A program made the translations under genes and the position numbers. Of a stretch of DNA of 64,000 nt, positions 1 through 64,000 are shown piece by piece. This DNA comes from a virus, in the IMG/VR virus record IMGVR_UViG_3300027140_000003, positions 1 through 64,000 of that record, one strand, 5' to 3'. Numbering within the stretch: position 1 is the stretch's first letter; the number at the start of each line of letters is the position of its first letter. A model generated the notes under the pieces. That model had not been told where the DNA came from, did not search any database, and worked only from the letters and a program-made list of their open reading frames with translations.

Positions 1-658
1 AGTCGGCATCGAATGGCTGAACGTCAGTACCAATAACTACACCAAGATTAGTTCTTGCAGCAAAGACGTCTGTCGAGCCAACTAAAGTTCTTCCAAATGC
101 AGTAAAAGGTGTAAGTGCTGCAGCAGCTGCACCAGTATAATATGGTAATCTATCTGCAATTGGCGTAGCTGTAGACAATGCTTGTAAATTGGAACTATAC
201 GCTTGAACGTCTGACCCGATCGCAACACCTAAGTTAGTTCTTGCATTCTGAGCAGTTGTAGCACCAGTACCACCAGCAGAAACTGGAATTGATCCACCAG
301 CGATAGTGATAGAACCTACAGATACTGGACCACTAAATGTAGCTCCAGCTCCAGTAAGAGCACCTGCAACTGTTAGCGCATTTACGCCAATATTACCAGA
401 TGTATCACGAGAAACGATAGAACTTTTATCCAGAGTTGTTGGAAGGGTTGAACTTGTGTTCATTCCATCCAGAGCATCTGCATCCAAGCCAGATCCTGCT
501 CCATCCACAGTCTTGATTTTTGTTAAAATATCAGCTGGGGTATAAGTAGCAGAAGGTAGTTTAGTTGCCAACTCATCATTTAAGTTGGTAAAGTTTCCAT
601 CAACTTCTGAGTTGGTAAGGGGTTGTCCCTTTGTTTGTCTTAAAACGAGTGTCGCCAT
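1..658 (-). CDS. Tail-fibre-like structural protein (C-terminus outside window)
   Basis: About 219 residues are visible and the frame runs open off the left edge. The N-terminus (MATLVLRQTKGQPLTNSEVD) is of the type that starts many T4-like fibre and structural proteins. The rest is Gly/Ala/Thr-rich and contains a repeated unit (ARTNLGVAIGSDVQ and ARTNLGVVIGTDVQ). It is probably a late virion protein acting in host recognition. The exact fibre is not identifiable. Start chosen at the ATG at 658, preceded by AAGGGAAAATA. Confidence 0.75.
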   Translation of the reverse strand, partial: MATLVLRQTKGQPLTNSEVDGNFTNLNDELATKLPSATYTPADILTKIKTVDGAGSGLDADALDGMNTSSTLPTTLDKSSIVSRDTSGNIGVNALTVAGALTGAGATFSGPVSVGSITIAGGSIPVSAGGTGATTAQNARTNLGVAIGSDVQAYSSNLQALSTATPIADRLPYYTGAAAAALTPFTAFGRTLVGSTDVFAARTNLGVVIGTDVQPFDAD

Positions 659-674
659 TATTTTCCCTTATTTT

Positions 675-908
675 TCAGCGATCTTTAATAAGCAATTCAT
701 GTAGCATTTGCTTAATCTCAGATATATCTGACTTTAGATTATTTATTTCTTCAGTCTGTTTTGCAATAAGTTCTTGTTCTTGTTCTTTTGCTCTACGACG
801 TGCCATATATTCTTCATATTCGACCATACTAGTATTTATGACTGCCTTGGAAGACATATCTCGTACTAGGTTTTCGTGACCAGATACCTTTAGGTAATTT
901 TGTTCCAT
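675..908 (-). CDS. Small charged coiled-coil protein between fibre and giant baseplate genes
   Basis: A 77-residue protein. The N-terminal half (MEQNYLKVSGHENLVRD) resembles a small protein commonly found next to structural genes in marine T4-like phages. The C-terminal half is Glu/Lys/Gln-rich and should form a coiled coil. The start at 908 is preferred over an upstream codon because it begins at the stop of the preceding gene. A late-promoter box sits inside it with an in-frame ATG at 827 placed as a possible leaderless start (see findings). Function unknown. Confidence 0.65.
   Translation of the reverse strand: MEQNYLKVSGHENLVRDMSSKAVINTSMVEYEEYMARRRAKEQEQELIAKQTEEINNLKSDISEIKQMLHELLIKDR
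827..840 (-). promoter_or_regulatory. Late promoter box CATAAATA inside small structural gene
   Basis: CATAAATA at 840-833 is followed by five bases and an in-frame ATG at 827. In T4 geometry that ATG would be at +1. It could give a 50-residue coiled-coil product from the C-terminal part of the gene. This is predicted from sequence only. Confidence 0.4.
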
Positions 909-909
909 A

Positions 910-3900
910 TTAGGCACACGCAATAATTCTTAGGTCTTTAATTCTTGGAATAGCAGATGTATTAACGGATTTCATAACCAGTTTAACCTGAACAGAATCA
1001 AATTGACTTAAATTAGCCAAAGAGTAATCTATGTCATAGAATGTTTCGTTCCCGTTTTCAACTTTAATAGGAGTAGAAACTGGAGTCGCTAAAGTATATT
1101 TAGTCTTATCCAGATTACCAGAAGACCCTAAAGAAGTCTTATAATAAACAGCAACATCAGACTGATTAGGTATATTAGCTGCAAATCTAATCTTCATGAA
1201 AGTAGATGGAAGAGCCAGCTTAATAGCCTTGGAAACATACTTAGAAACTGCGGAAGAACCTACTGGAGCGATCTCGTCAGTGAATAAATTGACTGTTGAA
1301 ATTGCAGTTCCAGAAACAGCATTCTCAGAAGTAAAGGTTACTCCAGAAACTGTAATAGTGCAGTTAGTTCCGTTGTCTGTTACATCAGTCACCAAGAACT
1401 GTCCACTATTTGCAGTAGTTGTAGAACCTTCTACTTTAATATACTGTCCAACTCCAATAGTCTGCATTAAACTTCTGATTGTTGAGACTGTAGAAGTTAA
1501 TGTAGAGCCAGAGAAACTAAACGCTCCAGTAGCTCCAGTGAATAACTGAGTGTAATCAGTTGGGGTTACATTAACATTAGTATGAGTCGGTGAGTTAATT
1601 CTATTTGAAATAGCCACTAAACTTATACGCTGTGTATCCAAAACTGGTGATAAAGAATCATTAGTTGAAGATAAGTTTACAGCGAAAGTTACTGATTTAT
1701 TACCTCCAGTAAATGTGTTTTCATTTATCTCAGAAGCAACAAGACGAGGGCTGTAGAAATAATTATTTTCATTGACCAAACAATCGCCAAATGAAATGTC
1801 TTGAACATATGGAGTTTCAGATCCATCAACAGATCTACCCGATGTAGTTTTCATTGAGTATGTTGTTGAAGTTTCTGAGAAGTTCTGAACTTGAGCGATT
1901 GGCATAACAGCATCATACTGCGTCTGTCCTGTGGCTCTTACAGTTACTCCACCAAAATAACCAGTCTTAGTTGCAGAAGTTCCTGTAGTAATTGTGTAAG
2001 AATCTAGATCGATGTTGCTTACAAACCAAGAACCATTTAACTCAGCAGCTGGGATTCCATTTAATGTTCCAGCTACACCAGAGATAGTTACTTTAGCGCC
2101 ATCTGTTAGACCATGATTGTTCTGCCATACACGAATAATATTCGAGCCAGCAGTCATTTGGAATGGATCGTTTTCTAAAGTTGTATATGGAAGAACATCA
2201 TTTACAAACTGAACAGTTCCAACACCTGATGTATCAAACTTAGCTTTGTAAATTGTAAACATCAAGTCTTGTGTTTGATCGGTTGTCCAAGTAGATGCGT
2301 TCTGTGACTTAAACAATGATCCAAGATATGGTTGCTCAGAAATAGTTCTACTTGTTCCTGGAACAGTATCACCAAGTTGAGAAATCCAAACTTTATATTT
2401 GTTAGAATCAGAAATTAACACGATACAATACTCAGATCCGTCTTGTACGAATACAGGAGATGGGAATCTGAATGATGTTGGTGTATCGAACGATGGAGTT
2501 GCAACGCCATCCAAATCAACCATGTTAGTTGATAGATTAACTTGTTCTGGACGTAGAGTTACACGTGAGAATGGAAGAACACGCTTACCTGGATATCCAT
2601 TCACAACTTCACGAATCTCCAATGTAACAGGGATAGCTGTATCTTTTGTTGCAAAGAATATGTCTACCTTAGTTAAGAATGCACCACCCTTGTTATCAAT
2701 CAAGAATGTTTGAGCAAGTGGGTCATACCAACCAGTGTCAGATAAGACACGGGATGATGTTTCGATAATAGTTCTACTATCTTGTACAACGTTCTGGACC
2801 AACTCAGCATTACGAACTGCATTAACAGTTGCTTGTTTAGTTTCAACAATACCTTCTGCTCTATATTGCGCACGACCACGGGAAGTGAATTCTCCATTAG
2901 CAGTATTGCTGTCAACAAGTTTAAACTCACGTGATCCAGTGCGGAAACGAATTGAGTCTGTATTTGGAATTTTGAACAATAAGTTTACGTCGCCACTCTT
3001 ATTAGTTCTAATACTTCCACCAGTTGTATTTAAAGTGATAGAGTTAATAACGCCAACTGCGTTAGAAACAGAACCAGTAATTTGTTCATTAGTCTGGAAT
3101 GTTCCTTTAATGTTAACTACCCATAATGACTTGGTGTTAGTGTCATAGTCTAACTCTGTTCCAACTACAACAGCAGTAGCATCGCTTGTAACACCTCTAA
3201 TGTAGTCACCACGATTTAAACAAACTTGCGAATCACCATTGATACGACGTGCTTCTTCAGCAGCAATACCACCTACGTTTGTTGATGCATCAAAAGTTCC
3301 GCTGGTAATAGTGTAAGTGATTTTAGAAGCTGGTGTGCAATATGAAGCGATGTCAACATCATCAAAATATGGATAGAAACGAGTCAATGGTTTTAGACCA
3401 CGAACTTGAACAAGAATATTTCTTGAACGAATGTATGGAATAACAGCAGTTGATAGCACACGATCTGCGACAACTTGTTTGTCAATCTTAGCAACGATAT
3501 CTGTTTTGATTCCAGATCTTGTTTGTCCTACCTGAGTAGCTGTAAGTTCAGCAGTAACCCAGCGTCTTGCGCCACCACCAGAACTACCAAAGTTTGCACT
3601 AACTGTTCCAAACGCACCACCAAAATTAACAGATCCAGAGTTTGCGTTAGCAAAACCGAATGTTCCACTAACTTGTTGTCCAGTCCATTGAGTTTGCCAT
3701 GCATTCCAAACTGTGCCTAAAGCTCCAGCTTTTTCAGCAAGAGCATTGATAGTTGAGAAATTACCTTCTACGTTGTTAATAATATCTGGGCGACGATCAG
3801 TTTCAAACCAGTCGTCAGTTTGAGGATTTAATTTAACATCACCGATAAATGTGAATACTGCGAATGGGTTAATGTTTTCCAAACGAGAAGCGAACTGTTG

Positions 3901-6900
3901 TTTAACCAATTCAACATCTTCGATAATTGGTAGAGTAATCACATCCCCATATTGAGCATATTTTGCTGCAGCACGAGCAGAGTTGGTAGACGCTTTCTCA
4001 ATAAGGTTTACGTTTTTCATTGTAAAGAATGGGCGTAACTCTCCTTTGTTCATGTCAACTGAACAACGATAATCTACAGATTCCGCTGCACCAATTCCAT
4101 GACCAGTAAAATTGTCAACAATAAATCCGTTTTTCATTCTATCCATACCAGTAGAATCTTGAATCTTCAATGATTCAGTTTGTTGTTCTAGTAGAGATAA
4201 AGAAGTGTAATATTCTAGATTGTCGATACGCTTTTCTAATTTACCGATGTCACGCATTGTATAGCGTTTATTGTCGATAGAGTCAATAATTACATTATTG
4301 TTTGTTGTATCAAATGTATATGGAGCAAGTGTTAACTTATAAAGAACCATACCTGTTGATGAATCTTCAGCATCACCTGGATTAATTGAAGATGTACCAG
4401 AGATATTAAAGAAATTGCCATTTACATCAACAGCAATCTTTTCTTTTCTTGCCAAATAATAAGTGAAGTCTGTGGTAATGTTGGAACCACGTCTTGGTAA
4501 TTGAGTTATTGAACTAAATGATACACCATCATCATCAATTCTTGGACGGAAATCTAAACCATCACGTAAATCTGATGGAATCTGTGAGTAAGAGATAGTT
4601 GCAGGATATGAATTAACACTGCAATAGTCACCAACAGAATGTGTAAAGTATTCAAAGGTTACTTGAATAGGTGCTGATGGTGGAGCATATGTATCTTTTA
4701 GTACAATTCTTCCAAGATCATAATGAGTTGCTCGTTGACCATTATCAAAATCATAACGATCTGAAATGTCAATTGTATAAGAACCTGATGGTGAAGAGAA
4801 GGATCCAGAATCCATCTTAACACTATTGATCTTCCAGCAATCTGCCTTACCTAAAGATAAAATAGTTGGTGTTGCAGTTGCTTGAGTAGTAAATGATACA
4901 GTTGCACCAGTTACGTGAGTTTTAGTTTTCTCAGTAGAACTAGAACCAGTTTTATTTACAGTTGCAACGATAGTACATTGTTTTCCATCGTTTGCATTTC
5001 CTACGTTAATAACAGCAGAACTTCCTGTTACAGTTACGCTATTGATTGGAAGAACATCGCCATTATCATTTCTGGTTACAATAAAGTTTCCAGTAACAGC
5101 GCCAGATGCAAATGTTCCAGAAGCAGCATTAATATTAATGTTACCTGACGCAACAGTTTCTGTGTATACTGCTGAAACTGTATACGCAGTATCATTTGTT
5201 GCTAAAGCACTTCTTAAAGAACGAACTGTACTGTAAGGTAGAGAGAATACAGTTTTCTCTAAGTTAGTCGCTAATATATTTGTCTTCACTAAACTAAATG
5301 CAGCATTTGTCGCAGTTAAAGAAGCTGAGATTGTTAATGATGTTTGAGAAGCGACTGCTGTAACTCTATAAGAAGCACCATTAACATAAATGTAATCACC
5401 GACAACTAATTGTGTCAAGAAAGAAGTACCATTACCTGTCACTGTTGTTCCAGCAGCAGTTACAGAACCGATTAATGGAGTAGTTATTGGGTTAATGTCA
5501 GCAGTGAATCCCCAAGAATTTAGCCCAATAGATTTAACGTTACGAGAGAACTCTTTACCTGCGTTCAAATTAACATCATATAAAAACAACTTATATGTTG
5601 CAGTATTAGAACCGATAGAACCATTGTCCCATTCAATTGCACGAACACGTGCAGTACCGATAATAGTTCCTGCTTCAGTACCACGTGTGGTTGTTAATTG
5701 ATCTCTTAGGTTTACAACAGAGTTGTAAATGATTGGAGGAATCTTACATAGATTAGTTACTGTTACATAACTTCCCAATTCAGCAGAAATAAACGCATTA
5801 TCTGCTTGGGCATATTCACGTGACTTGTTGACAGAAACATATTCTGTGGCGATCTTTTCAATCTCATATCCACGAACATATGCTTTTCCTGGTTCTAAAC
5901 CGATTGCAAGTTTAGACTCATCTCCGTTTTTGTAAATACCACGATTATATTGAGGGGTTAATGTATATTCCCACTGAATACCAGTAGAACCTGGACCATC
6001 ATATGCGATACCTGTAGTATGCACTGGCGCAGTAGTAACTGATGTTCCGCTATTCTTAGCTACATACGTTTTACCTGCGTTAGTTACAATGTCGCCGATT
6101 AAGAATGCAGTGTTTTGTGTCCATGCGCCACGATCATTGTTACGGTGCTCACGAATATCGATGTTAAAGTTTCTTACTGTATAATCGCCAGACTCGTCAT
6201 ATGTACGACGAGCCAATGTTTGTTCTAAAACAGAGTATTCTGTCTTAGTAGTAATCTTTTTATTGACACCATCTTCAACTCTTAGTAACTCAATAAAACT
6301 TGCGTCTGAAGCTGACTCTAAAGAGATCTTCTTTAGAGTTAAGTCGATATAATAACGATGCGATCCTGGAGCAGCATAGTTGTAGCTGTTTTGAGCATTA
6401 TCCAACAACGTAGCATCTTCTTCAGGAGTTACAATTTTTTCTTCTACATTCAAGCCAACACGATATGATGGCGTGTTGCTATATTTGTCAAGAATTATAG
6501 AATGGGATTCTACAAGAACGAAGAATCCATTAACATAATAAACACCACGCTCGATAGAAACGATAGAACCAATACCAGTTGGGTTTTCTGCTACAGCCTG
6601 AAAAGAATATAAATTATCTTCTGTTGAGATTACCTCGCCAGCAGCAAATACTTTTGTAGTTCCATTGTTACCAGAGTCTTTATAACGAATATAAATGGTT
6701 GATGGTTCATTTTGCTCAGCACTCTGAACCTTAATTACTTCTGCTTTAAGGTTTGAATTGGCACCAACAATAACCTTATTGTTAAGGCTATCTAAAAATG
6801 TCTCTACAGCAATACCATTGTACAATGGCTGCAATTTAACATATTGCGCATTCGTATCAATTGATATTTGTCCAGGTAGAACCATAGCACCCTGTTTGAA

Positions 6901-7059
6901 GATATTATCTCCATGGCGCTGGATCTGTTTCTGCAGAATACTCTGCATTTGCGTGAGTTCACGAGCCTGTAAAGCGAAACTTGGGCGGAACAGAATTCTG
7001 TAGAATTTACTGTTCTCGTTATAGTCATCATTATATGGTTCGGTATTGAAATCGATCAT
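910..7059 (-). CDS. Giant tail/baseplate structural protein, DUF4815-like N-terminus
   Basis: A 2049-residue late structural protein. The first several hundred residues (MIDFNTEPYNDDYNENSKFY, then RPSFALQARELTQMQ) match my recollection of the DUF4815 family of large T4-like structural proteins. The rest is beta-rich, Ser/Thr/Asn-rich sequence with Ig-like or fibre-like stretches. Its place next to gp8-like and fibre genes suggests a baseplate periphery or fibre-network protein. It has no transmembrane segment and no visible enzymatic motif. An AATAAATA late box lies 27 bases before the ATG. Confidence 0.75.
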   Translation of the reverse strand: MIDFNTEPYNDDYNENSKFYRILFRPSFALQARELTQMQSILQKQIQRHGDNIFKQGAMVLPGQISIDTNAQYVKLQPLYNGIAVETFLDSLNNKVIVGANSNLKAEVIKVQSAEQNEPSTIYIRYKDSGNNGTTKVFAAGEVISTEDNLYSFQAVAENPTGIGSIVSIERGVYYVNGFFVLVESHSIILDKYSNTPSYRVGLNVEEKIVTPEEDATLLDNAQNSYNYAAPGSHRYYIDLTLKKISLESASDASFIELLRVEDGVNKKITTKTEYSVLEQTLARRTYDESGDYTVRNFNIDIREHRNNDRGAWTQNTAFLIGDIVTNAGKTYVAKNSGTSVTTAPVHTTGIAYDGPGSTGIQWEYTLTPQYNRGIYKNGDESKLAIGLEPGKAYVRGYEIEKIATEYVSVNKSREYAQADNAFISAELGSYVTVTNLCKIPPIIYNSVVNLRDQLTTTRGTEAGTIIGTARVRAIEWDNGSIGSNTATYKLFLYDVNLNAGKEFSRNVKSIGLNSWGFTADINPITTPLIGSVTAAGTTVTGNGTSFLTQLVVGDYIYVNGASYRVTAVASQTSLTISASLTATNAAFSLVKTNILATNLEKTVFSLPYSTVRSLRSALATNDTAYTVSAVYTETVASGNININAASGTFASGAVTGNFIVTRNDNGDVLPINSVTVTGSSAVINVGNANDGKQCTIVATVNKTGSSSTEKTKTHVTGATVSFTTQATATPTILSLGKADCWKINSVKMDSGSFSSPSGSYTIDISDRYDFDNGQRATHYDLGRIVLKDTYAPPSAPIQVTFEYFTHSVGDYCSVNSYPATISYSQIPSDLRDGLDFRPRIDDDGVSFSSITQLPRRGSNITTDFTYYLARKEKIAVDVNGNFFNISGTSSINPGDAEDSSTGMVLYKLTLAPYTFDTTNNNVIIDSIDNKRYTMRDIGKLEKRIDNLEYYTSLSLLEQQTESLKIQDSTGMDRMKNGFIVDNFTGHGIGAAESVDYRCSVDMNKGELRPFFTMKNVNLIEKASTNSARAAAKYAQYGDVITLPIIEDVELVKQQFASRLENINPFAVFTFIGDVKLNPQTDDWFETDRRPDIINNVEGNFSTINALAEKAGALGTVWNAWQTQWTGQQVSGTFGFANANSGSVNFGGAFGTVSANFGSSGGGARRWVTAELTATQVGQTRSGIKTDIVAKIDKQVVADRVLSTAVIPYIRSRNILVQVRGLKPLTRFYPYFDDVDIASYCTPASKITYTITSGTFDASTNVGGIAAEEARRINGDSQVCLNRGDYIRGVTSDATAVVVGTELDYDTNTKSLWVVNIKGTFQTNEQITGSVSNAVGVINSITLNTTGGSIRTNKSGDVNLLFKIPNTDSIRFRTGSREFKLVDSNTANGEFTSRGRAQYRAEGIVETKQATVNAVRNAELVQNVVQDSRTIIETSSRVLSDTGWYDPLAQTFLIDNKGGAFLTKVDIFFATKDTAIPVTLEIREVVNGYPGKRVLPFSRVTLRPEQVNLSTNMVDLDGVATPSFDTPTSFRFPSPVFVQDGSEYCIVLISDSNKYKVWISQLGDTVPGTSRTISEQPYLGSLFKSQNASTWTTDQTQDLMFTIYKAKFDTSGVGTVQFVNDVLPYTTLENDPFQMTAGSNIIRVWQNNHGLTDGAKVTISGVAGTLNGIPAAELNGSWFVSNIDLDSYTITTGTSATKTGYFGGVTVRATGQTQYDAVMPIAQVQNFSETSTTYSMKTTSGRSVDGSETPYVQDISFGDCLVNENNYFYSPRLVASEINENTFTGGNKSVTFAVNLSSTNDSLSPVLDTQRISLVAISNRINSPTHTNVNVTPTDYTQLFTGATGAFSFSGSTLTSTVSTIRSLMQTIGVGQYIKVEGSTTTANSGQFLVTDVTDNGTNCTITVSGVTFTSENAVSGTAISTVNLFTDEIAPVGSSAVSKYVSKAIKLALPSTFMKIRFAANIPNQSDVAVYYKTSLGSSGNLDKTKYTLATPVSTPIKVENGNETFYDIDYSLANLSQFDSVQVKLVMKSVNTSAIPRIKDLRIIACA

Positions 7060-7085
7060 CTTTTACTCTTTTAGTTAATTACTAT

Positions 7086-7093
7086 TATTTATT
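7086..7093 (-). promoter_or_regulatory. Late promoter box AATAAATA
   Basis: AATAAATA on the minus strand overlaps the stop of the gp8-like gene and precedes the giant structural gene at 7059. It fits the T4-type late -10 pattern with a leader of about 21 bases. Confidence 0.45.
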
Positions 7094-9656
7094 AGAATTT
7101 TATAACAGTTCTAAGAGTTACTGTTTGGTCTGCTGTTGGCGTAAATGCTTGCTTATTATCAATGAAAAGCATATCACCAGAATATTTATCTACTGTTGGC
7201 AGAGTTAAACCAGAAACTGTAAAACTTTGTGATGCGTCATTTGTTAAAACAGAACCTACTGTTGGTATAGCATTGTCTAAAGATTGTAATAATGCTGAGT
7301 TCGAGTTTAGGTTAACAATTCTAAATTTTGATCCAGTATTAGCCAAATATACAGTTTGATCTTTGGCAAAATTGTTAGTATTGATTGTTCCAGTAACAAC
7401 GAAACACGCAGATGCTAACGTAGAATCTAAAGAATATGTTGATGCATACTTTCTTGGGTTTTTGATAATGCCGATTTGACGGAAATCGTTATTCACATCA
7501 AATCCTTGGTTTTTATCTCTGGAGATACTTGAATAGAACATTAACGATCTTGTATAAAGACCATTAATTGAGTCTTTTCCATGTCCGCCAAAGTCAGTCA
7601 TAATTGCTCTTGCTGTGGCACCGAAACCAGAACCTGTAATTGTAACTCTTGCCCAGCGATATCCTTGACCATAATTAGTCATACGGATTTTTTTAATCTT
7701 ACCGTTTTCTGTAATAGCTTCTGCAGCTGCGCCAGTACCATCACCTTCAATAGTTATTGTTGCTCCAGCATAACCAAATCCACCAGATATAACTTTAATA
7801 GACATAATACGTCCATCAATAGTCAACAATTCGGTGTTGGCTTGTAAAGTTGAAACGTCGCCTGGAGAAAGGTCTGCAGAAATTTCTGCGTTATCACCAT
7901 CGCCATCTACAGTTAAGTTTGCATATGTATAACCGATACCACCATCATCAATCTGAATACCAACTAATTCACCATTACTTAACAATGGTAGTAATTTAGC
8001 TTCTGATTTAACACCAGAAAGATATCCTGTTGCGCCAGTTCCAGTAGTTGAGTTAATAGTTAGGTTCGGTAGAACTGAATAACCAGTTCCATATCTAAGA
8101 ATAACTGTTCCTGATGCTGGGCGACCAACGTACTGTAATGTTGCAGTTCCACTTGACGCAGATCCTGATGTATGAGTAGGAGCTACACTACCTGTAGTTC
8201 CTGCGGTAGTAACAGTATAAAGTCTGTTAGCCACATAAACTTGTTGCTGTAATGTTAATGATGTTGCTGCTGTCCATGCAGTACCAAAACTAACAGTTGG
8301 TGTAGATGTATAATCATCACCAGAGTTTGTAATAACTGTGGTTTGAACAGATGTTCCCATCATAATAACAGAGCCAGTAGCACCACTTCCGCCACCACCA
8401 CTAAATGAAACTGATGGAGCAGAAGTATAACCTAATCCGCCATCTGTCATTACAACTTCTCTGACAGCGCCAATAAGATTAATTGCTGTCACTGTACCAG
8501 ACGTAACAGTTGCTGTAGCTCTTACTGTTGTTCCAATATATTTTAAAGCAGCTGTTCCGTTGGAGATAATACCAGATCCATGAGTTGGTGCAGGCGACGC
8601 TAAAGTCCCTGGAAGTGTAACTTCATAGATGTTGTTGTTATGTCTAAATCTTTGTCCAAGTAACACATTAATATTTGCTGCCCAAGTTGTAGCAGCAAAA
8701 GGTGGATCTATTTCTACTGTTGCATTTATGTATCCAGATCCATTGGATGATAAGTTAGTTCCAATAATAAACAATGGGTCTAATTCTCTAGATCCGTCAC
8801 CTTGTACAGAAATGTTCGCATAAGTATAATTTTGCCCACGTTTTTCAATTTTAACTGTTTGTATTGCTCCACTAGAATAAAACTGTGGTCTTAATGCTGT
8901 AACAACTGGCATATATGTATCAGTCAAAAACTTATTACGTAGCGCAATAGGAATACTATACATATATTTCCACATATATCCGTCTGGCATAATTACTGGA
9001 TCAACAGTAGTACCAACAGGTTTATATGTAGATTGTGCATTATTATTGTTATCTAAACATTTGTATACGTTATATTCATCAGTAACCACATAGAAGTTAC
9101 ATTCTTCCATAGCCTGTTTACCAGAATATGATATTGGAAGGACTGCTGTTGCAGCAACACCTTCTCCACCGCCACCTGTAATAGTTACTGTTGGTGTACT
9201 AGTGTATCCACGACCTGGATTTGTTAATTCTATCTCAATTACAATACCGTTTGCAATATAAGCAGTTGCAGTAGCACCTGAGCCACCACCTCCAGTGATT
9301 GTTACTGTTGGTGGATCAGCGAAGCCATATCCACCAGAAATTAAATTAATGCCATCTAATTCATCAGAATAATGATCGTCATACATATCATATATTCTAC
9401 CACTCTCCCAATTTCTTCTTTCAACAATAAACGCTACGTCAGTTGAACGAATCTCTTTCATAGTGATTATTTCATTGCGTGTTTTTAAATCATAATCAAG
9501 AGAATTAACTGGGAATGGAGGTTCCAACTCTTGAGCCCACTGAAGAGTTTTCCCTAAAAAATAATAATATTTGGCTGTGCGATTCTGAATCTCATTATAG
9601 AGACCTTTCGCAATTGAGTTGTGCAACCCAGATTTTAATAGTGCTGAAGATGCCAT
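7092..9656 (-). CDS. Baseplate wedge protein, gp8-like with Gly-rich repeat expansion
   Basis: An 854-residue protein. The N-terminus (MASSALLKSGLHNSIAKGLY, then FLGKTLQWAQ) is characteristic of the T4-like gp8 wedge subunit, which in T4 is only 334 residues. The extra length comes from repeats of the pattern GYTSTPTVTITGGGGSGATA, spread through roughly residues 105-620. These look like inserted beta-solenoid or Ig-like decorations. The C-terminus returns to gp8-like sequence. It lies between a small tail gene and the baseplate gene at 10123, matching wedge-gene order. Confidence 0.7.
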   Translation of the reverse strand: MASSALLKSGLHNSIAKGLYNEIQNRTAKYYYFLGKTLQWAQELEPPFPVNSLDYDLKTRNEIITMKEIRSTDVAFIVERRNWESGRIYDMYDDHYSDELDGINLISGGYGFADPPTVTITGGGGSGATATAYIANGIVIEIELTNPGRGYTSTPTVTITGGGGEGVAATAVLPISYSGKQAMEECNFYVVTDEYNVYKCLDNNNNAQSTYKPVGTTVDPVIMPDGYMWKYMYSIPIALRNKFLTDTYMPVVTALRPQFYSSGAIQTVKIEKRGQNYTYANISVQGDGSRELDPLFIIGTNLSSNGSGYINATVEIDPPFAATTWAANINVLLGQRFRHNNNIYEVTLPGTLASPAPTHGSGIISNGTAALKYIGTTVRATATVTSGTVTAINLIGAVREVVMTDGGLGYTSAPSVSFSGGGGSGATGSVIMMGTSVQTTVITNSGDDYTSTPTVSFGTAWTAATSLTLQQQVYVANRLYTVTTAGTTGSVAPTHTSGSASSGTATLQYVGRPASGTVILRYGTGYSVLPNLTINSTTGTGATGYLSGVKSEAKLLPLLSNGELVGIQIDDGGIGYTYANLTVDGDGDNAEISADLSPGDVSTLQANTELLTIDGRIMSIKVISGGFGYAGATITIEGDGTGAAAEAITENGKIKKIRMTNYGQGYRWARVTITGSGFGATARAIMTDFGGHGKDSINGLYTRSLMFYSSISRDKNQGFDVNNDFRQIGIIKNPRKYASTYSLDSTLASACFVVTGTINTNNFAKDQTVYLANTGSKFRIVNLNSNSALLQSLDNAIPTVGSVLTNDASQSFTVSGLTLPTVDKYSGDMLFIDNKQAFTPTADQTVTLRTVIKF

Positions 9657-9669
9657 TTAATTTTTTCTT

Positions 9670-10113
9670 TTAGCTTACGGTAATAACCCAAGTGATAGCG
9701 ATGCTGTCACCTGCTGCTTTATTAACTACAGGGAATGTTGTTCTACAGAGCATAGTTCCTGCTGAGTTTGCATTTAAAATACCTGCTTCAGTAATTGCTC
9801 CAGTACCAGTACCAGCTGGGAAAGTTGCAGTGGCAGTTACAGTTGCGCCACTAGAAGAGAAAGAAGCCAAGGTAACACGACCAGCTTCAGTTCCTAAAAC
9901 AGAATCTGCCACTGCAGGGGTTGCAGTTCCAGTTCCGATTGCCATATGTGACATTACGTTAGTTCCAGAACCTACCATGCGAGCAGCAATATATTGTTTA
10001 CCTGCTGTTACAACTAAGTTTGGAACATTAATTACGTCTTTAATTTTACCGTCAGCATTTTTGTGAATGATGGTTAATTCACCCTTCATTTTTAGATTTT
10101 CATTTAAGTCCAT
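9670..10113 (-). CDS. Small tail/baseplate beta-rich protein
   Basis: A 147-residue Ala/Thr/Gly-rich protein with no hydrophobic segment. The pattern MKGELTIIHKNADGKIKDV and an ending TFPVVNKAAGDSIAITW is widespread among phage tail-fibre or virion-decoration proteins. A strong Shine-Dalgarno sequence (AGGAGATATAA) precedes the ATG. Co-directional with gp8-like and gp6 genes, so probably a virion component. Exact role not assignable. Confidence 0.6.
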   Translation of the reverse strand: MDLNENLKMKGELTIIHKNADGKIKDVINVPNLVVTAGKQYIAARMVGSGTNVMSHMAIGTGTATPAVADSVLGTEAGRVTLASFSSSGATVTATATFPAGTGTGAITEAGILNANSAGTMLCRTTFPVVNKAAGDSIAITWVITVS

Positions 10114-10122
10114 TTATATCTC

Positions 10123-11730
10123 CTAAGTGTTAAAGTTGGTCGGGTCATTAACATATGATCCATCGTCGTTTAAGAACCAACCAGCGTCTGCATATGGGTT
10201 CAGTAACACGAAACCTGTGTCGACTGGAGTCGCTAAATCGTCTCCAATTCCCGTTCTATCAATATATTTATCCATCGAAAATACATTACTATCGGGTGTA
10301 GTAATATAATCTTCAAGTCCTTTGGTTACACCTTTAGCCGTAATGTAATCAATATTGACTGTAACTTCGTCTTGAGCTGTTACAGAAAGATTTTTAATCA
10401 TCGCCTCAAGACTTAATGCAACATCAAATTCATTCTTAATTTCATATTCACCAAATACAGCCATACCAGCTGGGTGTAATAATGTTTTAACAATAGATTT
10501 GTAAGAATCTAAACTCTCATCAATTTTTAAAACATAAGAAAACGCTTGATAGTATCTACTGTCTTGAATAAAGATAGCATCGTTTAAGAAGCTATCATTT
10601 GTAACATAATATCCTGGATACTTGGCGAGTGCTCCAAGATTAATCTTAATAACTGCTGGATCATATGGGCTAGAGAGTTCATTGACTCCACCAGAAGATC
10701 CGAATTCACGAATAATTTCACCAGCATAGCTGCCATCCATAGCATCAGTTACGGCATAGTCCGATTTATTAATTGTACCTGTTTCTACAAAACCATCAGT
10801 TGCTTCAGCAACGCTAATATTTCCACCAATAATCTGTAGTGAACTTCCGCCAGTTCCAGTTGCCGATTGTCCCAAGTCTGCATAAATCGTTGATGCAAAA
10901 TCCGTAGAATAACCAGTACCAAACTTAATAAACTCTGCGTCTAAGATACCACCTTCTGTATTGGTTCTTGTAATCTTCATAATAGAACCAGTACCCTTAC
11001 CATTTCTAATGGCGTAAAGCTGTCCAACTTTAAACCCAGTTCCTGGAGTCAATACTTTTAGCGTTGATGTTGTAGCTAGAATGTCTGCTGTGAAATAGAT
11101 GTCCGCAGTTTTATAGCGAAGTCTATCACCAACACCGATATTACCGAAAAATCTGCGATCTACATAAAATTCATAGATGTCTTCTGCAATCTCAACAACA
11201 CGCTCAACTTCAATTTCAATATACTGTCTTCTATCAATCTGAACACGAATAATTTTAGTTGGAGTAATAACATCAACAAGTTTACCAACAATTTGGTCTG
11301 GATGGCCAGATGTAACTTTTGCAATAATAGAAACGTCTTGGTTCCACTTACCATCGGATACACGAAAAACTTGTTTAGATGGATAATCAATAGAAACTTC
11401 TTTATTGAATAAAAGTCTAAACAATAATTTATATGACGACTCAGATCCTTTTGCCAAATATTGGTCTTTGATTCTCTGTAAAAGAAATCTAGGATCTGCA
11501 TTAATTTGAGTTGGCAAATTAATACCAACTTCATTCCTAAAGTGTTGTATAAAAGAATCTAAAGTTGTATCTAGATCTCTTAAATCTCTAAGATCTGGAG
11601 AAGTAGTTTCCAAATATTCATAATACGCTTTTAAGAAAGCAACGAAAGTTTGATGATCTTCACGAACAAACTCAGGGAGTTGTCCTTCTACTAATGAAGA
11701 TATCTTGCTTCTTCTTAATGGAGCTGTCAT
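10123..11730 (-). CDS. Baseplate wedge-associated protein in the gp7 position
   Basis: A 535-residue protein. The N-terminus (LPEFVREDHQTFVAFLKAYY) is highly recognisable as a conserved T4-like baseplate family of marine phages. It sits between gp6 and gp8-like genes where T4 has gp7, but it is about half the size of T4 gp7. Function as gp7 equivalent is inferred from order. It is separated from gp6 by 2 bases. Confidence 0.6.
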   Translation of the reverse strand: MTAPLRRSKISSLVEGQLPEFVREDHQTFVAFLKAYYEYLETTSPDLRDLRDLDTTLDSFIQHFRNEVGINLPTQINADPRFLLQRIKDQYLAKGSESSYKLLFRLLFNKEVSIDYPSKQVFRVSDGKWNQDVSIIAKVTSGHPDQIVGKLVDVITPTKIIRVQIDRRQYIEIEVERVVEIAEDIYEFYVDRRFFGNIGVGDRLRYKTADIYFTADILATTSTLKVLTPGTGFKVGQLYAIRNGKGTGSIMKITRTNTEGGILDAEFIKFGTGYSTDFASTIYADLGQSATGTGGSSLQIIGGNISVAEATDGFVETGTINKSDYAVTDAMDGSYAGEIIREFGSSGGVNELSSPYDPAVIKINLGALAKYPGYYVTNDSFLNDAIFIQDSRYYQAFSYVLKIDESLDSYKSIVKTLLHPAGMAVFGEYEIKNEFDVALSLEAMIKNLSVTAQDEVTVNIDYITAKGVTKGLEDYITTPDSNVFSMDKYIDRTGIGDDLATPVDTGFVLLNPYADAGWFLNDDGSYVNDPTNFNT

Positions 11731-11732
11731 TT

Positions 11733-13583
11733 TTAGCCTACTCTATCGCCTGTTACTGTTGCGTTGGAAGCACTGAATGTATAATTGTATCCAGCACGTA
11801 AGTCACCAACTGCAGTTTGATCTGGGATAGCAGTAACATATAAATGGTCTCTTGCTATTTTGGCGATTTGAGTTAGCGCAGAAACTACGTCATTGGATTT
11901 TGGTTTTATTGTAATTTCCCAATCGATATCTGCCAATGCAGTAATGTGTAAATTGCGAATATCTATAATACCTCTAGCATGATCGATTGTTCCAATCTGT
12001 TCGTCAATAATAAATTTCTGAGCATTGGAACCATATTTAAATAAGCGAACATTGGTACCATTATCATCAAGGTAATGAATCTCATCACTACCATCAATAT
12101 AAAATCCTGTAGTTCCTATTGATCCACCTGCAAATTCTGAATAGTAAATTGGGTTGATAATGTTTAAAAGATATTGCGCAGAAACATTATAACGTGGAGC
12201 AATATTTCTTCTTAACAATACAGTCATAGTATTGTTGCTAATAGATTTTTCTGAAGCATCGATGGCAGCAGACAATTTGGAGAAACGGAACACGCCATCA
12301 AAAGTTTGCAATTCATTATCATCATAATCAAAAATAGTATTTGTTACAATCGTTTCAATTTCTGGACCAGTTCTTGTTGTTTCTCTTGGGTTATAGTTAA
12401 CACTAACATTGAGAGAAATATTCAAATATTCTGGATCAACAACTTCAGGAATAACAGAAACTACGTTTTTACTTTGTAAAATTGTATTAACGAGTTCTGA
12501 CTTCTGCAGTTGCGTTAGTTTAGAAGAATCAATTGGTTTAACACAAACGAAAATTTTACCATAAACAGGTGGGTTGTTATCTTCACCACCCCAAACAGAA
12601 ACTGCTTTCGCTGTTGGGAATGCTGAATAAATTAATGCTTTATAGTCATCTGGTGTTACGCAACGATTTTGCGCTGCATATGTTCTTGGTGCATTAAAAC
12701 GAATTCTTTCAATATCTTCTGCGACTGATCCGCCAGAAGCTGGTGCTAAACATGTAACTAAATTAGAAGCATTACTAATTAGGGTTTGGCCAGTATATTG
12801 AAATAATCGTGCGCCATTCGGTGCGTCCAATGATGATGCCATATATTCAACGTGGATAATATTACCAGGAGATAACTCTCTACCAATAACACCATCGCCG
12901 AAATATAATTCATACAAACCATCATCAACTTCTTTTATAAAATATACTCTACTAGTTGCGTCGGCTGTAGTTATAGTTGATGCGTTTGTAAATGCTTCAT
13001 ATAAATCAGAATTCGCTGATTCTTGAACTTTTACCTTTAGTGTTGATATATCAATATTTGCATTTGGAATAGTATACTTACTTCCTTCAGAATATTCCCA
13101 TCTAAAAGTTAGTGGGGTTCCTTCAACAATTTTAATATTATCGAAAGTATATGATGTTCCTGAACCAGTAATTGTATAAGATGCCGTATTATAAAACGAA
13201 TATTGAATACCGTCAACAGTAGTTACAAATGTGCTATATGCAGGGAGAGTTAAAGAACTTGGACCAGTAATTCCACTATCAACTGTTAAACGAACAGTAG
13301 CAGTAGAACATGTGCAAGAACGAGGAACATATCCTAACATCTTCGCCAAAGAAACAACACTATTTCTTTTACTGGCTGAATCTAAAAACATTTCGTTAAT
13401 AGTCAAGTTGTTATACAGTGCATTATAATGAGTATTATATGCCAAAACGTCTAAAAGAATAGAAAGACCAGCACCTTCAAAATCATAGTCTTGGAATTGT
13501 TGCTGTCCTTTTAGGAAGTTCTTTAGATTTAGCTTAATTGCATCAAAATCCAAATCTGTTACGTTTATCTTTTTATTTGCCAT
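11733..13583 (-). CDS. 6: Baseplate wedge subunit gp6
   Basis: A 616-residue protein. The N-terminus (FDAIKLNLKNFLKGQQQFQD, then FEGAGLSILLDVLAYNTHYN) is the hallmark of the gp6/gpJ-like wedge family that forms the inner baseplate ring with gp25 and gp53. Length is close to T4 gp6 (660 residues). It shares its start region with the stop of gp25, consistent with co-translation of the two wedge subunits. Confidence 0.85.
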   Translation of the reverse strand: MANKKINVTDLDFDAIKLNLKNFLKGQQQFQDYDFEGAGLSILLDVLAYNTHYNALYNNLTINEMFLDSASKRNSVVSLAKMLGYVPRSCTCSTATVRLTVDSGITGPSSLTLPAYSTFVTTVDGIQYSFYNTASYTITGSGTSYTFDNIKIVEGTPLTFRWEYSEGSKYTIPNANIDISTLKVKVQESANSDLYEAFTNASTITTADATSRVYFIKEVDDGLYELYFGDGVIGRELSPGNIIHVEYMASSLDAPNGARLFQYTGQTLISNASNLVTCLAPASGGSVAEDIERIRFNAPRTYAAQNRCVTPDDYKALIYSAFPTAKAVSVWGGEDNNPPVYGKIFVCVKPIDSSKLTQLQKSELVNTILQSKNVVSVIPEVVDPEYLNISLNVSVNYNPRETTRTGPEIETIVTNTIFDYDDNELQTFDGVFRFSKLSAAIDASEKSISNNTMTVLLRRNIAPRYNVSAQYLLNIINPIYYSEFAGGSIGTTGFYIDGSDEIHYLDDNGTNVRLFKYGSNAQKFIIDEQIGTIDHARGIIDIRNLHITALADIDWEITIKPKSNDVVSALTQIAKIARDHLYVTAIPDQTAVGDLRAGYNYTFSASNATVTGDRVG

Positions 13584-13975
13584 TATCGGGTTCTCTCTAA
13601 TACAAGATCTAAACTTAAAGGTCTTTCTGTATTTCTTATTTTAAATTCTATGGTAACTCTGATAGCATTGCTATCTATCGCTACATTAACGTCCACGTTT
13701 AATAACTCAACACGAGGTTCAAAGTTATTTACAGTATCTACGATTGCACGTTTCATAACAACAGCCAACATTGGTGTGGCTGGCTCGAACAACAAACGCT
13801 TGATTGGAGAACCTATTTCGCTATGAAAAGGTCTTTCGAAGTTTGATGTTAAAATTAGGTTTTTTAGACTGGTTTTTACCGCATTTTCATCGTATCTAAG
13901 AACGATGTCTTTCGTCACTGGATGAGCAGTGAAATTTAAGTCTAAATCCGAAAAGTTTCTTGTATTGCGTGCCAT
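13583..13975 (-). CDS. 25: Baseplate wedge subunit gp25
   Basis: A 130-residue protein of the GPW/gp25 family. It contains the conserved block around KNLILTSNFERPFHSEIG, then a segment with conserved Phe/Glu-Pro motifs. T4 gp25 is 132 residues. It forms part of the core wedge complex that triggers sheath contraction. A CTAAATA late box sits with exactly five bases before the ATG, which predicts a leaderless late transcript. Confidence 0.88.
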   Translation of the reverse strand: MARNTRNFSDLDLNFTAHPVTKDIVLRYDENAVKTSLKNLILTSNFERPFHSEIGSPIKRLLFEPATPMLAVVMKRAIVDTVNNFEPRVELLNVDVNVAIDSNAIRVTIEFKIRNTERPLSLDLVLERTR

Positions 13976-13987
13976 CTAATTATTTAG
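13976..13987 (-). promoter_or_regulatory. Late promoter CTAAATA placing gp25 AUG at +1
   Basis: CTAAATA at 13987-13981, then ATTAG, then the gp25 ATG at 13975. With T4 late geometry (last A at -6) the transcript would begin at the AUG. No Shine-Dalgarno sequence is seen between box and ATG. Confidence 0.6.
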
Positions 13988-13989
13988 TC

Positions 13990-14292
13990 CTATTCTATGA
14001 AAGAATTTGAAGATCCTTGACCAATTGTATCACCACAAGCTATTGGGTCAGAGACTCTTGCTGCTTTATACCCTTCAATATATGTTTTGTTGGCTCCAGA
14101 AGTTGGGTATCTTTGATCTGAATTGTGAGTCTGATTACCACATGTATGAGCTGCCCATTTACAATTCGCACTAACAACACCAGCAAATTTTCCGTTAAAA
14201 TAAGTTTTCGCCACTGGTGTGGTTATCATAACAGTTGGAGGAAAACACCCATGCCCTGTAGTTTTATCGTCAAGTCTAGTTACTGCTGGCAT
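13990..14292 (-). CDS. PAAR-type spike-tip protein
   Basis: A 100-residue protein that begins MPAVTRLDDKTTGHGCFPP, the classic PAAR start, and contains His and Cys residues suited to bind the tip metal. PAAR proteins sharpen the tip of T4 gp5-type spikes. Its place between gp25 and the hub-spike gene supports this role. The start overlaps the upstream gene by 17 bases. Confidence 0.8.
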   Translation of the reverse strand: MPAVTRLDDKTTGHGCFPPTVMITTPVAKTYFNGKFAGVVSANCKWAAHTCGNQTHNSDQRYPTSGANKTYIEGYKAARVSDPIACGDTIGQGSSNSFIE

Positions 14293-14791
14293 ATGACACC
14301 AATTCCTTTAAAGCCAACATACCTGGAGTCCAGTTCCTATCCTGACAAAGAACAGTATATGTTTGGCTAGCAATTACTGTATTTGGCATCAGTGGATTAT
14401 ACGCTTGAGCCAAATAACTAAAAGTTCTACTACGAGTCATATCTGGATCAAATCCTATAACTTCGTGAACATTGGATCGATTAACTGCATCCCAAACACT
14501 TGCATTTGAACCTAATGTTGTAATTGTTGTTATATTTCCTTTACTGTCTCGAGTCGTCAAACCATCATTAAATATACCTCTATAAAAACCAGACAAAGTT
14601 GCTCCAGAAACAATAACACTACTTGGATTAGTTTCTTGTGGAATAATTCTCACTGAGTAATAAGTCCTACCACCAGAAGTTGGAGGTGTTGCAGTTGGAT
14701 CTCCCTCTTCCTCTGTATAATATTCTATTGTGTGGCTAAACGAAGCCATCTCGGCATAAGTGCCCAATAAAGTATTAACAGGTTCCCACAT
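14276..14791 (-). CDS. Hypothetical tail protein between PAAR and spike genes
   Basis: A 171-residue protein with no recognised motif or transmembrane segment. It is beta-rich by composition and has a Thr/Gly/Pro loop near residue 35. Its stop overlaps the PAAR gene and its start abuts the hub-spike stop, so it is co-expressed with spike-tip components. A role in spike or hub assembly is inferred from position only. Confidence 0.6.
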   Translation of the reverse strand: MWEPVNTLLGTYAEMASFSHTIEYYTEEEGDPTATPPTSGGRTYYSVRIIPQETNPSSVIVSGATLSGFYRGIFNDGLTTRDSKGNITTITTLGSNASVWDAVNRSNVHEVIGFDPDMTRSRTFSYLAQAYNPLMPNTVIASQTYTVLCQDRNWTPGMLALKELVSYASSN

Positions 14792-17700
14792 TATGCTGTT
14801 CCAAACAAGAATAATCCTCGACTTCCAGCTTGCACTTGTCCTTGCGCATTTACAGAAACATCATCAATCATTGTAAACGCTTGTCTTCTTGATGCTGCAG
14901 AATCATAAGATATATGAATCCAATTCATCCAACCAGTACCTTGATTATGTTTAGATCCAGGTCTTCTATATTCAAGAATTAATTGGTCATATGGTAACAG
15001 TTTTTCTAACTGAAGTGAGAAGTCCCACATGGCTTTAAAGTCTCTTTTGGGGTTATATCTAATGTCAATAGCTTGACCACGTTCATGTTGCGATCTTCCA
15101 GCTCCATTTCTTAGACCAGAGTTAATGCACCAAGCACCCTTCGGAGATTGTGGAGCAAATTTTCCGCTAGTTGGTCCAAGCAACTCATATAGTGGTTCAC
15201 AAATATTCGTTGCAAGTGCTGCTAGGTTTGCAACAATGTCTTGTTTGGTTAACACCTTACCGCCAATAGCAACATCTCGTATTTCAACATCAGATTGAAC
15301 CAGTTGAGCGATAGTAAAATGTTTTGACAACTTGAACGAAGCACCATACTGCGTCGTGTTGTAAATCGGTGCAGTATCAACAGGTTTCTTGGCAGGTGCT
15401 GGCGATGGAGTAATTGTAGGTGGCACTTCTTGAGCCTCAGGTATTTTAATGTTTTCTGGTTCTTTAAACTCGGGTGTGTTGTATACTTTTTCTTTTTCTT
15501 GAGCACCAGCTGGAGTTTCCCATTCGTCTGGTGTTTCAAACTTAGCTATATCATCAAAAGATCTTTCTGGTGGTGATAAATTCTCAAACTCAGAAACTGT
15601 TGAGTTGAGTAGTTCTGGTGCTGTTAATTCTATTGCATCAACTTCGTCAACTTCTGCTGATGCTGCACCATTACCGAACTGACCCTCAGAATAATCAGCG
15701 TGTAATGTTCCGCCAGCTTTGATGTTCATTTCATCAGTAGAAGTGATATAAACTTCTTGAGCGAGATTATGAATTGCCATATCAGATTTAACCTCAACAT
15801 TGGAAGATGCATATGTCTGATGCTTTTCTTGTGCATAATTTGTAATGTTAGTTGCCATGACATTATAATCTCCCTCAACTTTTAAGTTGAAGTCTTTTCC
15901 AACAGTCATATCTAAATCGCCAGCTACGCCAACTTCAGCGTCGCCCTTTAACATAATATTACTTCTACCTTCTACTTCAATATTAGCATTACCTTGAACT
16001 AAAACACGCATATTTCCAGCAACAGTTACGTTACCAGAACCTTTAATGTAAAGATTATTGTTGCGTAATATAATTTGATAGTTATCACCAACAACGAAGT
16101 TTAGTTGTGAACCATTAGGATCCATCTCAAGATAAGTTCCCTTTCGATGATATAAATGAATACGTTCTCCAGCAGGAGAATCGTCAAACTCCATTAAATG
16201 CCCAGATTCAGATTCAAATACCTTATTGAATGGATAAACAGTGTTGTATGCAGAAACAGGTTGTGACCATTTAAATCCATTTGCAGTTGGAACAGATTTC
16301 TCACGCATCAAATCTTTAAATTGAAAACACGTTCCTTGGATAATACCACGAGCAAGTCTGTTTGTATCAGACTCATTCATATGGTCACGCAATGGATATT
16401 TACCAGATGGATCTGTGAATCCATATTGTGTAGCATTACCAGATCGATCTTCTTTATACGCTTCTTTCTTCTCTGGCGGAGCTGCGTCAATAGTTTTCTG
16501 ATCTACGTTTGGTTCAATTGCAGTTGCATCTTTATTGGTTGGTTCAATGCTAGTTGTTCCACCTAAAAAGTATTCATAAAATTGTTTTTTAACTAAAGCG
16601 ATGTCTGGGCTATTTCTACCCACAGAAGTTTTCGCTGCTTCAAAGAAACCTTCTTGATATTGAAGTTTTAATGAATCTTTAACTTTAACTTTTAAATATA
16701 AAGCTGCAACTAAAGCAGAAACTTCTAAGTCATCATTCAGAGAATCTGGATTATTGACGATATCAACATTTAACCCTTCTTTTAATGCTAATTTCTGAAA
16801 ACGCTCGTAGTTCTCTCGACCAGTTAATTGGATTAGACCACGACCATAATATTTTCCTGCATCATCGGCAGTTTTATTTCCTAAGAAATTTTTACCACGG
16901 AAGGTTGGACCATAGAAGAATGAGAAAAATTCTTCACGTCGCATTCCCTTCTTAACTGCATAAGAATATTGTTCAACAATTTCTGGTGTTGCGCCAGAGA
17001 ATATTTGTTTAAGTCTTGTTGGGTTATAATTATAATCTTCTCTTTGTGGAACCCACTTCGACTCACCACCACAAATACCAAGTAAAGCAGCCTTTGCGTA
17101 TTTTGTAGTTAACCCAACTTTATCACAAGCTGCAATAAGTGCTTTGATACCATCAGTTGCTTTATTACCTGCTCCAGATTTTGGTGGTGGTGTTGTAGGA
17201 ATACTCGAATTAACATCAGTTGATGCTGGAGCTGCAGCTGGTTTGGGTGCTGGCGCAGGTGCAGGAACTGGAGCAGAATTATTTGCTGCGGGAGTTCCTG
17301 TTTTAATTTGATTACCTGAACCATCTACTACTGGATTACCTGAACCATCAACCAATCCACCACCCTCTGTTGGCAGAATAGAATCGTTAGAATCGTCAGC
17401 TGCTCGTGAGCCAGATTTAGTTTGTGGTATTCCACCAACAGTACCCAGCATAATCGGTTGTTGCTGATCCTCATCACGGAACAAAATAACAACCCAAGTT
17501 CCAGGAACTGGACCAGTTGGCGAGTATCCCAAACCACTAATCGCAGCAGAAGTGACTGGTTGCATTGGATATGCCCATGGCAAATCTTCAGTTGGTAATA
17601 AAGTTTTATCGTCTGTATGAATACCTACTACACGAACTTGACAACGACCAAGTTTTAGTGGATCTAATCTGTTCTCAACTACACCAGTATATAACTGCAT
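14791..17700 (-). CDS. 5: Baseplate hub/spike gp5-like protein with GH19-like and M15 peptidase domains
   Basis: A 969-residue protein. Residues 1-95 form a gp5-like OB domain (TGVVENRLDPLKLGRCQVRV). Residues about 105-180 are a Pro/Ala linker. Residues about 185-380 resemble GH19 chitinase/lysozyme, with candidate catalytic Glu213 in GGES and YGRGLIQLTGRENY. Residues about 490-680 are repetitive beta-helix spike sequence. After an acidic Pro-rich linker, residues about 785-935 form an M15 D,D-carboxypeptidase-like domain with zinc ligands His872, Asp879 and His929. T4 gp5 has only one lysozyme domain. It probably cuts both glycan and peptide bonds of peptidoglycan during tail-tube penetration. 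Confidence 0.85.
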   Translation of the reverse strand: MQLYTGVVENRLDPLKLGRCQVRVVGIHTDDKTLLPTEDLPWAYPMQPVTSAAISGLGYSPTGPVPGTWVVILFRDEDQQQPIMLGTVGGIPQTKSGSRAADDSNDSILPTEGGGLVDGSGNPVVDGSGNQIKTGTPAANNSAPVPAPAPAPKPAAAPASTDVNSSIPTTPPPKSGAGNKATDGIKALIAACDKVGLTTKYAKAALLGICGGESKWVPQREDYNYNPTRLKQIFSGATPEIVEQYSYAVKKGMRREEFFSFFYGPTFRGKNFLGNKTADDAGKYYGRGLIQLTGRENYERFQKLALKEGLNVDIVNNPDSLNDDLEVSALVAALYLKVKVKDSLKLQYQEGFFEAAKTSVGRNSPDIALVKKQFYEYFLGGTTSIEPTNKDATAIEPNVDQKTIDAAPPEKKEAYKEDRSGNATQYGFTDPSGKYPLRDHMNESDTNRLARGIIQGTCFQFKDLMREKSVPTANGFKWSQPVSAYNTVYPFNKVFESESGHLMEFDDSPAGERIHLYHRKGTYLEMDPNGSQLNFVVGDNYQIILRNNNLYIKGSGNVTVAGNMRVLVQGNANIEVEGRSNIMLKGDAEVGVAGDLDMTVGKDFNLKVEGDYNVMATNITNYAQEKHQTYASSNVEVKSDMAIHNLAQEVYITSTDEMNIKAGGTLHADYSEGQFGNGAASAEVDEVDAIELTAPELLNSTVSEFENLSPPERSFDDIAKFETPDEWETPAGAQEKEKVYNTPEFKEPENIKIPEAQEVPPTITPSPAPAKKPVDTAPIYNTTQYGASFKLSKHFTIAQLVQSDVEIRDVAIGGKVLTKQDIVANLAALATNICEPLYELLGPTSGKFAPQSPKGAWCINSGLRNGAGRSQHERGQAIDIRYNPKRDFKAMWDFSLQLEKLLPYDQLILEYRRPGSKHNQGTGWMNWIHISYDSAASRRQAFTMIDDVSVNAQGQVQAGSRGLFLFGTA

Positions 17701-18977
17701 TATTTCGCCCCATCAAGATTAATTAATAAAGAGTCTTTTATCAACTCTAAAGTGCTTTCATGTTTTTCTTTTGTAATAAAATGATTTATTGCTGATATAA
17801 TATAATTTCCAGAAAACATATTATCAGTTGTGTTTTTATCATTCTTATTAAGAGGTTCTACTTTATTAAGTTTAACATAAACTTTTTTACCAACTGTATA
17901 ATCACAACGACCTGGAACTACGATTTGTATTTTAGTAGACTCTGCTTGTTTTAGTAGAGATATTCTTTCTTGAACAATTTTTGTATTTGTGACATCGCCA
18001 AAGTTTGAAAAGTTGTTGTAATATTTGGGTTTGAACATAACAGTCGAACTATAACGATAGATCACTTTCTTAGAAGCAGGAGGAAATGGATTTAAACGAT
18101 TCTGCTTTTTAGCGTTCTTTAACATATCGAAGTTATTACTTGATATTTTCTTAGATGCGATATCATGTGTATACATCCTAGAACCATAGACACCAGAAGT
18201 AATCCTATCAATATAATCTATTCCTGTAGGAATTTTAATACCTATAATTCTTTTATAATCTTCTTCTAAATTTTTAACGCTACCACTAAGTGCACGATCG
18301 TCACGAACGTAATTATCAAATTTAAATTCTGCAATAATAGGTTGTTTATAAAGAAATTCTAAAGATACGAAATTATATCCGTCTCTATTTTCAAAAAACA
18401 CATAACTTGGAGAATAGTTTTTATTGCTTGCGTGCTCCGTCAAATATATTAAGTTTTTAATAGGCGACCAAAAATTTGAAGTATACTTTGTTTCATTAGA
18501 AGTTTCTTCAACAACATTTTTTCTTTTTGATTGTATACCATTAATTTTATCTGTTAATAGTGTGTTTGCAATATCTGATATTTTTCCAGTAAAAGTTTTA
18601 CTAATACTTTTATTCAAATCAATTAATGCATCTTGGGAGGTGAAATGCAACTGATAAACCATCTGTTTATCTTTAAGCATCTCTCGGTCTGTCATCTTAT
18701 AGATGTAAAACTTTCCAGAGATATTTCCTGTTTTTAATGTTGGTGTTTTAATATCAAGTTCAACATATTCTTCACCAACAAACGGAAATAGGTTGATTAG
18801 ATCTAGAGAATCTTTGACGATTAATGTACCCGTAATAAACGGAGATAACAGATCTTCAAAAATTTGAATACCTGCAACTTGATTGGCGATATCCTGATAA
18901 AATCCGCTTTGAGATATTACCCTGATTCTACCTACTGATACATCACCAGCAAATTTTAATGTTTGTTTCGCTTGCAT
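17700..18977 (-). CDS. 27: Baseplate hub subunit gp27-like
   Basis: A 425-residue protein starting MQAKQTLKFAGDVSVGRIRV and containing GVQIFEDLL-like sequence typical of gp27 hub proteins, which form the trimeric ring beneath the tail tube and hold gp5. It is adjacent to the gp5-like gene on one side and gp53 on the other. T4 gp27 is 391 residues. Assignment rests on sequence pattern plus gene order. One-base overlaps with both neighbours suggest translational coupling. Confidence 0.75.
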   Translation of the reverse strand: MQAKQTLKFAGDVSVGRIRVISQSGFYQDIANQVAGIQIFEDLLSPFITGTLIVKDSLDLINLFPFVGEEYVELDIKTPTLKTGNISGKFYIYKMTDREMLKDKQMVYQLHFTSQDALIDLNKSISKTFTGKISDIANTLLTDKINGIQSKRKNVVEETSNETKYTSNFWSPIKNLIYLTEHASNKNYSPSYVFFENRDGYNFVSLEFLYKQPIIAEFKFDNYVRDDRALSGSVKNLEEDYKRIIGIKIPTGIDYIDRITSGVYGSRMYTHDIASKKISSNNFDMLKNAKKQNRLNPFPPASKKVIYRYSSTVMFKPKYYNNFSNFGDVTNTKIVQERISLLKQAESTKIQIVVPGRCDYTVGKKVYVKLNKVEPLNKNDKNTTDNMFSGNYIISAINHFITKEKHESTLELIKDSLLINLDGAK

Positions 18978-19468
18978 TATAATAATTCATCGTAATTAAG
19001 TAATATTGTATTTAATATTTGAGGAGAAACTATTTTAATTCTTCTCTTTTTCTCATTTACATCTTCTTCGTATTGACGATTAGAAACAGAAGCAGCACCT
19101 GGATATGAAGAATGAACAATGTTACCTTTATCATCTTCATAGTGATGCGGTTCATCTGCTTCACTGCCATATTTGTCCTCGATGTAAGATGACAATCTTG
19201 GATAATCCATTACCCAATCAGATCTATAATCAAATCTTTCGTTGGCCAGCATAACTACCCAATGATATTGAGCATCGCCGTAAATTTTCTCTGCTACGAT
19301 TTCTGGAGTTTCACCATCTATAACATCATATTCATCATATACAGTTATGTTTGCTAGAACATCTCTACGGAAACGAATATTTCTTGTTATATCAGTAACA
19401 ACAAATGCTCTGCGTTTACCTTTTATTTCGAAGTCGTATAAAAATTTTGGAAAATCTTCGAAGTACAT
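18977..19468 (-). CDS. 53: Baseplate wedge subunit gp53
   Basis: A 163-residue protein of the gp53 wedge family. The block GETPEIVAEKIYGDAQYHWV followed by MLANERFD is its conserved LysM-like core. gp53 completes the wedge-hub joint in T4. It overlaps the neighbouring genes by one base each. Confidence 0.88.
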   Translation of the reverse strand: MYFEDFPKFLYDFEIKGKRRAFVVTDITRNIRFRRDVLANITVYDEYDVIDGETPEIVAEKIYGDAQYHWVVMLANERFDYRSDWVMDYPRLSSYIEDKYGSEADEPHHYEDDKGNIVHSSYPGAASVSNRQYEEDVNEKKRRIKIVSPQILNTILLNYDELL

Positions 19469-20667
19469 TATAGTCCATCCTTAATCTTATCTTTAGTAAG
19501 AAGTGAAAGTTCACGGAAACTTAATGTTATATTAATTTGTGTCGGCATACCATCATCAAAACTATTAAACTGTCCATTCGGTGTATAGTTTACGTTCATT
19601 TCTGTTAGTACGCAAGAAGTGTGACGATGTAAATTTGGATTTTCTTGTCCATTTTGATAATATGCTATATCAAATTCAGATGGATAAACATACAAAAATT
19701 CATTATCATCTTTAAACTCTGGGTGCATATGATACTTAAATTCATAGATAATATTCATTACATTTTTGGCTTCATCACTATTTCTAGGAAAGAATTGATA
19801 GTCAAACTGGAATGTTCTAAAATCAACATTCTTAAATACTTGTTCTTTCTTTGGGTTTGCTGCAAGACCAAAAGCTGCGCTGGCAGCTGCACCTTGTTTA
19901 TCACTCTTTAAACCCATGGCTCCAACAATTGCTGCAGCATCATTACCAAGGTTTTTGGCTCCACCACCTTCTAGTGCTTTAAGAATTGCTTCTGCTCCAG
20001 CAGCTGCAGCTGCATAAGAAAATGTATCTTCTTCACCCCAAGAAACGCCATAACGAATATTTAATTGATTTGGAATATGTAAAGCGATTGCTGTTTTTAA
20101 TCTTTTCTGTGCACGAGTTACAGATGCTGCTTGAGTTGCTGCAGCACCAATTCCAATCGCAGCTGGCGCAGCATTTAGTGCAGAACCAACTAATGCACCA
20201 CCCTTTCCAGCAAGTAGCCCACCAGCCATAGCACCTTCAATAGCCTGACCAGCAGCATTTATCCCAGTGAAAGCCATTTTTGCTTTTCCACTTCTAGGAT
20301 CATCATATAATTTTTCGTTCATCGCGATAGTAGGACCTCTATCTCTGGCTGGTACATCAGCTACAGTTTGAACAGTTTTATCATTAAACAATTTAGAATC
20401 TTCAGCTACGTTAATATAAAAAATTACATAATTTCCGCCATATTGGAAACTCATAATATCTTCAGGATATGAATGTTGTTCTATATTATATGTTTTGTCA
20501 CTGAACGTAGTTCTTTCTCTGGAAGTATATAGAGGACCAGATAATTTTTTTGGTGGAACAGCTGGTTGTGATTTTGACGTTTTTGACGTTTCTTTAGATG
20601 GAGCTGTGCCATTCATTTCCGTGGCAACTTCGCCATAGTTAACACCCATCTCGTCTGTGTATGACAT
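19468..20667 (-). CDS. 48: Tail-tube cap/baseplate protein gp48-like
   Basis: A 399-residue protein. The C-terminal region (NVDFRTFQFDYQFFPRNSDE, then YEFKYHMHPEF) is characteristic of gp48, the baseplate tube-cap protein. A central Ala/Gly-rich hydrophobic stretch near residues 140-190 is unusual for a tube protein and may be an inserted flexible segment. First gene of the minus structural block, transcribed from the late box at 20714-20708. Confidence 0.75.
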   Translation of the reverse strand: MSYTDEMGVNYGEVATEMNGTAPSKETSKTSKSQPAVPPKKLSGPLYTSRERTTFSDKTYNIEQHSYPEDIMSFQYGGNYVIFYINVAEDSKLFNDKTVQTVADVPARDRGPTIAMNEKLYDDPRSGKAKMAFTGINAAGQAIEGAMAGGLLAGKGGALVGSALNAAPAAIGIGAAATQAASVTRAQKRLKTAIALHIPNQLNIRYGVSWGEEDTFSYAAAAAGAEAILKALEGGGAKNLGNDAAAIVGAMGLKSDKQGAAASAAFGLAANPKKEQVFKNVDFRTFQFDYQFFPRNSDEAKNVMNIIYEFKYHMHPEFKDDNEFLYVYPSEFDIAYYQNGQENPNLHRHTSCVLTEMNVNYTPNGQFNSFDDGMPTQINITLSFRELSLLTKDKIKDGL

Positions 20668-20682
20668 ATTTGTATCCTGGAG

Positions 20683-20714
20683 CTAAATAGTTGATCGATT
20701 ATCATATTATTTAG
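20683..20714. promoter_or_regulatory. Divergent late promoters
   Basis: CTAAATA on the plus strand (20683-20689) points toward gp4, and CTAAATA on the minus strand (20714-20708) points toward gp48. The two boxes sit 18 bases apart in the only divergent gap between the structural blocks. Together they can drive both late operons. Confidence 0.6.
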
Positions 20715-20716
20715 GC

Positions 20717-21151
20717 ATGTTTCACAAAAGATTATTCAAACCAGTATTTCCAGAAAAATATGCTGGGGATCCAACAAACATAATTATGAGAAGTTCATGG
20801 GAGACCAGATTTGCGTCTTGGTGCGATAAAAATCCCTCAGTTATTAAATGGAGATCAGAGGAAACTATAGTTCCCTATAGATGTCCCACAGATAACAAAA
20901 TACATCGGTATTTCGTTGATTTTCAGATACAGGTTAAACAAAAAGATGGTATATTAAAAACGTATCTTATTGAAGTTAAGCCATTTAAGCAAACCCAACC
21001 ACCCGAGTACCCAGGACGCCAGACTCAAAGGTATTTAACTGAATCTATGACGTTTATCAAAAATCAGGCTAAATGGAAAGCAGCTACTGAATACGCCAAA
21101 GATCGTGGATGGGAATTTAAAATCATTACAGAAAACGAACTTGGCTTATAA
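20717..21151 (+). CDS. 4: Head completion protein gp4
   Basis: A 144-residue protein of the T4 gp4 family, a nuclease-like protein that trims DNA at packaged heads before tail joining. The conserved segments are SSWETRFASWCDKNPSVIKW and DFQIQVKQKDG with LIEVKPFKQT, which together form a PD-(D/E)XK-like core. T4 gp4 is 150 residues. First gene of the plus-strand late block. Confidence 0.88.
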   Translation: MFHKRLFKPVFPEKYAGDPTNIIMRSSWETRFASWCDKNPSVIKWRSEETIVPYRCPTDNKIHRYFVDFQIQVKQKDGILKTYLIEVKPFKQTQPPEYPGRQTQRYLTESMTFIKNQAKWKAATEYAKDRGWEFKIITENELGL

Positions 21152-21154
21152 TGC

Positions 21155-21166
21155 CTAAATAATAAT
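21155..21166 (+). promoter_or_regulatory. Late promoter CTAAATA placing next AUG at +1
   Basis: CTAAATA at 21155-21161, five bases, then ATG at 21167. This geometry predicts a leaderless transcript for the 199-residue gene. No Shine-Dalgarno sequence is seen. Confidence 0.6.
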
Positions 21167-21766
21167 ATGGCCAAAAATCCATCAACATTACTAGACGTGT
21201 TTGAGAAAAACCAATACGATCTAAAGACTGCAGCTAAAAAGTCTCGTGGTTGGTTTGAACAACAGGTTTTACTGTTAAATAAACAGAGAATAACACCACC
21301 TAAAGTGTTACAGGGTGATACATCGCAATTAAAAACGAGTATCACTCCAGGTAAACTTTACATGTATTTTTATGACCCAAAACTAAAAGACACCCTACCA
21401 TACTATGACAGATTTCCTTTGGTATTTCCCTTCAGAAAGGTAGAAGGTGGGTTCTTAGGTTTAAATATGCATTATTTACCATATCAGCTTCGTGTTCGTT
21501 TGTTGGATCGTTTAATGATTTTTAAGAGTAACGATAAAATGAACGAAACTACAAGAATCAAATATTCTTGGGCACTTATAGATGGAGTCTCTCGTTATAA
21601 TGGAGCGATTCCTTGCGTTAAACATTATCTGCTAAATCATGTAAGATCTCCATTTAGAGAAATTCCTGCAAATGATTGGGCTACTGCAATGTTGCTCCCA
21701 GTTGAGAGATTTATGGGATCGTCTAAAGATGCAGTCTGGGCAGATTCACTTAGAAAAATGGGCTAA
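21167..21766 (+). CDS. Conserved T4-like late protein of unknown function
   Basis: A 199-residue soluble protein with a conserved core KLKDTLPYYDRFPLVFPFRK and later LNMHYLPYQLRVRLLDRLM. I have seen this pattern as an unnamed protein in marine T4-like genomes. It lies between gp4 and a tube-fold protein, so a head-tail joining or baseplate assembly role is plausible but unproven. The start at 21167 is supported by the late box spacing. Confidence 0.7.
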   Translation: MAKNPSTLLDVFEKNQYDLKTAAKKSRGWFEQQVLLLNKQRITPPKVLQGDTSQLKTSITPGKLYMYFYDPKLKDTLPYYDRFPLVFPFRKVEGGFLGLNMHYLPYQLRVRLLDRLMIFKSNDKMNETTRIKYSWALIDGVSRYNGAIPCVKHYLLNHVRSPFREIPANDWATAMLLPVERFMGSSKDAVWADSLRKMG

Positions 21767-21768
21767 AC

Positions 21769-22470
21769 ATGGCTGAACCAAAGAACGGTAACTTAAAGAA
21801 TTTCGTCGCATTAGTTAAAACCGAAGGGTTGATGAGGACTTCGAGATATAATGTATCTTTAAGAATTCCAAAGAGTATGTCATATTCTCCAAACATGAGA
21901 AAAATTCTTTTGTTTTGTTCAGATATAACCATTCCTGGAGTAACTATTGCAACCAACCAGATTAGAATACATGGTGAAGTTCGTGAAGCACCAAATGAAA
22001 AGATGTTTGACAATGCGAGTATGTCATTCTATGTAGACAATAACATGGAAGTTAAAAAGTTCTTCGATCAATGGATAGAGTCAATTCAAAACCCATTCAC
22101 AAGAAATTTTAATTATTATGATGATTATATTAGCGAAATTAAAATTGAAGTAGAAGATACTAAAGATAGAAAACGCTATGAAATAACTATGGAAGAGTGT
22201 TATCCGAAAAATGTTGGGCAGATCCAAGTTGGATACGATCAGAAAGAAGTTATGAAATTGCAAGTTAGTATGAATTACAAATATTGGAATTCTAGATCAT
22301 TCTCAGCTCCAAAAGAAACTAAAGAATCTCCTTGGGATCGTTTCTTAAAGATGCCAACAATTAATAACAGAGAATTAACTAGCCTACCAAGTGTTCCAGA
22401 ACAGTACAGTTCTAATTTTAGCGGATTTCAGCAAGATTATAACACTATGACTTTTGATGGTAGATCATAA
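21769..22470 (+). CDS. Tail-tube-fold protein (gp54/gp19-like)
   Basis: A 233-residue protein with the tube-protein pattern: an early PGVTIATNQIRIHGEVREAP strand pair, FYVDNNMEVKKFFDQW, and a terminal beta strand VMKLQVSMNYKYW. T4 gp19 (tube) and gp54 (tube initiator) share this fold. Linkage to gp4, gp16 and gp26 rather than to the sheath gene favours the gp54 role. It starts 2 bases after the preceding stop. Confidence 0.65.
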   Translation: MAEPKNGNLKNFVALVKTEGLMRTSRYNVSLRIPKSMSYSPNMRKILLFCSDITIPGVTIATNQIRIHGEVREAPNEKMFDNASMSFYVDNNMEVKKFFDQWIESIQNPFTRNFNYYDDYISEIKIEVEDTKDRKRYEITMEECYPKNVGQIQVGYDQKEVMKLQVSMNYKYWNSRSFSAPKETKESPWDRFLKMPTINNRELTSLPSVPEQYSSNFSGFQQDYNTMTFDGRS

Positions 22471-22473
22471 ATA
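22466..22473 (+). promoter_or_regulatory. Late promoter box CATAAATA before gp16
   Basis: CATAAATA overlaps the stop of the preceding gene and lies 10 bases before the gp16 ATG. An AAGGA Shine-Dalgarno sequence falls between box and start, so a transcript begun here would have a leader of only about 5 bases without it, while read-through transcripts would include it. Confidence 0.45.
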
Positions 22474-22483
22474 AAGGATTATT

Positions 22484-22909
22484 ATGAAAATTGATGATAA
22501 GTTGTCAGAAGTTTTTGACACAGTTAAGATTGAAAAGAAAACTGAAGTTGAAGTATTAGATTCATCTGGTAATACTATAACTCCAGTAAACGAAAAGATT
22601 GAGGATGACTATACAGTTGCCAGAAACAATCTTCGTGTGTTATTGCAGCAAGGACAGGTAGCTTTAACAGATGCTCTGGAAGTTGCTAAACAATCTGAAC
22701 ATCCACGTGCGTTTGAAGTTGTGGGTAATTTAATGAAACAATTAGCTGACGTAAATCAACAATTAATGGATTTACATCAACAGAAACAAAAACTTGATGC
22801 ACCTAGTAAAGCTGAAGCAGCTAAACAGGTGACTAATAATAACGCTATCTTTGTTGGTAGCACCGCTGAGTTGAATAAACTTATTAAGAATATGACTAAA
22901 GGAGAGTGA
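22484..22909 (+). CDS. 16: Terminase small subunit gp16
   Basis: A 141-residue protein with the conserved coiled-coil core of T4-like small terminases (ARNNLRVLLQQGQVALTDAL, then EHPRAFEVVGNLMKQLADVN). It recognises viral DNA and stimulates the gp17 packaging motor, which is not in this window. T4 gp16 is 164 residues. Its stop lies 2 bases before the gp26 ATG, and the gp26 Shine-Dalgarno sequence is inside its end. Confidence 0.88.
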   Translation: MKIDDKLSEVFDTVKIEKKTEVEVLDSSGNTITPVNEKIEDDYTVARNNLRVLLQQGQVALTDALEVAKQSEHPRAFEVVGNLMKQLADVNQQLMDLHQQKQKLDAPSKAEAAKQVTNNNAIFVGSTAELNKLIKNMTKGE

Positions 22910-22911
22910 CC

Positions 22912-23625
22912 ATGGCATTGCCGATGAGTAGTACGCCAACGTATACGTTGTCGATCCCATCTACTGGGAAAGAAGTAAAATATAGACCATTTCTGGTTCG
23001 TGAAGAAAAAGCATTAATGATGGCACAACAAAGCGAAGACCCACTGGTTATGGTCAATACGCTTAAAGATGTTATTAAAACTTGTGTCGTTGGAGATTTT
23101 AATGTCGATGACATTGCAACATTTGATATGGAATATATTTTCACTCAATTACGTGCAAAGTCTGTTGGTGAAACTGTAGATTTAATTTTCCCATGCGATG
23201 TATGTGAGGATGAGAAAGCCAGAGTTCAAATCTCTTTTGATATTACAAAGCTGCAGGTAGAGAAATCGCCAGAACATAACAATAAAATTCACTTATTTGG
23301 CGATGTTGGTGTTGTGATGAAATACCCTACGATGCAAGTGCTAAAGAAATTACAGAATCTTGATGTAAACAACCTTGATGATTTATTTAAAATTGTTGCT
23401 GAGTGTATTGATTACATTTATCAAGGTAACGAACTATTTTATGGAAAAGAACAAAGTCAAGAAGAACTATTAGACTTTATTAATAATTTAACGTCTGAGC
23501 AGTTTGCTAAAGTTCAAAAATTCTTTGAGACTATGCCGAGATTAAAACAAGAAGTTAATTATAATTGTCCTGTTTGTAATCGTGCGCATCATAAAGTTTT
23601 GGAGGGACTCCAAAGTTTTTTTTAA
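22912..23625 (+). CDS. 26: Baseplate hub assembly protein gp26 (zero-frame product)
   Basis: A 237-residue protein of the T4 gp26 baseplate family, with a C-terminal CxxC pair (NCPVCNRAHH) and an earlier CDVC, probably binding zinc. The ATG at 22912 is preferred over the GTG at 22906 because AAGGAGAG is well spaced before it. The gene ends AGT TTT TTT TAA, a canonical -1 slippery site directly before the stop. Like lambda gpG, it sits just upstream of the tape measure and probably acts as a tail-assembly chaperone. Confidence 0.82.
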   Translation: MALPMSSTPTYTLSIPSTGKEVKYRPFLVREEKALMMAQQSEDPLVMVNTLKDVIKTCVVGDFNVDDIATFDMEYIFTQLRAKSVGETVDLIFPCDVCEDEKARVQISFDITKLQVEKSPEHNNKIHLFGDVGVVMKYPTMQVLKKLQNLDVNNLDDLFKIVAECIDYIYQGNELFYGKEQSQEELLDFINNLTSEQFAKVQKFFETMPRLKQEVNYNCPVCNRAHHKVLEGLQSFF

Positions 23626-23810
23626 TAAACCTTTGTCATGATAGTTTGTTCAATTATTATAAAATGAATTTCGCTTTGATGCAGTACCACAAATACTCGC
23701 TAACGGAACTTGAGAATATGATTCCGTTTGAAAGAGAAGTGTATGTTGCCATGTTAATTAAGCATTTGGAAGAAGAAAAACAAAGATTAGAAGCACAGAA
23801 AAAAAGGTAA
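22912..23810 (+). CDS. 26-51: gp26-gp51 fusion by -1 ribosomal frameshift (predicted)
   Basis: At T TTT TTT (23616-23622) a -1 slip moves ribosomes into a frame that is open through 23807 and enters the gp51 ORF in frame, giving a 299-residue product. The bridge reads LINLCHDSLFNYYK before the gp51 Met, which looks like real protein. This copies the gpG/gpGT logic seen before tape-measure genes in many tailed phages. Frame and slippery site are seen directly. Efficiency is unknown. Confidence 0.72.
23664..23810 (+). CDS. 51: gp51-like hub assembly segment
   Basis: A 48-residue ORF (MNFALMQYHKYSLTELENMI, then PFEREVYVAMLIKHLEEEK) resembling gp51-type hub assembly proteins. No Shine-Dalgarno sequence is visible before its ATG, and the frame is open upstream to the gp26 slippery site. 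It may therefore be made mainly as the C-terminal part of a frameshift fusion. It ends 3 bases before the tape-measure ATG. Confidence 0.75.
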   Translation: MNFALMQYHKYSLTELENMIPFEREVYVAMLIKHLEEEKQRLEAQKKR

Positions 23811-23813
23811 AGT

Positions 23814-25607
23814 ATGGCTAAACCACCGATGATGGTCCACGTTCAATCGAGCGACTTTAAGAAACTGTTGGAAGTTCAACAGTTATCGCTGGAGCACGTT
23901 CAAACAATTAGAACACTCGTTGAAACTGGGTCTCCAGCTAAACGTGAAGAAGACATGCTTAAAGTTCAAAAGAAACAACTTGAACAACAACAAGAACTTG
24001 TTGAAGTAAGTAAAGTTTCTGCAGAAGAATTGAAACGCATCAAAGGCGAAGAGTCAGAAGCGATTGCAAATATTGCACAGACTGTTAAAACATTCGACTC
24101 AATTAAAGATAAATTTGCGAACTTCGGAAAGGGATTAGCTGATAAATTCGGATCAGTTAGAGCAACAGGAACAACCGCACTTAAAGCAATTAATGTTGGT
24201 GGTATCTTCGATAAGAAAATTGCTTCAAGAGAATTCGCTGATCAACAAAAGAAACTTGGAAGTGAAAAGTCTTATAAAGAACTTGGACAAGATTTCGAAG
24301 AACGAAACAAAACAGCAAAGAGTATTAAGTCCAATGAAGCTGAGTTGGAGAAGTTTAAAAAAGATACTGGATTAAATGATAAACAGATAGCTGGTACTAA
24401 AGAAGGACAGCGTTTATTGTCTAAACGTGAATCCTTATCTGATGCATTTGCTAAAACAGATTTACGTGCTAATCTTATAGCAAAACCACAACCAGCTGGA
24501 ACTGAGAAGAGCAATAAAGAACAGAATGATGCGGTAAATGTTTCTGAAGAAGAAATGGAATCTTCTCGCAGAGAAGAAGCCCAAACTAAACTACTGCAAG
24601 AAATATCAAAGAACACATCTGCTCTTGGCGGAGATAAATCAAAAGCAGCTGCTCCTAGTGATGGTGGAGGAATGGGTGCTGGTTTGTTAGGTGGTCTTGG
24701 AGCAGGATTTAAAGCATTAGGTGCAGGTCTTTCTTCATTAGGTAAAGGTATTGGTGGCGCAATCAAGGGGATACTAATTGGTATTGCACAAGGTGTTTCT
24801 GCTTTGGCGAATCCAAAGGTAATGTTAGGTCTTGCTGCTGCAGTTTTAGCGTTTATGGGTATTGGTAAAGCACTTGAGTATGCTGCACCATTTATGGAAG
24901 CATTCGCACCAGTTCTAATCAAGGTAGCAGATGTAGTTCAAAACGTATTCGTAGCTGCTATTCAACAAATTCCAAGTGTAATTACAGCAGTCGGTGATGT
25001 AGTTATGGGTGTTATTGGTACGATTTCTGAAGCAATCATTGGAACTATTGATGCGATCACAAGTTCAATCGAAAGACTAGCTGCTATTGATGGTATGAAT
25101 CTTATGCAGGTCGGTGCTGGTCTTCTATCAGTATCGTTTGGTATGGCTGCTTTTGCTGCAGCCAACGTTGCTAGTGGTTTAAGTAACTTGGTTACTGGTT
25201 TCCTATCATGGGCAGGTGGGCAAAAAACTCCTGTCGATCAAATTATTGCTCTTGGTGAACAAGGACAAAATATTGAGAAAGCAGGTATTGGTGTTGAGAA
25301 ACTCGGTGCTGGTCTAAGAGTATTCTCTGACATTAAACCAGAAAACATTAAAGCAATTGCTGCTTTACCTGTTGAAAAAATTGCTGCTATGGGTGCAGCG
25401 ATGGGACAAGCGAACTTTGTTTCTAATCAATCAGCTGCCAATGACGGAGCTAGAACTGCAGCGATGGGTGCCAGCGCAAGTGGTGGTGGAAATACAGTTG
25501 TAGCACCAGTTACAAATAATCAAACCACTCAAAATTCAATAGTTCAATTACCTGTTCGTAATCAAGAACAGACAATGAATCGTTATATAAGAACACGATT
25601 TGCATAA
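23814..25607 (+). CDS. 29: Tail tape-measure protein gp29-like
   Basis: A 597-residue protein, nearly the length of T4 gp29 (590), so a tail of T4-like length is expected. The N-terminal third is helical and charged with coiled-coil character. Residues about 285-430 are Gly/Ala-rich and hydrophobic (GLLGGLGAGFKALGAGLSSL and following segments), typical of tape measures that insert into the host membrane. It directly follows the frameshifting chaperone pair. It ends at a bidirectional terminator. Confidence 0.85.
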   Translation: MAKPPMMVHVQSSDFKKLLEVQQLSLEHVQTIRTLVETGSPAKREEDMLKVQKKQLEQQQELVEVSKVSAEELKRIKGEESEAIANIAQTVKTFDSIKDKFANFGKGLADKFGSVRATGTTALKAINVGGIFDKKIASREFADQQKKLGSEKSYKELGQDFEERNKTAKSIKSNEAELEKFKKDTGLNDKQIAGTKEGQRLLSKRESLSDAFAKTDLRANLIAKPQPAGTEKSNKEQNDAVNVSEEEMESSRREEAQTKLLQEISKNTSALGGDKSKAAAPSDGGGMGAGLLGGLGAGFKALGAGLSSLGKGIGGAIKGILIGIAQGVSALANPKVMLGLAAAVLAFMGIGKALEYAAPFMEAFAPVLIKVADVVQNVFVAAIQQIPSVITAVGDVVMGVIGTISEAIIGTIDAITSSIERLAAIDGMNLMQVGAGLLSVSFGMAAFAAANVASGLSNLVTGFLSWAGGQKTPVDQIIALGEQGQNIEKAGIGVEKLGAGLRVFSDIKPENIKAIAALPVEKIAAMGAAMGQANFVSNQSAANDGARTAAMGASASGGGNTVVAPVTNNQTTQNSIVQLPVRNQEQTMNRYIRTRFA

Positions 25608-25608
25608 C

Positions 25609-25640
25609 AAAAAAGGGAGCCGAAGCTCCCTTTTCTTTTC
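25609..25640. terminator. Bidirectional intrinsic terminator between tape measure and gp32
   Basis: GGGAGC, CGAA tetraloop, GCTCCC, flanked by AAAA and TTTT. It lies between convergent genes and can terminate both strands. Confidence 0.85.
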
Positions 25641-25651
25641 TACTCTAAAGA

Positions 25652-26557
25652 TTAATCTTCTTTAGCAATCTTCTCAAAATAAGACATTACATCTTCATCA
25701 TCGTCACTTGCTGACGCAATAGATGGTGCAGGTTTACTTGCGATCTTTGGTGCAGCAGCAACTGGACGTTCTTCTTCAGAAAGTTCTGCAGCAGATTTGC
25801 TAGCAAAAGAATCACCAGAAAGAACTTCCTCAAGTTTCTTCTTCAACTCATCATAAGACTTGAAGTTCTTACGATCGAGGAACTCTGCCAATTTGTGTTG
25901 CTGGTTTGCAATCTTGAGGATAGCTTCATCATCATTTGAAATTGCGGTAGGATCAGCAAACGCAGATTCGTCATAGTTAGTGTAACCATCTTTCTTACGC
26001 ATACGCAGTTTGAAGTTGGCACCTTCCCAGAAGTCAAACACGTTTACTGGCTTCTCATCTTCAAAGGTTGGACGTGCTTTGTCCATAATCTTATCAAAGA
26101 TTTTCTTACCAAATTTAAATAGGAATACTTTACCTTCGTTCTCTGGATGCTTAGGATCAGAAACAACCAACACGTTAGCGATAAAACTTAGTTTACGCTT
26201 TTGTGCTTGAGCAATTTTCTTGTTCGCATCAGAACCAGAGTTCCACAGTTGAGTGTTCAATTCACCAACAGGGTCGTTCTCACCAAGAGTAGTGAGGGAA
26301 TTTTCGATATACCATTTCCCAGTTGGACCTTGGAATCCATGAGAAAAGATACGTACCCAAGGTAGCTCATCACCTTCTACACGTGGTAGGAAGCGAAGTG
26401 TGGCTGTGCCATTACCTGCTTTATCACCTTCTAGTTTCCAGAAGCGATCGTCAGCGTATGACTTAGTTTGGGTTTGGGGATTTGCGATTTTCTCGAACTC
26501 TCCAGCGATTTTGCCGAAGTCAGAATTGCGCATCTTGCGAAGTGTTTGAATGTCCAT
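25652..26557 (-). CDS. 32: Single-stranded DNA-binding protein gp32
   Basis: A 301-residue gp32 homologue that coats ssDNA and organises replication and recombination. It has a basic N-terminal cooperativity region (LRKMRNSDFGK), an OB core (WVRIFSHGFQGPTGKWYIEN), and an acidic C-tail (SASDDDEDVMSYFEKIAKED) for partner binding. The cysteines of the T4 zinc site are replaced (region ENSLTTLGENDPVGEL), so it probably folds without zinc. GAAAGGTAATAAA precedes the ATG. Confidence 0.92.
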   Translation of the reverse strand: MDIQTLRKMRNSDFGKIAGEFEKIANPQTQTKSYADDRFWKLEGDKAGNGTATLRFLPRVEGDELPWVRIFSHGFQGPTGKWYIENSLTTLGENDPVGELNTQLWNSGSDANKKIAQAQKRKLSFIANVLVVSDPKHPENEGKVFLFKFGKKIFDKIMDKARPTFEDEKPVNVFDFWEGANFKLRMRKKDGYTNYDESAFADPTAISNDDEAILKIANQQHKLAEFLDRKNFKSYDELKKKLEEVLSGDSFASKSAAELSEEERPVAAAPKIASKPAPSIASASDDDEDVMSYFEKIAKED

Positions 26558-26574
26558 TTTATTACCTTTCGTAT

Positions 26575-26799
26575 TTACGGAGTATCGTCGTTTGTATTAG
26601 TATTATGTTGTATAAAAATCTCATCATGAATTTCAAGTTCATCCTCGAAAGGATCATCATAATCTTCTTCAACATAACTATTTAGCGTTTTCATACCTCC
26701 ACTCTTTTTGTTGTTAGAATGTTTGGCATGTTTACCAGATCGCTTACTGGTTTGCTCATCATCGAATTTCTTCGAATGATTATTCCAAGTCTTACCCAT
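26575..26799 (-). CDS. Small Lys/Asp-rich hypothetical protein
   Basis: A 74-residue hydrophilic protein, basic at the N-terminus (KKFDDEQTSKRSGKHAKH) and acidic at the C-terminus. No fold recognised. It lies between gp59 and gp32 with 1 and 17 base gaps, so it is probably co-transcribed with replication genes. Likely disordered. Confidence 0.6.
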   Translation of the reverse strand: MGKTWNNHSKKFDDEQTSKRSGKHAKHSNNKKSGGMKTLNSYVEEDYDDPFEDELEIHDEIFIQHNTNTNDDTP

Positions 26800-26800
26800 T

Positions 26801-27415
26801 TTATAACTCTTTTACTTCTTCCAAGAAATTATCAAAAACCTTTTTAATTTTAACATTTTCGTATTTCACGAAACCTTTAGATTTTTCTATTCTACGTATT
26901 TCATTTTCCCAAAGTAATATCATTGATGAGTTAGTTTTCCAAGAATCAATCATAGGATGAAAGTCGTCAATAATTCTGACAGTTTCAAGTGTTATCTGAT
27001 TACCAAGGAATAATTTAAGTATACTACAATAACCTTTATTTGTCAAGTTAAAAATAGAATCTTCTTTAAATTTGTTCTTGCAAGCATCCAATAAAATTCT
27101 ATTGCAATCATCAGAAAAGATTTTAGTAATACTCTGCTTTCTTCGATTCCACTCAATTAAATTACTATCTGCTTCTTCCATTGAATAAACCGCAGTATCG
27201 CTACCGTAAGCAAAGTTTGCAACATAGTATTGTATTAGTTCTTTGTCTACTGGATATTTTCTTGCAAGTTTCTCAAACATAAGACGATCATTCCTAGCAT
27301 TAAATGCATCACGTGTTCCCTTTAGGTTACCACGATTTTTAAATACATCGAAATTGTCTTTAGTGAAATGGAGTCTGACAGCTATGTAATACTTATACGC
27401 TTTGAATCCGTCCAT
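26801..27415 (-). CDS. 59: Helicase loader gp59
   Basis: A 204-residue gp59 homologue (T4: 217). The N-terminus (GFKAYKYYIAVRLHFTKDNF, then DVFKNRGNLKGTRDAFNARN) is diagnostic. It loads helicase gp41 onto gp32-coated forks. The start overlaps the gp33 stop as TAATG, indicating coupled translation. Helicase and primase genes are not in the window. Confidence 0.88.
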   Translation of the reverse strand: MDGFKAYKYYIAVRLHFTKDNFDVFKNRGNLKGTRDAFNARNDRLMFEKLARKYPVDKELIQYYVANFAYGSDTAVYSMEEADSNLIEWNRRKQSITKIFSDDCNRILLDACKNKFKEDSIFNLTNKGYCSILKLFLGNQITLETVRIIDDFHPMIDSWKTNSSMILLWENEIRRIEKSKGFVKYENVKIKKVFDNFLEEVKEL

Positions 27416-27630
27416 TAGACATCCAGTTGTGCTTTCTTAGGGAGATAATTAAGTTCTTGCATATTGAGTGCTACCTTTTCCTTCAAAGACTTGTTGACTA
27501 ACTTAGCAATGTCTTGTGGTTCAAGATAGTTTTCTTTACAGTATTCAAGAATAGCGTCCATATGAGTGATACGCTTTTCATTGACAACCTGTTCAATGTA
27601 AAGAGAAAATTCGTTTGATGTTTTAAACAT
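27415..27630 (-). CDS. 33: Late transcription co-activator gp33
   Basis: A 71-residue protein. The start is placed at the internal ATG 27630 because the upstream part of the longer frame overlaps the neighbouring gene. ITHMDAILEYCKENYLEPQD and the end LNMQELNYLPKKAQLDV match gp33 of marine T4-likes. gp33 links the sliding clamp to RNA polymerase at late promoters, consistent with the TATAAATA-type boxes seen here. Confidence 0.78.
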   Translation of the reverse strand: MFKTSNEFSLYIEQVVNEKRITHMDAILEYCKENYLEPQDIAKLVNKSLKEKVALNMQELNYLPKKAQLDV

Positions 27631-27895
27631 TCGTAGTGTGTTTATTGAGGTAGTAATTGGCTGTTCTAATAGCATGATTAAGTTCAGAATATTCTTTCGA
27701 TTTAATATTATAAAGTTTCCAGATGTTAGTATCTGTTTTTTCGGGATCCATTTTGTTACCGAATTTATCAAGATACAAACTGAAAAATTTGTCAAGTTTC
27801 ATCTTGTCATTCAATAGGCTAATGTAAAGATCTTGCACTTCCTTTACGTCGCCCATATGACTTGCAGATACAATTTTATTCAATTTAGCGTTCAT
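27623..27895 (-). CDS. Conserved hypothetical upstream of gp33
   Basis: A 90-residue predominantly helical, Lys-rich protein (WKLYNIKSKEYSELNHAIRT near the end). It overlaps gp33 by 8 bases and starts at the stop of the next gene (TAATG), so it belongs to the gp32-59-33 replication and late-transcription operon. Function unknown. Confidence 0.65.
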   Translation of the reverse strand: MNAKLNKIVSASHMGDVKEVQDLYISLLNDKMKLDKFFSLYLDKFGNKMDPEKTDTNIWKLYNIKSKEYSELNHAIRTANYYLNKHTTNV

Positions 27896-28131
27896 TATTT
27901 AGTCTTTCGTTGTATATAATCAATAACTTCTATTGCGTCTTTATATCCAGACAACTCTACTGCTTGTTCCAGATAATCTTGGGACTGCTCAATGTATTTG
28001 GCACGTTGCATTTTAGCAAGTTCAACAATGTTCAGTTCATAAAACTCTTGATCCGTAGAACCATCGTTATAAACATGTTCCCAAGTGCCATCTTGCTTCA
28101 AGCGAATCTTCATCAGGATTTTCTTTTCCAT
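27895..28131 (-). CDS. Small hypothetical protein
   Basis: A 78-residue protein. The ATG at 28131 is chosen because the codon at 28134 is TTG and the ATG overlaps the preceding stop as TGATG. The core YIEQSQDYLEQAVELSGYKD looks helical. Part of the chain of overlapping genes leading to gp33. Function unknown. Confidence 0.62.
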   Translation of the reverse strand: MEKKILMKIRLKQDGTWEHVYNDGSTDQEFYELNIVELAKMQRAKYIEQSQDYLEQAVELSGYKDAIEVIDYIQRKTK

Positions 28132-28481
28132 CAACCTCTCCTCATTCTAGCAATGTCAACTGCTTGTTCATCAGAAAAAATAGGAACAGCATTCGACTTA
28201 TGCATGGTGCCAATACCTTTGATCGCAGTACCAGTATACACTTTATCAGGTGCTTTAGTACATGGACCACCAGTAAAGGGGAGACTCGGAATCTTAGGTG
28301 TCTCACGACAAGCAGGTGTACCGAGTGAGTATACATCACTGAGTGATTGTTCTTTCCTAGGAGCAACCTTCTTTGTGGCATACTTCTTCAACATGGCTTC
28401 CCATGATGCTTGCAACTCACGTTGCTTTGCATTTTGTTTACGTTTCTTGGATCGACCAAGACTGGTGTGAATAAGAATCAT
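28131..28481 (-). CDS. Basic hypothetical protein, predicted leaderless early gene
   Basis: A 116-residue Lys/Arg-rich protein (GRSKKRKQNAKQRELQASWE). The start is set at ATG 28481 because longer readings would begin inside the promoter. The early promoter's -10 box ends six bases before this ATG, so the AUG is predicted at +1. It contains Pro/Gly/Thr-rich sequence and a final basic stretch. No fold recognised. First gene of the gp33-59-32 transcription unit. Confidence 0.65.
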   Translation of the reverse strand: MILIHTSLGRSKKRKQNAKQRELQASWEAMLKKYATKKVAPRKEQSLSDVYSLGTPACRETPKIPSLPFTGGPCTKAPDKVYTGTAIKGIGTMHKSNAVPIFSDEQAVDIARMRRG

Positions 28482-28487
28482 AATATA

Positions 28488-28516
28488 ATTATACCTCAAT
28501 ATTGAATTAAAGTAAA
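28488..28516 (-). promoter_or_regulatory. Early promoter TTTACT-17-TATAAT, leaderless type
   Basis: TTTACT (28516-28511), 17-bp spacer starting TTAATTCA, TATAAT (28493-28488), then TATATT and ATG at 28481. The expected +1 is the A of the ATG. Confidence 0.8.
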
Positions 28517-28520
28517 GCAG

Positions 28521-29075
28521 TTATTTGCAAAGTTCTTTAAAGGTTTTGACCTCGAATTCACCCCATCTTTTATAGGATCTGGGTGCCAAATCTCCAGTCT
28601 TAGATGAGAATGCAAAGTCAACTCCACCTTTCATCATTCTGGTTTTCCAATCATGAAGTGGAATAAGAAACATTCTATAATTTGTTTTATTACGTCGGTC
28701 GTCTAAGTGTGTTATGAATATACGTAAATGACCATGTTTATTTTTTAATGCTGCTGGGGATAATACTGCAGCGTTGTTTGTATACTGATGCTTATCTTTA
28801 TATTTGTTATGTTTTCTGGCACGAGCAGTCATATATTTTGCATCAGAACCATCTGTATAATCTTCGCCATCTTTATTAGATTTTTTCAATTTTTTATTGT
28901 TGTCGAGAATAGCTTGTTCTAGAAGATTACTTACAGAAACACCACCCCATATCGCCAGTGTTTTTGCTTGTTCAAGACTGATACCAGCAGTACTAGATTT
29001 ACTTAATTTTTTCCACAAAAATTCTATTGCTGCTTGATCTGAAATGGTTGTATTTTCACTATGGTTAGTTGACAT
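28521..29075 (-). CDS. Hypothetical protein, basic, predicted DNA-interacting
   Basis: A 184-residue protein with a Lys-rich middle (KKLKKSNKDGEDYTDGSD, then TARARKHNKYKDKHQY) and a more structured C-terminal region (LRIFITHLDDRRNKTNYRMF). No family recognised. AAGGATATATT precedes the ATG, a good Shine-Dalgarno sequence. Lies between promoter-linked early genes. DNA or RNA binding is only suggested by charge. Confidence 0.6.
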   Translation of the reverse strand: MSTNHSENTTISDQAAIEFLWKKLSKSSTAGISLEQAKTLAIWGGVSVSNLLEQAILDNNKKLKKSNKDGEDYTDGSDAKYMTARARKHNKYKDKHQYTNNAAVLSPAALKNKHGHLRIFITHLDDRRNKTNYRMFLIPLHDWKTRMMKGGVDFAFSSKTGDLAPRSYKRWGEFEVKTFKELCK

Positions 29076-29084
29076 AATATATCC

Positions 29085-29297
29085 TTAAACGATTTTACTA
29101 ATCGAAACATCATACGTCACTCTTTCCATTTTGTGATCATAAACGTGCATTCTGGAAGAAATGCCAACAGCATTAAACATATTTTCGAACAGTTGACGCA
29201 CAACTGTATTGACAGCAACAAAATCGCCAACGCCACGTTTGATAGCAGCACCTGTAGTATAAAAAGATACGCCATTCACAATAACACGATATTTCAT
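29085..29297 (-). CDS. Small hypothetical early protein
   Basis: A 70-residue protein with alternating beta-like pattern (YRVIVNGVSFYTTGAAIKRG). It is expressed from the early promoter at 29355-29327 with a 23-base leader carrying AAAAGGAAC. Function unknown. Its leader is almost identical to that of the AAA+ gene at 43188. Confidence 0.6.
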   Translation of the reverse strand: MKYRVIVNGVSFYTTGAAIKRGVGDFVAVNTVVRQLFENMFNAVGISSRMHVYDHKMERVTYDVSISKIV

Positions 29298-29326
29298 AAC
29301 AGTTCCTTTTCAATCATCATAAGACT

Positions 29327-29355
29327 ATTATACACTGGATCTGAATTATTGTAAA
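29327..29355 (-). promoter_or_regulatory. Early promoter TTTACA-17-TATAAT
   Basis: TTTACA (29355-29350), 17-bp spacer containing AATTCA, TATAAT (29332-29327). Downstream leader TAGTCTTATGATGA is shared with the promoter at 43247-43219. Confidence 0.8.
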
Positions 29356-29373
29356 CCCCCCAAAAAACCCCTA

Positions 29374-29411
29374 TAAAATCAACGACTTAGATACCCTACG
29401 ATCTGTAGGGT
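29374..29411. terminator. ACCCTAC/GTAGGGT hairpin with conserved 18-mer
   Basis: ACCCTAC, GATCT loop, GTAGGGT (29393-29411). On the plus strand it is followed by TTATTTTTT. The adjacent 18-mer at 29374-29391 (TAAAATCAACGACTTAGA) recurs exactly at 43275-43292. The hairpin separates the gene at 29411 from the promoter for 29297. Confidence 0.65.
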
Positions 29412-29665
29412 TATTTTTTAGTAGGGGTATTTCCTTGTCCATGAGCCACTGCGTAGGCTACGCACATAACATCACCACTGGAATATGCACATTTTACTGC
29501 CACTGGGTCAATACCTTTAACGATTGCTGATTCAATATTTGACTTAATAGCGTTGGTTTGATGATAACTATAAAACGTAAAACATACTAATGCTGTCATA
29601 ACGATTAATGTTATACCAATGATAAACCCAAGTTTATCTTTACTGTTGTTAGTTAATTCTGGCAT
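29411..29665 (-). CDS. Small single-pass membrane protein
   Basis: An 84-residue protein. One transmembrane helix at about residues 13-36 (LGFIIGITLIVMTALVCFTF) is followed by an outer domain with two cysteines. ATG 29665 is chosen because AAGGAGAAC precedes it. It lies directly downstream of a tiny gene and the ClpP gene. A lysis-related or membrane role is possible but not shown. Confidence 0.6.
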   Translation of the reverse strand: MPELTNNSKDKLGFIIGITLIVMTALVCFTFYSYHQTNAIKSNIESAIVKGIDPVAVKCAYSSGDVMCVAYAVAHGQGNTPTKK

Positions 29666-29676
29666 TTTAGTTCTCC

Positions 29677-29868
29677 TTACCATGTTCCATCATCTATAAT
29701 ACCTCGAATCCAAACTGGACCGAGACTAATAAAAATCCCACGCATTGCAGGATTTAAATCATCTGGATGTAAAAAATCAAAACGCAGTTCCCAATGACAT
29801 GGGTTAACAACTACACCAAACCACATTCCTGAATATCTTGCGTATTTAATTAATGTCTTTAACTGCAT
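29677..29868 (-). CDS. Small hypothetical protein overlapping clpP
   Basis: A 63-residue aromatic-rich protein (MQLKTLIKYAR start, then MWFGVVVNPCHWELRFDF). ATG 29868 gives a 23-base overlap with the ClpP gene end. No family recognised. Could be a Trp-rich membrane-associated peptide. Confidence 0.5.
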   Translation of the reverse strand: MQLKTLIKYARYSGMWFGVVVNPCHWELRFDFLHPDDLNPAMRGIFISLGPVWIRGIIDDGTW

Positions 29869-30394
29869 CACATAACCCCAAATCTTTTGCTTCGGTTGCT
29901 GATAACCACATATCTTGTGGAGGTAAAAGCACTTCACGAATTTTCTTCTCAGATAATCCTGTGCATTTTTTATAATGACTAATCATACGTTTGGTCGTCA
30001 AGTCAAACTCTTTGACTGTTGCGAACAACTCATGTTCTTTGCCGAACGCACCCCATGAATACTGGTGTGACAGAATAGAAGTATTCGGTGTAAGAATACG
30101 ATTTCCCTTTTCGCCAGCAATAAAAATCATAAGACCAGCTGAAGCGATTTGACCAAGACCAATTGTTCTAATTGGAATGGCTGAACCACGCATAGTATCA
30201 ACTGCTGCATTTAAATCTCCGCCTGGAGAAGTGATTACCATGTTAAGTAAGTCAGCACGATCTTCTTGGAAATTGTTTTCAAAGATCCATTCTACTGCTT
30301 GTTTACAAGTTGCTAATGTAACTTCTTCCATTAACAAGAAGAACGAATGACGTGAGTGTTCTTCTTTTACCTGTAAATTCAATTTTTGCATCAT
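29846..30394 (-). CDS. ClpP-like serine protease
   Basis: A 182-residue S14-family peptidase. Catalytic Ser lies in GQIASAGLMIF, His in LSHQYSWG, and the candidate Asp follows in the AKDLGLCD region. The oxyanion strand TSPGGDLNAA is present. Phage ClpP homologues process virion or scaffold proteins or join host ClpX/ClpA. No partner ATPase is seen here. Start at ATG 30394 fits AAAGG spacing better than the upstream GTG. Confidence 0.82.
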   Translation of the reverse strand: MMQKLNLQVKEEHSRHSFFLLMEEVTLATCKQAVEWIFENNFQEDRADLLNMVITSPGGDLNAAVDTMRGSAIPIRTIGLGQIASAGLMIFIAGEKGNRILTPNTSILSHQYSWGAFGKEHELFATVKEFDLTTKRMISHYKKCTGLSEKKIREVLLPPQDMWLSATEAKDLGLCDAVKDIN

Positions 30395-30405
30395 ATTTTG
30401 CACCT

Positions 30406-30933
30406 TTAATCCTTGTAAAAAATGTGTCTACCAATTACTGTAGTCTTCTGTAAATTCTTCCAATTTGGTCGTACATAATCCGCATGATAAAATTTTGCGC
30501 CATATGTATTATCTTCTAGTACCTCATAATTAGCATAAACATATAACGCAACTTCTAAATTTTTGTTATATACTTCTTGATTTATAGATTTTCTTGGCTC
30601 ACAAAACCAAGAAAATTGACAAGCAATTCTTGTGTCGCCGATTGATTCTACCTTAGTTTTTTGTTTAACTACGCTACAAATATCTTTCGGAAACCTTGGA
30701 TCTAATACTCTATTCATCGTTACCATAGCAACAGCGACTTGACCATCTCGGGGTTCATGCCCTGCTTCATAATAAATGTTTTCAGCCAAACAATCAACTT
30801 GTTGTCTAGCGTCAGTGGTTAACTGTCCATACTTAATGTTAAGTATAGTGTATCCTTTACTATAAAATGTAGCAGCAGCTGTTAGTGCTACCATTACTGC
30901 TATCGAAATAAATGTAACTCGGATTAAATTCAT
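30406..30933 (-). CDS. SleB-type cell-wall hydrolase with N-terminal membrane anchor
   Basis: A 175-residue protein. Residues about 5-25 (VTFISIAVMVALTAAATFYS) form a signal anchor. The rest is a Hydrolase_2/SleB-like domain with ENIYYEAGHEPRDGQVAVAM, catalytic Glu, then FSWFCEP. A membrane-tethered lytic transglycosylase-like enzyme probably acting on the host wall at lysis. AAGGAGATTT precedes the ATG. Confidence 0.82.
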   Translation of the reverse strand: MNLIRVTFISIAVMVALTAAATFYSKGYTILNIKYGQLTTDARQQVDCLAENIYYEAGHEPRDGQVAVAMVTMNRVLDPRFPKDICSVVKQKTKVESIGDTRIACQFSWFCEPRKSINQEVYNKNLEVALYVYANYEVLEDNTYGAKFYHADYVRPNWKNLQKTTVIGRHIFYKD

Positions 30934-30954
30934 AAATCTCCTTAGTAAGTTAAA

Positions 30955-30978
30955 GAGTGTGCATGTGACTGCACACTC
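30955..30978 (-). terminator. Perfect 9-bp hairpin downstream of gene 30988-31257
   Basis: GAGTGTGCA, six-base loop, TGCACACTC. On the minus strand the hairpin is followed by TTTAACTT, a weak U tract. Located between the 89-residue gene and the SleB-like gene. Confidence 0.55.
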
Positions 30979-30987
30979 CGATCCCTA

Positions 30988-31257
30988 TCAGGTGGACTTC
31001 TTAGTCTTTGTATCTAGTGGGATGTTGGAAACGAAACCATTCAGGGCAGTAGCCTTAGCAATAATTTCAGTTTCTGTTGGGATAGCAGGAAAACCTGGAT
31101 GATCAGGAATCGTGCCACCATTGAGTTTAGCAGATTCGACTTTCATATGCCAGTCGTTGCTAATTTGTTCACGCTTACCGTAATATTCATCGTTAAGCAT
31201 GTCTTTCGCCATTTTTAATAGTTCAAGGCGAATCTCGAACGGAGTCATGTTACTCAT
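30988..31257 (-). CDS. Conserved hypothetical protein
   Basis: An 89-residue soluble protein (MTPFEIRLELLKMAKDMLND, then a Pro-rich segment PDHPGFPAIPTETEI). The pattern recalls a small helical protein common in marine T4-likes. AAAGGTAG precedes the start. A late box at 31332-31326 lies 69 bases upstream, with a TGGGTT/AACCCA hairpin in the leader. Confidence 0.65.
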   Translation of the reverse strand: MSNMTPFEIRLELLKMAKDMLNDEYYGKREQISNDWHMKVESAKLNGGTIPDHPGFPAIPTETEIIAKATALNGFVSNIPLDTKTKKST

Positions 31258-31325
31258 ATTTTACTACCTTTCTGTGTTGTGTGTAAAAAGGTGGTTTTAT
31301 TGGGTTCCACCAACCCACTGTCTAT

Positions 31326-31332
31326 TATTTAG
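31326..31332 (-). promoter_or_regulatory. Late promoter box CTAAATA
   Basis: CTAAATA just downstream of the stop at 31336 and upstream of the gene at 31257. A hairpin (TGGGTT, GGTGG, AACCCA) lies in the 60-base leader and could affect translation or stability. Confidence 0.45.
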
Positions 31333-31335
31333 GTA

Positions 31336-31536
31336 TTACTTTTTCGCTGCGTCAGCTTTTGGCTCTACTTTCTTAGGAGTAGGTTTCTCAGACTTAGGTG
31401 CAGGAGGACATTTACCTTGTTTGTCCTTAGTTACGCAGTTTGTTTCTTCTTTCTTTGCTTCTGGCTTCTTTGCAGGTTCTGCTGCGAAAGAAACAGTTGC
31501 GAATGACAACATTACTAATGCGATAATCGATTTCAT
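31336..31536 (-). CDS. Secreted Lys/Pro/Glu-rich small protein
   Basis: A 66-residue protein. The signal peptide ends at about residue 19 (MKSIIALVMLSFATVSFAAE). The mature part is a repetitive Lys-Pro-Glu-Ala peptide with two cysteines (NCVTKDKQGKCPP). No enzymatic motif. It should be periplasmic and disordered. Such small exported basic proteins may act on the envelope or in lysis. Function unknown. Confidence 0.6.
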   Translation of the reverse strand: MKSIIALVMLSFATVSFAAEPAKKPEAKKEETNCVTKDKQGKCPPAPKSEKPTPKKVEPKADAAKK

Positions 31537-31702
31537 GATAGTTCCTTGTAAAAGTTAATATGATCCACTGCATAATTAATGTCGCCACTTTAGTTAGTAC
31601 AAGAGCCAATTGGGCATCGGTTGCTAACATCGAGCAAAGACTTCACTAATTCGTGGTAGGTTATTCTGTTACGAGGAAACCTACCGAAACCCTAAGCAGT
31701 GT

Positions 31703-31735
31703 TTAGGCTGCTAATGCGAACTGTGCGTCGTTTGC
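31703..31735 (-). other. tmRNA proteolysis tag reading frame
   Basis: Resume GCA then AAC GAC GCA CAG TTC GCA TTA GCA GCC TAA, encoding ANDAQFALAA. It ends in ALAA, the ClpXP recognition end. It is closest in pattern to the betaproteobacterial tag ANDERFALAA. Confidence 0.88.
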
Positions 31736-31819
31736 GTTTACGTTGTTTACTTTTTACGACTCTCTGTGTCGTGCTGTCCACTCTGTTACTTATTGCCCTG
31801 TCGAAACCATGGCACCCCC

Positions 31820-31877
31820 AACTGAACATACTCAGCGTTTCGCTTTGCTACCGATAACTCGGTTCGGAATATGTTCA
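31820..31877 (-). other. Intervening segment of permuted tmRNA precursor
   Basis: Fifty-eight bases joining the tmRNA 3' end to its 5' end. It starts TGAACATA and ends TATGTTCAGTT, giving an 8-bp stem that extends the acceptor helix. An inner GCG-AAA-CGC hairpin is visible. This segment is expected to be cut out to give separate acceptor and coding RNAs. CCA is not encoded (CCT), so the end must be processed and repaired. Confidence 0.75.
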
Positions 31878-31942
31878 GGTGGAGGTGGTGGGAGTCGAAC
31901 CCACGTCCAGAACACCTTTCTCATTGCTTCATACAGCAATTC

Positions 31943-32095
31943 TTACATTACGCCATCTTTTGTTGACTTGATTAGCGTAACTTGTCCGTTCGCACCAATA
32001 ACAACTTTAAACATATCTCCCTCTTTCCATCCTTCAGGAAGTTCTTTCTGTTCAAATATAATTATATTTGGTGCAATCTCAGCATTTAATACCAT
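31943..32095 (-). CDS. Possible 50-residue AbrB-like small protein
   Basis: The ORF ends PEGWKEGDMFKVVIGANGQV plus TLIKS, very like the GWKEGD block of the gene at 37094. That conservation supports a real protein. However the ATG at 32095 lies inside the -10 box of the consensus promoter for the tmRNA, so a transcript from that promoter could not encode its start. It would need read-through from upstream. Function unknown, possibly a small DNA-binding beta protein. Confidence 0.45.
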   Translation of the reverse strand: MVLNAEIAPNIIIFEQKELPEGWKEGDMFKVVIGANGQVTLIKSTKDGVM

Positions 32096-32122
32096 TATAC
32101 CCTGCTTTCTCATTAATGTCAA
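32094..32122 (-). promoter_or_regulatory. Fully consensus sigma70 promoter before tmRNA
   Basis: TTGACA (32122-32117), 17-bp spacer, TATAAT (32099-32094). A perfect host sigma70 promoter about 150 bases upstream of the tmRNA acceptor piece. It suggests strong early or constitutive expression. Confidence 0.8.
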
Positions 32123-32772
32123 ATATTCTTTATTCGTTTATAATCTTGTCGCAACTTTTTAAATTCTCCGATCCAGTCATCTCTCTTCTCTTCAAAGATT
32201 AATGGTTCGTTGTCATCAACACCCATAATAATAACTAACTTACCAACAGGAATTCCTGTTCGTTCTTCGAAAGCAACTGCATAAGCAGATGTTTGCATAA
32301 AGTATCCGTAAATATTATCACGAGTCTTAACTCTTGCAGAAGTTTTAAAGTCAATAACTGCAAGTTTCCCATCATACTCTGCAATACAATCAACTGTTCC
32401 TGCAACTTCCAGATGATCTGAATAAAGCGGATCTTCTAACGCATGTATGTTATTTATCTTGTCTAGATGTGGAATTAACGACCTGTAAACTTCTTGATCG
32501 AATATATCTGGTTCAGCAGACTCTCCACGCAAATAGGATTCGCAGAGGGTGTGAATTCTTGTTCCACGTGTTGCTGCTCGATTTGAGATTCGGTTGGCTT
32601 CTGCTTCTCCGACTTTTTTTCGCCAAGCGATGATTGCTGCTTTTGAGTGCAATCCTGTAACTGTGGTGATGCTTGGATAGGCTCGACCCGATGGCGTTTT
32701 ATATACCCTCGTACCATCGGGTTTTGTGTCACGTTCAAGTTTGGGTAAATCATGATGTATAAAATTTTTCAT
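32119..32772 (-). CDS. RecB/MGME1-like PD-(D/E)XK exonuclease
   Basis: A 217-residue protein with an N-terminal PSITTVTG region, GTRIHTLCESYLRGE, and the catalytic core GTVDCIAEYDGKLAVIDFK (Asp, then D-x-K) with a downstream QTSAYA helix. This is the single-domain RecB-like family found in T4-like phages and mitochondria (MGME1). It probably processes DNA ends in recombination or repair. It abuts the endolysin gene. Confidence 0.8.
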   Translation of the reverse strand: MKNFIHHDLPKLERDTKPDGTRVYKTPSGRAYPSITTVTGLHSKAAIIAWRKKVGEAEANRISNRAATRGTRIHTLCESYLRGESAEPDIFDQEVYRSLIPHLDKINNIHALEDPLYSDHLEVAGTVDCIAEYDGKLAVIDFKTSARVKTRDNIYGYFMQTSAYAVAFEERTGIPVGKLVIIMGVDDNEPLIFEEKRDDWIGEFKKLRQDYKRIKNI

Positions 32773-33392
32773 TATGTAAGTAAATGTATAGCCTCATTGT
32801 AGTGTTTAATGCGATCGTCAAGACCAATGTATCCACCATTGATTTTACGTGTCATTGTCTTGATATCGCCTGCGTCTGCTTCTCTGTTTAATGCATTTTT
32901 ATTCCAGAACCAAATAGCTGACATCAATGCGAAGTCTCTATCAGCAGTAACCCAATCTGGGTTATCAAATAAGTTCTGCCAGTCGTCAAACATATCTTTG
33001 GCAAACTGCATGTAATTGTTTTTACCAGTTAATTGAATCGGACCACGTCCACGATATTTCCATCCATCGCCTGATTCTTCTGGACCATTACCCATACGAT
33101 TAGCATAAACTTTGTTAGCAATCATTTCAGGTTTGCGTGCATAAGGTGTCGCTGATTCAAGAGTAGGGAAATACTTCTTGAAAATACTACATAAACCTTG
33201 TGCGGAGTAATTTAAGTTTTCTTCAAATACTGTCCAACCACCAGACTCGTGACCACACTGTGCGAGGAAAGCTGCAACACGATGTGGTGTATTAATCTCA
33301 TATGTTGGAAACACATTATTCATTGATGTAGCCCAAGATGCTGGATCTTGTGCTCTTGGGAATAAATGTTTGAATTGTTCTGCTGTTATCAT
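32772..33392 (-). CDS. GH19-family endolysin
   Basis: A 206-residue single-domain glycoside hydrolase 19 (chitinase-like lysozyme). Catalytic Glu49 is in AQCGHESGGW, with FEENLNYSA, GRGPIQLTGKNNYMQF and FWNKNALNREAD downstream. No signal peptide, so a holin is needed for release. It probably cuts host peptidoglycan at lysis. A related domain also exists inside the hub protein at 14791-17700. Confidence 0.85.
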   Translation of the reverse strand: MITAEQFKHLFPRAQDPASWATSMNNVFPTYEINTPHRVAAFLAQCGHESGGWTVFEENLNYSAQGLCSIFKKYFPTLESATPYARKPEMIANKVYANRMGNGPEESGDGWKYRGRGPIQLTGKNNYMQFAKDMFDDWQNLFDNPDWVTADRDFALMSAIWFWNKNALNREADAGDIKTMTRKINGGYIGLDDRIKHYNEAIHLLT

Positions 33393-34159
33393 TTCTTGTT
33401 ATCCTCGTAATCTTCGTACTTTAACTTAGCCAAGATATAATCTTTAACTAACGATGAACGAACGATATCATCTACAGTAAACTCGATGCGAGTAAACGCT
33501 TTCATGTGTTGAGCAATATCAAAGAATTTCAAAATACCTGTAACATCGTTCTTTCTTTTATTTAGATCGGTTTGACGATAATCGCCACACCAAATAATTT
33601 TAGACATATGCCCGACACGTGTCATAACTGTATCGATCTCTTCATATGTCAAGTTTTGCATTTCGTCAACGATAATAATTGCATTATCGAAAGACATACC
33701 ACGAATAAAAGAAGTTGAAATAAAGGTTACATAACCCTGTTCTTCTAAACGATCCCATGCGTCTTTACGATCAAATAACTGATGACAGATCTGACGATAT
33801 GGTTGTTCATAGATTTCCATCTTTTCACCAACGTCGCCAGGAAGATGACCAATCTCTCTAGATTGAACAGCAGAGCGAACTACAATGATTTTATTGAATG
33901 GGTTTGATTTATCGAGAACTTCTTCTATTGCTTTATAGAGTGCAATAAAAGTTTTACCAGTACCTGCTACTCCATGTAATGCTATAAAATAATCACCTGT
34001 TTTATATGCGTCAAAAAATAATTTCTGATTATCGGTGAGTGGCTGAAATGTTTTTAAATTATCTAAACGTAATTTTAACTGATTACTGGTAACAGGTTTT
34101 GTTTCACGCTCGTCATTATGAATGTCTACTACTTTCTTTGCAGCTGATGTGCGAGCCAT
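33389..34159 (-). CDS. phoH: PhoH-family ATPase
   Basis: A 256-residue protein. Walker A GVAGTGKT, Walker B IIIVDEMQN, and the signature VVRSAVQSREIGHLPGD. PhoH-like ATPases are frequent in marine phages. A helicase-like or RNA-metabolism role is suggested by the family but not settled. It overlaps the endolysin gene by 4 bases. Confidence 0.88.
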   Translation of the reverse strand: MARTSAAKKVVDIHNDERETKPVTSNQLKLRLDNLKTFQPLTDNQKLFFDAYKTGDYFIALHGVAGTGKTFIALYKAIEEVLDKSNPFNKIIVVRSAVQSREIGHLPGDVGEKMEIYEQPYRQICHQLFDRKDAWDRLEEQGYVTFISTSFIRGMSFDNAIIIVDEMQNLTYEEIDTVMTRVGHMSKIIWCGDYRQTDLNKRKNDVTGILKFFDIAQHMKAFTRIEFTVDDIVRSSLVKDYILAKLKYEDYEDNKK

Positions 34160-34173
34160 TAAAAATCCTTGAG

Positions 34174-34413
34174 TTATAATTGTGAGGAAGTTTTACTTAA
34201 ATCGTTATGTGGATTTCTTTCGTTAATTTTTTGCAGCACCTCCTTGAATCCTGTATCCTTTTTAACAGAAACGTGATCGCCTGTAATTGCTGGCGCAGTT
34301 ATAACAGATTGAATATGAGGGTTGTCGTTGAGAAATTGCTCACGATCCGCAATTTTCAGAAATTTGTCAAACTTCTCGCCAGTGTTTGTATCGATAAAAG
34401 TGTATGTAGGCAT
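34174..34413 (-). CDS. Conserved small T4-like protein, predicted leaderless late gene
   Basis: A 79-residue protein starting MPTYTFIDTNTGEKFDKFLK. The MPTYxF start and the ending GFKEVLQKINERNPHND are typical of a small family in marine T4-likes. Zinc cysteines seen in FmdB-like relatives are absent. ATG 34413 is chosen because a CTAAATA late box sits five bases before it, placing AUG at +1, and no Shine-Dalgarno sequence is seen. Confidence 0.65.
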   Translation of the reverse strand: MPTYTFIDTNTGEKFDKFLKIADREQFLNDNPHIQSVITAPAITGDHVSVKKDTGFKEVLQKINERNPHNDLSKTSSQL

Positions 34414-34425
34414 AATTGTATTTAG
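34414..34425 (-). promoter_or_regulatory. Late promoter CTAAATA placing AUG at +1
   Basis: CTAAATA at 34425-34419, then CAATT, then ATG at 34413. Same spacing as before gp25 and before the gene at 21167. Confidence 0.6.
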
Positions 34426-34958
34426 CAAATCCAAGACGGAGTTGGACGATTTTTCCAAGAAAACATTCTCGTCTTATCGCCGAGATAATAATTTTTGTAT
34501 GATGTGATAGAATCTCCTGCTACTTTATAGTGGTCTGGCATGGCAGGAGTCGGTTCAGTAAATGGTTTATCTTTGGGGATATTGTTGGGTGGATACTGCA
34601 ACTCACCAAGCAACATAGAACACTTATGCACTTTACCGTAGCGATAATTATATTCCTTAATCAAATCACGGAACATATTGTATAGCCATTGATAATTTTC
34701 AAGAGACTGTCTCACCCAAATAGCCGAAGGATGATTAATATGGGTAGCACTGTAAAGGACATCGTTGCGATGATCGCTAATAGTCCAAGTTTTTTTCTTA
34801 CGCCCAGAAACCGAAGTAGTAATGGACTCGTGACCATCAAGGACACGATGAGCAGTAGATAATAGTTGAGCATATTCCAGAATCATCTTTACGCAATGTT
34901 TGTCAACGTGCATTTCTGCACAAATTTTTGTATCGTGGTGTAGATAAAATATATTCAT
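34422..34958 (-). CDS. Conserved T4-like hypothetical, predicted leaderless early gene
   Basis: A 178-residue protein. Start set at ATG 34958, six bases after TATAAT of an early promoter. The sequence (MNIFYLHHDTKICAEMHVDK, then HINHPSAIWVRQSLENYQWL and MPDHYKVAGDSITSYKNYY) is a family I recognise from marine T4-like phages without known function. Several conserved His residues suggest an enzyme, possibly DNA-repair related, but this is not shown. Confidence 0.72.
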   Translation of the reverse strand: MNIFYLHHDTKICAEMHVDKHCVKMILEYAQLLSTAHRVLDGHESITTSVSGRKKKTWTISDHRNDVLYSATHINHPSAIWVRQSLENYQWLYNMFRDLIKEYNYRYGKVHKCSMLLGELQYPPNNIPKDKPFTEPTPAMPDHYKVAGDSITSYKNYYLGDKTRMFSWKNRPTPSWIC

Positions 34959-34964
34959 AATATA

Positions 34965-34993
34965 ATTATACTCCAATATTGAATTAAAGTAAA
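34965..34993 (-). promoter_or_regulatory. Early promoter TTTACT-17-TATAAT, leaderless type
   Basis: TTTACT (34993-34988), spacer beginning TTAATTCAATATTGGAG, TATAAT (34970-34965), TATATT, ATG at 34958. Near-identical to the promoter at 28516-28488. Confidence 0.8.
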
Positions 34994-34994
34994 G

Positions 34995-35165
34995 CTACCA
35001 ATGTCGTACAACACCTGCAATAATAAACAAGTTTGTAATAATGTAAACAGCTAAAATGAAAGTTCGAACGTATGCAATCTGATCTGACTCTTGGTCTGTT
35101 CTACCGCTCTTCTCACCAATCGCTTTAGCCCAAATTCTCCAAAGATTTTTGATGTTTGTATTCAC
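34995..35165 (-). CDS. Small single-pass membrane protein
   Basis: A 56-residue protein from a GTG start: charged N-terminus (NIKNLWRIWAKAIGEKSGRT), then a transmembrane helix (FILAVYIITNLFIIAGVV). The same layout occurs in small proteins of marine T4-likes. It overlaps the upstream gene by 41 bases in another frame, so the start is uncertain. Function unknown. Confidence 0.55.
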   Translation of the reverse strand: MNTNIKNLWRIWAKAIGEKSGRTDQESDQIAYVRTFILAVYIITNLFIIAGVVRHW

Positions 35166-35292
35166 GTTTCAACCAATACTTATATTTACTAAAATATTCT
35201 TGCGCAGATGCTTCTGGGATAGCCATTCCTAACTCCATATATTCATCTTTATGTTGCATCCACATTTCTTGAATCCAAAATCTAAATGTCAT
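35125..35292 (-). CDS. Small hypothetical protein
   Basis: A 55-residue protein (MTFRFWIQEMWMQHKDEYME, then AQEYFSKYKYWLKREYKHQK). Aromatic and basic, soluble. Starts inside the end of the membrane-protein gene at 35289 (4-base overlap). Function unknown. Confidence 0.55.
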   Translation of the reverse strand: MTFRFWIQEMWMQHKDEYMELGMAIPEASAQEYFSKYKYWLKREYKHQKSLENLG

Positions 35293-35576
35293 GTTAGCAT
35301 CCTTATTAAGCCAATAAAGTCAATCGTCACCAAGAGCATGTAGTTAGCCAGCATCCCAAATGATTTCCTAGTATAAGCAGCCCAAGCATACATAGCACAA
35401 CCACTAATCCAAATAGGATAAAGAATAAGTAATGGCGGAGTGGGAACAGTAAGAGCCATAGTGATACTGCACCCAATACTAATAGCCCAAGCAAGTAATT
35501 CAATGATGAAACGAACTGGGTGAGAGTACCAATCATCCTTTATCCATTTAAATGTTGTTGTGAGTAAATCATTCAT
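35289..35576 (-). CDS. Small multi-pass membrane protein
   Basis: A 95-residue protein with three predicted transmembrane helices (around residues 22-42, 46-68 and 74-93). The pattern HPVRFIIELLAWAISIGCS recurs in marine T4-like early regions. It overlaps both neighbours by 4 bases. Function unknown; possibly alters the host membrane early in infection. Confidence 0.65.
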   Translation of the reverse strand: MNDLLTTTFKWIKDDWYSHPVRFIIELLAWAISIGCSITMALTVPTPPLLILYPIWISGCAMYAWAAYTRKSFGMLANYMLLVTIDFIGLIRMLT

Positions 35577-36094
35577 CCTAGCCTTAATCCGTCAATTGCA
35601 CGAAGTTGTGTAATAGTTGTGTCAAGCAGAGGGATTGTTGCTGCTGCACTGGTGTGCAAAATTCCACGACCACCTGCTCTATTGAATGGGTCAATACATC
35701 CTGCTGAATCGTCCACTAAAATGTTTGGGAACATGCTTCCGTATGGATGTAATGCATATTTTGATTTCTCTGACTTAGAACGAACAAAATTTGGTTTGTA
35801 ATTAATGTTCTTTTCTTTGAGCCAGTTTTTCTTTTGCTTTTTAACTTCATCGCCAACAAATGGATCGAATGTTCCAACTGATGTTAGAATTTCAATATCA
35901 ATATCATCAATTGTTTTTACATGCGTCAACAGTTGTTCTGCGTCTGGCATAAAATTTAAATCTCTAAAAATTTTATATTCCATTACAGCTTTTCTAAATT
36001 TTCTTCCATTGTCGATTGTGCCACCAATTTCTTGGTATGCTGTGTTAAAATCTGACAATACGCCATCCATATCTAAATAAAGTTTAATTCTCAT
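35573..36094 (-). CDS. HAD-like phosphatase, 5'(3')-nucleotidase-like
   Basis: A 173-residue HAD-superfamily protein. Motif I LDMDGVLSDF, motif II LTSVG, and the acidic motif near NILVDDSAGCIDPF. This layout fits small deoxyribonucleotidase-like phosphatases of phages, which may recycle host nucleotides. Substrate not determined. It overlaps the membrane gene downstream. Confidence 0.75.
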   Translation of the reverse strand: MRIKLYLDMDGVLSDFNTAYQEIGGTIDNGRKFRKAVMEYKIFRDLNFMPDAEQLLTHVKTIDDIDIEILTSVGTFDPFVGDEVKKQKKNWLKEKNINYKPNFVRSKSEKSKYALHPYGSMFPNILVDDSAGCIDPFNRAGGRGILHTSAAATIPLLDTTITQLRAIDGLRLG

Positions 36095-36106
36095 GGTAAT
36101 ACCTTT

Positions 36107-36481
36107 TTATTTTTTTACTTTTACAAATTTGTGGAAATTTGGTGGTTTCCATCCTTCTGGTTTTAAGATCTTACCATCTTCTCTGCGAATAACTTTTCCA
36201 GTCACCTTATCAATTTTGGCAAGATTGGATTCTGCACCCTCGTCCCAGATTTTTTCACAATCCCAGCCACGTGAATGCATGTAGCCTACGATAACCCAAA
36301 TCATATCAAAACATGCATCAATTGTTTCTGCGTCATCTTTAGCACGAAGTGCATCAATATATTCACGATACTCTTCGTCAATTAAACTAGAGTAAAGATC
36401 TGCTTGGTCATAATTATCTTCTCCAACTTTTTGTCCAGCTGAACGCATGAAAACATGAACATCGGTAAATACTTTACTCAT
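36107..36481 (-). CDS. MazG-like nucleotide pyrophosphohydrolase
   Basis: A 124-residue all-alpha NTP-PPase. The acidic metal site is formed by LIDEEYREYIDAL and ETIDACFDMIWVIVGYM. The family hydrolyses NTPs or phosphoribosyl compounds. In phages it is thought to adjust nucleotide pools or ppGpp. It ends in a basic Lys-rich tail. Confidence 0.75.
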   Translation of the reverse strand: MSKVFTDVHVFMRSAGQKVGEDNYDQADLYSSLIDEEYREYIDALRAKDDAETIDACFDMIWVIVGYMHSRGWDCEKIWDEGAESNLAKIDKVTGKVIRREDGKILKPEGWKPPNFHKFVKVKK

Positions 36482-36768
36482 TTGTTTCTCTCCGTATCAA
36501 AATAAAATCCTGAATGGTTTATTTCATCGGGGTTGTATTTAGTTTCAGTAGGTGTTTGGAATTCTTCATTGTACCATTCTTGGTCTGAAGGTTCATCTAC
36601 GATGTAATCTAAAACTCCTTGCGGATAATATCCACAACCACGAATAAACAAATCAAAATGTTCTAGAACATTGTCTAGACTATCAACGTAAAATTCATAA
36701 TTTACTTTGGTGCCATCTGGCTTACCATAAAGATCTGTATGTTCTGCAATTAGTGTAAACTTAGGCAT
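36478..36768 (-). CDS. Conserved acidic hypothetical protein
   Basis: A 96-residue acidic protein (DSLDNVLEHFDLFIRGCGYY, later DEPSDQEWYNEEF). It overlaps the MazG-like gene by 4 bases. A similar small acidic protein is common beside nucleotide-metabolism genes in marine T4-likes. Function unknown. Confidence 0.65.
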   Translation of the reverse strand: MPKFTLIAEHTDLYGKPDGTKVNYEFYVDSLDNVLEHFDLFIRGCGYYPQGVLDYIVDEPSDQEWYNEEFQTPTETKYNPDEINHSGFYFDTERNK

Positions 36769-36931
36769 AGTCCTGCTCCATAAATTTAATTTTATCTTTA
36801 AGTTCTTGGTTTTCGTCTGTAAGTCTCAAAACTTGAGCATAAAGATATGCTACAGCTTCCTCGATCTCATTGGGACAAATTTTGTTATTGATATCTTCAA
36901 TATGATTCTCAATCTGTTTTTGTGTTTTCAT
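36761..36931 (-). CDS. Small coiled-coil protein
   Basis: A 56-residue ORF (MKTQKQIENHIEDINNKI, then AQVLRLTDENQELKDKIKFM). Strong heptad pattern at the C-terminus. It overlaps the next gene by 8 bases and the previous by 23. Function unknown; a dimeric adaptor is plausible. Confidence 0.55.
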   Translation of the reverse strand: MKTQKQIENHIEDINNKICPNEIEEAVAYLYAQVLRLTDENQELKDKIKFMEQDYA

Positions 36932-37094
36932 CTTTCTTCCTCAAAGTCCAACTTCCATCTTTATTGTCAATCCATTCGAGGACATCTCCCTCTTTCCATC
37001 CTGCAGATTCCATCAGGTCGTCAGGGAATTCCAAAATTTGCTCGCCAGTTGCAGGGTCTTCCTGTACTTCTATGGTCCATCGTGTCTTACTCAT
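36909..37094 (-). CDS. AbrB/MazE-like small protein
   Basis: A 61-residue protein beginning MSKTRWTIEVQEDPATGEQI, with AGWKEGDVLEWIDNKDGSWT. This is an AbrB-like swapped-hairpin pattern seen in marine T4-like phages. It may bind DNA as a small regulator. Start at ATG 37094 is preferred. The GWKEGD block recurs in the 50-residue ORF at 32095. Confidence 0.65.
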   Translation of the reverse strand: MSKTRWTIEVQEDPATGEQILEFPDDLMESAGWKEGDVLEWIDNKDGSWTLRKKDENTKTD

Positions 37095-37422
37095 AATGTA
37101 TCTCCAACCAATTAGTTTCTTCTGGTAGAATCTCCATGGAGACTCCATTCTTTTCAGCTCGATCAATCATACCATTGAGTACAGAACCACCATACGCATT
37201 CGTTCCATAACAACCTTTATGACAATCATAGATTGAACCAGAACTACCCTCAAAGGAATACATGTTCCCCTCAAGAGTAGCTCTAGTAATACCACTGTTT
37301 AGTTTCCAAGAGTCAGACCCAGCATATCCACCATACCAACAAGCAAAAACTTTATGAATAGGTGGAACATCCTTGCCAGTAATCTTAACGACTACCCATT
37401 TGTCTGGTGTATAATCACTCAT
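37087..37422 (-). CDS. Conserved hypothetical protein
   Basis: A 111-residue protein (PDKWVVVKITGKDVPPIHKV, then FACWYGGYAGSDSWKLNSG). Gly/Trp/Tyr-rich, likely beta. The pattern recurs in T4-like phages as an unnamed protein. It overlaps the metallophosphatase gene by 4 bases. Function unknown. Confidence 0.65.
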   Translation of the reverse strand: MSDYTPDKWVVVKITGKDVPPIHKVFACWYGGYAGSDSWKLNSGITRATLEGNMYSFEGSSGSIYDCHKGCYGTNAYGGSVLNGMIDRAEKNGVSMEILPEETNWLEIHYE

Positions 37423-38351
37423 ACTTCAACCACTTTCAATTCAAAACGATCTGCACGATCTTCGTAGTTGATATAACCACGAGGATTGCACACAACACGA
37501 GTGGAACCAATCATGTAGTCAAAGTCTTCATGAGTATGACCATGAGTCCACAACTTAATTCCTGGACGCTGCAAAATAAATTCGTTTAGATTGCTGCTAT
37601 ATCCACCATTCATCAGTGTCTCATCTTTGTAACGAGGATGGGTAGAAGATTTACTTGGAGCATGGTGACCAACCACAACAATTTTCATTGATAGTGGCGT
37701 ATCCAAATACACATGCTCAACAAACTTAATCATCTTCTTGTGGTCTTCAACTGCATCTTCAGGACACCATGTCGCAGGTTCTTCTTTGAATTTGAATCCA
37801 TCTTGAACAGTGCGATTGATGTCTCCAACTTTCTCAGTGACGTAGTTACCATTCTCATCTTTCTTGTAAACGGGAACTTTACGTGTAAGTATACGATTAC
37901 TGTTTGCACAAATACGGAAGTCATTCATCATGCCACGGATATGTGCAAGAGTTACAGGATCTTCGTTATTCATATCAGTCCACAAAGTGCCACCGATGAA
38001 ACGAACACCATCAATGTCAACAGTTTCTTTATCAAGAAAATGGACATTACTTAGCATGTTTGATGCCAGCATCGAGCGAATTTTGTTGGCACTCTCAGCA
38101 ACGTCGCCATGATAATGCTCATGGTTACCCATTACATAAACCACATGAGGAAACTGAAAACTGCAACGCTTAAAGAAGTCAACGATGCGACTGCTCCGTG
38201 AACCTTCCATAAAATTGTTAGGATCTGGGCGACCGATGTCTCTGGCAACACAAATGTCACCACTTAAAATTAATACGTCAGCATTCTGATCGTTCTTCAG
38301 ATTGATATCTCCGAACTCAAGATGCAGATCGCTACAGATTGCTACTTTCAT
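37419..38351 (-). CDS. Calcineurin-like metallophosphoesterase
   Basis: A 310-residue protein with all family motifs: SDLHLEF, SGDIC, GNHEHYHGD, VGHHAPS and THGHTHEDF, giving a two-metal site. Substrate may be nucleotides, cyclic nucleotides or DNA ends. The start overlaps the upstream gene as ATGA. Confidence 0.82.
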   Translation of the reverse strand: MKVAICSDLHLEFGDINLKNDQNADVLILSGDICVARDIGRPDPNNFMEGSRSSRIVDFFKRCSFQFPHVVYVMGNHEHYHGDVAESANKIRSMLASNMLSNVHFLDKETVDIDGVRFIGGTLWTDMNNEDPVTLAHIRGMMNDFRICANSNRILTRKVPVYKKDENGNYVTEKVGDINRTVQDGFKFKEEPATWCPEDAVEDHKKMIKFVEHVYLDTPLSMKIVVVGHHAPSKSSTHPRYKDETLMNGGYSSNLNEFILQRPGIKLWTHGHTHEDFDYMIGSTRVVCNPRGYINYEDRADRFELKVVEV

Positions 38352-38518
38352 TTCACTTCCTCATAAAATTTATCCAGAGTTCCCTCGTGGATCATATGTG
38401 CTTTCTTACGACCAATTTTCATGGAGTTCCAGTGACCATTACCATTCTTTTTAGAGATTAACTTGATAACGATTCCTGATGTCTTGGCTTTCAACATCAT
38501 TCCTGGCTTGTATGTCAT
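38348..38518 (-). CDS. Small basic hypothetical protein
   Basis: A 56-residue basic protein (MTYKPGMMLKAKTSGIVIKL, then NSMKIGRKKAHMIHEGTLDK). It may be a small KOW/SH3-like or nucleic-acid-binding fold, suggested only by pattern. ATGA overlaps on both sides show tight coupling with its neighbours. Confidence 0.55.
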   Translation of the reverse strand: MTYKPGMMLKAKTSGIVIKLISKKNGNGHWNSMKIGRKKAHMIHEGTLDKFYEEVK

Positions 38519-38724
38519 TTACAATTACCACCAAAATATTCAATTAAAACTTCCAATGAAGGAAGCAACTTAAACTGTGAGTTATACGCATCATCTTTAT
38601 GAAGATACTTACCTTCCTCAACGTGAGCACGCAGTTCTTCTTTTAGATAAGCATACTGATCTTGCAATGTTGCAAGAGTAATGCCATCGGCGACTTCGAA
38701 GGGAATAGTTAAACCTTTGTTCAT
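38515..38724 (-). CDS. Small conserved protein, predicted leaderless early gene
   Basis: A 69-residue protein (MNKGLTIPFEVADGITLATL, then YLHKDDAYNSQFKLLPSLEV). A similar protein is common in marine T4-likes. The ATG lies six bases after TATAAT of an early promoter, so it is predicted at +1. First gene of the unit that includes the metallophosphatase. Confidence 0.68.
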   Translation of the reverse strand: MNKGLTIPFEVADGITLATLQDQYAYLKEELRAHVEEGKYLHKDDAYNSQFKLLPSLEVLIEYFGGNCK

Positions 38725-38730
38725 AATATA

Positions 38731-38759
38731 ATTATACCTTAATTACCAATAAATGTAAA
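38731..38759 (-). promoter_or_regulatory. Early promoter TTTACA-17-TATAAT, leaderless type
   Basis: TTTACA (38759-38754), 17-bp spacer, TATAAT (38736-38731), TATATT, then ATG at 38724. Its spacer differs from the AATTCA type but the -10 to ATG segment is identical to those at 28481 and 34958. Confidence 0.8.
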
Positions 38760-39447
38760 GAACTTTATTTTTCCTCACGCCATGTCCTTGCAAAGTTATT
38801 CTTTGGTCTTTTGCAAAGGTAGAAGCACCTACACGATGTAGGTAACGATCTTTTGCAATAATTAAATCGCCCTTTTTGTATGACAATGTAACTGGGTCTT
38901 TGAGATCGCAGTCGCAGTCATCGCCAAGAAGTCCATGATGTTTTTTGCAATAAAACTCAGGTTCTTCTTTATACTTGGAATATGTCTGAGGATAATATTC
39001 ATAGGTAAAATTCCCCTCAGTGAGCATTAGCGTATACGTAAACACTTCATCAAAGTAGTCAAATCTCATGTAATCGGGAAACGCATGCTCATATGGGTAA
39101 CGCAACTTCTCATCATCATAGTGCCAGATGCGTGGAGTTTCCTGTGTGACGATTTGATATCCAGGTCTACTAAAACCCTTCATGTATCGAACAGCATATA
39201 CACCATAAAGATCCTGTAGTTTTGTATGTAAGATTGATTGCCCAAAACTATCCGTGTCAAATGTTTCTGAATAGTTTTTCCATGCAGCGTCACGATCGAA
39301 GTTCGTTGAGATTAAATGACGATAGAAACTATTACCAAGTACGTGAATGTCCTTGTAGAATTTCCAACTATTCTCACGTTCTTTGACTTCTGCTACAATC
39401 AAGTCGCAGTCAGCGTCAGAAATGAAAGACTCTTTAATCTCAACCAT
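38743..39447 (-). CDS. 2OG-Fe(II) oxygenase-like protein
   Basis: A 234-residue protein with the double-stranded beta-helix pattern: IWHYDDE (His-x-Asp), a distal His in YLHRVGAST, and Arg in QRITLQGHGV. These fit the iron and 2-oxoglutarate sites. Substrate unknown. It overlaps the promoter for the gene at 38724 and lies in the early belt. Confidence 0.7.
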   Translation of the reverse strand: MVEIKESFISDADCDLIVAEVKERENSWKFYKDIHVLGNSFYRHLISTNFDRDAAWKNYSETFDTDSFGQSILHTKLQDLYGVYAVRYMKGFSRPGYQIVTQETPRIWHYDDEKLRYPYEHAFPDYMRFDYFDEVFTYTLMLTEGNFTYEYYPQTYSKYKEEPEFYCKKHHGLLGDDCDCDLKDPVTLSYKKGDLIIAKDRYLHRVGASTFAKDQRITLQGHGVRKNKVLYIYW

Positions 39448-39449
39448 AA

Positions 39450-39668
39450 TCAGTGCACCGAAACTTCTTTTTCAGTTACAGGGAGAACTGCTTCATGGAT
39501 CAGACGATTGAAGTCTTCTCTATTACCAACAAACATATTCATCAGTGCAAGTCTTGCCAGAACTACGCTGGACAAACTTAGCATATTAATCTCATAACGA
39601 ATCCCAAGATCGCCAAGCATATCATCGATCTCATGGGATAACTTCTCTAGGTTTTCATCACTTATCAT
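39450..39668 (-). CDS. Small helical hypothetical protein
   Basis: A 72-residue protein (ISDENLEKLSHEIDDMLGDL, then VVLARLALMNMFVGNREDFN). Helical, acidic, soluble. It overlaps the next gene by 11 bases. Function unknown. Confidence 0.58.
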   Translation of the reverse strand: MISDENLEKLSHEIDDMLGDLGIRYEINMLSLSSVVLARLALMNMFVGNREDFNRLIHEAVLPVTEKEVSVH

Positions 39669-39939
39669 TTAATTTCTCCATAAATTCTGCCAACTCTTTT
39701 TGATACTGCTCCCCATCCTTGGGGTCATAATCTTCCATGAAATATTCCACATATCGCATGGCTTCAGCTGCTTCTTCTTCGGTACAGCCATAGACAGCTT
39801 GAATCTCTTCTGCAGTGATGGTCTTACAATCCTCATAGTCAATATCGATCGTGTGATCCATATCATACCACAAAGACAGTTTACCATTTACGTTATAAAA
39901 CGCATACCAAGCACTATTACTCCAACGTGCGTAACTCAT
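39658..39939 (-). CDS. Acidic hypothetical protein
   Basis: A 93-residue acidic protein. Aromatic N-terminus (MSYARWSNSAWYAFYNVNGK) and a Glu-rich helical C-terminus (EEEAAEAMRYVEYFMEDYD). Sits in a chain of overlapping early genes. Function unknown; acidic early proteins are often inhibitors or DNA mimics, but this is not shown. Confidence 0.6.
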   Translation of the reverse strand: MSYARWSNSAWYAFYNVNGKLSLWYDMDHTIDIDYEDCKTITAEEIQAVYGCTEEEAAEAMRYVEYFMEDYDPKDGEQYQKELAEFMEKLNDK

Positions 39940-40124
39940 TACATCAAATCCTCATCATAAACTTCCATCTCCTCGTAGGAGTCCCCATCGTCCAGGGTAT
40001 CGTATACTTCCTGGAGTGTAATATTTAAGAGCGCAGCGATTGTGACTGGACGGAGTCCCTCGTCCCAGAGTTTCCAAATTTCTTGGTACATATCCTTCGG
40101 TTCCCAGCGTCCAATCAATCCCAT
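39939..40124 (-). CDS. Small HTH-like protein
   Basis: A 61-residue protein. Residues 14-42 (IWKLWDEGLRPVTIAALLNI, then TLQEVYDTL) have a helix-turn-helix pattern. It has an acidic tail. It could be a small transcriptional regulator of early genes. Carries one GGGACTCC motif in its coding sequence. Confidence 0.58.
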   Translation of the reverse strand: MGLIGRWEPKDMYQEIWKLWDEGLRPVTIAALLNITLQEVYDTLDDGDSYEEMEVYDEDLM

Positions 40125-40125
40125 C

Positions 40126-40347
40126 TTAATCTCCGTAATGTCTCATAACCAACGTTGCACTTTCAATAAATCCTAAGCTATCGGATACCTCTTGAGGAGT
40201 CATACTGTCATACCCCATGGCATGATTCAGCAACTCACGTTCTAAATTAGAACAATGCTTCCTAAGCGAAGCGACCACGACTTGCTCTTCCTGTTTAATC
40301 GATAACTTAACATTCACTGACTTTAAATTAAATCCACACATAGCCAT
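40126..40347 (-). CDS. Small hypothetical early protein
   Basis: A 73-residue protein (MAMCGFNLKSVNVKLSIKQE). The start at 40347 is chosen because AAAGGTG precedes it. Transcribed from the early promoter at 40428-40400. Carries one copy of a 12-base repeat in its coding region. Function unknown. Confidence 0.58.
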   Translation of the reverse strand: MAMCGFNLKSVNVKLSIKQEEQVVVASLRKHCSNLERELLNHAMGYDSMTPQEVSDSLGFIESATLVMRHYGD

Positions 40348-40399
40348 AATCCACACCTTTGATACTTTCTAAAACCCAGCCAAAATCGACTGTAAGGAA

Positions 40400-40428
40400 A
40401 TTCTACTGAAAAACCTTATTAAAGTAAA
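40400..40428 (-). promoter_or_regulatory. Early promoter TTTACT-17-TAGAAT
   Basis: TTTACT (40428-40423), 17-bp spacer, TAGAAT (40405-40400). Lies between two small genes and drives 40347 with a leader of about 45 bases. Confidence 0.65.
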
Positions 40429-40436
40429 GGATATCG

Positions 40437-40670
40437 TTACTGCAATTTCTCCATTCTTGTTTTCATGTGTTGCAATAGATCAAACATACGATCCACAGAC
40501 ATAGTTCCTGCAACACCCATATCTACATCCACTCGAACTGGAATCTTGGCAACACAAAAGGAGTCCCGCACTCTATTGGATGCTTCTTGACAATCTTTAA
40601 GCGAAGCGAAAGTATAACCCTCTGATACCCCTACCCCTGTTACAATCATCAACGCAAATAAGGTATTCAT
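40437..40670 (-). CDS. Small protein with signal-like N-terminus
   Basis: A 77-residue protein. The N-terminus (MNTLFALMIVTGVGVSEGYT) is a weak signal peptide or anchor. The rest has two cysteines and a helical end. It contains both an octamer GGGACTCC and a copy of the 12-base repeat. Function unknown. Confidence 0.55.
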   Translation of the reverse strand: MNTLFALMIVTGVGVSEGYTFASLKDCQEASNRVRDSFCVAKIPVRVDVDMGVAGTMSVDRMFDLLQHMKTRMEKLQ

Positions 40671-40777
40671 TTAAATATACTCTTTACAAAAGCATTAAGT
40701 GCACAGCCAAGGAGTCCCGCAAGGAATCCTAGCCCCAAAACGTATAGAATTACAATATGCAAATTAGTATCCAACAT
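40667..40777 (-). CDS. Tiny membrane protein
   Basis: A 36-residue protein that is almost one transmembrane helix (HIVILYVLGLGFLAGLLGC). ATGA overlap with the next gene and overlap with the previous stop show it belongs to the gene chain. Function unknown. Confidence 0.5.
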   Translation of the reverse strand: MLDTNLHIVILYVLGLGFLAGLLGCALNAFVKSIFK

Positions 40778-41040
40778 TAGTCTTCTCCGTAATAACCATA
40801 ATCTTCGTCAGTTCCAAATCCAGCGGAAGCCATTGCAGAATCATGGTCTCCATCCATTGAATCATTGTAATAATCGTCGTCTACCTCTTCCTCGAAATAC
40901 CCAGAGTCAATCTCCTCGGAGTCCCAAGATGTATAGTCGGAGTCCCTAAGATTCCCCACTACTTCCTCAGGATCCTGTCCGTCTTCCAGTGGTACGTCCA
41001 TCCAATAATTAACAGTTTTAAATACACGAATAGATTTCAT
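40777..41040 (-). CDS. Highly acidic small protein
   Basis: An 87-residue protein with a short structured start (MKSIRVFKTVNYWMDVPLED) and an extremely Asp/Glu/Tyr-rich tail (EIDSGYFEEEVDDDYYNDSM). Start at ATG 41040 is preferred over upstream codons, with AGGGACT preceding it. It may be a DNA mimic or inhibitor. Function unknown. Carries two GGGACTCC motifs. Confidence 0.6.
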   Translation of the reverse strand: MKSIRVFKTVNYWMDVPLEDGQDPEEVVGNLRDSDYTSWDSEEIDSGYFEEEVDDDYYNDSMDGDHDSAMASAGFGTDEDYGYYGED

Positions 41041-41057
41041 AATATAGCCTGAGTCCC

Positions 41058-41492
41058 TTAAACTAAAAATAATGCAACAATAAACAAAATCAAATATGCC
41101 CACCAAAGAACAAATGCACCAAATACTGGAGTAAAATACTGCAGCATAACATCAGCTTTATTCACGTTCCAATAAGATGCAACAATGAAGGTATGAATGC
41201 CAATATACACTATGTAAGCGGAAAGGAGTCCCGCAAGAATAGATCCCGAAAGATAACTAAACCCAAGGAATCCTAGAGCCATTACCCCCATATTCCAGAA
41301 AACCCCTGTCATCCATGGCGTATCCTCACTATCATAGTTAGAGTAAGTTTCTTCAGGAGTCCCCTTACTCTTATATGGTCTATGATAAGAAAGCACAACA
41401 TCGCCAAATCTCTTATAGCCAGTGACGCCATTCTTACCGAATAACATTTTAGTGCCACCAATCTTCTTCACTACTCTAACTCTTAGTCCCAT
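41058..41492 (-). CDS. Multi-pass membrane protein
   Basis: A 144-residue protein. A basic soluble N-terminal 60 residues is followed by four predicted transmembrane helices (from about residue 63: FWNMGVMALGFLGFSYLSGS, up to LILFIVALFLV). It carries two GGGACTCC motifs, and a third directly precedes its start. Function unknown; an inner-membrane early protein. Confidence 0.62.
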   Translation of the reverse strand: MGLRVRVVKKIGGTKMLFGKNGVTGYKRFGDVVLSYHRPYKSKGTPEETYSNYDSEDTPWMTGVFWNMGVMALGFLGFSYLSGSILAGLLSAYIVYIGIHTFIVASYWNVNKADVMLQYFTPVFGAFVLWWAYLILFIVALFLV

Positions 41493-41595
41493 AAGGAGTC
41501 CCTTCGTTTAAAATTAGGGGTCGGGGTTTCACCGAGCATAGGGAAAAGACCCAGGAGTCCCTTTAATCCCTTCGACTCATTTTTACCCCTACCCC

Positions 41596-41820
41596 CTATA
41601 GCATAAATTTATCCAAGTACGCCAACGCTTTGTCACAATCGCAATCTGCAATTTCATCTGATTGCGCAAGTAAGACCATTTGCTCCAATGTATCCACCAT
41701 ATTCATAGTTTCTTCATCAAGACTATCTCTCCACTGCTCATAGTCCTCCATGTCCTTTAGATCCCACATGGTGTCCAATAGCTCTACTTGTCGCTTAGTC
41801 AGTCCACTAATAGTAATCAT
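41596..41820 (-). CDS. Small acidic helical protein
   Basis: A 74-residue protein (ITISGLTKRQVELLDTMWDL, then DEETMNMVDTLEQMVLLAQS). This pattern recurs in T4-like early regions. It overlaps the next gene as ATGA. Function unknown. The 95-base gap before the membrane-protein gene holds one octamer repeat and Gly-rich runs but no clear gene. Confidence 0.62.
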   Translation of the reverse strand: MITISGLTKRQVELLDTMWDLKDMEDYEQWRDSLDEETMNMVDTLEQMVLLAQSDEIADCDCDKALAYLDKFML

Positions 41821-41960
41821 AGTATATCTCTATAGTCCTTTGCAATTGCACGTACATCACTAACACTCATGTTCAATTTGTATGCTACATAATCATAGTC
41901 ATATGCATGCATACGTAGCATGTATAGTATGTCATGTATCAAGTGTTTCACTGCAGCCAT
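41817..41960 (-). CDS. Small hypothetical protein
   Basis: A 47-residue ORF (MAAVKHLIHDILYMLRMHAY, then KLNMSVSDVRAIAKDYRDIL) with an ATGA junction to the next gene. Tyr/His/Met-rich helical peptide, possibly HTH-like at its end. AAAGGATATT precedes the ATG. Function unknown. Confidence 0.52.
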   Translation of the reverse strand: MAAVKHLIHDILYMLRMHAYDYDYVAYKLNMSVSDVRAIAKDYRDIL

Positions 41961-42031
41961 AATATCCTTTCTATACAGAGGGGTAGTGTATAGAGACCCC
42001 CCTCTATGGAGACCCCCCTATGGAGGAGTCG

Positions 42032-42139
42032 TTAAACCAGAACACGCAAAATGCTCGCTGCAACGTAAGCCACTGCAGAGATCACACCCCAAGACCAAGC
42101 GAAATAAACAACAGTAACCAGACCGATCAATTTCAACAT
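42032..42139 (-). CDS. Tiny membrane protein
   Basis: A 35-residue protein that is one or two short transmembrane segments (MLKLIGLVTVVYFAWSWGVI). AAAGGACAC precedes ATG 42139, and an early promoter lies 31 bases upstream. Function unknown. Confidence 0.52.
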   Translation of the reverse strand: MLKLIGLVTVVYFAWSWGVISAVAYVAASILRVLV

Positions 42140-42169
42140 TTTTGTGTCCTTTCTTTCGACTACAGAGGG

Positions 42170-42198
42170 AGTATACTCCAATTGCAATTTTCTGTAAA
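42170..42198 (-). promoter_or_regulatory. Early promoter TTTACA-17-TATACT
   Basis: TTTACA (42198-42193), 17-bp spacer, TATACT (42175-42170). Drives the tiny membrane gene at 42139. Leader about 24 bases with a Shine-Dalgarno sequence. Confidence 0.7.
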
Positions 42199-42208
42199 GC
42201 ACTTTCGC

Positions 42209-42233
42209 AAAAGACCCTGTACAGTGTAGGGTC
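42209..42233 (-). terminator. Intrinsic terminator after AAA+ gene
   Basis: Minus strand GACCCT, nine-base loop, AGGGTC, then TTTT. It directly follows the AAA+ gene and precedes the next promoter. Confidence 0.75.
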
Positions 42234-42255
42234 ATAGTGGAGTACCCCACCCCCA

Positions 42256-43188
42256 TTAAGCAGTCAACATGTAAGTAGCCAGATCTTTCCAGTCAGTGTT
42301 GGAAGCACGAACCTTGGAAACCGAGATCAGTGTACGGAGACTGATTTCCTTGCACTCGGCACTGATTTCACGAATCAGACCCAACGCATCACGAACGATC
42401 TGCTTGTCGTACTCAGGGAGAAACTCGTCAGACAGAGCGATCGTTTCCATACGCTCGATTTTCTGCTCAGTGGTCATGGACAGATCGATCATCATGGAAC
42501 GACTACGAATGGCTTGGTCAATCTTACCATCGTCCATGTTAGAGATGAAAATTACACGACCTTCGAAATTGAAGCTACGTGGCAGATCTTCGTCTTTCAT
42601 ATCGGCATTCCAGGAGATGATACGCTTACCGTAAGAATCAAGGGCTGATTTCAACAGGTTCAACGCAACTGGGTCTTTCAGAACAGAGTCACAGTCATCG
42701 AACACGATAATGGACTTGTTGTTTTCGAACAGAGTACGGTAGAGACCTTTAGGAGTCGAGTAACCCTTAACCATGGTGAAGCACTTGCGAGTGTTAATCA
42801 CAGAGCCCACTTGGAAGTCAGCCAGATCGCTAATGTCTTTGTAACCCTTGTTTTCAAGAGTCTTGGTCACAGTGTAGGTCTTACCGAGACCACCTTCGCC
42901 AGTGATAATGGCAGAGGGCTGAACAGAGTCAGCAACCATACCGACCAACTTCTCAACAAACGAGAAACGCTGATTGATGTCAAATTTGGTAGACTTGGAC
43001 TCTTCGATAGGAGTGCTACCAACGATAAGATTGAAAGGAGCTTTCACACCAGTGATTTTCTTGTAGTGAAACTCGACAACTTCCTCAAGACCACGACCAG
43101 TTTTGCCAGTGGTGACTTTCTTATCACCGAGCATAATGATAGATTTACCATCACGGAGGGTCTTAATGGAGATTTTTAGAGTATTCAC
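42256..43188 (-). CDS. AAA+ ATPase
   Basis: A 310-residue AAA+ protein. Walker A GEGGLGKT, Walker B IIVFDDCDS, sensor-1-like FISNMDDG, and arginine motif in IRSRSMMIDL. The N-terminal 100 residues are unrelated, possibly substrate-binding. GTG at 43188 is chosen because GAAAGGAAC precedes it and longer starts lie inside the promoter. A free-standing AAA+ of this type could remodel a host or phage complex. Base composition is higher in GC than its neighbours. Confidence 0.75.
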   Translation of the reverse strand: MNTLKISIKTLRDGKSIIMLGDKKVTTGKTGRGLEEVVEFHYKKITGVKAPFNLIVGSTPIEESKSTKFDINQRFSFVEKLVGMVADSVQPSAIITGEGGLGKTYTVTKTLENKGYKDISDLADFQVGSVINTRKCFTMVKGYSTPKGLYRTLFENNKSIIVFDDCDSVLKDPVALNLLKSALDSYGKRIISWNADMKDEDLPRSFNFEGRVIFISNMDDGKIDQAIRSRSMMIDLSMTTEQKIERMETIALSDEFLPEYDKQIVRDALGLIREISAECKEISLRTLISVSKVRASNTDWKDLATYMLTA

Positions 43189-43218
43189 AGAGTTCCTTTC
43201 ACATTTCATCATAAGACT

Positions 43219-43247
43219 ATTATACGGCAGATCTGAATTGTTGTAAA
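43219..43247 (-). promoter_or_regulatory. Early promoter TTTACA-17-TATAAT
   Basis: TTTACA (43247-43242), spacer with AATTCAGATCTG, TATAAT (43224-43219). The leader sequence is a near copy of that at 29332-29297. Confidence 0.8.
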
Positions 43248-43274
43248 GGACTTTTTTCACAGCAAAAACTCGTT

Positions 43275-43324
43275 TAAAATCAACGACTTAGACTCGAAAA
43301 TAACCCTACAGACTACAGGGTTAT
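43275..43324. terminator. ATAACCCT/AGGGTTAT hairpin with conserved 18-mer
   Basis: ATAACCCT at 43300-43307 and AGGGTTAT at 43317-43324 form an 8-bp hairpin. TAAAATCAACGACTTAGA at 43275-43292 is identical to 29374-29391. The 185-base gap around it (43261-43445) holds no gene. It separates a zinc-finger gene from the AAA+ promoter. Confidence 0.65.
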
Positions 43325-43445
43325 CGCTTTTCTGGTCTAAAAACATCTCAAAATCAGGATTTCTACTCTTTTTATCAACCCTAACACCGTAAGTTTACCC
43401 TAAAGTCAAATAAAAATCAAATTTATTTCACAAAAAGTCTTGCAA

Positions 43446-43784
43446 TCAGTCTTTTTCGGTCCAAAGGTCGCCTGAAGCCACGAACTGATTCACAGGGAGA
43501 GCAGGTTTCATGGGTTCAAGGTAGATATCATTGGGATCAGTGAGTAATTCTTCGTGTTTGGGTAGGGTTTTATTACGTGCAGCCAGTTGATTTCGAGTAA
43601 GTACTTCCCATTCTCCAGGGGTTTTCTCTCGATTGGCATGTGATTTTGCTTGAGCATGAGACATATTGGCTTTCTGTGTCTCGGTAATAGTACGACCACG
43701 ATTAGAGCAGGACTTTGAGCAGTACGGTCCACGCTTTTTATGCTGAGTAGAACAGTATGGGCAGGTCTTTTGGCGATAAGTCAT
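43446..43784 (-). CDS. Zinc-ribbon-like hypothetical protein
   Basis: A 112-residue protein starting MTYRQKTCPYCSTQHKKRG, then PYCSKSCSNRG, a Cys4 zinc-binding knuckle. The rest is hydrophilic with basic helices and an acidic end. This resembles HNH-associated or NUMOD-like zinc modules but no HNH core is seen. It may bind nucleic acid. Confidence 0.6.
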   Translation of the reverse strand: MTYRQKTCPYCSTQHKKRGPYCSKSCSNRGRTITETQKANMSHAQAKSHANREKTPGEWEVLTRNQLAARNKTLPKHEELLTDPNDIYLEPMKPALPVNQFVASGDLWTEKD

Positions 43785-43827
43785 AATAATTGCGGTAGTA
43801 GAACACAATCCTCACTTTTACTCTTTT

Positions 43828-43983
43828 TCATTTTCTCCTCACCTTAAATAATCCCCAGCGAGATTCCTTCATGTATTCATCTCCGTAGCAATCCACATAG
43901 AGCGATACCATTTTACCTGATACGCTGTCTCTGAATAGATTACATTTCCATTGCAAGGATAGATAAGATTTAATGGCTTTCAT
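43828..43983 (-). CDS. Small basic hypothetical protein
   Basis: A 51-residue ORF (MKAIKSYLSLQWKCNLFRDS, then YVDCYGDEYMKESRWGLFKV). TAATG overlap with the upstream stop. The pattern (short, Cys and Trp containing) suggests a folded small protein. Function unknown. Confidence 0.52.
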   Translation of the reverse strand: MKAIKSYLSLQWKCNLFRDSVSGKMVSLYVDCYGDEYMKESRWGLFKVRRK

Positions 43984-44204
43984 TACCAATGGCTTTCATC
44001 AGTTATATTGGTAGTCCACTCTCCCCAGCGATCTGCTTGCTTTACAGGGAAAGTTGCTTTAAGTATTGAACCGATACCACTTGAGTTATCCATGGTAATT
44101 GTAACTGTACCACTTGCAAGTAATAGAGTATCGGGTGGGTTCAGTGTTTCCACCAGTTCCAGTAGTTCTTTCAGTTCTCTATGATGTAGGGTTATATGTT
44201 GCAT
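43983..44204 (-). CDS. Small hypothetical protein
   Basis: A 73-residue protein (MQHITLHHRELKELLELVET, then TVTITMDNSSGIGSILKATF). Helical then beta. Ends in Trp. GAGAGAAACA precedes its ATG. Function unknown. Confidence 0.58.
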   Translation of the reverse strand: MQHITLHHRELKELLELVETLNPPDTLLLASGTVTITMDNSSGIGSILKATFPVKQADRWGEWTTNITDESHW

Positions 44205-44340
44205 TGTTTCTCTCTTGGTAATATCGATATATTCTTACTTGCCACTCGAATCTTCTTGGTTCTTGCTCTGGGTTAGCCAGCTTATCTCCGTAGTGTTCTT
44301 GGAGTTTATTGTAATAATTGGTTACTTCTTCGTCAGTCAT
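44179..44340 (-). CDS. Small hydrophilic hypothetical protein
   Basis: A 53-residue ORF (MTDEEVTNYYNKLQEHYGDK, then RRFEWQVRIYRYYQERN). Overlaps the previous gene by 26 bases. Its leader contains AAGCGAAGCGAGG, one of four copies of a 12-base repeat. Function unknown. Confidence 0.52.
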   Translation of the reverse strand: MTDEEVTNYYNKLQEHYGDKLANPEQEPRRFEWQVRIYRYYQERNNATYNPTS

Positions 44341-44373
44341 GGGCAAACCTCGCTTCGCTTAGAGAATAGTATA

Positions 44374-44670
44374 TCATAATTCATTTGGCTTCCAGCTATC
44401 CCAGTCGTAGTTTCGTTTCTTTGCAAACTCTTGTTGCTTCTCATGAGTGGATAATGAATATTGAATGGTTTCTTCCGTGTTTTGTTGTGCGCCAGCATGG
44501 AGATTGAGCAGTGCAATTGACTTCATAATACCTGACTTTACACCAACGTGGAAACCCAGATCTCGTGGGCTCATTCCTTCAGTTGATAATGCATTGAGGC
44601 GATACCATTCTTTACGTAGAATATTAATCTGTTCTTTGTGTTCCATTTGAGTGTCTGTCTCTCTGTTCAT
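44374..44670 (-). CDS. Small helical hypothetical protein
   Basis: A 98-residue protein (MNRETDTQMEHKEQINILRK, then EWYRLNALSTEGMSPRDLGF). Start 44670 or the ATG at 44646 are both possible. It overlaps the upstream gene. Function unknown. Confidence 0.55.
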   Translation of the reverse strand: MNRETDTQMEHKEQINILRKEWYRLNALSTEGMSPRDLGFHVGVKSGIMKSIALLNLHAGAQQNTEETIQYSLSTHEKQQEFAKKRNYDWDSWKPNEL

Positions 44671-44902
44671 CGATATTTTGGAATAATTTCTGTTCTTGAA
44701 TAGTGAGTTCTTTAAAGGTTTTTCTTGGATTGGCACACATGTGGCACTTTGGATTACCACAGTTCATTGGTGATTTCTTTGCAAGTCTATGGGGATCGTC
44801 CACTGGTACGTGGTTTTGTTTGGCTATTCGAGTTTCTTTTCGAATATGATTTTCTTTTTGTTGGAGTCGCTTGGAATGTTTGATTTTGGATTCTTCGTCC
44901 AT
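44624..44902 (-). CDS. CGNPxCxxC phage protein
   Basis: A 92-residue basic protein with the zinc-binding-like motif MNCGNPKCHMCANPRKTF, flanked by helices. This motif is common in small phage proteins of unknown function. Its leader carries the AAGCGAAGCGAGG repeat. Confidence 0.65.
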   Translation of the reverse strand: MDEESKIKHSKRLQQKENHIRKETRIAKQNHVPVDDPHRLAKKSPMNCGNPKCHMCANPRKTFKELTIQEQKLFQNIDEQRDRHSNGTQRTD

Positions 44903-44919
44903 GATTCACCTCGCTTCGC

Positions 44920-45114
44920 TTAGTTGGATTTGTTTTCGATCTTTGTGCAGGTCAGATGATCCGTGAGTTCACAGCGTTCCATGCTACCATTTTGTGTATT
45001 GAAACGATAAACCTTATTCTCGTGGATTGTATAGGAAAACTTTGCGTTGTCCACTGCTGGCATGGATACTTGATAACCCAGCAGTGCAACCATAAGTGCT
45101 GTCAGTGCGATCAT
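44920..45114 (-). CDS. Small exported or membrane-anchored protein
   Basis: A 64-residue protein. N-terminal hydrophobic helix (MIALTALMVALLGYQVSMPA), then a short outer domain with two cysteines (ERCELTDHLTCTKIE). Adjacent to another small membrane gene. Function unknown. Confidence 0.58.
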   Translation of the reverse strand: MIALTALMVALLGYQVSMPAVDNAKFSYTIHENKVYRFNTQNGSMERCELTDHLTCTKIENKSN

Positions 45115-45329
45115 TTTTGCTCCAGTTTGTTGATTCTCAGGGATAAATCTCTGGTCTCTGATATAGATTGATTGTGTATCATTTGTAGTCTGTCATGAAT
45201 ACGCTTGAGTTTGATATAGACCATGACGAAACCAAGGATAAGAACAGTGGCTGTAACACCCAGTCCAGCGATTACACCAGTGATCCATGACCATAATGAA
45301 CCGACCTCTGCAATGATATTGGTCAGCAT
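45111..45329 (-). CDS. Small membrane protein with coiled coil
   Basis: A 72-residue protein: amphipathic start, a transmembrane helix (VIAGLGVTATVLILGFVMVY), then a coiled coil (LKRIHDRLQMIHNQSISETR). The layout is holin-like or superinfection-exclusion-like, but no assignment can be made. Overlaps the next gene by 4 bases. Confidence 0.58.
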   Translation of the reverse strand: MLTNIIAEVGSLWSWITGVIAGLGVTATVLILGFVMVYIKLKRIHDRLQMIHNQSISETRDLSLRINKLEQK

Positions 45330-45460
45330 GGAGTGATTGAAATTAGTCGTTTACCAAGGTCGTTGGCGAACTTTGTTGCAGTTGCTTCGTCTTTGAATAA
45401 CTTAACCAGAGCTACAGTGTGTCGTTCATTGGTGTCTGGCACGTACTTTACTTTCCACAT
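45323..45460 (-). CDS. Small hypothetical protein
   Basis: A 45-residue ORF (MWKVKYVPDTNERHTVALVK, then FANDLGKRLIS). AAAGGATGTATT precedes the ATG. Overlaps both neighbours. Function unknown. Confidence 0.52.
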   Translation of the reverse strand: MWKVKYVPDTNERHTVALVKLFKDEATATKFANDLGKRLISITPC

Positions 45461-45611
45461 AATACATCCTTTCGTTCAAATGTTTCCTACACGTTTTCAG
45501 ATAGATTGGCTTACCTGTCTTACCTTTGGCTCCAAATGCTTGTGCAAACCGATCGCATCCTTTATGTTTGCAGAGTGGAGGTGGATTATTGAGTAGATCC
45601 GCCATAGACAT
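45426..45611 (-). CDS. Small zinc-binding-like protein
   Basis: A 61-residue basic protein with CKHKGCDRFAQAFG and a later TCRKHLN, giving a possible Cys/His zinc site. Start at 45611 or the second Met at 45605. Function unknown. Confidence 0.55.
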   Translation of the reverse strand: MSMADLLNNPPPLCKHKGCDRFAQAFGAKGKTGKPIYLKTCRKHLNERMYYVESKVRARHQ

Positions 45612-45726
45612 TGGATTCTAGCTGTCTCACTCGTTCATTGGCTTGTGCCAATAATTGTTCCAACTCTTTAATGCGTTGAGCCATCGCTAGGATGGCTTCG
45701 GTTTCTTGTTGCTGTAGGGTTTTCAT
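45586..45726 (-). CDS. Small coiled-coil protein
   Basis: A 46-residue ORF with continuous heptads (RIKELEQLLAQANERVRQLE). TAATG junction with the upstream gene. Function unknown. Confidence 0.55.
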   Translation of the reverse strand: MKTLQQQETEAILAMAQRIKELEQLLAQANERVRQLESNVYGGSTQ

Positions 45727-45908
45727 TACTCAGTCATAACATCAGTTGGATTTGCAATAATCAAACCACCATTTTCATCGATGGCGTAGACTTGTCCCCA
45801 GACTGCTTCGTTACCTTGATATTCCATTACCTGTGTCTTCACTGTTGCTTTGATACCTTTGATGGTGACTTTGTCGCCTTCGTTGAATGTTGGGTTTCCG
45901 ATTGACAT
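45726..45908 (-). CDS. Small beta-rich protein
   Basis: A 60-residue protein (PTFNEGDKVTIKGIKATVKT) with a KOW/SH3-like pattern. AGGAGAAAATGAA precedes the ATG. A CATAAATA late box lies at 45937-45930. Function unknown. Confidence 0.58.
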   Translation of the reverse strand: MSIGNPTFNEGDKVTIKGIKATVKTQVMEYQGNEAVWGQVYAIDENGGLIIANPTDVMTE

Positions 45909-45909
45909 T

Positions 45910-46074
45910 TCATTTTCTCCTAAAAAAATTATTTATGGCTTGTAGTAAATTATAGAATCGAGACCAATGGGGTGGATGGTGCGGACATCTACCCTGTCTC
46001 CAGTCGCAATCTGACTGGTAGTATCGTCCGCAGACTTTGCATCGATCCATTCCGTCAGTTGGAAAAGGTTTCAT
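45910..46074 (-). CDS. Small zinc-finger protein
   Basis: A 54-residue ORF with RCKVCGRYYQSDCDWRQGRC followed by PHHPPH, a candidate Cys4/His zinc knuckle. Its start overlaps the solute-binding-protein stop by 4 bases. Function unknown; may bind nucleic acid. Confidence 0.58.
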   Translation of the reverse strand: MKPFPTDGMDRCKVCGRYYQSDCDWRQGRCPHHPPHWSRFYNLLQAINNFFRRK

Positions 46075-46952
46075 TTACTGGCTTCCTCGATTTCTTTGCG
46101 ATATCTGTTTTGTTGTATACGTACCACGCTGACAGATGCTTTGTAAAACTCTTCTGCTGATTCAGTTGGGACTTTCATACCTGACAACTTAAAGAGTTCA
46201 TCCGCTCCAATCTTATTCTGAGCATCGTTCAGAATAATTGAGATAACTTTACGCTTGGCAGGGTTCATGTCTTTGTGAGCCACAGTAATATTGAATACGT
46301 ATGGTGCTTTAATTCCGTTTTCTCCTAGTGTCTTCAGCTTGGGTGCTTGTGGCAGTCTGGATGGGCAGGATGCTGCAAATGCTTCCAGTTTTGGATTCTT
46401 GGTCTTCATGGACTCATACGCTTCATAGCGATCCACGACCATGGTCACACCATTATTTCCAGCCATGTTAATCAATGCATCGTTGTTGGACTTGAAAACG
46501 ATATAGCGAACTGGAAACTTATATTTCTCGCCCATTGCCAGTCCAGTCAGGTGTGCTGCATTACCGAAACCTACACCACCAATAGTCATCTCTTTGATAC
46601 CTTTGACTGGTCCATTGGTAATCACTACCCAACATGCATCGCCCTGTGCGTGGATAGGGATATAATCTTCTTCCTTTACTGCACCTTTGTTTACGTTCTC
46701 AACGAATGCTGGTGCAATAATAGCCAGACTGTTCTCGTCCATGGATTTCAGTGCAATAACCTGATTACCTCCAGGTTTGAATTCAAGGATAAACTTGTAA
46801 ATGTTCTGTGACTTGTTGGCTTCATCCACGATACGTAGCATTCCTGGAGTTCCAGAATGCGATGGACTGTATGGTGAGTAAATTCTAACTGTCTCTTGTG
46901 CGTATACGTTCAGACTAAACAACGCACCGATAATTAAACTGGCTAACTTCAT
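46071..46952 (-). CDS. TctC/Bug-type periplasmic solute-binding protein
   Basis: A 293-residue protein with a signal peptide (KLASLIIGALFSLNVYAQ) and the two-lobe pattern of TTT-family extracytoplasmic receptors: an early SPYSPSHSGTPGMLRIVDEA ligand loop, GGNQVIALKSM, and IGGVGFGNAAHL. These receptors usually capture carboxylates and are greatly expanded in betaproteobacteria. The membrane subunits are not here, so it must serve the host's transporter or another envelope role. ATG 46952 is preferred. Confidence 0.7.
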   Translation of the reverse strand: MKLASLIIGALFSLNVYAQETVRIYSPYSPSHSGTPGMLRIVDEANKSQNIYKFILEFKPGGNQVIALKSMDENSLAIIAPAFVENVNKGAVKEEDYIPIHAQGDACWVVITNGPVKGIKEMTIGGVGFGNAAHLTGLAMGEKYKFPVRYIVFKSNNDALINMAGNNGVTMVVDRYEAYESMKTKNPKLEAFAASCPSRLPQAPKLKTLGENGIKAPYVFNITVAHKDMNPAKRKVISIILNDAQNKIGADELFKLSGMKVPTESAEEFYKASVSVVRIQQNRYRKEIEEASK

Positions 46953-47137
46953 CAACCACCTCTCCCTGCTGCTCGTGTAACTGGTTTATTTGAAGCAATA
47001 CGTCCAACTGCTTTCTTGACTGCACTGCTGGCTTCTTTCTTACTCATGCCATATTCCTTCATAGCATTATTACGTGCTTTCTTTTTGGCTTTCTTAAGCA
47101 ATTTCTTTGCTTCCCACTGCTCTTTAAATGTACTCAT
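46952..47137 (-). CDS. Small very basic protein
   Basis: A 61-residue Lys/Arg/Ala-rich protein (KKLLKKAKKKARNNAMKEYG, then PVTRAAGRGG). Likely binds nucleic acid. AGGAGATTAAAAT precedes the ATG. It is the first gene after a perfect sigma70 promoter, followed directly by the solute-binding gene. Confidence 0.6.
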   Translation of the reverse strand: MSTFKEQWEAKKLLKKAKKKARNNAMKEYGMSKKEASSAVKKAVGRIASNKPVTRAAGRGG

Positions 47138-47156
47138 ATTTTAATCTCCTGTAACA

Positions 47157-47185
47157 ATTATACTACAACCTCGTTTATTTGTCAA
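47157..47185 (-). promoter_or_regulatory. Fully consensus sigma70 promoter
   Basis: TTGACA (47185-47180), 17-bp spacer, TATAAT (47162-47157). It overlaps the end of the gene at 47175. It drives the small basic gene and the solute-binding gene, indicating strong expression by host polymerase. Confidence 0.82.
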
Positions 47186-47879
47186 ATACAAAACCAAACG
47201 TATAGCTGGTTTCAGATTTTGCAAGTTCATTGCAAGATTCCATAATACCATAGTAAGTGTATTCTTTTGCAATAATACTTTCTCCCACGTTCACTGCTAT
47301 AACTCTGTCTGGTTTTAATTGGCTCACAACATCACATAAACTTACATTGTATATATTTTGTAGACACGAGAATATGGTGACCTTATTTCTATCTATACTT
47401 TGGTTATGCATGAGAACGAAGTCGTCATAATAATTTCTAATTTCTGTCTGCAAACCAGTCATCTCGCCAATAAGTTCAGCTGCTATTTGTGGTGCACCTT
47501 TGGTGTCAATAACTTCAATATCATCATAAGCAGATAATAACACTTTACTTATTGCATCATCCAAATATGGACTGCCAGGAGTAAATAACACTGCACGTTC
47601 AAACAATAATTCAGAGTGCAGTTTCTTTAACTGGCTCAATAAGTTTATGGTTGCTTTGGCAGGATCTCTATCTGAATCCCATATATTAAGAACTGTATAA
47701 TCAACACCCATATTATGTATTATCTTATATCCTGCAGGTGCATTCTTTTCGTCATTACTAACCATAATGCCGATCCAATTTTTGTTCTGCTTCAGACTGG
47801 TTACTATATCACGAAACTCTTGCGTTACAGTTGCGTTGGTAATTGGTAAACCAACTCTGCTTATATCATATCTACTCAT
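47175..47879 (-). CDS. Rossmann-like protein, possibly tetrapyrrole-methylase-like
   Basis: A 234-residue protein. The segment AVLFTPGSPYLDDAISKVLL followed by YDDIEVIDTKGAPQIAAELI weakly recalls the SAM-dependent tetrapyrrole methylase fold, but the signature glycine motif is not clear. Last gene of the overlapping 2OG/methyltransferase operon. Function unknown. Confidence 0.55.
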   Translation of the reverse strand: MSRYDISRVGLPITNATVTQEFRDIVTSLKQNKNWIGIMVSNDEKNAPAGYKIIHNMGVDYTVLNIWDSDRDPAKATINLLSQLKKLHSELLFERAVLFTPGSPYLDDAISKVLLSAYDDIEVIDTKGAPQIAAELIGEMTGLQTEIRNYYDDFVLMHNQSIDRNKVTIFSCLQNIYNVSLCDVVSQLKPDRVIAVNVGESIIAKEYTYYGIMESCNELAKSETSYTFGFVFDK

Positions 47880-48132
47880 CGAATTTAATCTTATTCAAGA
47901 TTGGATCGTCTGGATGTTCTTCCTTCATTCTCTTGATAAAATCAACTACCTTTTGCAGCACGATAAACCCAAACAACTGTGGTATAAATGCATGCAATAA
48001 CATTGCCAATGCCCAAATAATAAACACCAGTGCCATGTGCAATGCCCAGAACATGTGTTTAAAATAGAACAACAATCCTGTCGTTGTTCTGGAATATTTG
48101 GCTGCTTCTTTTAAATGATTTTCAAACCACAT
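47872..48132 (-). CDS. Small DUF6356-like membrane protein
   Basis: An 86-residue protein with two predicted transmembrane helices (HMFWALHMALVFIIWALAML and PQLFGFIVLQKVV) and a charged tail. The phrase LLHAFIPQLFGF recalls the DUF6356 pattern (HALVPGLF). Overlaps the next gene by 8 bases. It may anchor the operon's products at the membrane. Confidence 0.55.
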   Translation of the reverse strand: MWFENHLKEAAKYSRTTTGLLFYFKHMFWALHMALVFIIWALAMLLHAFIPQLFGFIVLQKVVDFIKRMKEEHPDDPILNKIKFDE

Positions 48133-48133
48133 A

Positions 48134-48646
48134 TTAGTATTCAGTTATGTTTAGGGTTTTCATAAAACTTAAAGTATCCTCGTAGGAAGATTCTCTAACA
48201 CACAAACTTAATATAATTCTTTCTTCATTACATGGATTGACTACGCAATGTTCTTTCTTAACATTTAAAATTGTAGGTTTACCGATGATGTATTTAACTG
48301 TATGTGTCTTATAATATATGATTTCTTTAACATCATACATTGGTTTTCTGTATAATGCAACTGCATTATCACCTTGTTTGATTACAAAGTTAATGGAGCA
48401 TTTCCTAATGTCTTTGTCGATATGCCAATTATAGAATGTGTTTGGTGGATTCTTAATCCAGAGAGCAGTAACTTCTCCTATGTTTTGCTTGAGTATTTGC
48501 ATAAACTTGCTATCGTTAAACGAACACTTAGTTCCACGAAAATCATGTGGATGAAAATGTTCTTTGTAGGTAGCATTTAAAGCATCTGCGAACAAAGCTG
48601 ACGATAATGTGGGATAATTTTCGAAACAGTAATAAAGATCTTCCAT
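48134..48646 (-). CDS. 2OG-oxygenase/hydroxylase-like protein
   Basis: A 170-residue protein. YNWHIDKDIRKCSINFVI gives His-x-Asp, with a possible distal basic pair in EERIILSLCV. This is the double-stranded beta-helix pattern. A clear distal His is less certain (HCVVNPCNEER). ATG 48646 overlaps the upstream stop as TAATG. Substrate unknown. Confidence 0.58.
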   Translation of the reverse strand: MEDLYYCFENYPTLSSALFADALNATYKEHFHPHDFRGTKCSFNDSKFMQILKQNIGEVTALWIKNPPNTFYNWHIDKDIRKCSINFVIKQGDNAVALYRKPMYDVKEIIYYKTHTVKYIIGKPTILNVKKEHCVVNPCNEERIILSLCVRESSYEDTLSFMKTLNITEY

Positions 48647-50082
48647 TATTTCTCGCAATAAAATGTAACAAAACTAAATCTACTATTAATTATTTGAATT
48701 GACTTGAATCCTATATCTTTAAGAGTTTGCATATACCATTCAACTGGCATCAAATTCATATATCCTTTTAATTTTTCTTCTTTCCCATATATGTATTCGT
48801 TGGTCACACCATTGTTGCGTTTGAAGTCATAATACATTTCTTTAATAATTTGATCCTGCGGTGTCTTGTCTGATAAAATAAACACACCATTGTGTTTCAT
48901 ATTATCGTATATATCTTGAATGTATTGTTTACGCTCATCGACAAAATGTAATGTCCAGTTTGCCAACACCATATCATAATTTCCTTTTGGCAGCTTACTT
49001 GACATAACTACTTTATGTTTGTATAAACTGTTTGTAATCATTTCTGCTGAGTTATCAACACCAGATATATTTTTGAATCCGTCTTTTACAAAAATATCCA
49101 TAGTGTGCCCCAGAGCAGAACCCACATCAATAATAGAGATGTTTTTATCAAACTTTTTGTTGGCGACTCCAAGACACATACCAAGAACTCTCTCGTAATC
49201 TGGTATATTGGTCATTGCTTCTTGCTGGAATCGTTTTGCTACAGAATCATCAAAAGACCACTGGGGTGTTCCAGGAAGTTCTTTAAACTGTGAGGATGTG
49301 GTATTGGATTGTAAAGAAACTTTTTTAGTTTCCTGTTTTTTAAATCTACCGATGTATCTCTCAACTGTAATCGTGGACGCATCTTTGGAGCTATCAGTTT
49401 TATAATCATAAATCGGTGTATTGTATGCATCTAAACTTGAATTTATTTTTTCTGGTTCAAGTTTACCACCATCGTTAACGAATCCATTTTCATGTAAGAT
49501 AAATGATACTGCTTTAAATCCAGCAATAGCAGTAAATCCTTCAGAATATCTGTAATTACTTTCTGGTGTTTCTTTTGGAACAACCATTCTGTATGGCTTA
49601 AACTCAATTCTTGGGTATACTGGTTCTTCTACTTCCATAGATTCAATAATGATATATTCATTTGCTACAAGACTCATATGTCTAATAAGTTCAATTACAT
49701 CAGTGAATCCATGAATCACTCCTGCAGCTATAATTATATCGTATTTGTCATTCAAATAAGATGCGTCTCTTAAAAATTGTAAAGCATCCTTTTCAATTAT
49801 AGAAAAATTTGTATGATATTTCGATAACATCTGACTAGATGAACGTGCGAACTCTTTTTGTAATTCAACACCAGTGTAATTTTTAGCACCATTCATTAAT
49901 GCCCATTGACCATATGCACCATAACAACTACCAAGATCTAAAATGGTTTTACCTTCGATTAACCATTTAGGTAAACTCACCTCACATCGTTTAGTCATAG
50001 TTTCATAATTAACCTGAACCATGGAACGATCTTTTCTTGGATCGGCATCAACAAATTCTTTATACTTCTCGAAGAACATCAT
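48646..50082 (-). CDS. Double SAM-dependent methyltransferase
   Basis: A 478-residue protein with two Rossmann methyltransferase domains. Domain 1 motif I is ILDLGSCYGAYG (about residue 47). Domain 2 motif I is IIDVGSALGHT (about residue 318), preceded by SFDDSVAKRFQQEAMTNIPD, which resembles CmoA-type enzymes. Two different methyltransferases fused in one chain is unusual. It overlaps both neighbours, so it belongs to the 2OG operon. Confidence 0.72.
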   Translation of the reverse strand: MMFFEKYKEFVDADPRKDRSMVQVNYETMTKRCEVSLPKWLIEGKTILDLGSCYGAYGQWALMNGAKNYTGVELQKEFARSSSQMLSKYHTNFSIIEKDALQFLRDASYLNDKYDIIIAAGVIHGFTDVIELIRHMSLVANEYIIIESMEVEEPVYPRIEFKPYRMVVPKETPESNYRYSEGFTAIAGFKAVSFILHENGFVNDGGKLEPEKINSSLDAYNTPIYDYKTDSSKDASTITVERYIGRFKKQETKKVSLQSNTTSSQFKELPGTPQWSFDDSVAKRFQQEAMTNIPDYERVLGMCLGVANKKFDKNISIIDVGSALGHTMDIFVKDGFKNISGVDNSAEMITNSLYKHKVVMSSKLPKGNYDMVLANWTLHFVDERKQYIQDIYDNMKHNGVFILSDKTPQDQIIKEMYYDFKRNNGVTNEYIYGKEEKLKGYMNLMPVEWYMQTLKDIGFKSIQIINSRFSFVTFYCEK

Positions 50083-50771
50083 ACCTCGATACTCCCCATT
50101 TTATATACTTGTTGTTCATTCTTCTCAAGTTCTTTAATGAAGTCTGAGTGCTTCCAATGAATATTGGATACAACTGCGTTTCTATAATCATAACGTGCGT
50201 TATCATAATCAGTCGGCTCAACGAAGTGAACCAGATAACCTGGATGAATAACCATCAGTCCACGTTCAACAGCAATGCGTTTGAATGGTGTAAATTGATT
50301 GTGCCACATAACACCACCACGTGGATCAAGTAACACCAAATTACCTGCGTTGCGTTTAGGTACTGTGAGATAGATAATACCTACACCCAAAGTCTGGGCA
50401 TGCTTGTGTGGTGAAATGCGATACACACTGTTCTGTTTGATATCTCTGAAGTAACCCTTCGAGCAGAACAATGGTGGCAATGGCATCTCAGTTAGTGGGC
50501 GATAGTATTTGTCTGTTAACTCAACAAACTTTTTCTCTACTTCTCTAAAACTATCAGGTAGATCTGGTAGTTCCCATATATTAGTTTTGTTAAATGTAGC
50601 AGGTGATCCTGGCTTCAACAAATATTTCGTATCAGCTTCCAGTTGTTGAATAAATTCTTCAGTGAATGGTCTGGCTGTGACGACTGGTGTCTGCCAAAGA
50701 TTATGTACCTCATCAACAACTTCATCGTTATGTCTTACATAAGTGATTGGTTTCTGTTCCATTGATTCCAT
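50079..50771 (-). CDS. 2OG-Fe(II) oxygenase
   Basis: A 230-residue protein. RISPHKHAQTLGVGIIYLTV, PRGGVMWHNQ, and the distal GLMVIHPGYLVHFVEPT fit the family of phage 2OG oxygenases common in marine T4-likes. ATG 50771 overlaps the PP-loop stop as TAATG. Substrate unknown. Confidence 0.7.
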   Translation of the reverse strand: MESMEQKPITYVRHNDEVVDEVHNLWQTPVVTARPFTEEFIQQLEADTKYLLKPGSPATFNKTNIWELPDLPDSFREVEKKFVELTDKYYRPLTEMPLPPLFCSKGYFRDIKQNSVYRISPHKHAQTLGVGIIYLTVPKRNAGNLVLLDPRGGVMWHNQFTPFKRIAVERGLMVIHPGYLVHFVEPTDYDNARYDYRNAVVSNIHWKHSDFIKELEKNEQQVYKMGSIEV

Positions 50772-51670
50772 TATATTCCTCTCAATAGGTTCATTACTCG
50801 ATCTCTACTGCCAAGATAATCTACTTCAGTTTGCGGTGTAGTAATAAATCTTCGCTTTCTATTTTCTTCTTGCAACAGTGGTTCTGTTCTCCAAAAATAT
50901 TCTGGATATCCTACATTTTTTGGTCTCCTGTCGCACCCCATTATTCTTGCTTTATTAACTGCACTGTCGAAATTTAAATCATATTCTTTTATGTAGCTAT
51001 AAACAATCTGCGGATTCCATTCCAGAAAGTTTATCGGCATTTCTGGATTGAGTTGGTGACTAACTAAAAAAGGTAGGTGGGTGTAATAACCATCCTCAAC
51101 GATCCTGTAGTCGTCATACTTATAAACATCCTGGCTAGTTTTCTTCATCTGCGATAAGACCAGATCTGGGTAATGTGTATAATTACCCGAACCTGTTGTC
51201 AAAACACCACCATTTTTCTTAGCATATTCAGCACACTGGTTTATCGCATATACACCTGGAAACCAACGCACACCAAACATGCGTGACTGTTTAATCAATC
51301 CATCACAGAATTGTTTGATTGATTGTTTAATTATTATTGGTTCTCTGTTATTCGCCTTACACCATTCAATAGCCCACCAAACATCTAGTTCGTTTAGATC
51401 TTCTGCTTTGAATATAATTGGTTGAAAGTGAATCTTGTTTCGTAGGAATGTATTTGCCACATACTCGGAGTCTATTCCTCCGCTCATTGCTACGTATATT
51501 TTACCGTAAGTTTGATATAATTCTTTTGCAACATTATCTGATGCTTGCGTAAAATTTATATCTTCTTTGGCTAATGATGTTGGTTTCAGCTTTACTGAGA
51601 ATGTAGCACGCTGATTGACTATGCTGTAATCATAATGTACCCAGTCGTCACTACCATAACGAAATTTCAT
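50771..51670 (-). CDS. PP-loop (N-type ATP pyrophosphatase) protein
   Basis: A 299-residue protein. AMSGGIDSEYVANTFL is the SGGxDS PP-loop that adenylates substrates, as in asparagine synthetase, QueC and TilS-like enzymes. A later GSGNYTHYPDLVLSQ region may complete the site. The asparagine synthetase glutaminase domain is absent. In this operon it may activate a carboxylate for amide or nucleotide modification. ATG 51670 is chosen after the upstream stop. Confidence 0.72.
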   Translation of the reverse strand: MKFRYGSDDWVHYDYSIVNQRATFSVKLKPTSLAKEDINFTQASDNVAKELYQTYGKIYVAMSGGIDSEYVANTFLRNKIHFQPIIFKAEDLNELDVWWAIEWCKANNREPIIIKQSIKQFCDGLIKQSRMFGVRWFPGVYAINQCAEYAKKNGGVLTTGSGNYTHYPDLVLSQMKKTSQDVYKYDDYRIVEDGYYTHLPFLVSHQLNPEMPINFLEWNPQIVYSYIKEYDLNFDSAVNKARIMGCDRRPKNVGYPEYFWRTEPLLQEENRKRRFITTPQTEVDYLGSRDRVMNLLRGI

Positions 51671-51671
51671 G

Positions 51672-52301
51672 TTATTTTCCAAACAATGCTTTCCGTGCGT
51701 CTTTAAAATAAAAAGTTCCAGGATTATTAACTCTAAGTGTTAACATCGCACGATGCTGATTCGATTTGTTTACCCAACGATGCCATATATCTGTGTTGAA
51801 CAATATAACATCATTTTGTTTAGCGCACATATGTTTAACTGGTTTGTGTTTAGTTTCATCGAAATCATCAAACTCTCGTGAGTCGATTTTTTTCGCAGCT
51901 TTCACACCACCAACTTTATGTTTCTCGGTAAGGTCAACTAGATCTGGGGAATAACCTGGAGAGATAACATCTGGATACCAACTTGTAGTGCACTTATCAT
52001 CAAGAACTTTAACAGCAAAGTTAATACTGATTCTGTGATCTCTACCATCTTTATGCACAGGTGATTTATATCCACCATTTGTATAAAATATTGATACACG
52101 ACGTTTCATTAAATCAAGATATGGAAGTAATTGTGTTTCTTCCAATATCTGTTGTCCTGTTTCGTCATCAAATGTCAGAAATCTATCATGATCGAATTTA
52201 TAGTTTTCCAAATGGTAATTGCATAAGTCAATTACTTTCTGTGCTGCTGGATAAGTGAATCTAATATAATAAGGACTACAGTCCTCCAATATAGTAAACA
52301 T
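51672..52301 (-). CDS. 2OG-Fe(II) oxygenase-like protein
   Basis: A 209-residue protein. SPVHKDGRDHRISINFAVKV supplies His-x-Asp, and DVILFNTDIWHRWVNKSNQH with RAMLTLRV supplies the distal His and Arg. Fits the aspartyl/prolyl hydroxylase-like fold. AAAGGAGTAGT precedes the ATG. Substrate unknown. Confidence 0.7.
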   Translation of the reverse strand: MFTILEDCSPYYIRFTYPAAQKVIDLCNYHLENYKFDHDRFLTFDDETGQQILEETQLLPYLDLMKRRVSIFYTNGGYKSPVHKDGRDHRISINFAVKVLDDKCTTSWYPDVISPGYSPDLVDLTEKHKVGGVKAAKKIDSREFDDFDETKHKPVKHMCAKQNDVILFNTDIWHRWVNKSNQHRAMLTLRVNNPGTFYFKDARKALFGK

Positions 52302-52302
52302 A

Positions 52303-53046
52303 CTACTCCTTTAATCGAACTCTAAATGCTAATGAGTATCTAAAACATTCTGCCCATTCAGCTACAGGTCTGGTTGTGTGTAATGTCCTACCATCATAAA
52401 GGATGATTCGACCTGGAAGTGTTGGGATTGTTGCGTATGGGAAGCCAACAGAGAAACCTCTGGATTGTCCCCATCCTTTTTGGAACTGCTGATGATCGCC
52501 TGTTGGATCATCGTTCTCATAGAATATATTTTCACCGAACCACGTTGGATGCCAAACTGGATTGGCTAGGTATAGTAACGTGTAGTTTCTGGTTTCATTC
52601 ATATCGATGGTGTCACGATGAACACCATGAGATCTTTTAATCTCTTCGTTACCTTGCACGTTCACATAAACACGCTGCAAGAAATTTGGATTATTTTTAG
52701 ACCAGCATCCTTCTTTATCGCCATCAATGATGAATCTATTACCGAGATGCTTGTTTATTTCTTTCCAGAGTTTGTAGATTGGTCGATGACGAAACTCTAA
52801 ATCATTCTCAGAGTTGCCAAACGTAACCCTGTGCATGAACTGACTATTCCATGATGGAAGGTCTTTATTGTTGTATTCTTTTTTGTTTTCTTCTGGGAAA
52901 TATGTTACAACAGTGCCAACTTTTGGATAGTTGGCATCCTTCATCATGGCATAGTGCTCAAGTCCACGGATATATTTCCAAACTTCTTCTTGCTGCTGTT
53001 TTGATATCACATCATCGTGTACTTCGTACTTAAATTGTTTTTCCAT
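52303..53046 (-). CDS. 2OG-Fe(II) oxygenase-like protein
   Basis: A 247-residue protein. SHGVHRDTIDMNETRNYTLL gives His-x-Asp, ENIFYE the central strand, and PGRIILYDGRTLHTTRPV with FRYSLAFRV the distal His and Arg. First gene of the operon, expressed from the late box at 53080. Substrate unknown. Confidence 0.72.
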   Translation of the reverse strand: MEKQFKYEVHDDVISKQQQEEVWKYIRGLEHYAMMKDANYPKVGTVVTYFPEENKKEYNNKDLPSWNSQFMHRVTFGNSENDLEFRHRPIYKLWKEINKHLGNRFIIDGDKEGCWSKNNPNFLQRVYVNVQGNEEIKRSHGVHRDTIDMNETRNYTLLYLANPVWHPTWFGENIFYENDDPTGDHQQFQKGWGQSRGFSVGFPYATIPTLPGRIILYDGRTLHTTRPVAEWAECFRYSLAFRVRLKE

Positions 53047-53072
53047 AATATCCTCACATAGTAGTATACTAC

Positions 53073-53080
53073 TATTTATG
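53073..53080 (-). promoter_or_regulatory. Late promoter box CATAAATA before oxygenase operon
   Basis: CATAAATA overlaps the stop of the RNase H-like gene. The downstream leader contains GAGGATATT before the ATG at 53046. Suggests late transcription of the 2OG/methyltransferase operon. Confidence 0.5.
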
Positions 53081-53552
53081 CAGCTTGCATGAACGACTTA
53101 TATCTGTCAGCAGCATATGATGCAGCAAATGCTTTTGGTTTCACCATAGGAACTACGTTACACATTCCTTTGATGTAACCAACTGCTTCGTTTATCACAC
53201 AAGATGATCCATACATTTCATCTGGGTTAATATCCAAATGAACTTGCACTTCTCTATCTTCTAGTACGTCATGAATTTTGGTGTATAGATCTGCAATCTT
53301 ATAAACTTCATTCATAAGACGCATACGTGGTCTATCACGTTTCTGATCCCAGTCACGTTCACGTTGCACTTCACCAAAAATCTTACAGCCATTGTTTCCA
53401 TTGATATGGACAACAACAACCATAATGTAATCTGCGTACCAATCTTTTCCAATTAAAAATCGTTCAGAATCTCCACCGATATAAACTTTTGTTTCTGGAG
53501 TCTGTGCCATGATGAAATCTCTAACTTCATCAATGTCAATTGCTTTACGCAT
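53076..53552 (-). CDS. RNase H-fold protein (YkuK/DUF458-like)
   Basis: A 158-residue protein. KVYIGGDSERF and YADYIMVVVVHI resemble the first strands and metal Asp of an RNase H-like fold, and VHLDINPDEMYGSS may carry another acidic residue. This arrangement fits YkuK/DUF458-like nucleases. GAGGTGTAAT precedes the ATG. Activity unproven. Confidence 0.62.
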   Translation of the reverse strand: MRKAIDIDEVRDFIMAQTPETKVYIGGDSERFLIGKDWYADYIMVVVVHINGNNGCKIFGEVQRERDWDQKRDRPRMRLMNEVYKIADLYTKIHDVLEDREVQVHLDINPDEMYGSSCVINEAVGYIKGMCNVVPMVKPKAFAASYAADRYKSFMQAA

Positions 53553-53573
53553 ATTACACCTCTATTATTAGAA

Positions 53574-53647
53574 TGGAGCGGAGTGAGAGAATCGAACTCT
53601 CAACCGAAGATTGGAAATCTGCTGTTTTACCATTAAACTAACCCCGC
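53574..53647 (-). tRNA. tRNA-Gly(TCC)
   Basis: Loop TTTCCAA gives anticodon TCC. Acceptor GCGGGGT pairs with ACTCCGC. CCA is encoded. One mismatch in the anticodon stem. Confidence 0.88.
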
Positions 53648-53729
53648 ATTGGGTGCAGGGTTTTCACCTGCTGCTAATCAAACCTTTCGGTGATTAATCT
53701 GCCACCTCTTTATATTCAGTGGACTTTTC
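53648..53729 (-). ncRNA. Structured 82-base spacer between tRNA-Trp and tRNA-Gly
   Basis: It holds AATCACC, GAAA, GGTTTGATT and GCAGG, TGAAAAC, CCTGC hairpins, and GGTG/CACC pairing around them. It looks like a folded RNA or a degenerate tRNA (5-bp stem with 7-base loop). No protein frame. Function unknown. Confidence 0.4.
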
Positions 53730-53803
53730 TGGCATCCCGATAGGGACTCGAACCCCAACCAACAGTTTTGGAGACTGCTATGCTGCCATTACACCATCGA
53801 GAC
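53730..53803 (-). tRNA. tRNA-Trp(CCA)
   Basis: Loop CTCCAAA, anticodon CCA. Acceptor GTCTCGA pairs with TCGGGAT, including G-T pairs. CCA end encoded. Discriminator G. Confidence 0.88.
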
Positions 53804-53806
53804 ATT

Positions 53807-53882
53807 TGGTGCCCACGGAGAGACTCGAACTCCCGACCTCCTGATTACTAATCAGATGCTCTACCAACTGAGCTACGTGGGC
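53807..53882 (-). tRNA. tRNA-Thr(AGT)
   Basis: Loop TTAGTAA gives anticodon AGT for codon ACT. Acceptor GCCCACG/CGTGGGC and both arms are perfect. An A34 anticodon is unusual in bacteria outside tRNA-Arg(ACG). A second Thr tRNA (TGT) is at 54409. Confidence 0.85.
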
Positions 53883-53886
53883 GATT

Positions 53887-53960
53887 TGGTGGAGGATGAG
53901 AGAATCGAACTCTCAATCTCGGCTTGCAAAGCCGATGTTATCCCATTTAACTAATCCCCC
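53887..53960 (-). tRNA. tRNA-Ala(TGC)
   Basis: Loop TTTGCAA, anticodon TGC. Acceptor GGGGGAT/ATCCTCC contains the G3-U70 alanine identity pair. CCA encoded. Confidence 0.9.
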
Positions 53961-53962
53961 AA

Positions 53963-54181
53963 TTATTTTGATCTTGGAGTAGTACAACTATCACTCCAAA
54001 GATCTTGTGCTTGTTTCTTATATTCTTCTAATTCATCAGCCATTTGCATAGTAGCTAATCTTTTTGCTTCTGACTTACTCACAACATCATCTCGTTGAAA
54101 GATTGCATTCCAACGATTATCATATTCATCTTGTGTTACACTAAATGGTCTTGGTTTACTTCCTTTGCCACCATCAGTCAT
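53963..54181 (-). CDS. Small hypothetical protein inside tRNA array
   Basis: A 72-residue hydrophilic protein (SVTQDEYDNRWNAIFQRDD, then MADELEEYKKQAQDLWS). The DEYDNRW pattern is frequent in small T4-like phage proteins. ATGA overlap with the upstream tiny gene supports a real pair. Function unknown. Confidence 0.62.
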   Translation of the reverse strand: MTDGGKGSKPRPFSVTQDEYDNRWNAIFQRDDVVSKSEAKRLATMQMADELEEYKKQAQDLWSDSCTTPRSK

Positions 54182-54306
54182 CTTCCTTGTCCCCTATATT
54201 TCTTGTGAGTCTTTTTAGATTTATTTAAGGTGCTTGTTTTACTTCCATTCTGGGAAGTTTTCTTAACAACTCTTTGATGCTTACTAACACTGCCTTTACC
54301 TGCCAT
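54178..54306 (-). CDS. Tiny basic protein
   Basis: A 42-residue basic protein (MAGKGSVSKHQRVVKKTSQN, ending KKYRGQGR). The YRGQG ending recurs in small phage proteins next to a DEYDNRW partner. AAAGGAGATAAC precedes the ATG. Function unknown. Confidence 0.58.
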   Translation of the reverse strand: MAGKGSVSKHQRVVKKTSQNGSKTSTLNKSKKTHKKYRGQGR

Positions 54307-54325
54307 GTTATCTCCTTTTATATAT

Positions 54326-54400
54326 TGGCTCCGAAGGGTGGGATCGAACCACCGACCAATTGATTAACAGTCAACTGCACTACCGCTGTGCTACTTCGGA
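54326..54400 (-). tRNA. tRNA-Asn(GTT)
   Basis: Loop CTGTTAA, anticodon GTT. Acceptor TCCGAAG/CTTCGGA. CCA encoded. Confidence 0.9.
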
Positions 54401-54408
54401 ATAAACTT

Positions 54409-54482
54409 TGGTGCCCCATGAGAGAATCGAACTCCCGTCCTCGGATTACAAAACCGATGTTCTACCATTTAACTAATAGGGC
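54409..54482 (-). tRNA. tRNA-Thr(TGT)
   Basis: Loop TTTGTAA, anticodon TGT. Acceptor GCCCTAT/ATGGGGC with one T-G pair. CCA encoded. Confidence 0.9.
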
Positions 54483-54492
54483 TATTATATAT

Positions 54493-54570
<78 letters not shown>

Positions 54571-54576
54571 TAAAAC

Positions 54577-54651
54577 TGGTGGTGATGGTTGGATTCGAGC
54601 CAACGACCTACTGCGTATGAAGCAGTTGCACTACCACTGTGCTACATCACC
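54577..54651 (-). tRNA. tRNA-Met(CAT), elongator-like
   Basis: Loop TTCATAC, anticodon CAT. Acceptor GGTGATG/CATCACC fully paired, so not initiator-like. CCA encoded. One of three CAT tRNAs. Confidence 0.8.
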
Positions 54652-54657
54652 GAAATT

Positions 54658-54740
54658 TGGTGCCCCAAGCGAGACTCGAACTCGCACACCGAAGTACTGG
54701 CTTCTAAGACCAGCGTGTCTACCAATTCCACCATCGGGGC
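54658..54740 (-). tRNA. tRNA-Leu(TAG)
   Basis: Loop CTTAGAA, anticodon TAG. Long variable arm and acceptor GCCCCGA/TTGGGGC. CCA encoded. Its 5' end is 4 bases from the stem of the structured RNA at 54744. Confidence 0.9.
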
Positions 54741-55106
54741 TAACATTGTTGAAAGTACTGTTGTATGTTTAAGAGTCGGATAATAAAGACTCTCCTAATC
54801 GCATCGTTCACGTAGCGTCAGCAAGCTACTATTTCCTAGATATCGGGCTGACTTGATTAGGATGGTGATCTTCCATAACAGTTTGGATTGCTTATTCTTT
54901 CGCACACACTTTCAACAATGCCCTCTGTCCCTACACAGAGAACCTTGTGTCTTGCTAATGTTGGACGACGATCCTCAGGTCTTGACATCCGTATGCGAAG
55001 TCCACCATCACTCGCATATTTTTAATGATGGGACTTACACCCACCTCGCAGAAGTGTGGATAACAGAATAGGGATTATCTGTCATAGCCATTGCGGGACT
55101 AATTTC
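54741..55106 (-). ncRNA. Unidentified structured RNA 1 in tRNA array
   Basis: A 366-base segment without a gene, flush between two tRNAs. A perfect 13-bp stem (54744-54756 with 54908-54920) closes domain A, which holds GAGTC/GACTC, CCTAATC/GATTAGG and ACTGT/ACAGT stems. Hairpin loop GTCAGC (54817) pairs with GCTGAC (54847) as a pseudoknot. Domain B has CCATCA/TGATGG plus AAGTC/GACTT, whose loop pairs with TATGCGA (54992) as TCGCATA (55012), a second pseudoknot. Matches no RNA family I know. Strand is inferred from the tRNAs. Confidence 0.65.
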
Positions 55107-55180
55107 TGGTTGCGGATGATGGACTCGAACCACCAACTGCAGCGTATGAGACTGCTGAGATACCTTTTCTCTAATCCGCT
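55107..55180 (-). tRNA. tRNA(CAT), initiator-like acceptor end
   Basis: Loop CTCATAC, anticodon CAT. The end reads CGCAACCA and position 1 (A) faces A72, an unpaired 1-72 as in initiator tRNA. The three G-C pairs of the classical initiator anticodon stem are absent. Assigned to Met, possibly initiator. Confidence 0.75.
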
Positions 55181-55181
55181 A

Positions 55182-55541
55182 TTAACCTGCATTTCTCGTA
55201 ATAAAATTCATTCGCATCTTACGAGAATCAAAAAACTTTTCTACTACACGTTTGACCACACTTGGATCAAACTCTTTACAACTAAACACATCTAGGTATA
55301 TATGTCTATCGTGATCAATAAAATGTCCAGTGATAGATGATGTAGTAATCAACTGCATCAAACTATACCCTTCTTTATCAGGATCTCCTGGACAAAGAAA
55401 TTCAATAATTGGCTCACCATGAGCAACCATATCAATTTCCTTCACCAATGTCTTGACAAAATTATAAATGTTTTGCTTATCTTTGATCGAATCAACATCA
55501 CATTCAGAACAATCAAGCATTAAGTGATAACCCCAATACAT
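55182..55541 (-). CDS. speD: S-adenosylmethionine decarboxylase-like protein
   Basis: A 119-residue protein. YWGYHLMLDCSECD and SSITGHFIDHDRHIYLDVFS recall the short bacterial and phage SpeD, a self-processing pyruvoyl enzyme of polyamine synthesis. The usual ESH-type processing triad is not clear (TTSSITGHF here), so activity needs caution. AAAGGAAAAT precedes the ATG. It sits inside the tRNA array. Confidence 0.68.
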   Translation of the reverse strand: MYWGYHLMLDCSECDVDSIKDKQNIYNFVKTLVKEIDMVAHGEPIIEFLCPGDPDKEGYSLMQLITTSSITGHFIDHDRHIYLDVFSCKEFDPSVVKRVVEKFFDSRKMRMNFITRNAG

Positions 55542-55559
55542 ATTTTCCTTTCACTAACT

Positions 55560-55634
55560 TGGCGACTCGTGGGAGAATCGAACTCCCATGATCGGATAGA
55601 CAATCCGACGTAATGACCATTATACGAACGAGCC
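55560..55634 (-). tRNA. tRNA-Asp(GTC)
   Basis: Loop TTGTCTA, anticodon GTC. Acceptor GGCTCGT/ACGAGTC. CCA encoded. Confidence 0.9.
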
Positions 55635-55642
55635 AAATAATT

Positions 55643-55730
55643 TGGTGGGTGCTCTCCGATTCGAACAGAGAAGGCACTAAGACAAGAGATTTACAGTCTC
55701 CCCCCGATACCATTACGGGACTAAGCACCC
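55643..55730 (-). tRNA. tRNA-Tyr(GTA)
   Basis: Loop CTGTAAA, anticodon GTA. Long variable arm as expected for bacterial Tyr. Acceptor GGGTGCT/AGCACCC. CCA encoded. Its 5' end is 4 bases from the stem of structured RNA 2. Confidence 0.9.
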
Positions 55731-56086
55731 ATGATATTAGTTTTGCTGACGCACTATTTGCTATGCTCAACGGAATTAGCTGCAGCATTTACCGTTTATG
55801 TACATAGTTACTCAGGCATGATCAAGCCCATGGCTTACATCAGCAAAACTAATACCACATTTAATTGCACTGGGATGTTTGGCAACAACTACCACTCGGT
55901 AGCTAACCACGTCATCGTCTGACGATTGGTTCCCATCCACATTACGTTCCAACTAACTCCAGCGTGACCACCGTATCCGTCCATAGACTTCGTTTCCATC
56001 TTTCCTGATACATGACGCACCCATCTCCGTCGAGACAGCCAATGCTCATGCATCCTACTGGTTTGGTAACCCAATGCAATTAAATC
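55731..56086 (-). ncRNA. Unidentified structured RNA 2 in tRNA array
   Basis: A 356-base segment exactly between tRNA-Tyr and tRNA-Glu. A perfect 15-bp stem (55735-55749 with 55840-55854) closes domain A of 120 bases, containing CTATG/CATAG and AACGG/CCGTT. A perfect 11-bp stem (55859-55869 with 56075-56085) closes domain B of 227 bases. Two long perfect stems with unrelated sequence cannot be chance. It is analogous in size and layout to RNA 1 but shares no clear sequence. Processing of the flanking tRNAs would release it. Confidence 0.68.
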
Positions 56087-56161
56087 TGGTACACGATAGG
56101 AGAATCGAACTCCTCTTCCTGCCGTGAAAGGGCAGTGTCCTAACCGATAGACGAATCGTGC
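56087..56161 (-). tRNA. tRNA-Glu(TTC)
   Basis: Loop CTTTCAC, anticodon TTC. Acceptor GCACGAT/ATCGTGT. CCA encoded. First tRNA downstream of the internal promoter at 56209-56181. Confidence 0.9.
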
Positions 56162-56180
56162 ATTTCAATCAAGAACATTA

Positions 56181-56209
56181 ATTATACATGATACTTGAAT
56201 TAAAGTAAA
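56181..56209 (-). promoter_or_regulatory. Early promoter inside tRNA array
   Basis: TTTACT (56209-56204), spacer starting TTAATTCA, TATAAT (56186-56181). It would transcribe tRNA-Glu, structured RNA 2, SpeD, structured RNA 1 and the rest down to tRNA-Gly. Confidence 0.78.
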
Positions 56210-56231
56210 GCAATATTTTATTGCAACATCT

Positions 56232-56308
56232 TGGAGTGAGTGACAGGACTCGAACCTGCATGAAACGGATTTGCAATCCGTCGCCTAACCATTCAGCAGC
56301 ACACTCAC
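56232..56308 (-). tRNA. tRNA-Cys(GCA)
   Basis: Loop TTGCAAA, anticodon GCA. Acceptor GTGAGTG/CACTCAC. CCA encoded. D-stem is weak. Confidence 0.85.
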
Positions 56309-56314
56309 ATATTC

Positions 56315-56393
56315 TGGTACCCCTGCTCAGATTCGAACTGAGAACAACTTCTCCTTTTGAGAGAGACGACTTTACCAATTTGTCCACAAGGGC
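56315..56393 (-). tRNA. tRNA-Leu(CAA), atypical short variable region
   Basis: Loop CTCAAAA gives anticodon CAA. Acceptor GCCCTTG/CAGGGGT. The variable region is only about 7 bases, too short for a normal class II Leu tRNA. It may be a divergent or nonstandard tRNA. Confidence 0.68.
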
Positions 56394-56395
56394 AT

Positions 56396-56470
56396 TGGTG
56401 GGCTGAGAGAGAATTGAACTCTCACTCAATCGATTATGAGTCGACTGCTTTACCATTAAGCTATCAGCCC
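56396..56470 (-). tRNA. tRNA-Ile2(CAT), lysidine type
   Basis: Loop CTCATAA with stem sequence GTCGACTCATAATCGAT, very similar to the E. coli Ile2 anticodon arm. CAT would be changed to a lysidine anticodon reading ATA. Acceptor GGGCTGA/TCAGCCC. Confidence 0.75.
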
Positions 56471-56476
56471 AACAAC

Positions 56477-56551
56477 TGGCACCCCCACGAGGAATCGAAC
56501 CTCGATTCGCAGTTTAGAAGACTGCTGCATTATCCATTATACTATGGGGAT
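56477..56551 (-). tRNA. tRNA-Arg(TCT)
   Basis: Loop CTTCTAA, anticodon TCT. Acceptor ATCCCCA/TGGGGGT. CCA encoded. Confidence 0.9.
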
Positions 56552-56556
56552 AAACT

Positions 56557-56639
56557 TGGTGCGAATGGTCGGACTCGAACCGACAAGCCGAAGCGGGAGA
56601 TTTTAAGTCTCCTGTGTTTACCAATTTCACCACACTCGC
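56557..56639 (-). tRNA. tRNA-Leu(TAA)
   Basis: Loop CTTAAAA, anticodon TAA. Long variable arm. Acceptor GCGAGTG pairs with CATTCGC. CCA encoded. Confidence 0.88.
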
Positions 56640-56647
56640 AAAAACTT

Positions 56648-56737
56648 TGGCGGAAGATGTGAGAGTCGAACTCACTCAGCTGCTTTCACAACTGTACGGA
56701 TTAGCAATCCGCTGCATTACCATCCTGCCCATCTTCC
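56648..56737 (-). tRNA. tRNA-Ser(GCT)
   Basis: Loop TTGCTAA, anticodon GCT. Long variable arm. Acceptor GGAAGAT/ATCTTCC. CCA encoded. Confidence 0.9.
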
Positions 56738-56744
56738 AAAACTT

Positions 56745-56820
56745 TGGCACCCAATGAAGGAATCGAACCTCCACTTCTGCGTTCGTAGCACAGCGTGATC
56801 ATCCATTTCACCAATCGGGT
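56745..56820 (-). tRNA. tRNA-Arg(ACG)
   Basis: Loop CTACGAA, anticodon ACG, the usual A34 tRNA edited to inosine by host TadA. Acceptor ACCCGAT/ATTGGGT. CCA encoded. Confidence 0.88.
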
Positions 56821-56825
56821 AAATT

Positions 56826-56915
56826 TGGCGGAAGCGGTGAGATTCGAACTCACGGACCATTTCTGATCGTCTGTTTTCAAGACAGGTGCAATAAACCAGA
56901 CTCTGCCACACTTCC
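56826..56915 (-). tRNA. tRNA-Ser(TGA)
   Basis: Loop CTTGAAA, anticodon TGA. Long variable arm. Acceptor GGAAGTG/CGCTTCC with one pair changed. CCA encoded. Confidence 0.88.
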
Positions 56916-56920
56916 ATATT

Positions 56921-56996
56921 TGGTGGGACGTGAGAGACTCGAACTCCCGACAGCCTGCGTGTAAGGCAGGAACTCTACCAACTGAGTTAACGTCCC
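56921..56996 (-). tRNA. tRNA-Val(TAC)
   Basis: Loop CTTACAC, anticodon TAC. Acceptor GGGACGT/ACGTCCC. CCA encoded. Confidence 0.9.
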
Positions 56997-57004
56997 ATAA
57001 TAAC

Positions 57005-57079
57005 TGGAGCAGGATATCGGGTTCGAACCGATGACATTTTCGTTGGCAACGAAACATTCTACCACTGAATTAATCCTGC
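57005..57079 (-). tRNA. tRNA-Gly(GCC)
   Basis: Loop TTGCCAA, anticodon GCC. Acceptor GCAGGAT/ATCCTGC. CCA encoded. Confidence 0.9.
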
Positions 57080-57086
57080 ATAAACT

Positions 57087-57161
57087 TGGTACCCGATAGT
57101 GGTAACGATCCACTCACCTATCGCTTATCAAGCGATTGCTCTACCACTGAGCTAATCGGGT
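57087..57161 (-). tRNA. tRNA-Ile(GAT)
   Basis: Loop TTGATAA, anticodon GAT. Acceptor ACCCGAT/ATCGGGT. The T loop reads ATCGTTA rather than TTCRANT, an atypical TPsiC loop. CCA encoded. Confidence 0.8.
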
Positions 57162-57162
57162 A

Positions 57163-57238
57163 TGGTGCTGCCTAGTAGAATCGAACTACTTTCCGAGGTT
57201 CTTCAGACCCCTGCTATGACCACATCAGCTAAAGCAGC
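57163..57238 (-). tRNA. tRNA-Phe(GAA)
   Basis: Loop CTGAAGA, anticodon GAA. Acceptor GCTGCTT/AGGCAGC. CCA encoded. Confidence 0.88.
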
Positions 57239-57240
57239 AT

Positions 57241-57316
57241 TGGGGTGTTTAATGAGGATTGAACTCATACTATCTCGGTCACAGCGAGATGTGCAGACCA
57301 CTACACTATAAACACC
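57241..57316 (-). tRNA. tRNA-His(GTG) with encoded G-1
   Basis: Loop CTGTGAC, anticodon GTG. Acceptor GTGTTTA/TAAACAC with an extra G before it facing C73, the histidine identity pair. CCA encoded. Confidence 0.9.
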
Positions 57317-57326
57317 ATAGTAACTT

Positions 57327-57400
57327 TGGTAGGAGCACAGAGAATTGAACTCTGATTTGCTGGTTAAAAGCCAGCTACTTTACCATTAAGTTATACTCCC
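57327..57400 (-). tRNA. tRNA-Lys(TTT)
   Basis: Loop CTTTTAA, anticodon TTT. Acceptor GGGAGTA/TGCTCCT. CCA encoded. Confidence 0.88.
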
Positions 57401-57484
57401 ATATTAAAACACACTACATCCAGTCCACGGACACTCTTGCGAATGCGACTCATACTTACAGACCCACTGCAATATGTTTTAATA
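57401..57484 (-). ncRNA. Unidentified small structured RNA 3
   Basis: An 84-base segment between tRNA-Gln and tRNA-Lys. ATATTAAAACA (57401-57411) pairs perfectly with TGTTTTAATAT (57475-57485), the last base being the A of the tRNA-Gln CCA. GTCC/GGAC and TTGCGA-type pairings lie inside. Same punctuation logic as RNAs 1 and 2. Confidence 0.5.
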
Positions 57485-57558
57485 TGGCACCCGAAATAAG
57501 AATCGAACTTATACTAACAGAGTCAAAGTCTGCTGTGCTACCACTACACCATTCGGGA
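57485..57558 (-). tRNA. tRNA-Gln(TTG)
   Basis: Loop CTTTGAC, anticodon TTG. Acceptor TCCCGAA/TTCGGGT with T1-T72 unpaired; weak 1-72 pairing is normal for Gln. First tRNA of the array in transcription order. Confidence 0.85.
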
Positions 57559-57602
57559 ACATTTGGTACGCAAATTTTTAAAGAACAGATGGGACGATGC
57601 CC

Positions 57603-57642
57603 TAAAAACAAAAAACCCCTGGATTTTCATCGCAGGGGTTTT
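57603..57642 (-). terminator. Strong intrinsic terminator
   Basis: AAAACCCCTG, eleven-base loop, CAGGGGTTTT, then TTGTTTTT on the minus strand. It ends the 39-residue gene transcript and separates it from the tRNA array. Confidence 0.85.
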
Positions 57643-57664
57643 GGAAAACAAACTTTGTATTAGT

Positions 57665-57784
57665 TTACTTTACAAAACCCCCAGTGTCTAACTCAATCGC
57701 AAATGTATACTGTGGGCGTGAGCATGACCATCCACTATTAAGTGGTAGATGCTTTCTGCCTAAGGATATCATTTTCGAGTTCAT
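57665..57784 (-). CDS. 39-residue protein, predicted leaderless early gene
   Basis: The ORF (MNSKMISLGRKHLPLNSGWS, then RPQYTFAIELDTGGFVK) has a protein-like mix of residues. Its ATG is six bases after TATAAT of an early promoter, so AUG is predicted at +1. The gene is isolated between that promoter and a strong terminator, so it is a monocistronic transcript of about 180 nt. A regulatory RNA with this ORF by chance is the alternative. Confidence 0.55.
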   Translation of the reverse strand: MNSKMISLGRKHLPLNSGWSCSRPQYTFAIELDTGGFVK

Positions 57785-57790
57785 GTAAGA

Positions 57791-57819
57791 ATTATACACC
57801 TTTTCTGAATTAAAGTAAA
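57791..57819 (-). promoter_or_regulatory. Early promoter TTTACT-17-TATAAT, leaderless type
   Basis: TTTACT (57819-57814), spacer TTAATTCAGAAAAGGTG, TATAAT (57796-57791), TCTTAC, ATG at 57784. Confidence 0.8.
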
Positions 57820-57830
57820 GCACTAAATTT

Positions 57831-57857
57831 AATAACCCTACTTCTTGCAGGGTTATT
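57831..57857. terminator. AATAACCCT/AGGGTTATT hairpin
   Basis: A perfect 9-bp hairpin directly upstream of the early promoter, the third ATAACCCT-type hairpin in the window. It may end transcripts from the gene at 58031. Confidence 0.6.
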
Positions 57858-57931
57858 ATTTTCAGCCAGTAATCTATTTAGTCAAATTTTACCTGTGTTT
57901 TGAATAAAAGTAAAATAAATGTGAAAAAATC

Positions 57932-58021
57932 TGTTGTTATCGGACAACAGAAAAACCGACGTCTGTTTAGGTAGTACGCTTACCTTAAATTATTGTTGTT
58001 TTCGGACAACAATCAAACCGA
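57932..58021. repeat. Tandem H-type pseudoknot elements
   Basis: Two copies of TGTTGTTNTCGGACAACA, then an A-rich stretch and CCGA (57932-57959 and 57992-58021). In each, TGTTGT pairs with ACAACA and loop TCGG pairs with CCGA, giving an H-type pseudoknot. A GGTA/TACC hairpin lies between them. The 150-base gap 57858-58030 otherwise holds no gene. Confidence 0.6.
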
Positions 58022-58030
58022 GAATGGTTA

Positions 58031-58276
58031 TCACGCTTCTTGTGCTTTCGCTGCGTGCTTCGCCATTCTATCTGCGATGTATGTGTAGTGTTTCATTGTG
58101 AGAGTGTCTCCATCATCACTTTCTTGCACAACTGCATCTACCAAGTGTACGATATCATCGTCACTCTTTGCATATGCCATTGACCAAGATAATAGACGAT
58201 GCAACAAATTGTGATCTATACAAATAGTTCCATCATCCATTTTTTCTACAACAATGGTTTTTACCATTTTTTTCAT
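58031..58276 (-). CDS. Small helical hypothetical protein
   Basis: An 81-residue protein. Lys-rich start (MKKMVKTIVVEKMDDGTICI) then helical segments (HNLLHRLLSWSMAYAKSDDD). AAGGAGAACGAAA precedes ATG 58276. It is followed by tandem pseudoknots in its 3' region. Function unknown. Confidence 0.62.
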   Translation of the reverse strand: MKKMVKTIVVEKMDDGTICIDHNLLHRLLSWSMAYAKSDDDIVHLVDAVVQESDDGDTLTMKHYTYIADRMAKHAAKAQEA

Positions 58277-58287
58277 TTTCGTTCTCC

Positions 58288-58785
58288 TTAAATTATACGC
58301 CAACCATCTCTAAACAATAATCTTACCGTTTCATTGGAAACTTGTATGATGCAGTTTTGATATCCATCGATCAATGTTCCATCATCTGTAGTAATTGTAA
58401 TTTTACGATTACCCAGTGGTGGTTTCATTTCAGCTTTAACAATAATAACTTTACCCTTTACAGGATTTGTTGGTAATGTTATTGTAGTAGCTTTTTCTGC
58501 ATCAACACCAATATAACAATCATCTTCAGCAACGTTGTAAGATTCGCTTACAAGTGTAGCATTTAAAATACAGTTTGAATCGTCTTCTCCTGTGACGGAA
58601 ATAAGACCATCCTCTGTTACTTCAATTCCGCTGCCGATTTGAACAACACCTAACTGATTCTTTGAAGCAATCTCAACATCCAAAGATACTGGCAATACAC
58701 CAGTTGGTTGTATGGGAGATGGCTCAGGATTCTGCTTTAATGCTCTTCCAGCAAGGACTGCATTTGGCGGTCTAGTGTAAGACAT
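58288..58785 (-). CDS. Fibre-like paralogue A
   Basis: A 165-residue beta-rich protein. The C-terminal domain reads TITLPTNPVKGKVIIVK, then DGTLIDGYQNCIIQV and LLFRDGWRII, which is the same plan as the genes at 58798, 59332 and 60018. No signal peptide. Likely a structural or receptor-related virion protein expressed with its paralogues. Confidence 0.62.
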   Translation of the reverse strand: MSYTRPPNAVLAGRALKQNPEPSPIQPTGVLPVSLDVEIASKNQLGVVQIGSGIEVTEDGLISVTGEDDSNCILNATLVSESYNVAEDDCYIGVDAEKATTITLPTNPVKGKVIIVKAEMKPPLGNRKITITTDDGTLIDGYQNCIIQVSNETVRLLFRDGWRII

Positions 58786-58797
58786 CTATTTCTCCAA

Positions 58798-59322
58798 TTA
58801 AATAATATTCCACTTACCATTACGGAACACAACTGAGAGACTTGCATAGCTAGTCAATGTTTTTGTCGCAGTTCCATCAATAAATTCAGCACCAGTACCC
58901 TTTACAGTTGTGTTACCAGATGCAGCTTCATTTTTAATAATGTATGTTTTGCCAACAACACCTGCAGGTAATGTAATTAAAGCAGGGGTGGCAGTAACAC
59001 CAATATATTCATCAGTGGCTGTTGCTGTGTAGTTTGTAGCAGTTCCAGTTGTTTTAAGAATACCTTCAGTTGCTGCAGATATTGTTACAACACCACTTGC
59101 AGCAGATAAACTAATGTTATCTCCAGCTAGAAGTTTGTAAACAACTGGTGTTCCATTGAGGGTTATGGCAGTGGTTGCATCAATCTCATCAAATGTAACA
59201 TCAGATGTAATTTCAATGCTTTGTGGAATGGATATGATACCATTTAAATCAACGTTAATATTGGATCCAACTTGAAGTTGACCAAGATCAGTTGTCGTTC
59301 CTATTGGGACTAGATATGACAT
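58798..59322 (-). CDS. Fibre-like paralogue B
   Basis: A 174-residue protein. LITLPAGVVGKTYIIKNEAA, then EFIDGTATKTLTSYASLSVV and FRNGKWNII form the shared C-terminal domain. The N-terminal half is different from paralogue A. Late-type structural composition. Confidence 0.62.
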   Translation of the reverse strand: MSYLVPIGTTTDLGQLQVGSNINVDLNGIISIPQSIEITSDVTFDEIDATTAITLNGTPVVYKLLAGDNISLSAASGVVTISAATEGILKTTGTATNYTATATDEYIGVTATPALITLPAGVVGKTYIIKNEAASGNTTVKGTGAEFIDGTATKTLTSYASLSVVFRNGKWNII

Positions 59323-59331
59323 ATTTTATCC

Positions 59332-59730
59332 TTATAAAATTTTCCACTCAACACCAGAATACACTAGTGCCAATGAACCATATGGGACGTTGATAGTTGC
59401 AGTGGCTGCGCCATCAATAGTTCCTGCTGCTGGAGTAATGGTGATTGGATTTGGATTATTTGCCAAACCCAACCCATCTTTAATATTAAATACACGACCT
59501 GTAACTCCAGCTGGTAGTGTCACTGCAACTGGTACTTGTGGGGTTACTTCAACTGAAACTACATCATCATCATTAGTCACTGCTACTGGAGTTGTGGTTG
59601 CAATACGAACTGCCAGAGTTTGTATGCCAGTTGCTGATATGGTAATTTGATTTGAACCTGTTCCCGATGTCGGCGAAACAGAAATACCTGTTCCCGCAAG
59701 AATCGAGGTAGGATTATTTGAATAAGACAT
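59332..59730 (-). CDS. Fibre-like paralogue C
   Basis: A 132-residue protein with AVTLPAGVTGRVFNIKDGLG, then GTIDGAATATINVPYGSLAL and YSGVEWKIL. Same family as A and B. N-terminus Ser/Thr/Gly-rich (ILAGTGISVSPTSGTGSNQI). Confidence 0.62.
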   Translation of the reverse strand: MSYSNNPTSILAGTGISVSPTSGTGSNQITISATGIQTLAVRIATTTPVAVTNDDDVVSVEVTPQVPVAVTLPAGVTGRVFNIKDGLGLANNPNPITITPAAGTIDGAATATINVPYGSLALVYSGVEWKIL

Positions 59731-59754
59731 ATTGTTTCCTTAATCTTTTAGAGC

Positions 59755-60018
59755 TTAATGTTTAACAAAATCAGAAATCATAATACCGAGAGAAACTGCA
59801 GAAGATAGCAAAGCAAATGCTGCTGTTGTAATAGTCTTGAGAATATAAGATCGCAGATCGCTTTCTCTACTTTCAAGTTTAATCTGTCTGTCTTCAATTT
59901 CATCCATACGTGATTGAATGGAATCGTGTCTCTGACGAGAAAGAATTACATGGGCAGCAAGATTCTCGCCCTCGATGCTCTCTGGAGATTCAACCTTAGT
60001 TTTGGTGAAGATTAACAT
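59755..60018 (-). CDS. Small coiled-coil membrane protein
   Basis: An 87-residue protein: helical charged middle (RMDEIEDRQIKLESRESDLR) and a C-terminal transmembrane helix (ILKTITTAAFALLSSAVSLG). Tail-anchored layout, holin- or spanin-like but unassigned. The ATG at 60018 overlaps the upstream stop. Confidence 0.58.
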   Translation of the reverse strand: MLIFTKTKVESPESIEGENLAAHVILSRQRHDSIQSRMDEIEDRQIKLESRESDLRSYILKTITTAAFALLSSAVSLGIMISDFVKH

Positions 60019-60431
60019 CACACAATACTCCACGCATCTCCATTAAAGATTACGGTGATGCTACCAAACGATGTGTTAATAGTGGCAGTGCCAATATCAA
60101 CATTTTCACCTGTTCCTTGAACTATAATTGGTGTTGTTGGTGATGCATTACCATCACAATCCTTAATGATATACACAGTTCCCGTAATTCCAGTTGGTAG
60201 TGTAATAACTACTTGTCCTGCATGAGTTACACATAAAAAATAATCTGCAAGTGTAGCAGTATACTCTGGTGTGGTGACTTCAGTTACAGGAACTGGACTT
60301 GGTTTTGCATAGTTAACGACATTGATAACATCGTTATCATTACCACATGCTGTAGTAGGTAAAACTGGGAATGGTGGGAATGGTGGAAAATAAACCAATG
60401 GATTAATTCCCTGATATTGACTTTGATCCAT
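60018..60431 (-). CDS. Fibre-like paralogue D
   Basis: A 137-residue protein. VVITLPTGITGTVYIIKDCD, then ENVDIGTATINTSFGSITVI and FNGDAWSIV match the shared C-terminal domain. N-terminus is Pro/Phe-rich (NPLVYFPPFPPFPVLPTTAC), unlike its paralogues. GGAGCTTGT precedes ATG 60431. Confidence 0.62.
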   Translation of the reverse strand: MDQSQYQGINPLVYFPPFPPFPVLPTTACGNDNDVINVVNYAKPSPVPVTEVTTPEYTATLADYFLCVTHAGQVVITLPTGITGTVYIIKDCDGNASPTTPIIVQGTGENVDIGTATINTSFGSITVIFNGDAWSIV

Positions 60432-60440
60432 ACAAGCTCC

Positions 60441-60468
60441 AAACACACCCACCGAAGTGGGTGTTTGT
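60441..60468 (-). terminator. Intrinsic terminator
   Basis: ACACCCAC, tetraloop TTCG, GTGGGTGT, then GTTTGG on the minus strand, following the gene at 60473. Weak U tract. Confidence 0.6.
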
Positions 60469-60472
60469 TAGA

Positions 60473-61237
60473 TTATCTAATGTTAGTGTTGGTGTTAACT
60501 GGGTTAGCAGTTAGAGTACCAGAACCTACATTGATTGCTTCATTGTTGGAACGAATAGATTGTGCAAGACCCCAGATGGCATTGTATAGGTGGCCATACT
60601 GTTGTTGTTGCTGCTGTTGTTGTTGCATCTGATTGATGTTGTTAGTTGTAGTCACTTCAACACCACGAGTGCGTTCTGCTGTATCGAAACGTGCTTGTAA
60701 AGCAATTACTGCTGCGTTAGCATCAGACAACTGACGATTCAATGTTGCTTCGTATTGAGCAGTAATCAATGCACGAGTTTTGTCGCCATCATTGTTGATG
60801 TCTTGTGCCAACTGGTAACGATTTTCCATTACTTGTTGCTGAACACCATTCAACTGCTGAGCAAGAACCATAGTACCAGAGTTAACTGCTGCTTTAGTGT
60901 CATCAATACGATTCGCAAGTGATGAAGTCACATTGTTCAGTTGACTTGTAATACCGATAGTTTGAGTTGCTTGGCTCGCTTCCATTGCTGCTGTACCAAC
61001 TGCTACTGCTTTATCAACAGCACCAACTGCTTGCATCAATGACATGTTAGCCGTTACTTGCTCTGGTGGTGAACGAAGAGCTGCACCTGCTGCTCCACCA
61101 TCTGCGCCGAAGAGATTTCCGTTGTTGCGTAGTAGAGAACCGAGGATAAGACCACCGATTAAACCACCACCTCCACCGAAAAGACCATCGTTGCTGCCAC
61201 CCATTAACATACCTGTTGGGGATAATACTTCTGCCAT
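60473..61237 (-). CDS. Gly-rich and Gln-repeat hypothetical protein
   Basis: A 254-residue protein. N-terminal Gly-rich hydrophobic stretch (GLFGGGGGLIGGLILGSLL), long helical middle, then a run of nine glutamines near residue 205 and an Asn-rich end. No family recognised. The glutamine run is encoded by CAA/CAG repeats and could vary in length. Possibly a virion-associated or ejected protein. Confidence 0.6.
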   Translation of the reverse strand: MAEVLSPTGMLMGGSNDGLFGGGGGLIGGLILGSLLRNNGNLFGADGGAAGAALRSPPEQVTANMSLMQAVGAVDKAVAVGTAAMEASQATQTIGITSQLNNVTSSLANRIDDTKAAVNSGTMVLAQQLNGVQQQVMENRYQLAQDINNDGDKTRALITAQYEATLNRQLSDANAAVIALQARFDTAERTRGVEVTTTNNINQMQQQQQQQQQYGHLYNAIWGLAQSIRSNNEAINVGSGTLTANPVNTNTNIR

Positions 61238-61390
61238 TTTACTTCCTTTAAAACTTTATGAGATTTTACTACAGTGGTAGGGATACCACGTTCTAGCATG
61301 ATGAATTGACGTCATTCAATGGGAAAGGTCGTGAACCTCGCCCTCTAGAACTACTTATAAAATGTAAGTGGAAAGTTTTACTTCAGGATA

Positions 61391-61411
61391 AAAAGTAGTG
61401 ACGACTCACTA
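61391..61411 (-). terminator. Intrinsic terminator after Fe-S carrier
   Basis: TAGTGA, GTCG loop, TCACTA, then CTTTTTA on the minus strand. Just downstream of the A-type carrier stop. The 170-base leader that follows holds a GTGGTA/TACCAC hairpin and a TATAAGTA box before the gene at 61237. Confidence 0.75.
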
Positions 61412-61414
61412 TTT

Positions 61415-61717
61415 TTATGCAGCGAAGGAAGAACCGCATCCGCAAGTTTGCTTTGCGTTGGGATTTGTGATTTTGAACGCTTGTTCAAATGCTTTGGTTT
61501 CATAATCAACTGTTGCACCAGTCAAATATTGCATGCTCATATAGTCTACGACTACATTGTCTATAAGAAAATCATCTTCTTCTTTGTCTGAGAATTCAAA
61601 CGTGTATGAATATCCAGAACAACCACCACCTTTAACAGCGATGCGAAGATAACTTTCTTGATTTTCAGCAAGTAAGTCTGTGATTTTGTTTATTGCGTTT
61701 TCTGTAACTGTAATCAT
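61415..61717 (-). CDS. A-type Fe-S carrier (IscA/ErpA-like)
   Basis: A 100-residue A-type carrier with VKGGGCSGYSYTFEF and the C-terminal TCGCGSSF, giving the three conserved cysteines. It moves Fe-S clusters from a scaffold to target proteins. Overlaps the IscU gene by 4 bases. Confidence 0.88.
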   Translation of the reverse strand: MITVTENAINKITDLLAENQESYLRIAVKGGGCSGYSYTFEFSDKEEDDFLIDNVVVDYMSMQYLTGATVDYETKAFEQAFKITNPNAKQTCGCGSSFAA

Positions 61718-62100
61718 TTACATGAACACTTTAGTTCGTAGTCTTTAACTGCTGCTTTAATTGCATCTTCTGCTAAAATCGAGCAGTGAATTTTAACAGG
61801 AGGTAGTGCAAGTTCGTCAGCTATCTGGCTATTTTTAATTTGGGATGCATCTTTGATAGACATACCCTTAACCATTTCTGTTACCAGCGATGACGAAGCA
61901 ATTGCACTTCCGCAACCATATGTTTTAAACTTGGCATCAGTAATAATACCATTATCGTCAACCTTAATTTGGAGTTTCATTACGTCACCGCATGCTGGTG
62001 CACCAACCATTCCAGTTCCAACTGTTGGGTCGTTTTTATCCAAAGAACCCACGTTGCGTGGATTCTCGTAGTGATCGATAACTTTGTTTGAATATGCCAT
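61714..62100 (-). CDS. iscU: Fe-S cluster scaffold IscU
   Basis: A 128-residue full-length IscU. Three cluster cysteines are present: APACGDVM, YGCGSAIASSS, KIHCSILAED. The LPPVK chaperone-binding motif (ALPPVKIHC) is retained, so it can work with host HscA. TATAAATA late box six bases before the ATG. Fits a phage boost of Fe-S assembly, perhaps for its many oxygenases or for host enzymes. Confidence 0.9.
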   Translation of the reverse strand: MAYSNKVIDHYENPRNVGSLDKNDPTVGTGMVGAPACGDVMKLQIKVDDNGIITDAKFKTYGCGSAIASSSLVTEMVKGMSIKDASQIKNSQIADELALPPVKIHCSILAEDAIKAAVKDYELKCSCK

Positions 62101-62114
62101 AAGAACTATTTATA
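62101..62114 (-). promoter_or_regulatory. Late promoter TATAAATA before iscU
   Basis: Perfect T4 late box TATAAATA (62114-62107), then GTTCTT and ATG at 62100. The transcript would start at about -1 to +1 of the AUG. Confidence 0.7.
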
Positions 62115-62526
62115 ACTTCTTATGTGTTCTATATGCAACTGGCTTCATTCCAACGGAATTCATACTATCAACACGACTTTTATTATTGATAGAAACAAAA
62201 CTAGACAAATGAGACGCACCCAGTTTTTTACTGGATTCTTCTAAAACTTTATAGCATAGTTTATTCACACCCTGTCTACGATAATCTTTATGTGTGAAAC
62301 TTAGAATTATCCAACCACAGTTTATGTCAGGTTTATACTCCCAAACAATACCACCTATAACAACCCCATGTTTTTCAACCCAAATAATTCTACTATCATT
62401 GTTAAAGGTAATAAATGGAACTGCCAAATTAGATTGTATTAACTCAGCATATGTAGTTAGAACTAATGGCAAAGCAGGAGTCATTGCCAATTTTTCTGAT
62501 GAGTGCACAACGAAGTTCTCGTTCAT
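62110..62526 (-). CDS. GNAT-type acetyltransferase
   Basis: A 138-residue protein with GIVWEYKPD strand region and motif A YRRQGVNKLCYKVLEESSK for acetyl-CoA binding. Overlaps the ATP-grasp gene by 4 bases. Substrate unknown. Confidence 0.72.
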   Translation of the reverse strand: MNENFVVHSSEKLAMTPALPLVLTTYAELIQSNLAVPFITFNNDSRIIWVEKHGVVIGGIVWEYKPDINCGWIILSFTHKDYRRQGVNKLCYKVLEESSKKLGASHLSSFVSINNKSRVDSMNSVGMKPVAYRTHKKL

Positions 62527-63671
62527 TTTAATAACCCTATGTCTTTCCTGTAACGATATTGCCCCAAATATTGATTATCAAGATAATCGTAAATAATTTT
62601 ACTGGCTTTTTCTTTGGTTTCTGATACAGCAGTCAATACTCCATGTTTTAATCCATCAGCAAAATGATCTTTACTATATGTTATATTACTTGGGATATCT
62701 TTTAAATCTGGTAAGTCGTAAGCTGGGATTGTCCAGTCATAGTGTTTATTAATTAATGAAATAGTTACAGCTTGCTTACCATTAAATTTAATTTCTGGTA
62801 ATCTATAATCACAGCTAGCATCAAGAAATAATCTTGCTAGATCGTTCTCTATACACTCAACCATCACCTGCAATTCTGGATCACCACTTCTGGTATTAAT
62901 CTCCAGAATCATCGGAGTTCCATCTTTTCTAACACCAATTCCCAAGAATATAAACCCACGATACATAAGATTCAATTTCTTGAAATGTTTGTAAATTTTA
63001 TCAGCGTATTCGTGAACAATCTTATCAACGTCTTGAGTTGAATATGCGCCACAACTTACGGAGTTATACCCCACATCGCCATCATCAATTTTCTTATAAT
63101 CTCTGGCTGCTCCAAAGAATCTCCAAGAATTATAATTGAACAGCGCATGATATGAGTATTCTCTTTCCAACTCAACAAATTCTTCAACAACAACACTCGC
63201 ATTATCTTTTATATGATACAGACTTTTACCGAACAAAGAGTTATAAACATCTTCTCTATTTTCTTCAGTTACAATTACAGTCTGTCTACCATAAAAATAT
63301 GCGTAGTTGACTTTAACTACGAATGGTGTTTTATAATTTCTAAAATTAGTTTTTAGTTCTGCACCATTAACAAGTTCACCATTTGGCGTTGGGATATTTA
63401 AAGATCTCAACATCTTTTTGGTGACAAATTTATCATTCTCATACTCTGTGCATTTATTATTAACAAAGAAATATGGTATTTTATTATTTGTTAAAAGTGT
63501 ATGAACATAACTGTCTCTACAAACAGGAATACCAGAAGCCATCACAAATTTTGGTATAGTTGTCAATTTAAGTGCTTGGTCGTAGAAAACTTCTACACTA
63601 TGTCCTTGCTTTTGAAATTTTGAAGCAAGATGGTCATAACTAGAAGATTTGGAAATAAGTGCAATATTCAT
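62523..63671 (-). CDS. ATP-grasp enzyme, PurD-like
   Basis: A 382-residue ATP-grasp protein. The central region ARDYKKIDDGDVGYNSVSCG and LEINTRSGDPELQVM resemble glycinamide ribonucleotide synthetase (PurD). It would ligate a carboxylate to an amine, with ATP. The N-terminal region differs enough that the purine role is not certain. Overlaps neighbours by 4 bases. Confidence 0.72.
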   Translation of the reverse strand: MNIALISKSSSYDHLASKFQKQGHSVEVFYDQALKLTTIPKFVMASGIPVCRDSYVHTLLTNNKIPYFFVNNKCTEYENDKFVTKKMLRSLNIPTPNGELVNGAELKTNFRNYKTPFVVKVNYAYFYGRQTVIVTEENREDVYNSLFGKSLYHIKDNASVVVEEFVELEREYSYHALFNYNSWRFFGAARDYKKIDDGDVGYNSVSCGAYSTQDVDKIVHEYADKIYKHFKKLNLMYRGFIFLGIGVRKDGTPMILEINTRSGDPELQVMVECIENDLARLFLDASCDYRLPEIKFNGKQAVTISLINKHYDWTIPAYDLPDLKDIPSNITYSKDHFADGLKHGVLTAVSETKEKASKIIYDYLDNQYLGQYRYRKDIGLLK

Positions 63672-64000
63672 ATCTTAACTATAAAATTTGGTTTCATTCT
63701 TCCGATTAAGTATTCGTGTTTAAATTGTTTCATGGCATCAGGTCTACCTTTAGAATCATAAGTTATGTATTCTGGTAGTTGCTGAGCCAAATAATCTATA
63801 CCACGACTCCACATGCTCAATTCTTTTTTCATACTGGGGTTAGTTTTAAACCATATATCAAATTCAGTATTAAACCAACTCGTAGATTTATTTACTTGGA
63901 ACCAATTATCATCCCAAGTTGTATATATTAAATTTCTAAGAAGCTGTTCTTGATGCGTTCTGACTGTGGCGAATGTGCTTGATTTCCAATACTGCTGAAA
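63668..64000 (-). CDS. Hypothetical protein, 5' part outside window
   Basis: The last 110 residues of a gene continuing beyond the right edge. Trp/Tyr-rich sequence (FDIWFKTNPSMKKELSMWSR, then LPEYITYDSKGRPDAMKQFK). ATGA overlap with the ATP-grasp gene places it in the same operon. No family recognised. Confidence 0.6.
   Translation of the reverse strand, partial: FQQYWKSSTFATVRTHQEQLLRNLIYTTWDDNWFQVNKSTSWFNTEFDIWFKTNPSMKKELSMWSRGIDYLAQQLPEYITYDSKGRPDAMKQFKHEYLIGRMKPNFIVKI

Follow-up and report, generated by a model that had tools for sequence, protein, structure and literature searches.

Among 18,146 genomes surveyed previously, 402 phages (about 2.3%) bore a tmRNA, and ARAGORN assigned 53 of the 133 unique phage tmRNA structures to the two-piece type, 50 of these 53 coming from aquatic samples (PMC9004378). 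Two-piece tmRNAs were described in the T4-like phages Melnitz and Mosig, where they are accompanied by glutamine riboswitches (PMC9004378). Mycobacteriophage DS6A also encodes a tmRNA-type RNA, which is reported to be defective, devoid of a tag frame and inhibitory to the host tmRNA (cited in PMC11915505). In the same source, which deals with roughly 12,000 bacterial permuted tmRNAs, one tRNA-Ala and one repeat have been reported inside the intervening segments of permuted tmRNA genes (PMC11915505); no protein gene in this position was found in the literature, of which the open-licence papers were covered in full text.

The window, i.e. the whole stretch of DNA analysed here, comprises 64 kb of a 101,863-base IMG/VR virus record, that of an aquatic phage. 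It encodes a gp32-like SSB (Pfam gp32), and its baseplate wedge, hub-lysozyme and tail-tube-cap proteins are of the T4 type, which supports its assignment to a T4-like phage. Megablast searches returned no close DNA relatives among named phages, the best matches being short gp32 stretches of Synechococcus phages with ~77-88% identity. ARAGORN placed a cluster of 27 tRNA genes, which together serve most amino acids, at 53574-57558 on the minus strand.

Identification of a permuted tmRNA gene

The whole window was searched with Rfam cmscan, with only the best among overlapping clan members listed. The beta_tmRNA model RF01850 matched over its full length at 31989-31631 on the minus strand (129.3 bits, E 4.3e-39, threshold 84 bits) and was the top scorer in the clan of tmRNA models, which places the RNA in the betaproteobacterial subtype. 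The tmRNA_permuted model RF04321 matched at 31938-31703 on the same strand (127 bits, E 1.8e-24, gathering threshold 47 bits), likewise in full (positions 1-213 of 213). Independently, ARAGORN called a permuted gene (tmRNA*) at 31612-31969 (minus strand) with the tag ANDAQFALAA*, and the permuted signature CACCTCCACCT-N(40-70)-GGGGGTG occurred once in the window and in none of 100 shuffles. The parts of the gene are as follows.

31612..31989, minus strand: outermost extent of the permuted tmRNA gene (ARAGORN 31612-31969 combined with RF01850 31631-31989)
31703..31938, minus strand: conserved tmRNA core, from the tRNA-like domain to the tag stop (RF04321, 127 bits)
31888..31904, minus strand: T-arm GTGGG-TTCGACT-CCCAC (sequence; T-stem covariation in 87 relatives)
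31881..31887, minus strand: 3' strand of the acceptor stem, CACCTCC, with U70 at 31883 (sequence, relatives, signature scan)
31878..31880, minus strand: discriminator A and encoded CC, followed by T at 31877; terminal A not encoded (sequence)
31820..31877, minus strand: intervening segment of 58 nt, one hairpin (-20.5 kcal/mol), predicted to be removed; terminal stem conserved in 87 relatives
31820/31819, minus strand: predicted RNase P site
31813..31819, minus strand: 5' strand of the acceptor stem, GGGGGTG, with G1 at 31819 and G3 at 31817 (sequence, relatives, signature scan)
31703..31735, minus strand: tag reading frame ANDAQFALAA plus stop (ARAGORN; translation)

On the transcribed strand, the T-arm is followed by CACCTCC, ACC, the 58-nt segment, GGGGGTG, the mRNA-like part and the tag. 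The acceptor part thus precedes the coding part, a single hairpin joins the two, G3 lies opposite U70, and the tag frame translates as ANDAQFALAA, all as proposed in the preliminary description, whose reading of the locus as a phage-encoded, circularly permuted two-piece-type tmRNA is borne out by the two Rfam models and ARAGORN. The tag ends in a Clp-type degron (..ALAA). The refuting outcome named in that description, a lack of matches to permuted tmRNA models, did not occur. Its span of 31640-31942 identified the right locus with limits that were too narrow, the gene being somewhat longer. It had also regarded such a gene as striking in a T4-like phage: the phage is indeed T4-like, but the two-piece phage tmRNAs reported earlier (PMC9004378) make the novelty of the gene modest. 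Because the encoded tail reads ACC followed by T, the terminal A of the CCA end must be acquired after processing.

The betaproteobacterial permuted tmRNAs (Rfam RF01850 / RF04321) share the permuted order, G3-U70, the T-arm, an AND...ALAA tag and an inter-piece hairpin with the window gene, whereas the latter is phage-encoded, carries ACC+T instead of an encoded CCA and resides in a phage in which no SmpB was found. It further differs from the RNA reported for DS6A (cited in PMC11915505) in having a complete tag frame. In pelagiphage Mosig, a permuted tmRNA directly follows a PD-(D/E)XK nuclease and precedes gp32, as in the window, but it is of the alpha type with the tag GEDNFALAA, whereas that of the window is of the beta type. 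Moreover, no ClpP is present within 12 kb around the Mosig tmRNA, while the window has a ClpP neighbour, and the glutamine riboswitch that accompanies the Mosig and Melnitz tmRNAs (PMC9004378) was not detected in the window with Rfam cmscan. A manA RNA motif (RF01745) was noted near gp32 in Mosig (L090:9380-9587).

Synechococcus phage BUCT-ZZ01 (ON615601), whose host is Synechococcus elongatus, also carries a permuted tmRNA with beta_tmRNA as its best clan match (94.5 bits), and among isolated phages it encodes the nearest ClpP relative (49.7%). In contrast to the arrangement in the window, this tmRNA lies in a tRNA cluster and the ClpP gene in a PhoH gene block 41 kb away, and its tag is ANDETFSMALAA instead of ANDAQFALAA. 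The BUCT-ZZ01 tmRNA (L088, ON615601.1 116952-117248) is unannotated in the record; a tRNA with a CTA anticodon is found close to it (L088:3817-3892).

Conservation across relatives

Relatives were gathered by means of non-tmRNA anchors, namely the downstream ClpP and the upstream nuclease, after which loci from pattern scans were added. The 160 loci parsed contained 89 distinct intervening segments, and the 87 with credible tags were analysed. Since the parser demanded seven acceptor pairs (G-U allowed), the set is biased towards pairing in this stem, but nothing in the parse forced G3-U70 to stay constant. Among the ClpP-anchored, nuclease-anchored and pattern-scan loci, L069 was the only one of the permuted tmRNAs with plausible tags that could not be parsed.

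In the 87 distinct viral relatives, acceptor pairs 1-72, 2-71 and 7-66 were invariant, as was the alanine determinant G3-U70 (87/87). The remaining pairs varied in an always compensated manner (4-69 as GC or CG; 5-68 as GC, AT, CG or TA; 6-67 as TA, CG, AT or GC), and compensated changes were likewise seen in the T-stem. This covariation of the acceptor and T stems around a constant G3-U70 indicates that the RNA is under selection. The terminal stem of the intervening segment was also retained while its sequence differed (mean of 11 bp vs 4.7 after shuffling). ACCA was encoded in 82 of the 87 relatives; all tags ended in AA and nearly all followed the form AND...ALAA, with variable residues 4-6. 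Permuted tmRNAs with longer, unusual tags ending in ..RLAA rather than ..ALAA were observed in L042, L069, L098, L157 and L168 (ANDAFFGEVRLAA, ANDAFYFEDLRLAA, ANDSAYYQDLRLAA, ANDDYFTQDLRLAA and ANDAFYGEDRLAA). Calls with odd tags, non-permuted in L205, L214, L236 and L240 and also obtained in L199 and L208, were left out as likely false positives of ARAGORN. Genome-contig scans for bacterial relatives yielded 0 matches to the exact permuted signature and 0 to the ANDAQFALAA tag frame.

These data also bear on the origin of the gene. Its betaproteobacterial type, together with the frequent use of ssrA as an integration site by phages and mobile elements (PMC9004378, on Melnitz), would be in keeping with a transferred host ssrA copy that has been retained but has no independent function. 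However, short-lived passengers would decay, whereas the gene is complete and shows compensated stem changes and an invariant G3-U70 in the 87 distinct relatives; in addition, it occupies a fixed slot, and no integrase was seen adjacent to it. Judged from these sequence comparisons, a passenger origin appears largely refuted by the conservation and is very improbable. Bacterial contamination or a chimeric assembly, conceivable for a window derived from a metagenomic virus record, found no support and has a negligible probability, given that several other assemblies (L003-L008, L010, L011, L083-L085 and L087) carry an almost identical tmRNA gene in a matching phage context, flanked by same-strand phage genes, and that the slot is shared by Mosig, an isolated phage. 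The window locus is very probably a functional permuted-type ssrA gene that belongs to the phage and acts through the processing and ribosome-rescue route proposed below.

Genomic neighbourhood and the adjacent ClpP gene

The genes and signals surrounding the tmRNA gene are listed below.

32119..32772, minus strand: PD-(D/E)XK exonuclease (phrog_298), upstream of the tmRNA; conserved in the lineage and in Mosig
32094..32122, minus strand: sigma-70-type promoter TTGACA-17-TATAAT upstream of the tmRNA (a consensus match only, 12/12)
31943..32095, minus strand: 50-codon ORF whose 3' end overlaps the 5' region of the tmRNA gene
30406..30933, minus strand: SleB-type cell-wall hydrolase (Pfam Hydrolase_2), conserved neighbour
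29846..30403, minus strand: ClpP-like serine protease (Pfam, catalytic residues), conserved neighbour

The promoter candidate was the sole perfect one within 5 kb, and sigma-70-type promoters were enriched among the relatives (17 with at least 10/12 matches vs ~5 expected). No credible family match to the 50-codon ORF was obtained in Pfam or PHROGs; as its ATG overlaps the -10 box, it may lack translation from this start.

The arrangement was assessed in 59 nuclease-anchored loci that extend 4 kb or more downstream, near-identical contigs included. A permuted tmRNA was present in 50 of them and a ClpP match in 49, four of the latter being weak (26-40% identity), and the order in the slot was exonuclease, tmRNA, SleB-like hydrolase, ClpP and gp32. 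The tmRNA is therefore a near-core gene at a fixed slot in this T4-like lineage. It is not indispensable, since eight of the 59 slots contained ClpP without an ARAGORN-detectable tmRNA and one contained neither gene.

The window ClpP matched PF00574 with 94.5 bits (threshold 20.2), and alignment with solved ClpP placed the Ser in GQIASAG, the His in ILSHQ and, through QDMW opposite RDFW, an Asp at the expected position. A role of this protein as head protease was considered and is unlikely; a separate S77 head protease was found in 7 of 12 records, which makes it improbable that capsid maturation depends on ClpP. Its proximity to the tmRNA raises the alternative that both form one tag-and-degrade unit, in which the phage tmRNA would reprogram or compete with host trans-translation by replacing the host tmRNA and its tag, and stalled peptides would be steered to the adjacent phage protease. 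In line with such a unit, ARAGORN detected a tmRNA in 43 of the 45 ClpP-anchored loci with more than 4 kb of upstream sequence (and Rfam one in L020 as well), most ClpP-anchored loci have ClpP on the tmRNA strand, ~1.0-2.5 kb further downstream (~1.2 kb in many relatives), and its catalytic Ser and His match real ClpP. By contrast, in the nuclease-anchored loci each gene also occurred without the other, and their co-occurrence (41 loci) equalled that expected from the separate frequencies (41.5), which demoted the unit to a rival explanation. The two genes are, moreover, 41 kb apart in BUCT-ZZ01, and no phage ClpX was found. The linkage in ClpP-anchored loci is very strong, but no additional association was detected in the nuclease-anchored loci beyond shared synteny, and we regard a functional tmRNA-ClpP unit as unlikely; ClpP is best described as a syntenic neighbour rather than an established partner of the tmRNA.

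Proposed processing and function

For the preferred reading, a phage tmRNA that rescues ribosomes with the help of host factors, the following route is proposed by analogy with bacterial two-piece tmRNAs. The precursor would be transcribed by host RNA polymerase and cut by RNase P before G1 (31819), while the acceptor piece would be trimmed by 3' processing and receive its missing A from the host CCA enzyme. The two pieces would be held together by the acceptor stem, and the RNA would be charged by host AlaRS via G3-U70. Host SmpB would then take it to ribosomes that have stalled on truncated messages, where addition of ANDAQFALAA would lead to degradation by host or phage Clp proteases with host ClpX. 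No SmpB was identified in the phage record or in any of 11 relatives and no ClpX zinc finger in ten records, several of the records searched being 126-222 kb in size, which implies that host proteins are needed; SmpB is expected from the host and is not a defining feature of a tmRNA itself. A host tmRNA is presumably present as well, which might make that of the phage redundant. The likely benefit to the phage would be that ribosomes are kept circulating while messages are degraded during infection.

The intervening segment as a possible slot for small genes

The 58-nt segment of the window contains no ORF and would represent an empty, hairpin-only form. The survey of this position covered phage permuted tmRNAs, and frequencies were determined in a tmRNA-blind set of ClpP- or nuclease-anchored loci, among whose distinct intervening segments 43 measured 70 nt or more. 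Eleven of these 43 contained a Shine-Dalgarno-led ORF open to the segment end, whereas 500 dinucleotide shuffles averaged 0.40 such cases and never exceeded 4. A Shine-Dalgarno sequence and an open ATG frame went together (11, 3 / 1, 28; Fisher p 7e-7, a value that is optimistic for related sequences). The ORFs start 11-15 nt after ACC; in about half, the stop codon ends one base short of G1 (L144, L040, L135, L022, L107, L108 and L152), and the others continue a few codons into the coding piece. Examples are listed below.

L144:10424-10615: Shine-Dalgarno-led segment ORF
L040:2166-2327: Shine-Dalgarno-led segment ORF
L135:8969-9124: Shine-Dalgarno-led segment ORF
L022:4052-4174: Shine-Dalgarno-led segment ORF
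L172:1897-2040: further Shine-Dalgarno-led segment ORF
L210:1960-2178: further Shine-Dalgarno-led segment ORF
L206, L247, L108, L152 and others: further Shine-Dalgarno-led segment ORFs

The predicted proteins (64, 54, 52, 41, 25, 23 and 22 aa, among others) are mostly unrelated to each other, and several resemble single membrane helices. Nine of them gave no credible Pfam or PHROGs match, and one that was searched against isolated phages gave no match. The family MF[DE]xWHWVYLWG.. comprises 13 distinct sequences, most of them taken from pattern-selected loci; its pairwise differences at the three codon positions (279/137/418) followed a coding pattern, and pS exceeded pN in every pair of five small segment-ORF families. 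Members of the MF[DE]xWHWVYLWG.. family also occur directly upstream of the tmRNA, outside the segment, in L163, L164 and L166, as do those of the L033 segment-ORF family upstream of the tmRNA in L055, L121 and L130. Segments with such ORFs were found in both beta-type (L144, L108, L247) and alpha-type tmRNAs (L172, L210). In L066, ARAGORN placed a tRNA-Arg with the anticodon ccg at 2617-2690, within the intervening segment; since the Rfam tRNA model did not list it, the call may be spurious or degenerate.

The terminal stem is retained in segments of the ORF type (11.2 bp vs 5.0 after shuffling) and buries the Shine-Dalgarno sequence in nearly all of them. This location suggests that translation would require unfolding or processing of the precursor, so that either precursor processing or translation may control the small protein, and the production of RNA and protein from one transcript may be coupled. 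Taken together, we consider it reasonably likely that the excised segment of this phage tmRNA group serves as a gene slot that holds different, unrelated small protein genes in the relatives.

Implications

The window gene belongs to a known kind, and the proposed gene slot in the segments of its relatives is the part worth following. Previously viewed as an occasional feature (PMC9004378), the tmRNA is here a near-core gene with a fixed position across a broad T4-like group; the gain that a phage draws from its own ribosome rescue thereby becomes a testable question. The presence of beta- and alpha-type tmRNAs at the same slot in related phages makes the exchange of tmRNA types between host and phage traceable. 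If the segment ORFs are translated, permuted RNA genes can bear protein genes in a part that was thought to be discarded.
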